DNA of 34,701 nt from the NCBI GenBank assembly GCA_029778105.1, contig JAKOQZ010000102.1, forward strand, positions 1 to 34,701, read 5' to 3'. This DNA is from Pseudomonadota bacterium. GTDB taxonomy: Bacteria; Pseudomonadota; Alphaproteobacteria; Micropepsales; Micropepsaceae. A program made the translations under genes and the position numbers. Below are positions 1-34,701 of this stretch, piece after piece (position 1 is the stretch's first letter; each line of letters opens with the position of its first letter). The notes under the pieces were generated by a model. The model saw only the letters and a program-made list of their open reading frames with translations, had not been told where the DNA came from and did no database searches.

Positions 1-469
1 CCTTGGCGGCGGCATAATTGCCCTGCCCCGGAATCCCCGCGACGCCGACCACCGAGGTGATCGAGACGATGCGGCCCCAGCGCTTCTTCATCATGCCGCG
101 CAGGCACGAACGGGCCAGACGGAAAGCCCCCGTCAGGTTCACGCGGATGATGTCGTCCCACTCCGCGTCCTTCATGCGCATGAAGAGATTGTCGCGGGTG
201 ATGCCGGCATTGTTGACCAGGATATCCACCCCGCCCAGCGCCTTCTCCACCGCCGGCACCAGCGCATCGACGGATGCCGTATCCGCGAGATCCGCCGGGA
301 AGATTTCCGCCCGCTCGCCCAGCTCGGCCTTTAGCGCCTCAAGCTGTTCGACGCGGCGGCCCGACAGCGCCACGGTGGCGCCCTGCGCATGCAGCGCCTT
401 GGCGATGGAAAGCCCGATCCCGCCCGTCGCGCCGGTGACGAGGGCCACTTTGCCCGTCAGATTGAACAT
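1..469 (-). CDS. fabG: 3-oxoacyl-ACP reductase FabG (partial, C-terminus beyond window)
   Basis: NADPH-dependent 3-ketoacyl-ACP reductase of type II fatty-acid synthesis, a cytosolic short-chain dehydrogenase. The 156 visible residues begin at the ATG at 469 (MFNLTGKVALVTGATGGIG), giving the Rossmann TGxxxGIG motif near residues 14-20. NNAG follows at about residue 90, and the active-site Tyr-x-x-x-Lys (NYAAAK) lies at the very edge of the window. The C-terminal part, roughly 90 residues in this family, is cut off. It lies 11 bp downstream of fabD on the same strand, the usual fabD-fabG operon, and a GGAGAG ribosome-binding site sits just before the ATG. Other SDR family members look similar, but the fabD neighbour makes FabG by far the best reading. 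Confidence 0.95.
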   Translation of the reverse strand, partial: MFNLTGKVALVTGATGGIGLSIAKALHAQGATVALSGRRVEQLEALKAELGERAEIFPADLADTASVDALVPAVEKALGGVDILVNNAGITRDNLFMRMKDAEWDDIIRVNLTGAFRLARSCLRGMMKKRWGRIVSITSVVGVAGIPGQGNYAAAK

Positions 470-480
470 CGGGTCTCTCC

Positions 481-1425
481 TCAGACGCTCTTCAAAAACG
501 CTTCGATATCGGCCGGAGTCTCCAGCGACACCGGCTCCACATCGGTGGTGATCCGCTTGGCCATGCCGGTCAGCACCTTGCCGGCCCCCGCCTCCACCAC
601 CTTCGTCACGCCCAGCCCCGGCATCGCCGCGATGGTCTCGCGCCAGCGCACCCGGCCCGTCACCTGCTCCACCAGCAATTCGCGGATCGCCGCCGGATCG
701 ATCACCGGCGTCACGGTCACGTTCGCGATCAGCGGCAGCGAGGGCGTGTTGATCGTGGTGCGCTCCAGCACGTTGGCCATCTCTTCGGCGGCCGGCTTCA
801 TCAGCGGCGAATGGAACGGCGCGCTCACCGGCAGCGGCATGGCGCGCTTGATGCCCAGCGCCTTCACATGCTCCGCGGCGCGGTCGATCGCCGCCTTGTG
901 GCCGCTGATGACCACCTGCCCCGGCGCATTGTCGTTGGCGACGGCGGCGATCTCGCCCGGTGCGGAAATGAGTTTGCACAGCTCTTCGGCTTGCGCGATT
1001 TCCGCGCCCAGCAGCGCCGCCATCGCGCCGACGCCCACCGGCACTGCGCGCTGCATCGCCTGCCCGCGGGCCTTCAGCAGCCTGGCGCCATCGCTCAGCG
1101 AGAACGCCCCCGCCGCGACCAGCGCCGAATATTCGCCCAGCGAATGCCCGGCGACATAGCTGCAACGCTCGGCCAGCCTGAAGCCGCCCTCGCGCTCCAG
1201 CACGCGCACGATCGCCATCGAAACCGCCATCAGCGCCGGCTGGGCGTTTTCGGTCAGCGTCAAGTCGCCCTCAGGGCCTTCGAACATCAGCTTCGAGAGG
1301 TTCTGCGACAGCGCCTCGTCGACCTCGCCGAACACGTCGCGCGCCGCGCCGAACGCATCGGCCAGCGCCTTGCCCATGCCCGGCGCCTGGCTGCCCTGCC
1401 CCGGAAAGGTGAATGCCGTCGTCAT
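481..1425 (-). CDS. fabD: Malonyl-CoA:ACP transacylase FabD
   Basis: Transfers malonyl from CoA to acyl carrier protein, supplying the elongation unit for fatty-acid synthesis in the cytosol. The 314-residue protein has the family's usual length. It shows the N-terminal GQGSQ loop (residues 9-13), the nucleophile motif GHSLGEYSA with Ser95, and the catalytic His in APFHSPLM (His205). The end, with ETPADIEAFLKSV, is typical of alphaproteobacterial FabD. It is the first gene of a fabD-fabG pair on the minus strand. It faces away from the lectin genes that start at 1570, so the 144 bp between 1425 and 1570 must hold divergent promoters. Confidence 0.97.
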   Translation of the reverse strand: MTTAFTFPGQGSQAPGMGKALADAFGAARDVFGEVDEALSQNLSKLMFEGPEGDLTLTENAQPALMAVSMAIVRVLEREGGFRLAERCSYVAGHSLGEYSALVAAGAFSLSDGARLLKARGQAMQRAVPVGVGAMAALLGAEIAQAEELCKLISAPGEIAAVANDNAPGQVVISGHKAAIDRAAEHVKALGIKRAMPLPVSAPFHSPLMKPAAEEMANVLERTTINTPSLPLIANVTVTPVIDPAAIRELLVEQVTGRVRWRETIAAMPGLGVTKVVEAGAGKVLTGMAKRITTDVEPVSLETPADIEAFLKSV

Positions 1426-1569
1426 GCTTTCATCCCTGGTTCATTCGGGCGGCGTCAGACAAGAAGGCGGCGGCGCTGTCAAGGAATGCCAATACGCCGC
1501 ATCGCGGCGGGAAAGCTCCCCGGGCTAGTGTGGCGCCGAACGGGGCGAAGGCCCCATCAGGGGTCTGTC

Positions 1570-2409
1570 ATGCTGAAATCCGGTCTTGCCGCCGCCGCCT
1601 TCGCCCTCGCTCTGGGGGGCGCGTTCGCCGCCCGGGCGGATATTTTCGAATCCGCCAACGCGCCGGGCATGTGCATCAACGCCTCCAGCGGCGGCGTTTC
1701 GATCCTGCCCTGCGACGGCGGCCCCAACCAGGATTTCGCCACCAAGTCGATCGGCGGCGGCCGCATCATCGTGGCGGGCGTGCGCTGCCTCCAGATGGCG
1801 GGCGAGAACAACATGCCCAACCTCGTGCAGTGGTCGCCTTCGGCCTGCACCAAGTTCAGTTTCGGCAATAACGGCCCCGTCTCGGGCGATGGCCTGTGCC
1901 TCGACGTCAAGGGCGGCGGCAAAAAGACCGGCACCAAGGTCATCGGCTGGCGCTGCAACGGCCAGACCAACCAGCGCTGGCTGCGCACCGGAACGGGCAA
2001 GACCGTGGCCGATAATGGCGACGATCTGATGGCCAACGCGACCCAGGGACGCCTGTCGGCCAATCATGCGCCGGATATGTGCCTCTCGGTCGCCGGCAGC
2101 CGCGTCGAGCTGCGCCCCTGCGGTTCGGCGACCAAGTTCAAGCTGTCGGTGGGCGTGCCCGCGACGCCGATCATGGCCCCCGGCAACAAGTGTCTCGACG
2201 GCCAGGGCTCGCAGGGCGAACAGGTGCGGGTCGTCACCTGCCAGGGCGGCCTCGCCTCGGCCCAGTGGACGTTCACCACCAACGGGCTGCTGCGCTCGGC
2301 CAACGGGCTCTGCGCCGACGTCGACGGCGCCAAGCGGCAAGCCGGCACGCCGGTGATTTTCTTCAAATGCTCGGGCAATCCGAACCAACGCTTTACGCTG
2401 ACGCCCTGA
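1570..2409 (+). CDS. Secreted ricin-type beta-trefoil lectin-like protein (paralog 1)
   Basis: Predicted exported carbohydrate-binding protein of 279 residues. The start ATG at 1570 is chosen because it begins a clean signal peptide (MLKSGLAAAAFALALGG, cleavage probably after ARA near residue 23); the same frame stays open upstream to 811 but overlaps fabD antisense. The mature part is two beta-trefoil (ricin B) units. Signs are repeated GMC/LCLDV/LCADVDGA segments, regularly spaced cysteines, and NQRW and NQRF forms of the QxW motif near the end of each unit. No catalytic domain is present. It resembles the next two genes closely, so the three arose by tandem duplication. The sugar ligand is unknown; an enzyme-inhibitor or adhesin role is also possible. 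Confidence 0.85.
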   Translation: MLKSGLAAAAFALALGGAFAARADIFESANAPGMCINASSGGVSILPCDGGPNQDFATKSIGGGRIIVAGVRCLQMAGENNMPNLVQWSPSACTKFSFGNNGPVSGDGLCLDVKGGGKKTGTKVIGWRCNGQTNQRWLRTGTGKTVADNGDDLMANATQGRLSANHAPDMCLSVAGSRVELRPCGSATKFKLSVGVPATPIMAPGNKCLDGQGSQGEQVRVVTCQGGLASAQWTFTTNGLLRSANGLCADVDGAKRQAGTPVIFFKCSGNPNQRFTLTP

Positions 2410-2473
2410 TCGACTTTCATCTCCGGTTCAGGCGGGGTGCGTGAGACAAACAGGAGCGCACCGCGCCGCAAGA

Positions 2474-2492
2474 CCCGGGTGCGGAACCCGGG
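2474..2492. other. Short perfect hairpin between lectin genes 1 and 2
   Basis: CCCGGGT and ACCCGGG are separated by five bases. There is no following T-tract, so this is not a canonical terminator. It could attenuate transcription or stabilise mRNA between the first and second lectin genes. This is seen in the sequence only; the function is inferred. Confidence 0.3.
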
Positions 2493-2535
2493 GATTGCGC
2501 CAGCGTTCTGGGCGATGGGATTGGGAGACAGCCTG

Positions 2536-3387
2536 ATGAAACCGATGAAATCCATCCTTGCGGCGTTGGCCGCGCTGGCGGGGCTGGCGATGTTCGCGCC
2601 CTCCGCCTCTGCCGAAGCGCTGGAGCCCGGCAATGCCCGCGGCATGTGCCTCGACTTCGCGTCCGGGCGCGGCGTGCTCGCGCGCTGCACGGGCGACAAC
2701 CCTCAGGACCTCGACATTCCCAATCGCGGCGCCGACTTCATCCGGGTCGGGCGCTATTGCGTCGCCGCCGCCAATCAGGGCGCGCAGCTTTACGCCACCA
2801 ATTGCCGCAACCGCGCCGAACAGTACTGGACCTACAGCCAGAACGGCACGCTGGTGAACGGCACGGGCCTCTGCGCCGATGTCGAGGGCGGCGCCCGCTA
2901 TGAAGGCGCGCGCGTCATCGCCTATAGCTGCTCGGGCAAGTCGAACCAGCGCTTCTTTGTCTGGCAGGGCGGCTACAATCCCGGCCCCGGCAATGGCGGC
3001 GGCTATCAGGTCCAGGTTCTGCTCTCGCCGACGCATGCGCCGGGCATGTGCCTGGACCGCGACAAGAGCTCCAATCAGATCATCCTGTTCGGCTGCCATG
3101 GCAAGTCGAACCAGGTCTTCACGCTGTCGCAGAGCGGCCGCACCGAGATCCGCGTGAACAATGGCTGCCTCACCGCGTCGGGCAGCAACCGCAGCCCGGT
3201 CTACGCCGCCAGCTGCAACGGCCGGCGCGAGCAGACCTGGGTGGTGCTGAACGACCGCACCATCCGCAATGATGCCTCCGGCCTCTGCCTCGATGTCGAT
3301 GGCGCGGGCCGCTACGACCGCACGCCGGTCATCACATTCAAGTGCTCGGGCAAGGCGAACCAGCGCTTCAACCTCTATTCCCGCTAA
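2536..3387 (+). CDS. Secreted ricin-type beta-trefoil lectin-like protein (paralog 2)
   Basis: 283-residue exported protein. The ATG at 2536 gives a standard signal peptide (MKPMKSILAALAALAGL, cleavage after ASA near residue 26); an in-frame start at 2437 would add a charged leader that hides the signal, so it was not used. Two beta-trefoil units follow. They carry GMCLDFA and GMCLDRD openings, NQRFF, NQVFTL, EQTWVV and NQRFNL versions of the QxW motif, and LCADVEGG / LCLDVDGAG repeats. A Gly/Pro/Asn-rich linker (NPGPGNGGGY) separates the two units. No enzyme domain is visible. The third paralog starts 4 bp after its stop, so the two are probably co-transcribed. Confidence 0.85.
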   Translation: MKPMKSILAALAALAGLAMFAPSASAEALEPGNARGMCLDFASGRGVLARCTGDNPQDLDIPNRGADFIRVGRYCVAAANQGAQLYATNCRNRAEQYWTYSQNGTLVNGTGLCADVEGGARYEGARVIAYSCSGKSNQRFFVWQGGYNPGPGNGGGYQVQVLLSPTHAPGMCLDRDKSSNQIILFGCHGKSNQVFTLSQSGRTEIRVNNGCLTASGSNRSPVYAASCNGRREQTWVVLNDRTIRNDASGLCLDVDGAGRYDRTPVITFKCSGKANQRFNLYSR

Positions 3388-3391
3388 GGGG

Positions 3392-4219
3392 ATGCGACGC
3401 TTGGCGACAGGGGCGGCCTGGGCCGCCCTCGCTCTTCTGGGCGCTGCCGCCGCCGAGCCGGCCTGGCGCGCCCTTCCGGAGATGACGCTTCAGTCCGCCG
3501 ACCTGCCGGGCATGTGCGTCACCGTGACCGGCGAGGGCATCGCCGAGAACCGCGCCTGCACCGGCGCGGCCAATCAGCTGGTCCGCGCGCCCGGCCCGGA
3601 TGGCGGCGTGCTGCGCTATGGCGATCTGTGCATGTCGGCGCCGGATGAGGGCAATTACCCCGAACTGCGCGCCGTGCCCTGCGGCGCGGGCGGCGACCAC
3701 TACTGGATCGTCGATCACAAGGGCCGCCTCGCCAACAATGCCGGGCGCTGCCTCCAGGTGCTGGGCGGTGGGTCGCGCGAGGGCGAGCGGGTCTTCGGCG
3801 CGCGGTGCCTGGAAGACGATCCCTCGCCCGCCGTGTTTCGCTTTGTGCCCTCCGCCGAAATCTGGGACTCGCGCACCGGCGCGGCCATTCTGTCCGGCAA
3901 GGCCTGCCTCGCCTGGCAGGAAGCGGGCAATTTCTTCAGGACCGACGACTGCGCGGCCGCGCCCCACGCGGCGTTCTCCTATGCGGTGAACCGGCCCGGA
4001 CAGATCCGCGCCCGCTCGTCATGCCTCAGGGCCGCCATGAACGACGCGCCGCTCAGTCTCGGCGAATGCCACGACGCGCCCGACCAGATGTGGACCATCG
4101 CGAACGGCCAGCTGATGAATGCCGACGGGCGCTGCGCGCTTCCCGATGCCGATGGCGTCCTGCGCGCAGGCGTCTGCCCCGCCCGCTCCGGCGATTTCGC
4201 GTTTCCGGCGACGCCCTGA
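3392..4219 (+). CDS. Secreted ricin-type beta-trefoil lectin-like protein (paralog 3, divergent)
   Basis: 275-residue exported protein starting at the ATG at 3392, right behind AAGGGG at the end of paralog 2. The signal peptide is MRRLATGAAWAALALLGAAA with cleavage near residue 21. Two trefoil-like halves can be traced through GMCVTVTGEG, RCLQVLGGGSREGERV, SCLRAAM and DQMWTIANGQL. The QxW motifs are more degenerate than in the two upstream copies (for example HYWIVD and DQMW), so binding may be altered or lost in some repeats. Its end is 68 bp before the esterase gene. It belongs with the lectin array, but is the most diverged member. Confidence 0.78.
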   Translation: MRRLATGAAWAALALLGAAAAEPAWRALPEMTLQSADLPGMCVTVTGEGIAENRACTGAANQLVRAPGPDGGVLRYGDLCMSAPDEGNYPELRAVPCGAGGDHYWIVDHKGRLANNAGRCLQVLGGGSREGERVFGARCLEDDPSPAVFRFVPSAEIWDSRTGAAILSGKACLAWQEAGNFFRTDDCAAAPHAAFSYAVNRPGQIRARSSCLRAAMNDAPLSLGECHDAPDQMWTIANGQLMNADGRCALPDADGVLRAGVCPARSGDFAFPATP

Positions 4220-4287
4220 TCTGGCGCGACGTGGACCCTCTCGCTAGGGTCGCGCCGCTTCAGAACAGAACACGCAAGGAAACGTCC

Positions 4288-5430
4288 ATGTCCGCCCCTC
4301 AGGTCCACGGCTTCTGCGATCCGCGCTTCGAGCGGGCGCGCGCTGCCTTCGCCGCCAATTTCGCCACCGGCGCCGATATGGGCGCCAGCTTCGCCGCCAT
4401 CATCGACGGCGCGTTCGTGGTCGATCTCTGGGGCGGCTTCTCCGATGCCGCCGGCACCAAGCCGTGGGAGAAGGACACGATCGTCAATGTCTATTCGACC
4501 ACCAAGACGATGTGCGCCCTCACGGCGCTGCTCTGCGCCGATCGCGGCCTCATCGACTTCGCCGCACCCGTCGCCAAATACTGGCCGGAGTTCGCGCAGA
4601 ACGGCAAAGAGCGCATCACGGTTGCGCAGCTGATGAGCCACACCGCCGGCCTCTCGGGCTTCGGCGAAAAGATCAAAGCCGAAGACCTCTACGACTGGGA
4701 CCGCATCTGCGACATGCTCGCCCGTCAGGCGCCGTGGTGGGAGCCCGGCACGCGCTCGGGCTATCACACGGTCAGCCAAGGCTATCTCGTCGGTGAAGTC
4801 GTCCGCCGCGTCTCCGGCGTTTCGCTCGGCACGCTTTTCCGCACCGAGATCGCCGAACCGCTGGGCGCCGATTTCCATATCGGCCTGCCGCCGAAAGACG
4901 ACGCCCGCGTCGCTGAACTCATCCCGCCCGAACTCAGCCTCGGCGATGTGTCGTCGCACAGCGATGTCGCCAAGCGCACCTTCGCCAGCCTCCATCTCAA
5001 CGCGCGCGAACCGCGCACCGAGGCCTGGCGCCGCGCTGAAATCCCAGCGGCCGGCGGCATCGGCAACGCCCGCTCGGTCGCGCTCGTCCAATCGGTGCTC
5101 GTCAATGGCGGCGTCGCCAAGGGCAAGCGCATCCTCTCGGAAGCCGGCGCCCGCCGCGCGCTCGAACTTCAGATCGAGAACGACGATCTGGTGCTCGGCA
5201 TCCCCGTGCGCTTCGGTCTCGGCTATGGCCTCCCCAGCGCCGTCGCGCCCTTCCCCAACAAGAACACCGCCTTCTGGGGCGGCTGGGGCGGCTCGCTCAT
5301 CGTCGCCGACTACGACGCGAAGATGACCTTCTCCTACGTCATGAACCGCATGAACTCGACGACTACCGGCGACGCCCGCGTCTCCGGCCTCTTCGGCGGG
5401 CTCTATGCGGGGCTCATGGCGGCAGCCTAA
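4288..5430 (+). CDS. Serine beta-lactamase-fold hydrolase (class C / family VIII esterase type)
   Basis: 380-residue hydrolase of the penicillin-binding-protein-like superfamily, most like family VIII carboxylesterases. The nucleophile motif SxxK is Ser70-Thr-Thr-Lys73 (VYSTTKT). The second motif tyrosine is Tyr159 in RSGYHTVSQGYLVGEV, a pattern typical of the esterase subgroup rather than true AmpC enzymes, where YAN/YSN is expected. HTAGLSGF is also characteristic. There is no clear signal peptide, so it is probably cytosolic. The ATG at 4288 follows an AAGGA ribosome-binding site; the frame is open farther upstream but overlaps lectin 3. The substrate cannot be read from sequence; hydrolysis of short acyl esters is the likely activity. 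Confidence 0.88.
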   Translation: MSAPQVHGFCDPRFERARAAFAANFATGADMGASFAAIIDGAFVVDLWGGFSDAAGTKPWEKDTIVNVYSTTKTMCALTALLCADRGLIDFAAPVAKYWPEFAQNGKERITVAQLMSHTAGLSGFGEKIKAEDLYDWDRICDMLARQAPWWEPGTRSGYHTVSQGYLVGEVVRRVSGVSLGTLFRTEIAEPLGADFHIGLPPKDDARVAELIPPELSLGDVSSHSDVAKRTFASLHLNAREPRTEAWRRAEIPAAGGIGNARSVALVQSVLVNGGVAKGKRILSEAGARRALELQIENDDLVLGIPVRFGLGYGLPSAVAPFPNKNTAFWGGWGGSLIVADYDAKMTFSYVMNRMNSTTTGDARVSGLFGGLYAGLMAAA

Positions 5431-5438
5431 AAGGCGCA

Positions 5439-6188
5439 ATGGCGAAGAAGCTGCTCAGCGTTCAGATCCTCGAAAAGCTCGACAGCGACTTCGGTGAAAT
5501 CGTGGTCGCCCGCGTCACCAAGACGGGGGCGATCCTTTACCGCCAGGGCAATTGCCACCAGAGCGAGAGTGACGGGAAAGGCATCAGCCTCTCCACCTAT
5601 ATCCACGCCATCTACGGCTTTCTCGCCCAGGCCAAGGCGCGCAACGTGCTGCTGATCGGGGTCGGCGGCGGCACGCTCGCCAACATGCTCTCCAGCGAGG
5701 GCGCGCGGGTCACGCTGGTCGACATCAACCCCATGTCGTTCGAGGTCGCGCGGCATTATTTCGGCCTGCCCGACAGCCTGCCCCGCCATGTGGAAGACGG
5801 TCTCGCCTTCCTGAATCGCGGGGCGGCCAAGTTCGACGCCATCGTGCTCGACGCCTATCACGCCAGCGAAATCCCCGAACACCTCACGACGCCCGCCTTC
5901 TTCGCCGAAGTCCGCCGCCGCCTGACGCGCCACGGCCTCTGCCTCGCCAATGTCTATGTGAAGAGCGACGCCGACGACGCCGCCCGCCGGATCGCCGCCA
6001 CCATGGCCGAGGAATGGCCCGCCCTGCGCGTGCTCGACACGCCCGGCGCGCTGGAGCGCAACACGATCCTCATCGCCGGCTCGAAAGAGGCGACCGCCCC
6101 GCTCCAGCCGCCCTGGCTGATGCTCAAACCCCGCACCGGCGCCGACGACGTGCGCATGGAGCTCAAGCAGATGCGGTTTGTGGGCTAA
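5439..6188 (+). CDS. Spermidine synthase-like (PABS-fold) methyltransferase-family protein
   Basis: 249-residue cytosolic protein with the Rossmann-like fold of polyamine synthases and SAM methyltransferases. The nucleotide-binding glycine loop is LLIGVGGGTLANML near residue 70. An acidic strand end follows (VTLVDINP), then VEDGLAFL and the active-site-like DAIVLDAYHASEIPEH. Its C-terminus departs from classical SpeE, and the family includes many members of unknown substrate, so polyamine synthesis should not be assumed. It begins 9 bp after the esterase stop and is probably in the same transcript. Confidence 0.75.
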   Translation: MAKKLLSVQILEKLDSDFGEIVVARVTKTGAILYRQGNCHQSESDGKGISLSTYIHAIYGFLAQAKARNVLLIGVGGGTLANMLSSEGARVTLVDINPMSFEVARHYFGLPDSLPRHVEDGLAFLNRGAAKFDAIVLDAYHASEIPEHLTTPAFFAEVRRRLTRHGLCLANVYVKSDADDAARRIAATMAEEWPALRVLDTPGALERNTILIAGSKEATAPLQPPWLMLKPRTGADDVRMELKQMRFVG

Positions 6189-6189
6189 G

Positions 6190-6300
6190 GCCCCCTTCTC
6201 CCGGTGGGGAAAGGCGCTCATGTCAAACGACCAACCGCATTCTCAGAATCAAGGCCTTCCCCCATCGGGGGAAGGTGGCCAAAGGCCGGAAGGGGGACTG
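6190..6300. repeat. Dispersed intergenic palindromic repeat (copy 1)
   Basis: The stretch after the methyltransferase stop holds CCTTCTCCCGGTGGGGAAAGG and CCTTCCCCCATCGGGGGAAGG, two short palindromes. They are followed by GGTGGCCAAAGGCCGG and AGGGGG. A near-identical block, inverted, occurs at 33603-33632, and a GGAAAGGCGCTCA piece recurs at about 33674. This is the usual look of mosaic REP-like elements of GC-rich alphaproteobacteria. Confidence 0.7.
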
Positions 6301-6365
6301 GAAGAACACTCTCCCTCGCCGCCGCTGCGCTTGCGGGCCTTCAACCCGCAAGGCATCGTCTCGCC

Positions 6366-6707
6366 ATGCGCCTTCGGATTCTCGCCCTCGCCGCCTTCGC
6401 CACTCTTGGCGGCTGCGCGACCCCAATCCTCTCGACGTGCCGCCCGGCCATCAATGCCGAACTGCGGAACGATGGCGTCGTCGCCTATGACGGCCTCCTC
6501 TACACGATCGAGGCGTTCGGCCCGAACCTCGCGAAAAGCTACAAGGGCAACAAGGATTGCTATGTCGGCGTCGAGGCGACGCCCGAGGCCCGCGATGCAT
6601 GGGGCGTCACCCTCGCCCAGGCCCTCGCCGCCAACGGCTTCAAGAAAACCAAGATCGCCGACAAGGAATTCTACGACCAGGTCTACGACACGATCCGGTC
6701 GCCTTAG
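6366..6707 (+). CDS. Small lipoprotein of unknown function
   Basis: 113 residues. The start at 6366 is chosen because it opens a lipoprotein signal (MRLRILALAAFATLGGC) with a lipobox LGGC at Cys17; the frame is open back to 6204, but that part is the palindromic repeat. The mature domain has two further cysteines (TCRPAIN and DCYVGVE), which could form a disulfide, and ends in KEFYDQVYDTIRSP. No family is recognised. It is likely membrane-anchored in the periplasm or outer membrane. Its upstream region is filled by the repeat, so its promoter may lie within or before that element. Confidence 0.7.
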   Translation: MRLRILALAAFATLGGCATPILSTCRPAINAELRNDGVVAYDGLLYTIEAFGPNLAKSYKGNKDCYVGVEATPEARDAWGVTLAQALAANGFKKTKIADKEFYDQVYDTIRSP

Positions 6708-6768
6708 GCTTCATGCCAAGCGGTGAACACTTCCACTAGCCTGTGCTTTCGTGCGCGGCACGCACCAG

Positions 6769-7278
6769 CTAGTCGTCTGAGATGACCGCGTGTGCATTTC
6801 CTCTCAGCGTTGGTGGCGAAATCCTAGAAAAGTTCGGTGCTACGTATGGCAGCCACTGCGGCTTCACATACTCAACCGGCTCAGACTGCCCCGGCATTTT
6901 GCGAGTGCCGTTGAACCAAACCGATCGTGATCCCTTGTTCTTGCCAGTCTTGTTTAGTACCGAGAGCTTGATGAACTCTTCGGACGACAATATCCATGTT
7001 GTATCGATGCGCTCTGCGTAAAAGATGAAGTAGTAGTTCTTTCTCAAATCGTGACGGATGCTCGCGAACAGTGCCGCATCCCCGTGTATCACGCGTGATG
7101 AGCGGGCTTTGATTTGGCACTCAACAAACTCGCCGTCGGGCCTCCGCACGATAGCGTCGATGCCAAAATCGTCGACTAGCGGTACGTATACGTCGAGCCC
7201 CTCTTTCAGCATCTTGCCGATAATCCAGTATTCCATTCGACGGCCAAAGCCCGCTGAATGACGAAACGCTGATGACAT
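6769..7278 (-). CDS. PD-(D/E)XK nuclease-like protein (DUF4365-type)
   Basis: 169 residues. The central stretch DDFGIDAIVRRPDGEFVECQIKAR carries the Asp of GIDAI followed by E-x-Q-I-K, the catalytic layout of PD-(D/E)XK nucleases such as the DUF4365 and restriction-type families. The N-terminus (SAGFGRRMEYWIIGKML) resembles the helix that precedes the active site in those families. The DNA is visibly less GC-rich than all its neighbours and uses AT-ending codons, which suggests horizontal gain. It starts only 4 bp after the nitroreductase stop, using an AGGAG site that lies in the end of that gene. No methylase or partner gene is adjacent. Family membership is inferred from the motif; substrate is unknown. 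Confidence 0.7.
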   Translation of the reverse strand: MSSAFRHSAGFGRRMEYWIIGKMLKEGLDVYVPLVDDFGIDAIVRRPDGEFVECQIKARSSRVIHGDAALFASIRHDLRKNYYFIFYAERIDTTWILSSEEFIKLSVLNKTGKNKGSRSVWFNGTRKMPGQSEPVEYVKPQWLPYVAPNFSRISPPTLRGNAHAVISDD

Positions 7279-7282
7279 CGCT

Positions 7283-7951
7283 TCACTCCTCGTGCCAAGT
7301 TGTGAACGCCGACACCGGCTCGCGCTCGCTCACCAGGGCATTCACCGGCGCGGTTTCGTCTTCATAGCCAAGCGACACACCGCACACGATATACTCGTCG
7401 TCCGGCACCTCCAGCACGCGGCGCGTGGCGCTCCAGAACTGGTTCCAGGCCCCCTGCGCGCAGGTCGAAAGGCCCCGGCTCGTGGCGCTCAGCATCAGCG
7501 ACTGCAGGAATATCCCAAGGTCGATATAGCTCATCGAGCCGAGGTCCTTGTCGATGGTGACGATCAGCCCCACCGGCGCGTCGAAGAATTTGTAGTTGCG
7601 GCCCCACTGTTCCCAGCCCGCCGCCTCGTCGCCCTTGGGAATGCCGATCAGGCCGTACATCGCCTTGCCCAGCGTGCGCATGCGCGTGGTGTAGGGCTCC
7701 TTGCGTTTGCCGCGATTGGGAAATTCGGCGACGCTGTCATCCGGGCGCGTCTCGCGATGGGCCAGCACTTCGGCGACCAGCCGGTCGCGCGCCGGGCCCA
7801 TCACCACATGCACTTTCCAGGGCTGGATGTTGGTGCCCGATGGCGAACGCGCCGCATCCTCCAGGATGGCCTCCACCACCTCACGCGGCACGGGATCGGC
7901 CCTGAAGGCGCGCACGGATTTACGGGCGCGCAGCGCGTCGGCGAATTGCAT
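7283..7951 (-). CDS. Nitroreductase-family FMN oxidoreductase
   Basis: 222-residue flavoprotein of the nitroreductase superfamily, probably an NAD(P)H-dependent FMN enzyme in the cytosol. The N-terminal RKSVRAFRADPVP motif contributes the FMN-phosphate-binding arginines. SPSGTNIQPWKVHVV is the classical FMN and dimer-interface segment. The later LGIFLQSLMLSATSRGLSTCAQG and VCGVSLGYED segments are also typical. The natural substrate cannot be predicted; members reduce nitroaromatics, quinones or enones. It follows the HAD gene by 62 bp on the minus strand. Confidence 0.92.
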   Translation of the reverse strand: MQFADALRARKSVRAFRADPVPREVVEAILEDAARSPSGTNIQPWKVHVVMGPARDRLVAEVLAHRETRPDDSVAEFPNRGKRKEPYTTRMRTLGKAMYGLIGIPKGDEAAGWEQWGRNYKFFDAPVGLIVTIDKDLGSMSYIDLGIFLQSLMLSATSRGLSTCAQGAWNQFWSATRRVLEVPDDEYIVCGVSLGYEDETAPVNALVSEREPVSAFTTWHEE

Positions 7952-8013
7952 GGTGTCTCCGGAATGTCAGGCGATGGCGATGCGGAACACGATACCGTCC
8001 GCCCGCGCCGCCG

Positions 8014-8868
8014 TCACGTACGGCCGATGCCGGCTTCCGCCAGGCGGCCCTGCAGCACATGCCGGGCGGCGATCACATCGACATTCGCCTTGATGATGCC
8101 GTCGATCTCGCTGCCTTCCGTGTAGTCGGCGGGCGCGATGCAATGCACGCGGCTGTCGGTCAGATACTTGCTGGCGGCCTTGCGCGCGCCCTTCTGGTGC
8201 GGCGCGAACACCGCCACCGAAAGCCCGCCCTGCTCCTTCACCAGACGGAAGGCCGGAATGTCGGTCGCGCCGTCGCCGATGAAGACGATGTTGTGGAACG
8301 GCACCGGGCGGTCTTCCTGATCCACCACCTCGTTCACCGCCGCATTATCGGTGATGTCGCGCACGCCCTTGTTGATGCGGAACAGGTACTGCGTCTTGGT
8401 CGTATAGTTGATCGCCAGCGCCGGCCATTTGGCGAGCCCGCGCTCGAAGAGGAATTTCGAGGCGAAGATCTGGGTGAAGCGGTCGGCGATCGCCGTGCCG
8501 GCGATGATCTCCTCGTTGCCACTGGAGATGATGTAGTGCTCCACCTTCACGCCGCGCTCGGCGCCATAGGCGTTGATGCGGCCGAACCAGTCCTCGACGC
8601 CTTCGAACAGCTTTAGCCCGTGGCCCAGCGCCTGAAAGTCGCTGCGCTTCACCGGCACCATGCTCTCGGCGGCCTTCAGCAGCATCATGTTCATATAGGC
8701 CAGCACGGGGTCGGCCTGATGGACCTTGGCGAATTCGCGCACCTCGTCCCAGAAGGCCTTCGCCTTCATCCCGATCTTGGGGATGAACTGATGCTCCTGC
8801 ATGTTTCCAGGGCACAGCGTGCCGTCGAAATCATAGGCGATGGCCATGGGGGCCAGCTTCTTAGCCAA
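8014..8868 (-). CDS. HAD-superfamily hydrolase (phosphatase-like)
   Basis: 284 residues with the haloacid-dehalogenase phosphatase motifs. Motif I is YDFDGTL (Asp13 nucleophile, Asp15 acid/base), motif II SSGNEE, and motif IV GDGATDIPAF. A large cap domain lies between motifs I and II. A phosphoserine-phosphatase-like or uncharacterised phosphatase role is likely, substrate unknown. The first codon here is a TTG at 8868, supported by a GGGGAG site about 8 bp upstream. An internal ATG at 8847 (MAIAYDFDGT) is the alternative and would shorten the protein by 7 residues. Confidence 0.85.
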   Translation of the reverse strand: MAKKLAPMAIAYDFDGTLCPGNMQEHQFIPKIGMKAKAFWDEVREFAKVHQADPVLAYMNMMLLKAAESMVPVKRSDFQALGHGLKLFEGVEDWFGRINAYGAERGVKVEHYIISSGNEEIIAGTAIADRFTQIFASKFLFERGLAKWPALAINYTTKTQYLFRINKGVRDITDNAAVNEVVDQEDRPVPFHNIVFIGDGATDIPAFRLVKEQGGLSVAVFAPHQKGARKAASKYLTDSRVHCIAPADYTEGSEIDGIIKANVDVIAARHVLQGRLAEAGIGRT

Positions 8869-8951
8869 GGCGTCGTCTCCCCGGCGGCGGGCCGGCAGGG
8901 TCCCTTATCCCGGCAATAGGTTAAGGGCCAGCTTCGCTTCCTGTCACAGCC

Positions 8952-8979
8952 TTGCCCGGGCCGGGAAAGGGTCTATATT
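8952..8979 (+). promoter_or_regulatory. Candidate sigma70-type promoter for the rpsF operon
   Basis: TTGCCC at 8952-8957 and TATATT at 8974-8979 are separated by 16 bp. This is the best promoter-like pair in the 538-bp gene-free stretch between the HAD gene and rpsF. It would give a leader of about 420 nt. An alternative AT-rich spot, CATAAT at 9201-9206, lies closer to the gene. Confidence 0.35.
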
Positions 8980-9279
8980 CCTATTCCGTGAAGGGTGAAC
9001 GCCCTCGGAGTTGGAACGGGGAAGACGGAAAGGGAGAGGCGACAAAACCGACAAACGAATGCGGGCCGCGACGAACGAACCGGAGGTTCGACGCAAAAAA
9101 CGCAAAAACGAGTCGTTGTATGGGGCGGCGCGCCGGCCACCAGATCTTGATGTTCTGGGACCGCCGGCCCTACGGGCGCAATTTTACGCCGGGTTTGACT
9201 CATAATATTTCACGGCCGGCGGCGGCGCCCTTGCCGGATGCGTCACCCTCCTGTATGAGCCGCCCCCTCAATCGCCTGC
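8980..9279. other. Gene-free leader region upstream of rpsF
   Basis: No convincing coding frame is seen here; the open frames lack ribosome-binding sites and recognisable protein composition. It contains AACGAA at 9054 and 9074, exactly 20 bp apart. It also has a perfect hairpin, CGAACC-GGA-GGTTCG, at 9076-9090, and a run of A-rich DNA (9091-9107). An isolated AT-rich patch (9195-9211) stands out in otherwise GC-rich DNA. Confidence 0.5.
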
Positions 9280-9345
9280 GGTCTTCCGGGGGAGGGGTTC
9301 GGCGCACCGCCGGTCCCCAAGGGCTGTGCCCGGTCCGGAAGAGCC
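9280..9345 (+). ncRNA. Candidate ribosomal-protein leader RNA (S6:S18-type) before rpsF
   Basis: A long stem pairs TCTTCCGG (9282-9289) with CCGGAAGA (9335-9342) and continues past a one-base bulge with GG/CC. It encloses a strong inner hairpin, CGGCG-CAC-CGCCG (9300-9312), flanked by GGGG/CCCC, and a second hairpin, GGGC-TGT-GCCC (9321-9330). It ends about 60 nt before the rpsF start codon. In many bacteria the S6:S18 complex binds a structured leader with a CCG loop here for feedback control. The structure is seen; the regulatory role is inferred. Confidence 0.45.
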
Positions 9346-9406
9346 ATCAGAGAGACGGCGCCCGCCCGATCCCTGCCGCAAGCACAATGAAAGTGACGGG
9401 CAATCC

Positions 9407-9865
9407 ATGCCTTTCTACGAACACGTCTTTGTGGCGCGCCAGGACGCGACGCCGCAGGCCGTGGAAGCGCTGACCGAGGAAATCAAGGCGACCCTTGAAG
9501 CCAACGGCGGCACTCTCGCGAGCCAGGAATCCTGGGGGCTGCGCACGCTGACCTACCGGATCAAGAAGAACCGCAAGGGCCACTACGTCCTCCTGAACAT
9601 CGACGCGCCCGCCAAGGCCGTCCAGGAGATGGAACGCCTGCAGAAGATCAACGAAGACGTCCTGCGCTACATGACCGTCAAGGTCGAGGCCTTCGAGGAA
9701 GGTCCGTCGGCCATGATGAAGTCGCGCGACCGCGACGATCGCCGCCGTGAATTCGGCGACCGCGATGGCGGCTTCGGCGGCGGCTTCGGCGGGGGCGACC
9801 GCCCGCGCCGCGACCGTGACGACCGTCCGCGCCGTGACGACCGCATCGAAGGAGGTGCAGCATGA
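9407..9865 (+). CDS. rpsF: 30S ribosomal protein S6
   Basis: Small-subunit protein that pairs with S18 on the platform of the 30S subunit. The 152-residue protein starts at the ATG at 9407 ([17 protein letters not shown]), the conserved S6 N-terminus; the frame is open to 9326, but that part belongs to the structured leader. The core S6 domain covers about residues 1-100, with [16 protein letters not shown] in the middle. It is followed by a basic, acidic and Gly-rich tail (repeats of DRD, RRD and GGGFGGG) of about 45 residues, a frequent extension in alphaproteobacteria. rpsR overlaps its stop by 4 bp, so the two are translationally coupled. Confidence 0.98.
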
Positions 9866-10122
9866 GCGGCCCCGCGAACTCCGCGACCACGAACCCCGCG
9901 CGCCGGCCCTTCTTCCGCCGCCGCAAGACCGATCCGTTCACGGGCCCGCAGGCCCCGAAGATCGACTACAAGGACGTGCGTCTGCTGCAGCGCTTCATCT
10001 CCGAGCGCGGCAAGATCGTTCCCTCGCGCATCACCGCGGTCTCGGTGAAGAACCAGCGCGCGCTCGCCAAGGCGATCAAGCGCGCCCGGTTCCTCGCCTT
10101 GCTGCCCTACGTGATCAGCTAA
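9862..10122 (+). CDS. rpsR: 30S ribosomal protein S18
   Basis: 86-residue small-subunit protein that binds next to S6. It is recognised by [32 protein letters not shown] and the basic C-terminal half ending [15 protein letters not shown]. The start ATG overlaps the rpsF stop (ATGA) and is preceded by GGAGGTG, a strong ribosome-binding site inside the rpsF tail. The early region lacks the Zn-binding cysteines of some S18 forms, so this is the C-minus type. Confidence 0.98.
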
Positions 10123-10135
10123 GGGAGGAACGCAC

Positions 10136-10693
10136 ATGCAGATCGTTCTTCTCGAGCGCGTGGAAAAGCTCGGCCAGATCGGCGACGTCGTGAATGTGAA
10201 GCCGGGCTTCGCCCGTAACTTCCTTCTGCCCCGTGGCAAGGCGCTCCGCGCCACCAAGGACAACATCGCCCAGTTCGAAGCCCAGCGCGCCCAGCTCGAA
10301 GCCCGCAACCTCGAGCGTCGCGGCGAGGCGGAAGCCGTCGCCAAGAAGCTCGACGGCCAGGTCTTCGTGATCCTGCGTCAGGCCGGCGAAACCGGCATTC
10401 TCTACGGTTCGGTCAACACCCGCGACATCGCGGCGGCGGTCACCGAAGGCGGCTTCACCGCCACCCGTAACCAGGTCGTGCTCGACAATCCGATCAAGTC
10501 GGTTGGCATGCACGAGGTGAAGATCCAGCTTCACCCGGAAGTCCGCTCCAAGGTCACGCTCAACGTAGCCCGCAACGTGGACGAAGCCGAGCGTCAGGCA
10601 CGCGGCGAAGACGTCACGGTCGCCCAGGACGAAGAGGAGGCGCCCGACGCCGCAGAGCTTCTGGAAGCGCCGGTCGCCGACGACGAAGCCTGA
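10136..10693 (+). CDS. rplI: 50S ribosomal protein L9
   Basis: Large-subunit protein that binds 23S rRNA domain V near the L1 stalk and helps maintain reading frame. The 185-residue protein begins [19 protein letters not shown], followed by [15 protein letters not shown], the diagnostic L9 N-domain. A long helix with many charged residues (about 40-75) links to the C-terminal domain. The last 30 residues form an acidic tail ([19 protein letters not shown]) beyond the usual ~150-residue length, common in alphaproteobacteria. It is the last gene of the rpsF-rpsR-rplI operon, with GGGAGGA before its ATG and a strong terminator after it. Confidence 0.98.
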
Positions 10694-10716
10694 GCCTTCG
10701 CGTTTCACGCAATTGC

Positions 10717-10756
10717 GAAAGGGCGGGTGCGAAAGCATCCGCCCTTTCCATTTTTG
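10717..10756 (+). terminator. Rho-independent terminator of rpsF-rpsR-rplI operon
   Basis: GAAAGGGCGGGTGC (10717-10730) pairs with GCATCCGCCCTTTC (10735-10748) around a GAAA tetraloop, with one G-T wobble. CATTTTTGC follows the stem. It lies 23 bp after the rplI stop. Confidence 0.88.
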
Positions 10757-10840
10757 CACGCTATCCACAGCCTCAACATTTCCTGTTAGGTGCGAGATCG
10801 TCCAGTTGCGGACGATTGGTCATCGGCGCTTAGTGACCCC

Positions 10841-12322
10841 ATGAGCTTCGCCTACGACACCAGCCGCGCCGCCGCGTCACAGGACGACGAGAGCGCGCTC
10901 TATCGCCAGCCGCCGCACAACACCGAGCTGGAGCAGGCGCTGATCGGCTGCCTGTTGCTGAACAACGAGTCGGCGGCCCGCCTGCCCGACTATCTCAAGC
11001 CCGAACACTTCTATGCGCCGCTGCATCGCCGCCTGGTCGAGGCGATCCTCGCGGCGCGCGCGCGCGATCAGCTCGCGACGCCCCTCACCCTCAAGACGCA
11101 GTTCGAATCCGATCCCGACTTCCGCGAAGTCGGCGGCTTCGCCTATCTGGTGCGCCTCGTCGAAGACGTGCCCAACGCGCGCAATATCGAACACTTCGCC
11201 AAGGCGATCTTCGATCTGGCGACGCGGCGCGATCTCATCACCGTCGGCGAAGGCCTGCTGAACGACGCCTATGACGCAGCGCTCGACTACACGCCGCAGG
11301 ACCTGATCGAAGCGGCCGAGAAAGAGCTCTATCGCCTCGCCGAGCCTTCCAAGCGCGGCGGCGGCTTCAAGAGCTTCAAGACCGCCGTTTACAAGGCGCT
11401 CGAGCAGGCCGAGGTCGCGCAGAAAAGCCGGGGCAAGATTCCGGGCGTCGCCACCGGGCTCTTCAAGCTCGACGACATGCTGGGCGGCTTCCAGCGCTCC
11501 GACCTTCTCATCCTCGCCGGCCGCCCCGGCATGGGCAAAACCGCGCTGGCGACCAACATCGCCGTCAACGCGGCCCGCGCCAAACTGCGCGAGCCGACCG
11601 AGGGCGGAACGGTCGCGTTCTTCTCGCTGGAAATGTCGGCCGAACAGCTGGCCACCCGTATCATGTCGGAAGTCGCCCAGATCCCGCTCTGGCAGATCCG
11701 GCGCGGACGCGTCGAACCGCGCGACTTCCCCAATCTGATCGACGCCGTCGCGGTGCTCGAGAACATGCCGCTCTATATCGACGACTCGCCCGGCCTTTCG
11801 ATCTCGCAGGTCGCCGCCCGCGCCCGCCGAATGAAGCGCGACAAATCCGGCCTCGATCTGATCGTGATCGACTATCTCCAGCTTCTGGAAGGCTCGGGCG
11901 CCAAGCGCAACGAGAACCGCGTCCAGGAAGTCACCGAGATCACCAAGGGGCTCAAGAACCTCGCCAAGGAACTCGACATCCCGGTGCTCGCGCTGGCGCA
12001 GCTCTCGCGCGGCGTCGATGCCCGCGACGACAAGCGCCCCGTGCTGTCCGACCTTCGCGAATCCGGCTCGATCGAGCAGGACGCCGACGCCGTGATGTTC
12101 GTGTTCCGCGAGGAATATTACCACAAGAGCCGCGAGCCCGATCAGAACGACCCCGAATACGGCAAGTGGCTGGAGAAGATGAACCGCATCGGCGGCAAGG
12201 CCGAGGTTCTGGTCGAAAAGCATCGTAACGGCCCCACCGGCTCGATCCGCCTCGCCTTCGACGGCTCGTTCACGCGGTTCGACAACCTTGCCGACGAAGA
12301 CGAGTTGCCCGATAGACACTGA
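10841..12322 (+). CDS. dnaB: Replicative DNA helicase DnaB
   Basis: Hexameric 5'-3' helicase that unwinds the replication fork. The 493-residue protein starts at the ATG at 10841; an in-frame GTG at 10790 would add a non-conserved extension. The N-terminal domain includes PPHNTELEQALIGCLL (residues 24-39). The RecA-like domain has Walker A GRPGMGKT (227-234), Walker B LDLIVIDYLQLL, AQLSRGVDARDDKRPVLSDLRESG and the arginine-rich EKHRNGPTGSIRLAFDGSFTRF end. The alr start codon directly follows the stop, so dnaB and alr are coupled. No intein is present. Confidence 0.98.
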   Translation: MSFAYDTSRAAASQDDESALYRQPPHNTELEQALIGCLLLNNESAARLPDYLKPEHFYAPLHRRLVEAILAARARDQLATPLTLKTQFESDPDFREVGGFAYLVRLVEDVPNARNIEHFAKAIFDLATRRDLITVGEGLLNDAYDAALDYTPQDLIEAAEKELYRLAEPSKRGGGFKSFKTAVYKALEQAEVAQKSRGKIPGVATGLFKLDDMLGGFQRSDLLILAGRPGMGKTALATNIAVNAARAKLREPTEGGTVAFFSLEMSAEQLATRIMSEVAQIPLWQIRRGRVEPRDFPNLIDAVAVLENMPLYIDDSPGLSISQVAARARRMKRDKSGLDLIVIDYLQLLEGSGAKRNENRVQEVTEITKGLKNLAKELDIPVLALAQLSRGVDARDDKRPVLSDLRESGSIEQDADAVMFVFREEYYHKSREPDQNDPEYGKWLEKMNRIGGKAEVLVEKHRNGPTGSIRLAFDGSFTRFDNLADEDELPDRH

Positions 12323-13453
12323 GTGACCGTTCCGGCCGAAGATCCGATTCCTGCGCCCTCCGGCGACCGCCCCGTCCTGACGGTGTCGCTGCCCGCCGTT
12401 GCGTCTAACTGGCGCACGCTGCGCGAGGCCGCGCCCCATGCCGAGGTCGCGGCGGTCGTGAAGGCGGATGCCTATGGCATCGGCCTGCCGCCGATCGCCG
12501 CCAAGCTCAAGACGCTCGGCTGCGCCACGTTCTTCGTCGCCACGCTGGACGAAGGCCGTTCGCTGCGCAGCCTTGTCGGGGCGCCTCCCCGCATTTTCGT
12601 GCTCAACGGCCTGCCGCCCGGCGCGGCCGGCGCCTTTGCCGCTCATGCGCTGACGCCGGTTCTTGGCTGCCTCGCCGAAATCCGCGAATGGGCCGACGCC
12701 GGGCGCCGCCCTGCGGCCGTCCATATCGACACAGGTATGAGCCGCGCCGGCCTCAGCCCGGACGAGCTGGCGGCGCTCGCCGGCGACACCGCCCTGCTCG
12801 CCCGGCTGGATATCGCCCTCATCCTCAGCCATCTGGCCTGCGGCGACGAAGCCGCCCATCCGGCCAACCGGACACAGCTCTCGCGCTTCAAGGCCGCGCT
12901 CGCGCGCCTTCCTGCGGCGCCGGCCAGCCTGGCCGCTTCAGGCGGCGTCTTTCTCGGGCCGGAGTATCATTTCGATCTCGTCCGCCCCGGCATCGCGCTT
13001 TACGGCGGCAACCCGTTGACCGCCGCGCCCAATCCCGTCCGCAGCACCGTGATGCTGACCGCCGACGTCCTGGGCGTGCGCACCATCGCCTGCGGCGAAA
13101 CCGCCGGTTACGGCGGCACCTTCGCCGCCACCCGCGAAACCCGCCTCGCGGTCTGCAATATCGGCTATGCCGACGGCATCCCGCGTGCGCTCTCCAATCG
13201 CGGCGTCGCCTATATCGGCGAGACGCCCTGCCCCTATGCCGGGCGCGTCTCGATGGACCTGCTCACCCTCGATGTCACGGCCGTCCCTTCGCACGCGATC
13301 GGCCGCGGCGCGCAGGTCGAGATCATCGGCCCGCATATGAGCCTTGAAGACATGGCCGCCCGCGCCGGCACCGTGAACTACGAGATCCTGACGGGGCTCG
13401 GGAACCGCTTCACCCGGGTTGCGCTCGACAGCCACTGGACGCGGGTCGTCTGA
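12323..13453 (+). CDS. alr: Alanine racemase
   Basis: PLP enzyme that interconverts L- and D-alanine to supply D-Ala for peptidoglycan. The 376-residue protein starts with GTG at 12323, immediately after the dnaB stop. The PLP lysine is Lys47 in VVKADAYGIG. The substrate-binding and PLP motifs are visible: HIDTGMSRAGL, HLACGDE, LVRPGIALYG, and NIGYADGIPRA, which holds the second catalytic tyrosine. The end NYEILTGLGNRFTRV is the standard C-terminal signature. It also neighbours radA, the usual alphaproteobacterial order. Confidence 0.97.
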   Translation: MTVPAEDPIPAPSGDRPVLTVSLPAVASNWRTLREAAPHAEVAAVVKADAYGIGLPPIAAKLKTLGCATFFVATLDEGRSLRSLVGAPPRIFVLNGLPPGAAGAFAAHALTPVLGCLAEIREWADAGRRPAAVHIDTGMSRAGLSPDELAALAGDTALLARLDIALILSHLACGDEAAHPANRTQLSRFKAALARLPAAPASLAASGGVFLGPEYHFDLVRPGIALYGGNPLTAAPNPVRSTVMLTADVLGVRTIACGETAGYGGTFAATRETRLAVCNIGYADGIPRALSNRGVAYIGETPCPYAGRVSMDLLTLDVTAVPSHAIGRGAQVEIIGPHMSLEDMAARAGTVNYEILTGLGNRFTRVALDSHWTRVV

Positions 13454-13457
13454 CGCC

Positions 13458-14810
13458 ATGGCGCGCGGCGCGACCTTCGTTTGCCAGAGCTGCGGGGCCG
13501 TCAGCTCGAAATGGGTGGGGCGCTGCGAAGCCTGCGGCGCCTGGAACACCATCACCGAGGAAGCCGGTGCGGCCAGCGGCCCGCCTTCCAAGAGCCCGGG
13601 CAAGGGCCGGCGCCTGGAACTCGTCTCGCTGCAGACCGACGAAGCGGAACCGGCACGCGTCCTGACGGGTGTCGCCGAATTCGACCGGGTGCTTGGCGGC
13701 GGACTGGTGCCGGGTTCGGCCATTCTGGTCGGCGGCGACCCGGGGATCGGCAAGTCGACAATCCTGCTGCAGGCGCTCGCCGCGCTGGGGCGGAACGGCA
13801 AGCGGGTGGTCTATGTCTCGGGCGAAGAGGCCGCCGCCCAGGTGCGGCTGCGCGCCCGCCGACTGGGTCTCGCCGACGCCAAGGTCGATCTGGCCATGGA
13901 GACGAGCCTCAAGGACATTCTGGCGACGCTCGATGCGGCACGGCCCGAGGCCGTCGTGATCGACTCCATCCAGACCCTCTGGTCCGACGCCGTGGACAGT
14001 GCCCCCGGCACGGTCAGCCAGGTCCGCGCCGTCTGCCAGGAACTGGTGCGTTTCGCCAAGCGGCGCGACTGCGCGCTGATCCTCGTCGGGCACGTGACCA
14101 AAGACGGCCAGATCGCCGGCCCCCGCGTCGTCGAGCACCTGGTCGACACCGTCCTCTATTTCGAGGGCGAGCGCGGTCACCAGTTCCGCATCCTGCGCGC
14201 CGTCAAGAACCGTTTCGGCCCGACCGACGAGATCGGCGTGTTCGAGATGACTGACAAGGGATTGGCGGAAGTCCCTAATCCGTCGACGCTTTTTCTGACC
14301 GGACGCGACCAGTGGTCGAACGGGTCTGCGGTTTTCGCCGGAGTGGAGGGCACACGCCCTCTGCTGGTCGAACTGCAGGCCCTCGCATCGCCCACCTCCT
14401 ACGGCACACCCCGCCGCGCGGTGATCGGGTGGGATACGGCGCGTCTCTCTATGGTTCTGGCGGTGCTGGAGACCCGCTGCGGGCTCGGCATCGGCGGGCA
14501 TGACATCTATCTGAACGTGGCGGGCGGCCTGAAAATCGGCGAGCCGGCGGCGGATCTGGCCGCGGCCGGCGCGCTCATTTCATCGGTTCTGGGCCGGCCT
14601 TTGGCGCCGGACTGCGTACTGTTCGGCGAAATCGCGCTATCCGGCGCCGTCAGGCCCGTCGGACAGAGCGACGCCCGCCTGAAAGAAGCCGCAAAACTGG
14701 GCTTCAAGCGGGCCATCTGCCCACCGGGCGCCAAGGCCGACGGCATCGCGGTGACCTCTGTGAATACACTCGGCGAGCTGGTCGAGCGTATACGAAATAG
14801 CGACGTTTAA
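13458..14810 (+). CDS. radA: DNA repair protein RadA
   Basis: RecA-like branch-migration ATPase that processes recombination intermediates. The 450-residue protein starts at the ATG at 13458; an earlier in-frame start at 13419 overlaps alr. The N-terminal zinc finger has Cys9, Cys12, Cys23 and Cys26 (CQSC and CEAC). Walker A is GGDPGIGKST (Lys99, Ser100). The RadA-specific KNRFG motif occurs in VKNRFGPTDEIGVFEM, and the C-terminal Lon-protease-like domain has GLGIGGHDIYLNVAGGLKI and GEIALSGAVRPV. It begins 4 bp after alr. Confidence 0.98.
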   Translation: MARGATFVCQSCGAVSSKWVGRCEACGAWNTITEEAGAASGPPSKSPGKGRRLELVSLQTDEAEPARVLTGVAEFDRVLGGGLVPGSAILVGGDPGIGKSTILLQALAALGRNGKRVVYVSGEEAAAQVRLRARRLGLADAKVDLAMETSLKDILATLDAARPEAVVIDSIQTLWSDAVDSAPGTVSQVRAVCQELVRFAKRRDCALILVGHVTKDGQIAGPRVVEHLVDTVLYFEGERGHQFRILRAVKNRFGPTDEIGVFEMTDKGLAEVPNPSTLFLTGRDQWSNGSAVFAGVEGTRPLLVELQALASPTSYGTPRRAVIGWDTARLSMVLAVLETRCGLGIGGHDIYLNVAGGLKIGEPAADLAAAGALISSVLGRPLAPDCVLFGEIALSGAVRPVGQSDARLKEAAKLGFKRAICPPGAKADGIAVTSVNTLGELVERIRNSDV

Positions 14811-14832
14811 GGGTGTTAAACTCCGCTTCACC

Positions 14833-15615
14833 ATGTTTACGATTCTCGACCTCGTCATCATCGCCGTTTTGATCCTGTCGGCGCTGCTCGCCGCCTGGCG
14901 CGGCTTTACGCGCGAGGTTCTCTCGATCGGCGCCTGGGTCGGCGCCGCCGTCGTCATGTTTCTGGCTGGTCCGACGGCGGTGCCCTTCGCCCAGGCCTAT
15001 GTCGACAGCGAGACGATCGCCAGGATCGCCGCCTATGCCGCCGTCTTCATTCTGGCGCTTATCCCCCTGAGTTATATCAGCTTTCGGATAGCGGAAGGCG
15101 TCCAGGGCTCAGCCATCGGACCCGTGGACCGGCTGCTTGGCCTGGTGTTCGGCGCGGGGCGTGGCCTGGTGGTTCTGGGTATCGGCTATCTCGTTTTCGT
15201 CAGCCTCGTGAGCGAGGCGAAGATGCCCGACTGGTTCAAGGAAGCGCGCCTGCGCCCGCTGATGGAAAGTTCGGGCAAGGTCATCGCCTCGCTGTTGCCT
15301 GATCGTGAAAAGGCCCCGAAACCCGGCGAACCGGATGCGATCATCGGTGGCAAGAAAAAACCGGCCGATGCCGTCACGGAACCGGTGGAGGAACCCGAGG
15401 CTGCCCCGGAAGCGGCGCCTGCCAAACCCAAGCCTCCCAAGCCCGCACCGCCGGCCGCCGCACCCGAGCCGCGGGAAGATGCAGAAGATGCGTCCGATCC
15501 CGCGCAAGGCTATGGCGAACGGGAGCGCGACGCATTAGATCAACTCATCGGTTCAGCCACGTCGAGTCCTGCGGACGACGATGCGGCGAAGAACGGGGGC
15601 AGCGGCGGCCGCTAG
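14833..15615 (+). CDS. cvpA: CvpA family membrane protein
   Basis: Inner-membrane protein of the CvpA family, named for colicin V production in E. coli. The 260-residue protein has four hydrophobic helices in the first 125 residues, starting with FTILDLVIIAVLILSALLAA and followed by the family motif WRGFTREVLSIGAWVGA. The C-terminal half is a long Pro/Ala/Glu/Lys-rich tail without structure, probably cytosolic or periplasmic. It precedes purF, as in E. coli and most proteobacteria, and is likely co-transcribed from the dnaB-alr-radA unit. Its biochemical role remains poorly known. Confidence 0.93.
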   Translation: MFTILDLVIIAVLILSALLAAWRGFTREVLSIGAWVGAAVVMFLAGPTAVPFAQAYVDSETIARIAAYAAVFILALIPLSYISFRIAEGVQGSAIGPVDRLLGLVFGAGRGLVVLGIGYLVFVSLVSEAKMPDWFKEARLRPLMESSGKVIASLLPDREKAPKPGEPDAIIGGKKKPADAVTEPVEEPEAAPEAAPAKPKPPKPAPPAAAPEPREDAEDASDPAQGYGERERDALDQLIGSATSSPADDDAAKNGGSGGR

Positions 15616-15641
15616 CCCCTTGCGAGGCGGCAGGGCGGCTC

Positions 15642-17114
15642 ATGGACTCGACGTTCATTCACCCCTTCGACGGCGACAAGCTGAAGGAGGAGTGCGGCGT
15701 ATTCGGCGTATTCGCCCACGATGAGGCCGCGAAGTTCACGGTCTACGGGCTGCACGCCCTCCAGCATCGCGGGCAGGAAGGCGTCGGCATCGCCTCCTAC
15801 GACGCCGTTGAAAACCGCTTCAATCTCGAACGCCACCTCGGTCAGGTCGGCGACGTGTTCGGCGAAAACGGGCCGACCGCCAATCTCAAGGGCCGCTCGG
15901 CCATCGGCCACGTTCGCTATTCCACGACCGGCGGCTCGCTGAAGCGCAACGTGCAGCCCTTCTTCGCCGATGTGGCCGGCGGCGGCATCGCGGTCGCTCA
16001 CAACGGCAACCTCACCAATGCCCGCCAGCTCCGCGGCGAACTTCAGGCGCGCGGCGCGATTTTCTATGCGACCTCCGACACCGAAGTCATCGTCCACCTG
16101 ATCGCCACCAGCCGTCAGCGCGGCATGGTCGCCCGCATGATCGATGCGCTGCATCAGGTGGAAGGCGCCTATTCGCTCGTCGCCCTCACGCGCAAGCGCC
16201 TGATCGGCGTCCGGGACCCGCTCGGCGTACGGCCGCTCTCGATCGGACGTCTGGGCGACAGCTGGATTCTGGCTTCCGAGACCTGCGCGTTCGACATCAT
16301 CGGCGCCACGTTCGTGCGCGATGTGGAGCCTGGCGAACTGGTTGAGATCACCGAGCAAGGCATCATCTCGCACTATCCCTTCGCCCAGCGCCGCAAGCGG
16401 TTCTGCGTTTTCGAGTATGTCTACTTCGCCCGCCCCGACAGCATCGTGGAAGGCAGAAACGTCTATGCCGCCCGCAAGCGCATCGGCGTCGAACTGGCCG
16501 CCGAAGCGCCGGTCGAGGCCGACATCGTCGTGGCGGTCCCCGATAGCGGAAATCCTGCCGCCATCGGCTACGCCGAAGCCAGCGGGCTTCCCTTCGAGAT
16601 GGGCATTATCCGCAATCACTATGTCGGGCGCACGTTCATCGAGCCGACCGACCGCATTCGCAATCTCGGCGTCCTTATGAAGCACAACGCCAATCGTGGG
16701 GTGCTTGAAGGCAAGCGGGTCATCCTGGTCGACGATTCCATCGTGCGCGGCACGACCTCGCTCAAGATCGTGCAGATGGTGCGCGACGGCGGCGCATCGG
16801 AAGTCCATATGCGGATCGCCAGCCCGCCGACGACGAACCCTTGCTTCTATGGCGTCGATACGCCCGACAAGGACAAGCTCCTCGCAGCCCGCATGAATCT
16901 CGACATCGAGGCGATGCGCGCCTTCATCAAGGCCGACAGCCTAGCCTTCGTATCGCTCGACGGACTTTATCGGGCGGTGGGCGAAGCGGGCCGCGACGCA
17001 CGCTATCCGCAATATTGCGACGCCTGCTTCAGCGGCGAGTATCCGACGACCCTGACCGATAACGCGCAGGGGCGTCAGCAGGATCAGCTTTCGCTGCTGA
17101 TGGAAAAAGTCTGA
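15642..17114 (+). CDS. purF: Amidophosphoribosyltransferase PurF
   Basis: First committed step of purine synthesis: glutamine-dependent conversion of PRPP to phosphoribosylamine. The 490-residue protein has an N-terminal Ntn glutaminase domain; Cys18 in EECGVFGVF would become the nucleophile after removal of a 17-residue propeptide. The PRPP site is VILVDDSIVRGTTS. Cysteines in RFCVFEY, TTNPCFYG and YCDACFSGEYP match the [4Fe-4S] ligands of the B. subtilis-type enzyme, so it is probably oxygen-sensitive. It lies 26 bp after cvpA. No PurR-type site was identified. Confidence 0.98.
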   Translation: MDSTFIHPFDGDKLKEECGVFGVFAHDEAAKFTVYGLHALQHRGQEGVGIASYDAVENRFNLERHLGQVGDVFGENGPTANLKGRSAIGHVRYSTTGGSLKRNVQPFFADVAGGGIAVAHNGNLTNARQLRGELQARGAIFYATSDTEVIVHLIATSRQRGMVARMIDALHQVEGAYSLVALTRKRLIGVRDPLGVRPLSIGRLGDSWILASETCAFDIIGATFVRDVEPGELVEITEQGIISHYPFAQRRKRFCVFEYVYFARPDSIVEGRNVYAARKRIGVELAAEAPVEADIVVAVPDSGNPAAIGYAEASGLPFEMGIIRNHYVGRTFIEPTDRIRNLGVLMKHNANRGVLEGKRVILVDDSIVRGTTSLKIVQMVRDGGASEVHMRIASPPTTNPCFYGVDTPDKDKLLAARMNLDIEAMRAFIKADSLAFVSLDGLYRAVGEAGRDARYPQYCDACFSGEYPTTLTDNAQGRQQDQLSLLMEKV

Positions 17115-17121
17115 TTTCGAC

Positions 17122-17850
17122 ATGACCGACAAGCCGCTTTCAGGGCGCGTTGCGCTGGTCACGGGCGCGTCGCGCGGCATCGGCCTTGCCGTCGCCATGG
17201 CGCTTGGCCGGCTCGGGGCGCACATCATCGCAACCGGGCGCTCGACCCGCCTGCTTGAGGCGCTGGACGACGCCCTGGTCGCGGAAGGTCTTGAGCGCGC
17301 AACGCTGACGCCGTTCAATCTGCGCGACTTCGCCGCCATCGACCGCCTCGGCCAGGCCATCTTCGAACGCTGGGGCAAGCTCGACATTCTCGTCGGCAAT
17401 GCCGGCCAGCTCGGCCAGCTCGGACCGATAGGCCACGTGAAGCCGGATGCGTGGACGGAGCTGCTGGAAGTGAACCTGACGGCGAACTGGCGCCTCATCC
17501 GCTCCATGGACCCGTTGCTGCGGATCGCCGATGCCGGCCGCGCGGTCTTCCTCACCTCCGGCGCCGCGCGGGCCGAACGGGCCTATTGGGGGCCTTATGC
17601 GGTTTCAAAAGCGGGGCTGGACGCGCTTGTGAAATCCTACGCGGCCGAGTTGGTGGAAACCAACGTGCGCGCCAATCTCTTCAGCCCCGGCGCGGTGCGC
17701 ACCGCGATGCGGGCCAAGGCGATGCCGGGCGAGAATCCGGAGACCCTGCCGCACCCAGATCTGGTCGCTGCGCAATTGGTGGAGCTCTGCCTGCCAAGCT
17801 GTCAGACGCAAGGCGCGATCGTCGCCTATCGCCCCTCGTCCTCGGCGTAG
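17122..17850 (+). CDS. SDR-family NAD(P)-dependent oxidoreductase
   Basis: 242-residue classical short-chain dehydrogenase. It has [10 protein letters not shown] (cofactor loop), [10 protein letters not shown] (in the NAG position) and [23 protein letters not shown], where the Tyr-x-x-x-Lys catalytic pair and the preceding Ser lie. The segment [24 protein letters not shown] is typical of the family's C-terminal lid. It begins 7 bp after purF and is often next to it in alphaproteobacteria, but the substrate is not known. Its last 25 bp overlap the 3' end of der on the opposite strand. Confidence 0.93.
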
Positions 17851-19211
17851 GGATTCCTGCTCGACCGCTTGATGAAGCGGATCGGCGTGCCGGGCAGATC
17901 GAAGTTCTCGCGCAGGCCATTCGCGAGATAACGCAGATAGTCCTCGGGCAACTCGTTGAGCTGGTTGCCGAACAGCGCGAAGGTGGGCGGCCGCGTTTTA
18001 GCCTGCGTCATGTAGCGCAGCTTGATACGGCGCCCTGAAATCGCGGGCGGCGCATGGCGCTCCATCGCCGCTCCCAGCCAGCGGTTCAAGGCCGCCGTCG
18101 GAATGTGCTTGTTCCAAACCGCATCTGCAGCGGCGACCGCTGGCATCAGTCGCTCGACGCCCTTTCCGGTCATCGCCGACAGCATGATGATGGGCACGCC
18201 CTTCACCTGCGGCAGCAGTTCTCCGGCGCGCCGCGTCAGCTCGGCAAGCTGCTTCTGCTTGTCGGGAACCAAATCCCACTTGTTGACGGCCAGCACCAGC
18301 GCACGGCCTTCACGTTCCACCAGATCGGCGATCGCAAGATCCTGCTTCTCCAGCGGCGCCTCGGCATCCATCAGGAGAATCACGCAATCGGCGAAACGGA
18401 TCGCGCGCAGCGCGTCGCTCACCGAGAGCTTCTCGATCTTCTCCACGACCTTTGCACGCTTCCGCATGCCGGCCGTGTCGAACAGCTTGACCGGGCGACC
18501 GTCCCAGACCCAGTCGACCGATATGGAGTCCCGCGTGGTTCCGGCGACCGGGCTGGTCAGCATCCGCTCTTCATCGATCAGGCGATTGATCAAGGTGGAC
18601 TTGCCGGCGTTCGGGCGTCCGACGACGGCCAGCCGCAGCGGTTTGACGACGTCGGGCGCATCCTCCTCGGGTGCGTCCTCGTCTGGGTATGGTTCGAACT
18701 CAAGCTCTTTCGGCTGGGCGGGCCCGAAGGGCACCAGAGCCGTGTAAAGCTCACTGAGCCCTTGGCCATGCTCCGCCGACAGGGCGATCGGCTCCCCGAA
18801 ACCCAGCGCGTGGGCTTCGCCGACGCCGCCCAGCGACGCGTTGCTCTCTGCCTTGTTCGCCGCGACGATGACCGGCTTGCCGGCGCGGCGCAGCTGTCCG
18901 GCGATCTCGCGATCGTGCGGCGTCACGCCCGCCCTGGCGTCGACCATGAACAGCAGCACGTCCGCCAGCTCGATCGCACGGGATGTCTGCTGCTGGATGC
19001 GCTTGTCGAGAATATCGCTCGCGCCGTCATCCAGGCCCGCCGTGTCGACGACCGTGAACTCCAGATCGGCGAGCTTGCCTTCGCCTTCCCGGCGGTCGCG
19101 CGTCACGCCGGGCTGGTTGTCGACCAGCGCGACACGCTGCCCCACCAGCCGGTTGAACAGCGTGGACTTTCCGACATTGGGGCGACCGACGATCGCCAGA
19201 GTGAAACTCAT
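17826..19211 (-). CDS. der: Ribosome biogenesis GTPase Der (EngA)
   Basis: Double-GTPase needed for 50S ribosomal subunit assembly. The 461-residue protein has two consecutive G domains. The first has [14 protein letters not shown] (residues 8-15), DTAGL and NKAE. The second has [25 protein letters not shown] and NKWD. A C-terminal KH-like domain includes PPTFALFGN and [22 protein letters not shown]. The ATG at 19211 ([12 protein letters not shown]) is chosen over the earlier start at 19232 because it matches the family N-terminus. It is third in a yfgM-bamB-der unit, 25 bp after bamB, and converges on the SDR gene with a 25-bp overlap. Confidence 0.97.
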
Positions 19212-19236
19212 GGTCGGTTCGCCCGACCGCATCGCC

Positions 19237-20643
19237 TTAGCGATAGGCGGTCAGGTCCCCATCGTCATTGAGGATATACAGCGCGCCTGCAGCCGCGATC
19301 GGCGCGATGATCGAGCCCACGCCTGTGTCGTAGGACTGCTCCAGCGCGCCGGTGGACGCAGCCACCACGGCAATCCGGCCGTCGGTGGAGGTCAGCACAA
19401 GATGGCCGTTGACCATCAGGGGACCGCTCCACTCGACAGTGTCCTCACGCGCTTCCTCGTCCTGCCAGCGGCCGAGATACGTGGACCAGGCCACGCGACC
19501 CGTCGTTTTCTCGAAGCAGTAAAGCACGCCGTCCATGCCCACCACGTAGAGGTAATCACCGGCGACCCACGGCGTCTGAACGCCGGCAAGGTCGCGGGTC
19601 CAGCGGCGCTCGCCCGTTCTGGAATCGATCGCGACAAGGCGGCCGGCGTGGCTGATCGCAAAAACGAGGTTACCGTCGATGACCGGGCGTCCCGCGATGT
19701 CGTTGATCGACGAGAGCGAGTCGGCCGAGCCGGTGCGCGTCAGCGAGTCGTTCCAGAGCGGACGGCCGTTGTTGGCGCGCAGCGCATAGATGTCGCCATT
19801 GGTGTAGGGAATGATCACGAGATCACCGCTCGCGGCCGGGCTGGTGCTGGCGAGGACGCCTGCGCCTTCGGCGAACACTTCATGGTTCCAGACATCAGCG
19901 CCCGTCGCGGCGTCGAGCGCCCACATCCGATTGTCACGATTGACGACATAGACCTTGCCGTCACGCACGGTGGGCGCGGTATGGAACGGGCTTTCCGTCT
20001 TCTTCGTCCACAGACGGCTGCCGTCTGTCGGGTTCAGGGCGACCACCTCGCCAAAACCGGTCGTGACATAGAGTCGGCCGTCGGCATAGGCGAGACCGCC
20101 GCTGTAGCCTTCCTCCGGCGTGTCGCCGCCCGTCGAGAAGAAATACCAGTCGCTCGACGTATCCTCGACCGCGAGCGATACGCCCCAGATCTCACCGCCC
20201 GTCGCCACGTCGAAGGCGCGCACACCAACCGCCGCGTCCAGCGTGAAGATCATGCCCTGCGCGATGATCGGGGTCGCCGTGATCGCCGACTCGGCCGAAG
20301 TCGAGACGCCGATGGATGTCTTCCAGGCGACCCCGAAATTCACGGAAGCGTCGATATTGCCCACCGCATTTTCAGGCGTGCCGCCGGGGTTGGGCCATGT
20401 CCCGACCTGGACCGCTGCCGGGATGCCGACCGCCATCCCGGCGAAGGCCGGGTCCTGCGCCAGTGAGTCCTGGCCCCGCGGCATGAGGGAAATGCGCTCG
20501 CCCGGAACGCGTGACACTTCCTTCTCGCCAAAGATCGATGTGGTGACCGATTCGATCGTGCTGCACCCGCCAAGCGAGATCAGGCAGGTCAGCCCTGCCA
20601 TGCGCAGCAGGTTCAGGCGACGGGAGCGGAGGGCCGGCTTCAT
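19237..20643 (-). CDS. bamB: Outer-membrane protein assembly factor BamB (PQQ-like propeller lipoprotein)
   Basis: Lipoprotein of the BAM complex that helps insert beta-barrel proteins into the outer membrane. The 468-residue protein has a lipobox SLGGC with Cys27. A beta-propeller follows, made of repeats such as [45 protein letters not shown] and VWNHEV, the PQQ-like blade pattern. About 60 residues after the lipid anchor are linker ([10 protein letters not shown]). The neighbours yfgM (upstream) and der (downstream) match the E. coli order, which supports BamB over a PQQ dehydrogenase; the length also does not fit the enzyme. Confidence 0.92.
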
Positions 20644-20661
20644 ATACGGAACCTGATGATG

Positions 20662-21411
20662 TTAGCGGTTCTGCGGCGTAGGCGCAGGCGTAGCTGGTTC
20701 GGCGGGCTGAGCTGCGGGGGCCTCAGCCGGAGGCGCAGGCGGTGCAATCGCTTCAACCGGGATTTCGGCGCCGCCGCGCAGAAACGACGCCATTTTCCCG
20801 GCACGCTCGCGCATGCTCTGGGGAGCGGCCTCGTCTACCGCGATCGCCGCATAGGCAGCCGCGGCATCCTCGTTCTTTCGGGCGCGGAAATCGGCGAACG
20901 CCGACAGCTCGCGCGCTTCGAAGCGCCACGGATTGTCGTCGCCGATGAAAGGCGCCACACGGTTCTTAAGCACCTCGGGCGACTCGGTATCGGCCAGCGT
21001 AAAGGCTGCGCGAATCTGGGCCAGCGCCTTGAGACGGTCGTCTGCGCCGCTGGAAATGATCTTGTCGTAGACGGCGAGCGCGCCCTGCACGTCGTTCTTG
21101 GCCGCCAACAGCGACGCCTCACGAAACAACGCAAGCGTAGGATACCCTTCCCCGCCGGCGGCGGCGATTTCGCCATAGGCTTTCAGAGCGCCTTCGATGT
21201 CGCCGGACGCGGCCTTGTCGTCAGCGGCCGCGAAGGTTTCCCCGGCGAGTTCGCGATTCGCCTGCTGCTGGCCGCGCCACCACACAAAGCCAGCCGTCGC
21301 GGCAACCGCGAGAACGGCGACAGCCAGAAAAACAGAACCGTAGCGGGCCCAGACCTTATTGAGACGCTCGCGCCTCAGGTCCTCTTCGACCTCGTGAAAA
21401 ATGTCTGTCAA
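20662..21411 (-). CDS. YfgM/TPR-type inner-membrane protein
   Basis: Ancillary protein of the Sec translocon/BamB neighbourhood (E. coli YfgM type), with one N-terminal transmembrane helix (about residues 25-45, SVFLAVAVLAVAATAGFVWW). A periplasmic TPR-like repeat domain and an Ala/Pro/Glu-rich tail follow. The protein is 249 residues from a TTG at 21411 (translating LTDIFHEVEEDLRRERL). This matches the conserved family N-terminus and is weakly supported by GGGA upstream. An ATG at 21483 in the same frame would add 24 residues with no resemblance to the family. It is the first gene of the yfgM-bamB-der unit. Confidence 0.82.
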   Translation of the reverse strand: MTDIFHEVEEDLRRERLNKVWARYGSVFLAVAVLAVAATAGFVWWRGQQQANRELAGETFAAADDKAASGDIEGALKAYGEIAAAGGEGYPTLALFREASLLAAKNDVQGALAVYDKIISSGADDRLKALAQIRAAFTLADTESPEVLKNRVAPFIGDDNPWRFEARELSAFADFRARKNEDAAAAYAAIAVDEAAPQSMRERAGKMASFLRGGAEIPVEAIAPPAPPAEAPAAQPAEPATPAPTPQNR

Positions 21412-21682
21412 AGCAACTGGTCCCGGAGTGGCACGCCCCGTGGGCGACCGGGAAGCTATAAATTGCCGCCGTGCGGCAAGCAAACGGCAAAAAAGACGGC
21501 GGACGCCCGACCGAACCCGCCGTTACGCACAACGCCCGCGTGTCTCGGACACCGCCCTTTCGCGCCGATTCCGCTGTGCGGACCCAGGTCGCGCTGCATT
21601 CCCGCAACATCGGGGGATTATGTCGCATTAACCGCCTGGCTGCGCTTGCAGGGGGAAGGGAACGGGTCCTAAATCATTGGTA

Positions 21683-22270
21683 ATGAAACGGCTCCTCGCC
21701 CACGCTGTGTTGATCGCCGCGCTGACCCTACCCGGTCAGGCGTTGGCGGCTGACGTGTTCGCCGGTGACGGACGTGTTTTTTCCGGTATCGCCAGCGACC
21801 AGGGCGAAGGGCTGATCCTGCCCCAGACTCTGATGTCGGGCGGCGTGGCCGGATATGCGTCGACTTTTGACACGGGCTTAGGCGCGGAAGGGGCTGTGGT
21901 GATGATGGTCGGGGGCGGCCAGATCGCCGAGGGCCTGTCATCATTCCCTGCCGTCGAACCTCTGGGATTCGATGTGCAGACCCGGCTGACGGTCGGAGAC
22001 ATCGGATGGGGCCTGACGCCCTATGTCGGTGTCGGCGTTTCCGAAGCGCCGTCGAATGGACGTGTCTTCCAAGGCATCCCCACGCTGCTGCCCTTTGCGA
22101 GCGAGGGGTTCGGTATGCAGGGCGTCGCAGGTATCGCCTATCAGTTGATGCCGGGTGTCGGCGCCGGGCTCGAATACCGCTACCAGGGGTTCACGGCGTT
22201 TACGCCGGTCGCACGGGACGCGACCGACAATCAGACGATTATGATGAGGCTTGATCTGGGGCTGAACTGA
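21683..22270 (+). CDS. Small outer-membrane beta-barrel-like protein
   Basis: 195-residue exported protein; signal peptide MKRLLAHAVLIAALTLPGQALA with cleavage before ADVF. The mature part alternates hydrophobic and polar residues in the beta-barrel manner (WGLTPYVGVGVSE, GVGAGLEYRYQGFTAF) and ends NQTIMMRLDLGLN, whose alternating pattern resembles an outer-membrane signature. The ATG at 21683 lies 6 bp after an alternative TTG (21677); no strong ribosome-binding site is seen for either. It is like small porin-like/OmpA-type proteins, but no specific family is recognised. It lies alone between convergent and divergent neighbours. Confidence 0.75.
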   Translation: MKRLLAHAVLIAALTLPGQALAADVFAGDGRVFSGIASDQGEGLILPQTLMSGGVAGYASTFDTGLGAEGAVVMMVGGGQIAEGLSSFPAVEPLGFDVQTRLTVGDIGWGLTPYVGVGVSEAPSNGRVFQGIPTLLPFASEGFGMQGVAGIAYQLMPGVGAGLEYRYQGFTAFTPVARDATDNQTIMMRLDLGLN

Positions 22271-22325
22271 CCGCCCTTCCCGCGCGCCTTGAGTGTGCGC
22301 GCCTGCATTCGAACGAGATTGTTCC

Positions 22326-22376
22326 TGACGAGCGGGGGGCTTGCTCCTCAGGAGCCGCGCGGCCGCTGGACCACTG
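22326..22376. other. Inverted repeat in convergent intergenic region
   Basis: CCTCAG and CTGAGG arms enclose GGAGCCGCGCGGCCGCTGG between two convergent genes. The short spacing and absence of a T-tract make it an unproven bidirectional terminator. Positions are approximate. No tRNA-like cloverleaf can be drawn. Confidence 0.3.
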
Positions 22377-22417
22377 AGGGGTGAAGTCCGGCGGCCGTCG
22401 CCTTTTCTGGCACCAGG

Positions 22418-22750
22418 TTAGCGCAGGGAGCGGACGAAACCGTCCTTTGCGATGATGCAGGTGCGCGAGGCACCTCCAGCGTCGAGGCTGACCAGATAGC
22501 CGGCATCGACCACTTTCGATCCCGTCACCCGCACATCCGCGAGCGGAACGCCGAATTTTCGCGAGCCTTGCATGAGGCAGGTCGTTTCCGCGTCGGAGCG
22601 GGACAGTTCTGCCGGAGCGGTCGGCCCCGGCTTGGGCTGCGGCGTCGGGACCGAGGGCGAGCCGGGAGGCCCGGTCAGGGTGCCGCAAGCCCCCAGCATC
22701 AGCGAAACGGCGAAGATCGGCGCCATGCGCCGGGGGAACAACGGTGTCAT
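22418..22750 (-). CDS. Small lipoprotein of unknown function
   Basis: 110 residues with a lipoprotein signal (MTPLFPRRMAPIFAVSLMLGAC) whose lipobox cysteine is Cys22. A Pro-rich linker follows (GPPGSPSVPTPQPKPGPTAP), then a small domain with two cysteines (TTCLMQGSRKFGVP and RTCIIAKDGFVRSL). ATG at 22750 is used; an internal ATG at 22726 also precedes the hydrophobic core. No family is identified. It lies 34 bp downstream of the VanX-type dipeptidase gene on the same strand, so the two may be transcribed together. Confidence 0.7.
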   Translation of the reverse strand: MTPLFPRRMAPIFAVSLMLGACGTLTGPPGSPSVPTPQPKPGPTAPAELSRSDAETTCLMQGSRKFGVPLADVRVTGSKVVDAGYLVSLDAGGASRTCIIAKDGFVRSLR

Positions 22751-22784
22751 GACGGGCACAACGCGGAGTTCCACGCCGGGTTCC

Positions 22785-23489
22785 CTAAGGCCTGGCAACA
22801 ACCGGGGCATCAAAGGCGGCGCCTTCATGAGGCTGTTCGACGAGCCGGAAATGCCACCACTCGGCCTGGTAGGGTGCGAAGCCGTGTCTTTCCATCGCAG
22901 CGCGCAGCTTGGCGCGGTTGGCGGCGGCTTCAGGCGAAACCGTCGCGCCAATCGCGGAAAGCGGATCGAAACAGTCGAAGGCGGTGCCCATGTCGGGCAG
23001 GCCATCGTTCTGGGGCGCAGTGCAAGCCATCGGCTCGCCGCGAGAGGGCGACCGATAACCGCGCGGGGCGATGCCGAGGTCGACGACGCTGCCGCCGGAA
23101 TGACCGGAATGCTCGGCGATGTAATCGTGCGCGACGAGCTTCTCGCGCTCTTCGTTCGGATAGAAGACCGGCTTCATGGTGTCCGGGCCGTTCCTGGTCC
23201 AGGCCATGAAGGCGGCGACCGCACGGGCGGGCCGATAGCAATCCCAGACGATGAGCCCAAGACCGTCTGCCGCCAGTTCGTCATCCACCGCGCGCAAAGC
23301 CTCTGCGGCCTTCGCAGTAAGCAGGCACTCAGCCGCTTCATAACCAGGCACGGGCGCGCCGGTGAAGTTGAACGCACCGGCGTAGCGGATGTCCTGGACG
23401 ATCCCGGGTGCGATGTCGCGCAGATAGACGAAATCGACCGGCAGGGGAGCCGCCGCGACGGCGGCGCCGAGCATGAGCACCGCGATCAT
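22785..23489 (-). CDS. D-alanyl-D-alanine dipeptidase (VanX/DdpX family, peptidase M15D)
   Basis: 234-residue zinc dipeptidase that cleaves D-Ala-D-Ala. The zinc site is in SGHSGGSVVDLGI (His and Asp ligands) and EWWHFRL (second His), and the conserved CYRPARAV holds the Arg that VanX uses. A short N-terminal hydrophobic stretch (AVLMLGAAVAAAPLPVDF) suggests export. In this family roles range from peptidoglycan D-Ala recycling to vancomycin resistance; no van regulators or ligase genes are nearby, so recycling is more likely. The start ATG overlaps the recQ stop codon (ATGA). Confidence 0.9.
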   Translation of the reverse strand: MIAVLMLGAAVAAAPLPVDFVYLRDIAPGIVQDIRYAGAFNFTGAPVPGYEAAECLLTAKAAEALRAVDDELAADGLGLIVWDCYRPARAVAAFMAWTRNGPDTMKPVFYPNEEREKLVAHDYIAEHSGHSGGSVVDLGIAPRGYRSPSRGEPMACTAPQNDGLPDMGTAFDCFDPLSAIGATVSPEAAANRAKLRAAMERHGFAPYQAEWWHFRLVEQPHEGAAFDAPVVARP

Positions 23490-25342
23490 GCGCGCACCAC
23501 CGCAAGCACATCATCGCCATAGCGATCCAGCTTGGCCTGGCCGATGCCCGAGATCGCGGCGAGAGCCTGATGCGAGCGGGGCGCCGACGCGGCGATTTCG
23601 GCGAGCGTGCGGTCGTGAAAGATCACATAGGGCGGCACGCCTTGCTCTGCCGCCCGCGCCTTTCGCCAGGCCCGCAAAGCCTCGAATCTGGAGCGGGCGC
23701 TGTCGGGCAGCTCGATCGACGCGCCCGCACCGCGCCGGCGCGGGTCGCCCGAGCGCGTTGTGGAATCGTAGGCGGCGAGCGCCCGTCGCACCGCCACGCG
23801 CGCCTCGCCGCGATAGACGGCGCGGACGGCATCGCGGTCGCCCAAGGCCAGCAGCGGCTTTCCGTCGTTATAGTCTTCGGACAGCAGACCTTCGAACAGC
23901 AGATGGTCGATGACGTCGCGCCACGCTGCAGGGGCGAGGTCCCGCCCGATGCCCCAGGTGCTGAGCGACGATTCATCCGGCCGCACGTCTTTGGTGCGAG
24001 CGGTCAGGTGGTCGATCACGCGGCCCCGGCCAAAGCGTTCGCCCAGGCGCTGAACCGCCGCGAGCGCCTTCTGCGCCGCTTCGGTGGCATCGATCATCTC
24101 AGGCTTGGCGAGGCAATTGTCGCAGACGCCGCAGCGCTCGACCTCCGCCTCGCCGAAATAGCGGCGCACGGCTTCAGGCCGGCATGTTCCGCCATCGAGC
24201 ATGGCGAACAGACGGCGCACCTTCACCAGATGCGCCGCCTTGACCTGCTCGGGCATCGTCTTGCCGTCGAGCCGGCGAAGCGCCCAGGAGATGTCGGACG
24301 GGCCGAACAGCGTAATGCCGTCGGCAGGCTCTCCGTCGCGGCCGGCGCGTCCGATCTCCTGCCAGTAGGCTTCGAGCGACCCGGGCGGATCGGCATGGAT
24401 GACAAAGCGCACATCCGGCTTGTCGACGCCCATACCGAAGGCAATGGTCGCGACCATCACCATGGCGTCTGCGGCCAGGAACTGCGCCAGACGCCGATCC
24501 CGCTCGGCCCCCTCGAATCCGGCGTGATAGGCGAGCGCGGTCAGCCCCTTCGCATTCAGCAATCCGGCAAGCCGCTCGCAGCCTTCGCGCGAGCCGCAAT
24601 AGACGACGCCCGACAGGCCGCGGCGCGCTTCGACGAGCTCCACCACCCGTGCGTCGGTTCGCGCCCGTGACGCGCTTTCCTTACGTTCGGCGGAAAGACG
24701 GAGATTGGGCCGCGCGAAACTGTCGACGAAGACGAGCGCATCGTCGAGATGAAGGCTGCTGCGGATGTCGTCGCGTGTGCGGGCATCGGCCGTCGCGGTG
24801 ACCGCGATGCGGGGAACGCTCGGGAAAAGGGCGCCGAGCTTGCCCAGCTCGCGGTAATCCGGCCGGAAGTCGTGTCCCCATTGGCTGACGCAGTGGGCTT
24901 CATCGATCGCAATGACCGAAAGCGTCACGCCTTTGAGGCGCTCGAGCATGCCGGGCGCGGCGAGCCCTTCCGGCGAAACGTAAAGCAGATCGAGTTCGCC
25001 CGCCGCAACTTCCCGCCAGACGGCGGCGCGCGCATCGGCGCTGAGCCCGGAATCTAGCCGAGCGGCACGGATTCCCTGTTGCCGCATCGCTTCGACCTGG
25101 TCGGTCATCAGGGCGATCAGCGGGGAAATGACGAGTCCGATGCCGGCGCGCAATACGGCCGGGATCTGATAACAGACGCTCTTGCCGCCGCCGGTCGGCA
25201 GAACAGCGAGGACATCGCGTCCCTTGAGCACGGCGGCGACGATATCCGCCTGCAACCCGCGAAAGTCGGGATGGCCCCAATGGCGGCGCAGGAGAGCGCG
25301 GGCCGGCTCAAGGGGGTCGAATCGAATGGCGGCGTTGGTCAT
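23486..25342 (-). CDS. recQ: ATP-dependent DNA helicase RecQ
   Basis: Superfamily 2 3'-5' helicase for recombination repair. The 618-residue protein has Walker A PTGGGKS (residues 49-55), DEAH (147-150), QEIGRAGRDGEPADGITLF (motif VI), a four-Cys zinc domain (CRPEAVRRYFG ... CGVCDNC) and the RQC winged-helix region. A C-terminal HRDC-like part follows (ALRAWRKARAAEQGVPPYVIFHDRTL). The ATG at 25342 is chosen (MTNAAIRFDPLEPARALLRR). The same frame extends back to 26170 as an 894-residue open frame, but that part is antisense to the DUF72 gene and not conserved. Confidence 0.95.
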   Translation of the reverse strand: MTNAAIRFDPLEPARALLRRHWGHPDFRGLQADIVAAVLKGRDVLAVLPTGGGKSVCYQIPAVLRAGIGLVISPLIALMTDQVEAMRQQGIRAARLDSGLSADARAAVWREVAAGELDLLYVSPEGLAAPGMLERLKGVTLSVIAIDEAHCVSQWGHDFRPDYRELGKLGALFPSVPRIAVTATADARTRDDIRSSLHLDDALVFVDSFARPNLRLSAERKESASRARTDARVVELVEARRGLSGVVYCGSREGCERLAGLLNAKGLTALAYHAGFEGAERDRRLAQFLAADAMVMVATIAFGMGVDKPDVRFVIHADPPGSLEAYWQEIGRAGRDGEPADGITLFGPSDISWALRRLDGKTMPEQVKAAHLVKVRRLFAMLDGGTCRPEAVRRYFGEAEVERCGVCDNCLAKPEMIDATEAAQKALAAVQRLGERFGRGRVIDHLTARTKDVRPDESSLSTWGIGRDLAPAAWRDVIDHLLFEGLLSEDYNDGKPLLALGDRDAVRAVYRGEARVAVRRALAAYDSTTRSGDPRRRGAGASIELPDSARSRFEALRAWRKARAAEQGVPPYVIFHDRTLAEIAASAPRSHQALAAISGIGQAKLDRYGDDVLAVVRA

Positions 25343-25405
25343 GCCGTCGCGGTTGTGCGGCATCGTCGCGCCATGCGCTAGAGTGGACGGCACAAGGAGA
25401 CGCAC

Positions 25406-26152
25406 ATGACGGGCAAGATCAGGGTCGGGATCGGCGGGTGGACGTTCGAGCCGTGGCGCGGGGTGTTCTATCCGGACGGTCTGCCCCAGAAAAAAGAGCT
25501 GGAGTTCGCGTCGCAGGCGCTCACCTCGATCGAGATCAACGGCACCTATTACTCGACCTTCAAGCCCGACAGCTGGCGCAAATGGCGCGAAGAGACGCCG
25601 GACAATTTCGTGTTCGCGGTGAAGGCTTCGCGGTTCTGCACCAATCGGCGCGTGCTTGGCGAGGCCAAGGACTCGATCGGAAAGTTCCTGAACCAGGGCC
25701 TGAGCGAGCTGGGGCCGAAACTGGGGCCGATCAACTGGCAGTTCATGGCGACGAAAAAATTCGATGCGACCGACTTCGCGTCGTTCCTGAAGCTGCTGCC
25801 CGAGACGCTGGACGGGCTGACGCTGCGCCACGCGGTGGAGGTACGCAGCCCGTCTTTCGTGACCAAGGAGTTCGTGACGATGGCGCGCGACCACAACGTG
25901 GCCATCGTGACCGCGAAGGACGAGGCGTTTCCCGAGATCGACGAACGGACGGCGGACTTTACCTATGCCCGGTTCATGGCGACGTCGGACGACCTGGCCG
26001 AAGGCGTCAGCAAGACGGAGCTGACGGCGCTCGGGAAACAGGCCAGGGCCTGGGCGGAAGGCGGCGACGTGTTCGCCTATTTCATCTCCGGCGCGAAAGT
26101 GCGCAACCCTGCCGCCGCGCAGGCGCTGATCAAGCTGCTGGCGAAGGGGTGA
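25406..26152 (+). CDS. DUF72 family protein (YecE-like)
   Basis: 248-residue protein of the DUF72/YecE family, a TIM-barrel-type fold of unknown activity. Diagnostic features are the N-terminal RVGIGGWTFEPWRGVFYPDGLPQK, EINGTYYSTFKPDSWRKWRE, FVFAVKASRF, and the later FTYARFMA and VFAYFISGAKV. AAGGAGA precedes the ATG. It is divergent from recQ, with only 63 bp between start codons, so the promoters overlap. The 3' end overlaps the ceramidase-like gene by 23 bp on the opposite strand. Confidence 0.92.
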   Translation: MTGKIRVGIGGWTFEPWRGVFYPDGLPQKKELEFASQALTSIEINGTYYSTFKPDSWRKWREETPDNFVFAVKASRFCTNRRVLGEAKDSIGKFLNQGLSELGPKLGPINWQFMATKKFDATDFASFLKLLPETLDGLTLRHAVEVRSPSFVTKEFVTMARDHNVAIVTAKDEAFPEIDERTADFTYARFMATSDDLAEGVSKTELTALGKQARAWAEGGDVFAYFISGAKVRNPAAAQALIKLLAKG

Positions 26153-26804
26153 AACGGCCGGCATAGCCAAGGCGTACCAGTGTCAGCATCAGCAGGAAGG
26201 CGGCGCTGGACAGGAAGATGTGCCACAGGAAGTGGGAGCCCTGATCGAGATGGGCGCAGGCCTGGGCATCAAGGCTACGCGCTGTAAGCGCGATGAGGGC
26301 GAACCCCAAAGCTGCGACGCCCGTCATCGCCGCGCTGCGCGACACCGCGACGGTGCGCGCGACGAGCCAGACGCCGACCAGAACAACGACGCCGCCGCGC
26401 AGGATCGCCCAGCCGCCGGGCAGATCGAGGTCGATAAAGCGGGCGATGAAGGGGAAGGCGATGAGGACGCCGAGCGCAACGGCGGCCTGCCAGAGCGGCG
26501 CGACCTTGCGGGCCCACAGGAAGGCAGCGACCGCGACAAGCACCAGCGCCGGCCAGACGTCGAGCGCGAGCGCCCAGCGCGTGCGCAGGCCGTGCCACAA
26601 CACGCTGCCTGCGCCGTTGAGCACCAGAAGGGCGCCGAGCACGAGCAGCACCGCAGGCGGCGGGCGATAACGCAGCGCCAGCCCCAAGGTCAGAAGGCCA
26701 AAAAAGACGATGACGAAACTGGAGATGGCGTTCCAGGGCTCGACCGGGAAAATGCCATTGATCAGAGCTGGCGTTTCGCAATATTGCGGGCCGAAGCGTT
26801 CCAT
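26130..26804 (-). CDS. Ceramidase-family (CREST) membrane hydrolase
   Basis: 224-residue polytopic membrane protein with about seven helices, resembling alkaline ceramidase and other CREST hydrolases. The N-terminal CETPALINGIFPVEPWNAISS pattern resembles the conserved start (Cys, EP.N..S). GSVLWHGLRTRWALALDVWP supplies the Ser-His-Asp-type residues, and GSHFLWHIFLS has the C-terminal histidines. These are the zinc-site positions expected for the superfamily. Start ATG at 26804; a TTG one codon earlier is an alternative. Whether the substrate is ceramide or another lipid amide is unknown. Confidence 0.85.
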   Translation of the reverse strand: MERFGPQYCETPALINGIFPVEPWNAISSFVIVFFGLLTLGLALRYRPPPAVLLVLGALLVLNGAGSVLWHGLRTRWALALDVWPALVLVAVAAFLWARKVAPLWQAAVALGVLIAFPFIARFIDLDLPGGWAILRGGVVVLVGVWLVARTVAVSRSAAMTGVAALGFALIALTARSLDAQACAHLDQGSHFLWHIFLSSAAFLLMLTLVRLGYAGRFTPSPAA

Positions 26805-26835
26805 CAAGACCGACTGTTTGCCGAAGAGATCCCGA

Positions 26836-27393
26836 TCATACGAGCGGCCAGGTCTTCAGGTCGATATGCCGGCCCTGCCCCACAAGGCTGTGCACGAGCA
26901 CGATCTCGCGAACCGGCCAGCTGATCGGGTCGATGGGCGTTTCCGGCACCGGCGTGCGATCATAAAGCAGCGTGACATGCGGCGTGAAGGATGACTTGCC
27001 CGCGCCGACAAGGCCGACGCGCCTCATCTCCGAGACCAGCAATTTCTGCAGGAAACGCAGCCCCATCACGCCGTCACCTCCGCCCAGGACCAGCGGCATG
27101 CCGCCCGGCTTGCCCTTGAAGGAATACATCCGGTCGAAGGTGACGTGCAGCGGCCGCGCCTGGAGCGATGCCATCGCGCGGCTGGCGGTTTCGACAAGAG
27201 CGGAATCGTAGTCGCCGACCAGAGCGAGCGTCGCGTGGAGACGCTCTTCCGGAATGGCCGCGCCCTTGAGGCCGAACAGATCGCGCGAGCGGTGCGTCAG
27301 CCGCGAAATCTCGCTGGCGATCGCCGGCGGCGGTCGAACCGCAAAAAACAACGTCTCGGCGGGCATCGGTGGACGGCTGACCTCGGCACTCAT
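26836..27393 (-). CDS. RNA 2',3'-cyclic phosphodiesterase / 2'-5' RNA ligase (ThpR/LigT)
   Basis: 185-residue member of the 2H phosphoesterase superfamily. The two HxT motifs are HATLAL (about residue 53) and HVTLLYD (about residue 141), separated by the usual distance. FFAVRPPP at the N-terminus is typical. The enzyme hydrolyses 2',3'-cyclic phosphate ends of RNA or joins 2'-5' linkages; the biological substrate is unclear. ATG at 27393 is chosen. It lies 31 bp upstream of the ceramidase-like gene on the same strand and runs away from recX. Confidence 0.9.
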   Translation of the reverse strand: MSAEVSRPPMPAETLFFAVRPPPAIASEISRLTHRSRDLFGLKGAAIPEERLHATLALVGDYDSALVETASRAMASLQARPLHVTFDRMYSFKGKPGGMPLVLGGGDGVMGLRFLQKLLVSEMRRVGLVGAGKSSFTPHVTLLYDRTPVPETPIDPISWPVREIVLVHSLVGQGRHIDLKTWPLV

Positions 27394-27468
27394 CTGACAT
27401 CTCACATTCCACACAAAGAACATAAAGAGAACTTTTGTAGCCGGCAAGGGCTGCGATAGAGCTTGGTC

Positions 27469-28005
27469 ATGCGACGCCCCGACATCGACTCGCTGAAGCG
27501 TTCTGCCCTCGCCTATCTCGCCCGCTACGCCGCCAGCCGGGCGATGCTGCGCGAGGTGCTGGGGCGGCGCGTCCGGCGCTGGGCGCGGGCGACAGGCGCG
27601 GCCGAGGATGGGGTGGCCGCCGCCCTGCACGCGGCGGACGAGGCCGTTGAGGCCGCGGCCCGCGCCGGGCTGGTGGACGATGCCCGCTTCGCGGCGGGGC
27701 GGACGGCGACGCTGGTGCGGCGGGGATGGCCCGAGCGGCGGATCAGGGCGGCGCTGGGGCAGAAGGGCATCGACGGCGAAACGGCGCGGACCGCGCTGGC
27801 GGAGGCGGAGCTGGACGATTCGGCGGCGGCCCGGCGCTTTGCAGCGCGGCGGCGGCTGGGGCCGTGGCGCAGCGCCGGCGCGCGTGCCGAGCGGCGGGAG
27901 AAGGACATCGCGGCGATGATGCGGGCCGGTTTCTCGCTGACCCATGCGCGGGCGGCGATCGACGATACGGTATCGGAGCACTCCAGCGACGAAATGGACG
28001 GTTGA
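27469..28005 (+). CDS. recX: Regulatory protein RecX
   Basis: 178-residue protein of the RecX family that inhibits RecA. The protein is largely alpha-helical with three-helix repeats. Typical segments are ALAYLARYAASRAMLREVLGRRV, LVDDARFAAGRTATLVRRGWPERRIRAAL and KGIDGETARTAL. Start ATG at 27469; a TTG at 27463 is in frame just before it. No recA gene lies near. The stop is 50 bp before the DUF2189 gene, with which it is probably co-transcribed. Confidence 0.88.
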   Translation: MRRPDIDSLKRSALAYLARYAASRAMLREVLGRRVRRWARATGAAEDGVAAALHAADEAVEAAARAGLVDDARFAAGRTATLVRRGWPERRIRAALGQKGIDGETARTALAEAELDDSAAARRFAARRRLGPWRSAGARAERREKDIAAMMRAGFSLTHARAAIDDTVSEHSSDEMDG

Positions 28006-28055
28006 ACCCGGCGGCGCTGCGCCTTTCCCTTGGCGAAAATATCGGGGAGGCGAGT

Positions 28056-28874
28056 ATGAGCGTTTCTGAGGAGTCGCAGACGGAGACAGAGGGGCGCGGC
28101 ACACTGCCGAAGGTGCGGGAGATCGGCTTTTCCGCGCCATTCGGATGGCTGGCGGGGGCGTGGCGGGACCTGTGGCGGGCGCCCGTGCCGTGCCTGATCT
28201 ATGGCGTGGCGATGGCGGCGGTGAGCGCAGGACTGGTGGCGCTGCTGGTGGTGACGAACGCCTCGTTCCTGGCGCTGTCGCTGACATGCGGGTTCGTGTT
28301 CGTGGCGCCGATGCTGGCGATGGGGCTGTATGAGGCGGGCCGTGTGCTGGAGGCCGGCGGGCGGCCGACGCTGACGCAGATGGTGTTCGTCAAACGGGCG
28401 TTCTCGAGCGACGCGGCGTATCTGGGGCTGTTCCTGCTGCTGATCTATCTGCTGTGGGGGCGGATCGCGCAGCTGGTCTATGGCCTGTCGACCTGGCACC
28501 TGCACGACACGGTGGAGAAGTTTGTGACGTTCGCCCTGACCACCGGCGAGGGGCACGACATGCTGATGACCGGCACAATGATCGGCGGGGTGATCGCCTT
28601 TTTCGTCTATATGAGCGTCGTGGTGGCGGCGCCGATGCTGCTGGACCGGCGGACCAATGTGTTTGCAGCGACGGTGACCAGCTTTACCGCGGTGGCGGCC
28701 AATCCCGGGCCGATGCTGGTGTGGGCCGGGATCATTGTGACGCTGCTGCTGGCGTCGGCGGCGACGGGGTTCGCGGCGTTCATCATCGTGTTCCCTCTGC
28801 TGGGGCTGGCGAGCTGGCGGGCCTACCGGGCGCTGGTGGATGAGGGCAGCGGGGCCGACCAGACCTCGAGGTGA
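28056..28874 (+). CDS. DUF2189 family membrane protein
   Basis: 272-residue polytopic membrane protein recognised as DUF2189. The N-terminus LPKVREIGFSAPFGWLAGAWRDLWRAPVP is the family signature, and about six transmembrane helices follow (from CLIYGVAMAAVSAGLVALLV to LVWAGIIVTLLLASAATGFA). ATG at 28056 is preceded by GGGAGG; the open frame upstream overlaps recX in another frame and is rejected. Its last 52 bp overlap the 3' end of the GST-like gene on the opposite strand. Function is unknown. Confidence 0.88.
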   Translation: MSVSEESQTETEGRGTLPKVREIGFSAPFGWLAGAWRDLWRAPVPCLIYGVAMAAVSAGLVALLVVTNASFLALSLTCGFVFVAPMLAMGLYEAGRVLEAGGRPTLTQMVFVKRAFSSDAAYLGLFLLLIYLLWGRIAQLVYGLSTWHLHDTVEKFVTFALTTGEGHDMLMTGTMIGGVIAFFVYMSVVVAAPMLLDRRTNVFAATVTSFTAVAANPGPMLVWAGIIVTLLLASAATGFAAFIIVFPLLGLASWRAYRALVDEGSGADQTSR

Positions 28875-30031
28875 CCCTTGCGCTCGACCCGGCGGAGGGT
28901 GCGCAGGGTGAGGAGGTCGGCGAGGCCCGTTTCCGCGAGGAGCGCCTGCATGGCCGCGCGATCTTCCGGGGCGGCGGCGTCGACCGCGTCCTGGATCTTC
29001 TGCAGGAGGTAGAGGCGGTAGGGCATGACCGCGACGGTGACCGGCACGCCGCGCCAGAGGAATTCGGCATGGCCGATGATGCGGGTTTCGGTGCGCTCGA
29101 GCCCCGATGTGCCGGGCGCGATGTCGGGCCGGGCGGCGAGCCATGCGTTGGCAAAGCCGACATAGGCGCGGATTTCGGGAAGGTAGTCGTCGGCGATGAA
29201 ACGCAGCAGCGCCATGAGGGTTTCGGGCACGGCGTCGGCGGCGAAGAGATCTTCGGGCGGGCGGCCATATTCGCCGGCGTCGTGATCGGCGGCGTTCATG
29301 CGCTCGGTCCAGCGCCAGACGCGGAAGGCGGCTGATTTCATGAGCGCGGCGGGCGCGGGATCGCGCGCCAGATGGGCGTAGAGCGGCGCGATGAGGCCGA
29401 AATCGCCGATGGTGGGGCGGCCGCCCAGCAGATAGGGCGCGGCGGCGAGATGGGCGTCGAAGAGCGCGAGGAACTCGGCATAGGCGGCCTCGACCGCCGG
29501 GATCGACTCATCCGACACGCCGAAGCTGGCCATCGCCTTGCGCATACGGGTGGAGGCCATGTCGAAGACCGCGGCCGCGACATCGGGCCCGGCGCCGGTG
29601 GGCGCGAGGGCGGCGGGAAAATCGGCCGCGAGGAAGGCGCGGTTCTGGGCGTCGAAATTCCAGCGATAATGCATGGCGGGGCGCAGCAGCCCCTCGCCGC
29701 CGAACAGCTCGAAGATGTGACCGATGAGGCGGTGGCGGGGCGTGGGGGCATGGACGCCCCAGCGCGGCGTGACGCCCGGCGCGTGGCCGCCATCGAACCA
29801 GGCGATGATGTCGGAGCCATCCTGCACCAGCGCGCCCTCGGCGGTCTGCAGCACGGGGATGATCCAGCGGCCGAGCGCGGGCACGATGCGCTCGCGGAAT
29901 TCCGCCTCCCCCGCCGCTGCGTTTTCGAAGGGGATGGACTGCTTGATGAGATAGGACCGCGCCTTGCCGGTGTAGAGCGAGCCGGGGGTGCCATAGAGGC
30001 GGAACGGGGCGGCGGCGGACGGAGCGGACAT
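28823..30031 (-). CDS. Glutathione S-transferase-like protein (long form)
   Basis: 402 residues. The N-terminal thioredoxin-like domain begins FRLYGTPGSLYTGKARSYLIKQSIPFE and contains WIIPVLQTAEG (the cis-Pro) and VQDGSDIIAWFD, typical GST G-site elements. The helical domain follows, with YLLGGRPTIGDFGLIAPLYAHL, the standard GST C-terminal motif. About 150 further residues (VPETLMALLRFIADDYLPEIRAYV to the end) form an unusual extension beyond the roughly 220-residue family norm. Catalysis is not assured. The gene converges on DUF2189 with a 52-bp overlap. Confidence 0.85.
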   Translation of the reverse strand: MSAPSAAAPFRLYGTPGSLYTGKARSYLIKQSIPFENAAAGEAEFRERIVPALGRWIIPVLQTAEGALVQDGSDIIAWFDGGHAPGVTPRWGVHAPTPRHRLIGHIFELFGGEGLLRPAMHYRWNFDAQNRAFLAADFPAALAPTGAGPDVAAAVFDMASTRMRKAMASFGVSDESIPAVEAAYAEFLALFDAHLAAAPYLLGGRPTIGDFGLIAPLYAHLARDPAPAALMKSAAFRVWRWTERMNAADHDAGEYGRPPEDLFAADAVPETLMALLRFIADDYLPEIRAYVGFANAWLAARPDIAPGTSGLERTETRIIGHAEFLWRGVPVTVAVMPYRLYLLQKIQDAVDAAAPEDRAAMQALLAETGLADLLTLRTLRRVERKGHLEVWSAPLPSSTSAR

Positions 30032-30471
30032 AGGCGGGCGGCTTTCCTGGCGCGTGTTGGTCTTATGGCCGCGCGGAGGCGCGGAGGCCGGACTGTCGAT
30101 TGTGGCACGCCCCGCGTCAATATCTCGCGCCCGTCAGGCCGCCCGGCCGGGGTGGGGTTGTTTTCATGTTTTTCCACCCCCCTCCCCCCTCCTCCTCCTC
30201 CTCAGTCGCCGCCTGGGGCTGGGGCCGAGCCTGCGCCTGCGCCTGCGCACGCGCGCTCGGGGCATTCGTTGGCGCGGGCGGGCATTCGTTTGCCGGTTTT
30301 CGCCAGGGCGGGCGTTCGTTGGTCTTCGTTTGTCACTGAAGCCTCACGCTGCCCGCGCCCTCTGCCGCGCTCTGGGCCAGCCGGGATGGCGGGCCACCAC
30401 CCGATATAGGGCGCGAGCCATATCAGGACAATAGTCTTATCGGAATTTCCCGTTGCGGGCGACGGCGCGCC
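30032..30471. other. Repeat-rich intergenic region, no gene seen
   Basis: 440 bp without a plausible coding frame. It holds a 27-base pure pyrimidine run (30177-30203), three tandem CTGCGC hexamers (30231-30248), an alternating purine-pyrimidine stretch (about 30245-30256), and phased copies of GGC(A/G)TTCGTT. The low-complexity tracts lie on the GST promoter side. The rest is unremarkable GC-rich DNA. Confidence 0.6.
30251..30330 (-). repeat. Phased decamer repeats GGCRTTCGTT (AACGAAYGCC on minus)
   Basis: GGCATTCGTT at 30261 and 30281, GGCGTTCGTT at 30311 and GGTCTTCGTT at 30321. Starts are 20, 30 and 10 bp apart, all multiples of ten. Three of them have a G/C-only 10-mer before them, suggesting an original 20-bp unit. 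Confidence 0.65.
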
Positions 30472-31169
30472 CTAGCCCGGGGAGGCGGATTTCAGGAGGG
30501 CGAGTTCGGCGCGGAGGGTATCGCGTTCGGCCTCGGCGGCGTGGAGGCGTTGCCAGAGGGGAGCGGCGACCCGGGCCACCTCGGCTTGCGTGAAGCGCGG
30601 GGTGATGTGCTGGGGGCAGTTCCAGTCAAATGCCCAGGTCAATTAGTGGCGCATCGCCTTATCGAAAAACCGGCGTCCACTTTTTCGGGCGATGCGCGGC
30701 TGAATCACGATGCCGCGCTCGACGCGGGCGGCGTAGGCGGCGTCTTCCAGGCGGGTGAGGGTTTCGGGGTCGTCGGCCTGGCGGGCGTGGCCGATGAGTT
30801 TCAGCCGGCGCTGGTGCGGGATAATTCCCAAGAGGATCAGCGAGACGCGGTCGTTCCCGTTCAGGTTGCCGACGCTGACATATTGGCGGGCCCAAGGAAA
30901 TCGGCGAAGCCGAGCGTGCGGTCGTCCAGACATTTGAGGAACCCCGGCGGGGCCCAAGATGCTGGACATAGGGCCAGCCGGTTTCCGAGACGCTGGGTAG
31001 ACAAGAAACTGTCGCGCGCGGCGATGAAGGCGCGCTCGGCCTCGCCCAGCGTATCGCGCGGATCGGCCTGAGGCGCATCCAACCGCTCATAGGCCCGGCG
31101 CGAACCCTCAGCCTCCTGCACCGCCCGCACGGCCGGGGTGAACATGAGCTGGGAGAAGCGGCGGGTCAT
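30472..31169 (-). pseudogene. Broken PPOX-family (pyridoxamine 5'-phosphate oxidase-like) flavoprotein gene
   Basis: A once ~200-residue FMN-binding protein can be rebuilt only across several frames. It starts MTRRFSQLMFTPAVRAVQEA (ATG 31169; an earlier ATG at 31196 is possible) and runs through AERAFIAARDSFL. It then needs a frame change near 31000 to read ETGWPYVQHLG, another near 30950 for PPGFLKCLDDRTLGFADF, and a third near 30890 for RQYVSVGNLNGNDRVS and the rest. The third frame reaches ARVERGIVI, then runs into a palindromic element that brings a TAA stop at 30643-30645. The same frame resumes as AFDWNCPQHITPRFTQAEVARV and ends at 30472. Short sequencing errors could make one or two frameshifts, but not the inserted element. 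Family assignment rests on FLKCLDD-, NCPQHITPRF-type motifs. Confidence 0.82.
30649..30697. repeat. Palindromic element inserted in the PPOX pseudogene
   Basis: GCGCATCGCC (30649-30658) pairs with GGCGATGCGC (30688-30697). Inside, CGAAAAA (30663-30669) pairs with TTTTTCG (30681-30687) around an 11-base loop. The result is a 49-bp stem-loop with a 4-base bulge. The minus strand reads GAAAAAGTGG and CCGGTTTTTCG, a look shared with small palindromic elements scattered in alphaproteobacterial genomes. No second copy was seen in this window. Confidence 0.7.
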
Positions 31170-31255
31170 GGTTGGGGGATCGATTTTTGTCGCCAATAGA
31201 ATTTGTGGTGACGGACATCGGCGTTAGTCAGCCGCAACCGGCAAATGTCACCGTG

Positions 31256-31302
31256 CGTGTGCAATACCCCTATGTCCTTAGGACATAGGGGTATTGCACA
31301 CG
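31256..31302. promoter_or_regulatory. 47-bp perfect palindrome 1 (putative AbiEi operator)
   Basis: Left arm 31256-31278 (CGTGTGCAATACCCC, then TATGTCCT), one central T (31279), right arm 31280-31302. The 23-bp arms are exact complements. The core GTCCT-T-AGGAC recurs in the second palindrome. AbiEi antitoxins are known to repress their own operon by binding inverted repeats in the promoter, so this is the likely distal operator. Confidence 0.8.
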
Positions 31303-31327
31303 TTCGTCAACCCCGCCCAGAAAATAC

Positions 31328-31357
31328 TTGACATTGGCATGATACGAGGTGCATACG
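31328..31357 (+). promoter_or_regulatory. Candidate promoter of the AbiE-like operon
   Basis: A perfect TTGACA (31328-31333) lies between the two palindromes. The -10 region would fall inside palindrome 2 (CATACG at 31352-31357, 18-bp spacing, poor match). If real, binding to palindrome 2 would occlude it directly. Confidence 0.4.
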
Positions 31358-31385
31358 TCCTAAGGACGTATGCACCTCGTATCAT
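31339..31385. promoter_or_regulatory. 47-bp perfect palindrome 2 (putative AbiEi operator)
   Basis: Left arm 31339-31361 (ATGATACGAGGTGCATACG, then TCCT), central A (31362), right arm 31363-31385. The 23-bp arms are exact complements. It ends 3 bp before the AbiEi start codon, so the mRNA would be nearly leaderless or begin with half of a hairpin. It shares only the GTCCT-N-AGGAC core and short neighbouring similarity with palindrome 1. Confidence 0.8.
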
Positions 31386-31388
31386 ATC

Positions 31389-32288
31389 ATGCTATTCTCT
31401 GAAGCTTTCCAATTAATGGTAGAGCGACTGCGGAAGCCAGTCACAACCGAATATGAATTGTTCCAGATTGGCTGGAGATTAGCTTACAGCGGAAAATTTG
31501 ACAACCTTCCAATGTCGCGGGTTCCGAAGACCTGGGACAAGGCGAGACTCAACTCAGCTATAAAGATTTTGCGCCGAAAGCGCGTAATTGTTGAAGATCA
31601 TGATTTTAAGTCCGGCGTTTGGCGAATAGTGCAAGCGACATCAGCAGGTACGGCTGAGGAAGTCTGTTGTTTGTCCGATCCATTCTGCTACGTTTCGCAT
31701 CTCTCAGCAATGCAGCGTTACGGGCTTACCAATAGATCTCCACATTCATTACATCTCACAACTCCAAGTCGCCCCATATGGAGCGGCCTTCGCGACGAAC
31801 AGTTTGAAAAACACTATGCTGACTATCCGTATCTCGATCGCTTAAAACTGTTACACTATTCGCCCAATGACATTGTTAGAGGACAACGGGTAATAATTCA
31901 CGTATCTTCCAGCCCTGCGGCCCCAATTCTCGATAGAACTACTAACGGGCGAATAGCTTCTATCGGGCGGACGTTCTTAGACATGATATCCGAGCCACAT
32001 TTATGTGGAGGAATGCCCCATGTTGTTGACGCTTGGACGAACCACGCCAACGCCTGGATCGACCAGATCATTCCTGAAATCGACAAATCATCACATAAGT
32101 TGACGAAAGTCCGCGCAGGCTACCTGATAAGCGAAAGACTCGGACTCTCAGACCATCGAGTGGAAGCTTGGAAAAACTTTTCGCAGAGAGGCGGATCACA
32201 GAAGCTTGACCCCGAAAAGCCGTATTCTAAACTTTTTTCGGAAACGTGGAAAATCTCTATAAACGTCCAAGATAGCGATGATGACTGA
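31389..32288 (+). CDS. Type IV toxin-antitoxin AbiEi family antitoxin
   Basis: 299 residues. The N-terminal region (EYELFQIGWRLAYSGKF, ARLNSAIKILRRKRVIV) is a winged-helix DNA-binding domain. The mid-part CCLSDPFCYVSHLSAMQRYGLTNRSPHSLHLTTPSR is the family hallmark. The C-terminal half, with the antitoxin function in the family, includes GRIASIGRTFLDMISEPHLCGGM and a helical end. The AbiEi role is twofold: operon repressor and neutraliser of the partner. The gene overlaps the toxin gene by 11 bp. The DNA is much more AT-rich than the surrounding chromosome, with ATA, TTA and AGA codons, so it was probably acquired. No Shine-Dalgarno is visible before the ATG. Confidence 0.88.
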   Translation: MLFSEAFQLMVERLRKPVTTEYELFQIGWRLAYSGKFDNLPMSRVPKTWDKARLNSAIKILRRKRVIVEDHDFKSGVWRIVQATSAGTAEEVCCLSDPFCYVSHLSAMQRYGLTNRSPHSLHLTTPSRPIWSGLRDEQFEKHYADYPYLDRLKLLHYSPNDIVRGQRVIIHVSSSPAAPILDRTTNGRIASIGRTFLDMISEPHLCGGMPHVVDAWTNHANAWIDQIIPEIDKSSHKLTKVRAGYLISERLGLSDHRVEAWKNFSQRGGSQKLDPEKPYSKLFSETWKISINVQDSDDD

Positions 32289-33183
32289 CATCGAACCACC
32301 CGACGCCCCTGAATATCAAGAAGCCATTGAAGTCGATATTGCCACTTGGGTAGCCTCGGCGGCCGCGAACCCTACCCTGCATAGAGACCGACAAGTTATC
32401 GAGATTTTTCTTTCGGCCGTAGGTCTCTCTCCGTCCCTAAACGGAAACTTGTACCTTAAAGGTGGCACGCTGATGTCACTTGCATTCCAAAGCCCGCGCG
32501 CGACATCTGACATTGATTTTACGTCCACACACGACCCTGATCATTTCGTCGAACAAGAACTTGCAATATTGAATTCTTCATTATCGACCGCAGCAATTTC
32601 AGCGGGTTATCCCGATCTTGTTTGCAAAGTTCAAGGATTTACTAAACGTCCCAAGCCATCAATGTTTGGGGCCGCAAATTTTCCGGCAATACAGCTCAGA
32701 ATTGCCCACGCTCGCCGAGGGACGCAAGAAGAAGATAAGCTTCATAAAGGTCAAGCACCGAGAGTTCTCGACGTCGATATAAGCTTCCGAGATCACGTCT
32801 ACGAAGCGTCCGAAGTCATACTTCATAATGCAAACATTACTATCTCATCTTTCTCTATTAATGAACTCATTGCGGAAAAACTAAGGGCTTTACTGCAGCA
32901 AAAGATCCGAAGAAGAAATAGACGCCAAGATGTCTATGACATTTCCTTGCTTTTATCTTCAAACACCTTCACAGATGACGATAAATCTTCAATACATTCG
33001 ATATTTGTTAAGAAATGTCGCAGCCGAAGTATATTTCCAGATATCAATTCTCTTGCCGATACCGAGGTCTATGCGTTGGCGAAGACTGAATGGAATACGC
33101 TGAAACTTGAACTGGGAGATCTGCCTGATTTCGACACCAGCTTCGCCGCGATCCGAGAGTTCTACGAACAATTGCCTTGGTAA
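32278..33183 (+). CDS. AbiEii-family nucleotidyltransferase toxin
   Basis: 301 residues. The nucleotidyltransferase core is LYLKGGTLMSLAFQSPRATSDIDFTS (GG-T, then two Asp in DID), then DVDISFRDHVYEAS with a possible third Asp. Later come INELIAEKLRALLQQ and RRRNRRQDVYDISLLL, the other AbiEii/DUF1814 motifs. The family toxin is a GTP-binding NTase that slows growth and gives abortive-infection resistance to phage. ATG at 32278 or at 32281 (ATGATG) are both possible. It is co-transcribed with the antitoxin gene, whose stop lies inside this gene. Same AT-rich composition as its partner. The acceptor is unknown. Confidence 0.88.
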   Translation: MMTDIEPPDAPEYQEAIEVDIATWVASAAANPTLHRDRQVIEIFLSAVGLSPSLNGNLYLKGGTLMSLAFQSPRATSDIDFTSTHDPDHFVEQELAILNSSLSTAAISAGYPDLVCKVQGFTKRPKPSMFGAANFPAIQLRIAHARRGTQEEDKLHKGQAPRVLDVDISFRDHVYEASEVILHNANITISSFSINELIAEKLRALLQQKIRRRNRRQDVYDISLLLSSNTFTDDDKSSIHSIFVKKCRSRSIFPDINSLADTEVYALAKTEWNTLKLELGDLPDFDTSFAAIREFYEQLPW

Positions 33184-33205
33184 ATTCAACGCGCACCCTC
33201 TCCCC

Positions 33206-33565
33206 TCACCCCCTCAACACCTTCTCCATCGGCCTGCCCTTCGCGAGTTCGTCCACGAGTTTGCCGAGGATGCGGATCTCGCGCATGAGGGGCACGTCGA
33301 TGTTTTCGATGCGGACGCCGCAGATGACGCCCGTCACCTGATCGCGGGCGGGGTTCAGCTTGGGGGCCTTGTCAAAGAACTCGGCGAAGGAGAGGCCCTT
33401 GGTCAGCGCGGCCTGGAGCGATTTCTCGGTGTGGCCGGTGAGCCAGCGGAGGACCTGATCGAGCTCGGCCCTGGTGCGGCCCTTCTTTTCCGACTTGGTC
33501 TGATAGGCGGGGTAAACCTTGGCCACGGGCATGGCGAAGATGCGGTGGTTGGGGTCGGTTTTCAT
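33206..33565 (-). CDS. DUF2200 family protein
   Basis: 119-residue protein matching the DUF2200 family in length and motifs: HRIFAMPVAKVYPAYQTKSEKKGRTRAELDQVLRWLTGH near the N-terminus and VTGVICGVRIENIDVPLMREIRILGKLVDELAKGRPMEKVLRG at the end. The YP.Y..K...KGR and I.G.RVE..E.P... patterns are diagnostic. Start ATG at 33565; the open frame continues to 33721 through repeat DNA. No function is known. It lies 22 bp after the toxin gene on the other strand, with no visible terminator between. Confidence 0.88.
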   Translation of the reverse strand: MKTDPNHRIFAMPVAKVYPAYQTKSEKKGRTRAELDQVLRWLTGHTEKSLQAALTKGLSFAEFFDKAPKLNPARDQVTGVICGVRIENIDVPLMREIRILGKLVDELAKGRPMEKVLRG

Positions 33566-33602
33566 CTGCGGGAGATTGGGGGAGAGGGGCCTTTTCCTGC
33601 AA

Positions 33603-33632
33603 GGCCCCCTTCCGGCCGTTGGCCACCTTCCC
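33603..33632. repeat. Dispersed intergenic repeat (copy 2, inverted)
   Basis: Reads GGCCCCCTTCCGGCCGTTGG then CCACCTTCCC, the reverse complement of the block at 6269-6297 with a single difference in the central part. It lies just upstream of DUF2200. Confidence 0.6.
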
Positions 33633-33719
33633 AAGAGTTCCAAGTGCGAACACGCTGGCGCGTGCTTCGCGTGGGGGAAGGCGCTCACGATCTGGCTTAG
33701 GCGTGCTCCGTCAAACCCC

Positions 33720-33960
33720 ACCCGTCATCGCTGCGCGATGCCACCCTCCCCTGAAGGGGAGGGATGGAAGCTATGCCCCCATCCCCTGCTTCGAAGGGAC
33801 TTCCCCCGCAAGCGCAGGGGAAGACATGGGCAGGGGCGCTCTATGTCACGCCCCCTCCACCATGCTTCGCATGGTCCCCCTCCCCCGCTTCGCAGGGGAG
33901 GATCAAGGCAGTGCCCCCATCCCCGCTTCGCGGGACTTCCCCCGCAAGCGCGGGGGCAGA
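33720..33960. repeat. REP-like palindrome cluster (two direct copies plus satellites)
   Basis: Copy A (33774-33823) and copy B (33912-33960) share TGCCCCCATCCCC, GCTTCG, GGACTTCCCCCGCAAGCG and a GGGG-rich end. Between and around them are CCTCCCCTGAAGGGGAGG (33745-33762), CCATGCTTCGCATGG (33859-33873) and CCCCGCTTCGCAGGGG hairpins. Each is a small stem-loop with TTCG-like loop. No gene lies here. Confidence 0.75.
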
Positions 33961-33970
33961 TCACATCACG

Positions 33971-33992
33971 ACTTCGCCCCAGGGGGCGAAGT
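33971..33992 (-). terminator. Hairpin after guaA, possible terminator
   Basis: ACTTCGCCCC and GGGGCGAAGT are perfect 10-bp arms with an AG loop, 5 bp beyond the guaA stop. There is no T-run on the minus strand after it, so termination would not be classical. Confidence 0.5.
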
Positions 33993-33997
33993 CATTT

Positions 33998-34701
33998 TCA
34001 CTCCCACTCGATGGTGCCGGGGGGTTTGCTGGTGACGTCGTAGACGACGCGGTTGATGCCGCGGACTTCGTTGACGATGCGCGTCGCGGCGCGGCCGAGG
34101 AAGTTCATGTCGAACGGGAAGAAGTCGGCGGTCATACCGTCCGTCGAGGTGACGGCGCGCAAGGCGCAGACCTGATCGTAGGTGCGGCCGTCGCCCATCA
34201 CGCCCACCGTGCGCACGGGCAGCAGCACGGCGAAGGCCTGCCAGATCTTGTCGTAGAGGCCCGCTTTCCGGATTTCCTCAAGGTAGATCGCGTCGGCCTG
34301 GCGGAGGATGTCGAGCTTTTCGCGCGTCACGCCGCCGGGGAGGCGGATGGCGAGGCCCGGCCCCGGGAAGGGGTGGCGGCCGACGAAGGCCTCCGGCAGG
34401 CCGAGCTCGCGGCCCAGGGCGCGGACTTCGTCTTTGAACAACTCGCGCAGGGGCTCGACGAGCTTCATGTTCATGCGCTCGGGCAGGCCGCCGACATTGT
34501 GGTGGCTCTTGATGGTGACCGAGGGGCCGCCGGAGAAGGAGACGCTCTCGATCACATCCGGGTAGAGCGTGCCCTGCGCCAGGAAGCCGGGGGCGCCTTT
34601 GCCGTCTTGCCCGATCTTCTTGGCTTCTTCCTCGAAGATCTCGATGAAGAGGCGGCCGATGGTCTTGCGCTTTTTCTCGGGGTCGGCCTCGCCTTCCAGC
34701 G
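33998..34701 (-). CDS. guaA: GMP synthase (glutamine-hydrolysing) GuaA, C-terminal part
   Basis: ATP pyrophosphatase/C-terminal dimerisation region of GMP synthetase, which aminates XMP to GMP. The visible 234 residues run from the window edge ([20 protein letters not shown]) through [57 protein letters not shown] and the end [11 protein letters not shown]. All are highly conserved GuaA segments. An internal ATG near 34555 gives a shorter open frame but is not the start. The glutaminase domain and the ATP loop lie beyond the window. Confidence 0.98.

Follow-up and report, generated by a model that had tools for sequence, protein, structure and literature searches.

The hallmarks of AbiE systems are a bacteriostatic toxicity that is neutralised by the antitoxin AbiEi, and the exclusion of phages. 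Operators have been characterised for two antitoxins of this kind. In S. agalactiae, AbiEi, a winged-helix autorepressor encoded in a bicistronic operon, binds two 23-bp inverted repeats that lie 3 bp apart over the abiE promoter and represses its own promoter (PMC3985639). There is a single pair, its longest exact match falls in the outer 11 bp, and 4 mismatches in 23 bp are tolerated (PMC3985639). In Mycobacterium tuberculosis, Rv2827c binds two pairs of 23-bp inverted repeats at the promoter of the AbiEi-type antitoxin operon Rv2827c-Rv2826c, with 13-bp gaps within the pairs and 4 bp between them (PMC7319586).

The locus considered here lies in a window of 34,701 nucleotides (the whole stretch of DNA that was analysed) from an alphaproteobacterium of the family Micropepsaceae. 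As in both described systems (PMC3985639, PMC7319586), inverted half-sites of about 23 bp overlap the predicted promoter of an abiEi gene. In contrast to S. agalactiae, there are two pairs, each with a 1-bp centre and exact arms, and it is the inner 8 bp that are conserved. In contrast to Rv2827c-Rv2826c, the half-sites of a pair are separated by one base, and 83-152 bp lie between palindrome centres in operators of the type described here.

Twin palindromes upstream of an abiE operon

The first palindrome, P1, occupies positions 31256-31302 (arms 31256-31278 and 31280-31302, centre T at 31279) and the second, P2, positions 31339-31385 (arms 31339-31361 and 31363-31385, centre A at 31362). All four arms are 23 bp long and complementarity within each palindrome is 100%, exactly as a sequence-only reading had described them. 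A perfect 23-bp arm with a 1-nt centre is expected by chance with p of about 4^-23 per position; the palindromes are real and far beyond chance. Both contain GTCCT-N-AGGAC, the common core noted in that reading. The core conserved among relatives extends over TATGTCCTTAGGACATA in P1 (31271-31287), which is the predicted AbiEi recognition sequence, and over TACGTCCTAAGGACGTA in P2 (31354-31370). A search of the 3.17-Mb genome for GTCCTNAGGAC found two sites only, P1 and P2, and the list for the rest of the window holds no further palindrome with a score of at least 13 and a spacer of at most 6. The length and exactness of the arms had been called unusual. For a genome they are, but within the AbiEi subfamily at hand they are the rule.

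P2 ends 3 bp short of the ATG of abiEi at 31389, in agreement with the sequence-only reading. The gene abiEi (31389-32288, plus strand, 299 aa) is recognised by PADLOC (E=1.2e-99). Its score against Pfam AbiEi_1 is under the cut-off, which marks it as a divergent member. A PDB sequence search with the AbiEi profile gave no match, while the AlphaFold model (pLDDT 91.8) matches Rv2827c (1zel), its closest PDB fold, and S. agalactiae AbiEi (6y8q), the only PDB hits at E<=0.001. PADLOC and these model matches agree with the AbiEi antitoxin architecture, an N-terminal winged helix followed by the AbiEi C-terminal domain. The toxin gene abiEii (32278-33183, plus strand, 301 aa) encodes a DUF1814 nucleotidyltransferase recognised by Pfam AbiEii (E=1.4e-28; 100.9 bits against a cut-off of 22.5) and PADLOC (E=5e-98), with a readable GG...DID motif. 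The two genes lie on the same strand, antitoxin first, with an 11-nt overlap, which is a bicistronic operon layout. The module, at first called AbiE-like, is thus an AbiE type IV toxin-antitoxin operon by PADLOC, Pfam and fold matches alike.

The operon looks horizontally acquired. It lies in an island of 43-48% GC between flanks of mostly 64-72%, and there is no AbiEi relative in 95 other genomes of the order. A single-protein scan of a collection of genome contigs found none either, nor did the phage records contain any. Alphaproteobacterial plasmids carry AbiEi relatives at 46-48% identity, and gamma- and betaproteobacterial plasmids carry them at lower identity. An N-6 DNA methylase gene is found closely downstream of abiE on several Rhodobacterales plasmids (L008, L118, L119). 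Adjoining the island on the minus strand is a pyridoxamine-5'-phosphate-oxidase-like gene (30643-31196), split over two overlapping frames (31196-30861 and 30969-30643) and hence frameshifted in appearance. A DUF2200 gene (33206-33610, minus strand; Pfam E=1.8e-45) directly follows abiEii. Elsewhere in the window (1602-4219), the translations of three neighbouring plus-strand frames share similar ...GLCLDV...G...QRF-type repeats reminiscent of ricin-B-like lectins and, to judge by these translations, form a tandem family.

The predicted promoter elements fit the operator layout. The sequence-only reading had the palindromes bracket a TTGACA (31328-31333, plus strand). They do lie on both sides of this hexamer, the predicted -35 of the abiE promoter, but P2 also spans the -10 and start-site region that it would serve. 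The hexamer starts 34 bp upstream of the P2 centre, a spacing matched in relatives: 85 of 98 distinct P2 palindromes have a TTGACA-like hexamer whose first base is 27-38 bp upstream of the centre, most often at 33. Such spacing puts the -10 inside the left arm of P2 and the start of transcription near its centre, which in the commonest class is 25 bp from the start codon. The candidate -10 in the P2 left arm here (GCATACGTC, 31351-31359, plus strand) is a weak match; most relatives have TATATG or TATGTC. The earlier suggestion that the mRNA would start inside P2 agrees with this predicted start site, and the palindromes are placed like operators of an autorepressor. A possible divergent promoter overlaps P1, with TTGACG as its -35 (31305-31310, minus strand) and, 17 bp away, TATGTC as its putative -10 (31282-31287, minus strand). 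Of 75 distinct P1 palindromes, 33 have a -35-like hexamer at comparable spacing on the minus strand and 20 have one on the plus strand; among 98 P2 palindromes, 6 have one on the minus strand. From these elements we infer that transcription starts at both palindromes.

Palindromes and AbiEi genes in other bacteria

Related loci were gathered in two ways, by protein similarity and by an exact search for the core. The sequence-only reading had proposed searching AbiEi promoters for the core with long arms. Of the 108 loci that tblastn matched to AbiEi, a set that includes a few near-duplicates, 105 have long palindromes upstream. There are two in 83 and one in 22, and the three loci that have none are all partial or distant matches. 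The arms usually measure 16-28 bp around one centre base, and the relatives are spread over several groups of bacteria, so the tie to AbiEi genes is borne out. The core-selected set gives the same picture: most of the 80 GTDB loci adjoin AbiEi, and core matches without AbiEi have arms of just 8-9 bp, except for two of 13 and 16. In this genome collection the palindromes do not recur as long-armed repeats dispersed independently of AbiEi, an outcome the sequence-only reading had named as one to look for. On viral contigs there are 4 core matches, none linked to AbiEi; two of these contigs carry perfect palindromes with the same core and no AbiEi match, with 19-bp arms in L100 (centre 5490) and 18-bp arms in L101 (centre 231). 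As a background control, 643 kb of flanking DNA held three perfect palindromes with arms of at least 16 and spacers of at most 3, one of which bears the AbiE core. On a Terriglobia contig (L054), core-bearing palindromes lie both upstream of abiEi (centre 1466) and downstream of abiEii (centre 3419, 25-bp arms), bracketing the operon.

We aligned 148 distinct palindromes outward from their centres. Symmetry is 98.6-100% at each of positions 1-18 and falls to background by 23-24. Since detection required a score of 13, the symmetry seen at the innermost positions depends in part on detection, and positions 14-18 are free of this dependence; over positions 9-18 symmetry is about 99.6%. No G.T pair occurs at positions 1-18 in any of the 148. 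The inner 8 bp, TRYGTCCT-N-AGGACRYA, are the sole conserved part of the arms: values above 0.9 bit of information are confined to positions 1-8, and those at 9-20 lie in the range 0.07-0.43 bit. Within a promoter, P1 and P2 are 35% identical at positions 9-18, and for this reason we rejected a reading of the outer arms by sequence.

Exact abutting symmetry is typical of the subfamily studied here and not of AbiE generally. In the canonical AbiEi_4 subfamily, about 7 of 30 loci have long inverted repeats near the promoter, with spacers mostly of 4-12 bp and often 1-3 mismatches. Other AbiEi subfamilies with different cores show a 44-bp perfect palindrome with an even centre (L108:2406-2449), twin palindromes of 40 and 44 bp with 1-2 mismatches (L109:1227-1345) and 20-bp arms with a 10-bp spacer (L117:1347-1396). 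Of these, L108 and L109 are intermediate cases.

Concerted change of the two arms

To follow the arms over time, we sorted locus pairs into bins by how far the fourfold-degenerate sites of their abiEi genes diverge, and scored arm positions 9-20. At mean fourfold divergence of 0.019, 0.095, 0.22 and 0.37, symmetric double changes amount to 0.024, 0.12, 0.24 and 0.43 and one-sided changes to 0, 0, 0 and 0.0035, in bins whose pairs overlap; changes in the core are near 0 throughout. In 24 non-overlapping pairs (mean divergence 0.11), 35 symmetric and 0 one-sided changes were found in 474 arm positions. Double substitutions in the outer arms thus build up at roughly the synonymous rate, and both arms change together without one-sided states, as in repeats homogenised by template switching.

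If the two arms mutated independently and asymmetric states were selected against, the second mutation would have to arise in a rare intermediate, and such a process cannot reach the neutral rate. Double changes at this rate without intermediates require either coupled mutation or fast conversion. The exact symmetry had originally been taken as a sign of selection on symmetry, an interpretation these rates do not sustain. The best reading of the exactness is homogenisation of the arms through a hairpin, by template switching or an equivalent conversion.

Positions 14-18 of P2 change at 0.031, compared with 0.27 in P1, and the P2 changes are still symmetric. Such slow symmetric change is expected if constraint on one arm holds its partner. 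In some members the right arm of P2 has a Shine-Dalgarno-like sequence at these positions, which is a suggestive cause of the slow change; among the 80 P2-linked loci that have a start codon at the anchor, only 28 show such a 4-mer.

The centre base is hypervariable, differing in 18 of 40 independent close comparisons. Its composition is A/T in 151 of 183, a preference that accounts in part for the bias towards complementary changes, which is itself modest among independent pairs (9 of 18). Complementary changes dominate over all close pairs (10 of 12 in the closest bin), a count to which we give less weight since these pairs are non-independent and share the A/T bias of the centre. Inversion of the centre base is likely. 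In a family of 4.7-kb plasmids from E. coli, Klebsiella and Salmonella, T is the usual base at the P2 centre; CP116083, CP082509 and O15_8X have A there, and strain G5 has C. These 4 records differ at the P2 centre, compared with about 5 records over the other 119 query positions.

Operators, hairpins and what keeps the arms alike

How could these features be combined? We consider it probable that P1 and P2 are operators of AbiEi as an autorepressor, with outer arms kept symmetric by conversion through a hairpin. The operator part is supported by homology: the AbiEi fold matches two antitoxins that bind 23-bp inverted repeats at characterised operators, which suggests that P1 and P2 are AbiEi operators with abutting half-sites. 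By analogy with these antitoxins, AbiEi would bind and repress at both palindromes. Each would consist of two abutting, oppositely oriented half-sites of about 22 bp around one base, and the winged-helix domain of AbiEi would recognise the 8 conserved bp at the inner end of each. Bound at P2, AbiEi would mask the -10 box together with the start site, and the operon would be shut off. P1 would be a second operator, often with promoter elements of its own that point more often away from abiE.

Abutting half-sites would allow the DNA to form a tight hairpin whose stem measures about 22 bp. Within this hairpin replication, which bound repressor may slow, would switch template and recopy one arm from its partner. 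Any outer-arm mutation would soon be erased or imposed on the partner arm, the centre base would turn over fast, and the outer arms could drift nearly neutrally yet stay exactly symmetric. Template switching between the arms of inverted repeats has been reported to homogenise the arms and invert spacers (PMC8604942) and to maintain stems (PMC8794818). Repeats homogenised in this way (PMC8604942, PMC8794818, quasipalindrome mutagenesis) resemble ours in their homogenised arms, simultaneous changes in both arms and altered, perhaps inverted, spacers. They are known from mutation hotspots, yeast strains and RNA genes, whereas here we see steady concerted evolution of one operator type over several bacterial phyla. 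That template switching is the particular route is what we infer; the same marks are expected from an equivalent alternative, in which a cruciform is extruded and mismatch repair then acts on it. One study reports that DNA-protein crosslinks stimulate template switching in E. coli (PMC6357072), and it is speculation, by analogy, that a bound repressor might do so too. In L010 and L011 the missing palindrome resembles a deletion, which is consistent with hairpin instability.

Several other suggestions can be made. AbiEi might need identical 22-bp half-sites, with asymmetric variants purged and later compensated by a second mutation. Perfect symmetry over 148 distinct palindromes, a near-constant arm length and the 23-bp half-sites of AbiEi operators elsewhere would all suit such selection, which we nevertheless consider unlikely: independent compensation would be far slower than the near-synonymous double changes seen without one-sided states, one protein cannot read by sequence outer arms that are only 35% alike between P1 and P2, and the S. 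agalactiae operator tolerates its mismatches. Arm length near 22 bp across deep divergence does not obviously follow from conversion alone, and there may be some selection on length or symmetry as well. It is quite improbable that the selected regulatory state is DNA structure itself, an extruded cruciform or hairpin responding, for instance, to supercoiling. The near-constant stem with its sharp edges, the concerted change and the apparent deletions in L010 and L011 all fit a hairpin, but a stem would tolerate some mismatches and neutral-rate double change would still demand conversion.

It is more improbable still that the palindromes act in the abiE leader as RNA hairpins with control over translation or stability. 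If a transcript spanned all of P2, it could fold back into a perfect 22-bp stem or nearly so, but with the predicted start at the P2 centre the left arm lies upstream of the mRNA, and the G-U pairs expected under selection on RNA are absent at positions 1-18. On these grounds we rejected a 5'-UTR hairpin regulator, and RNA structure, which the sequence-only reading had allowed as a selected target, is unlikely to be one. Rfam yielded miRNA-like, sub-threshold matches to both palindromes and nothing else; we dismissed them as far below the gathering scores. We give hardly any weight to ordinary dispersed repeats or ends of mobile elements that adjoin abiE by chance. Chance alone would produce the 17-bp core pattern some tens of times in 257 Gb, and there are a few unlinked matches, but the presence of just two copies in the genome, the AbiEi linkage of most GTDB core matches, the mostly 8-9-bp arms of the others and the scarcity of perfect palindromes in flanking DNA refute this reading. 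We would also give only a small chance to an active use, in which AbiEi on perfectly symmetric DNA, or the extruded hairpin, would be a structural switch that responds, when a phage infects, to replication or supercoiling stress. Symmetry over about 22 bp would then be kept for the switch, and the repressor-bound operator might itself provoke the template switching that preserves it.

In outline, the palindromes are a variant of a known operator type shaped by concerted evolution, and what is unexpected about them is evolutionary. Their exact symmetry appears to be written by conversion. With about 150 distinct sites, nearly neutral double changes and hardly any one-sided states, they form an unusually clean natural record of the homogenisation of inverted repeats. 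Neither exact symmetry nor covariation, taken alone, is therefore evidence that structure is under selection. Such comparison also gives a way to estimate how fast arms are converted in bacteria: a steady-state mismatch frequency of about 0.4% suggests a conversion rate some hundreds of times that of point mutation. Small E. coli plasmids carry related modules, on which direct tests are feasible. For the family itself, the comparison yields a definition of the operator in a widespread AbiE subfamily. It sets what the repressor probably reads, 8 bp in each half-site, apart from what copying probably writes, the outer arms.
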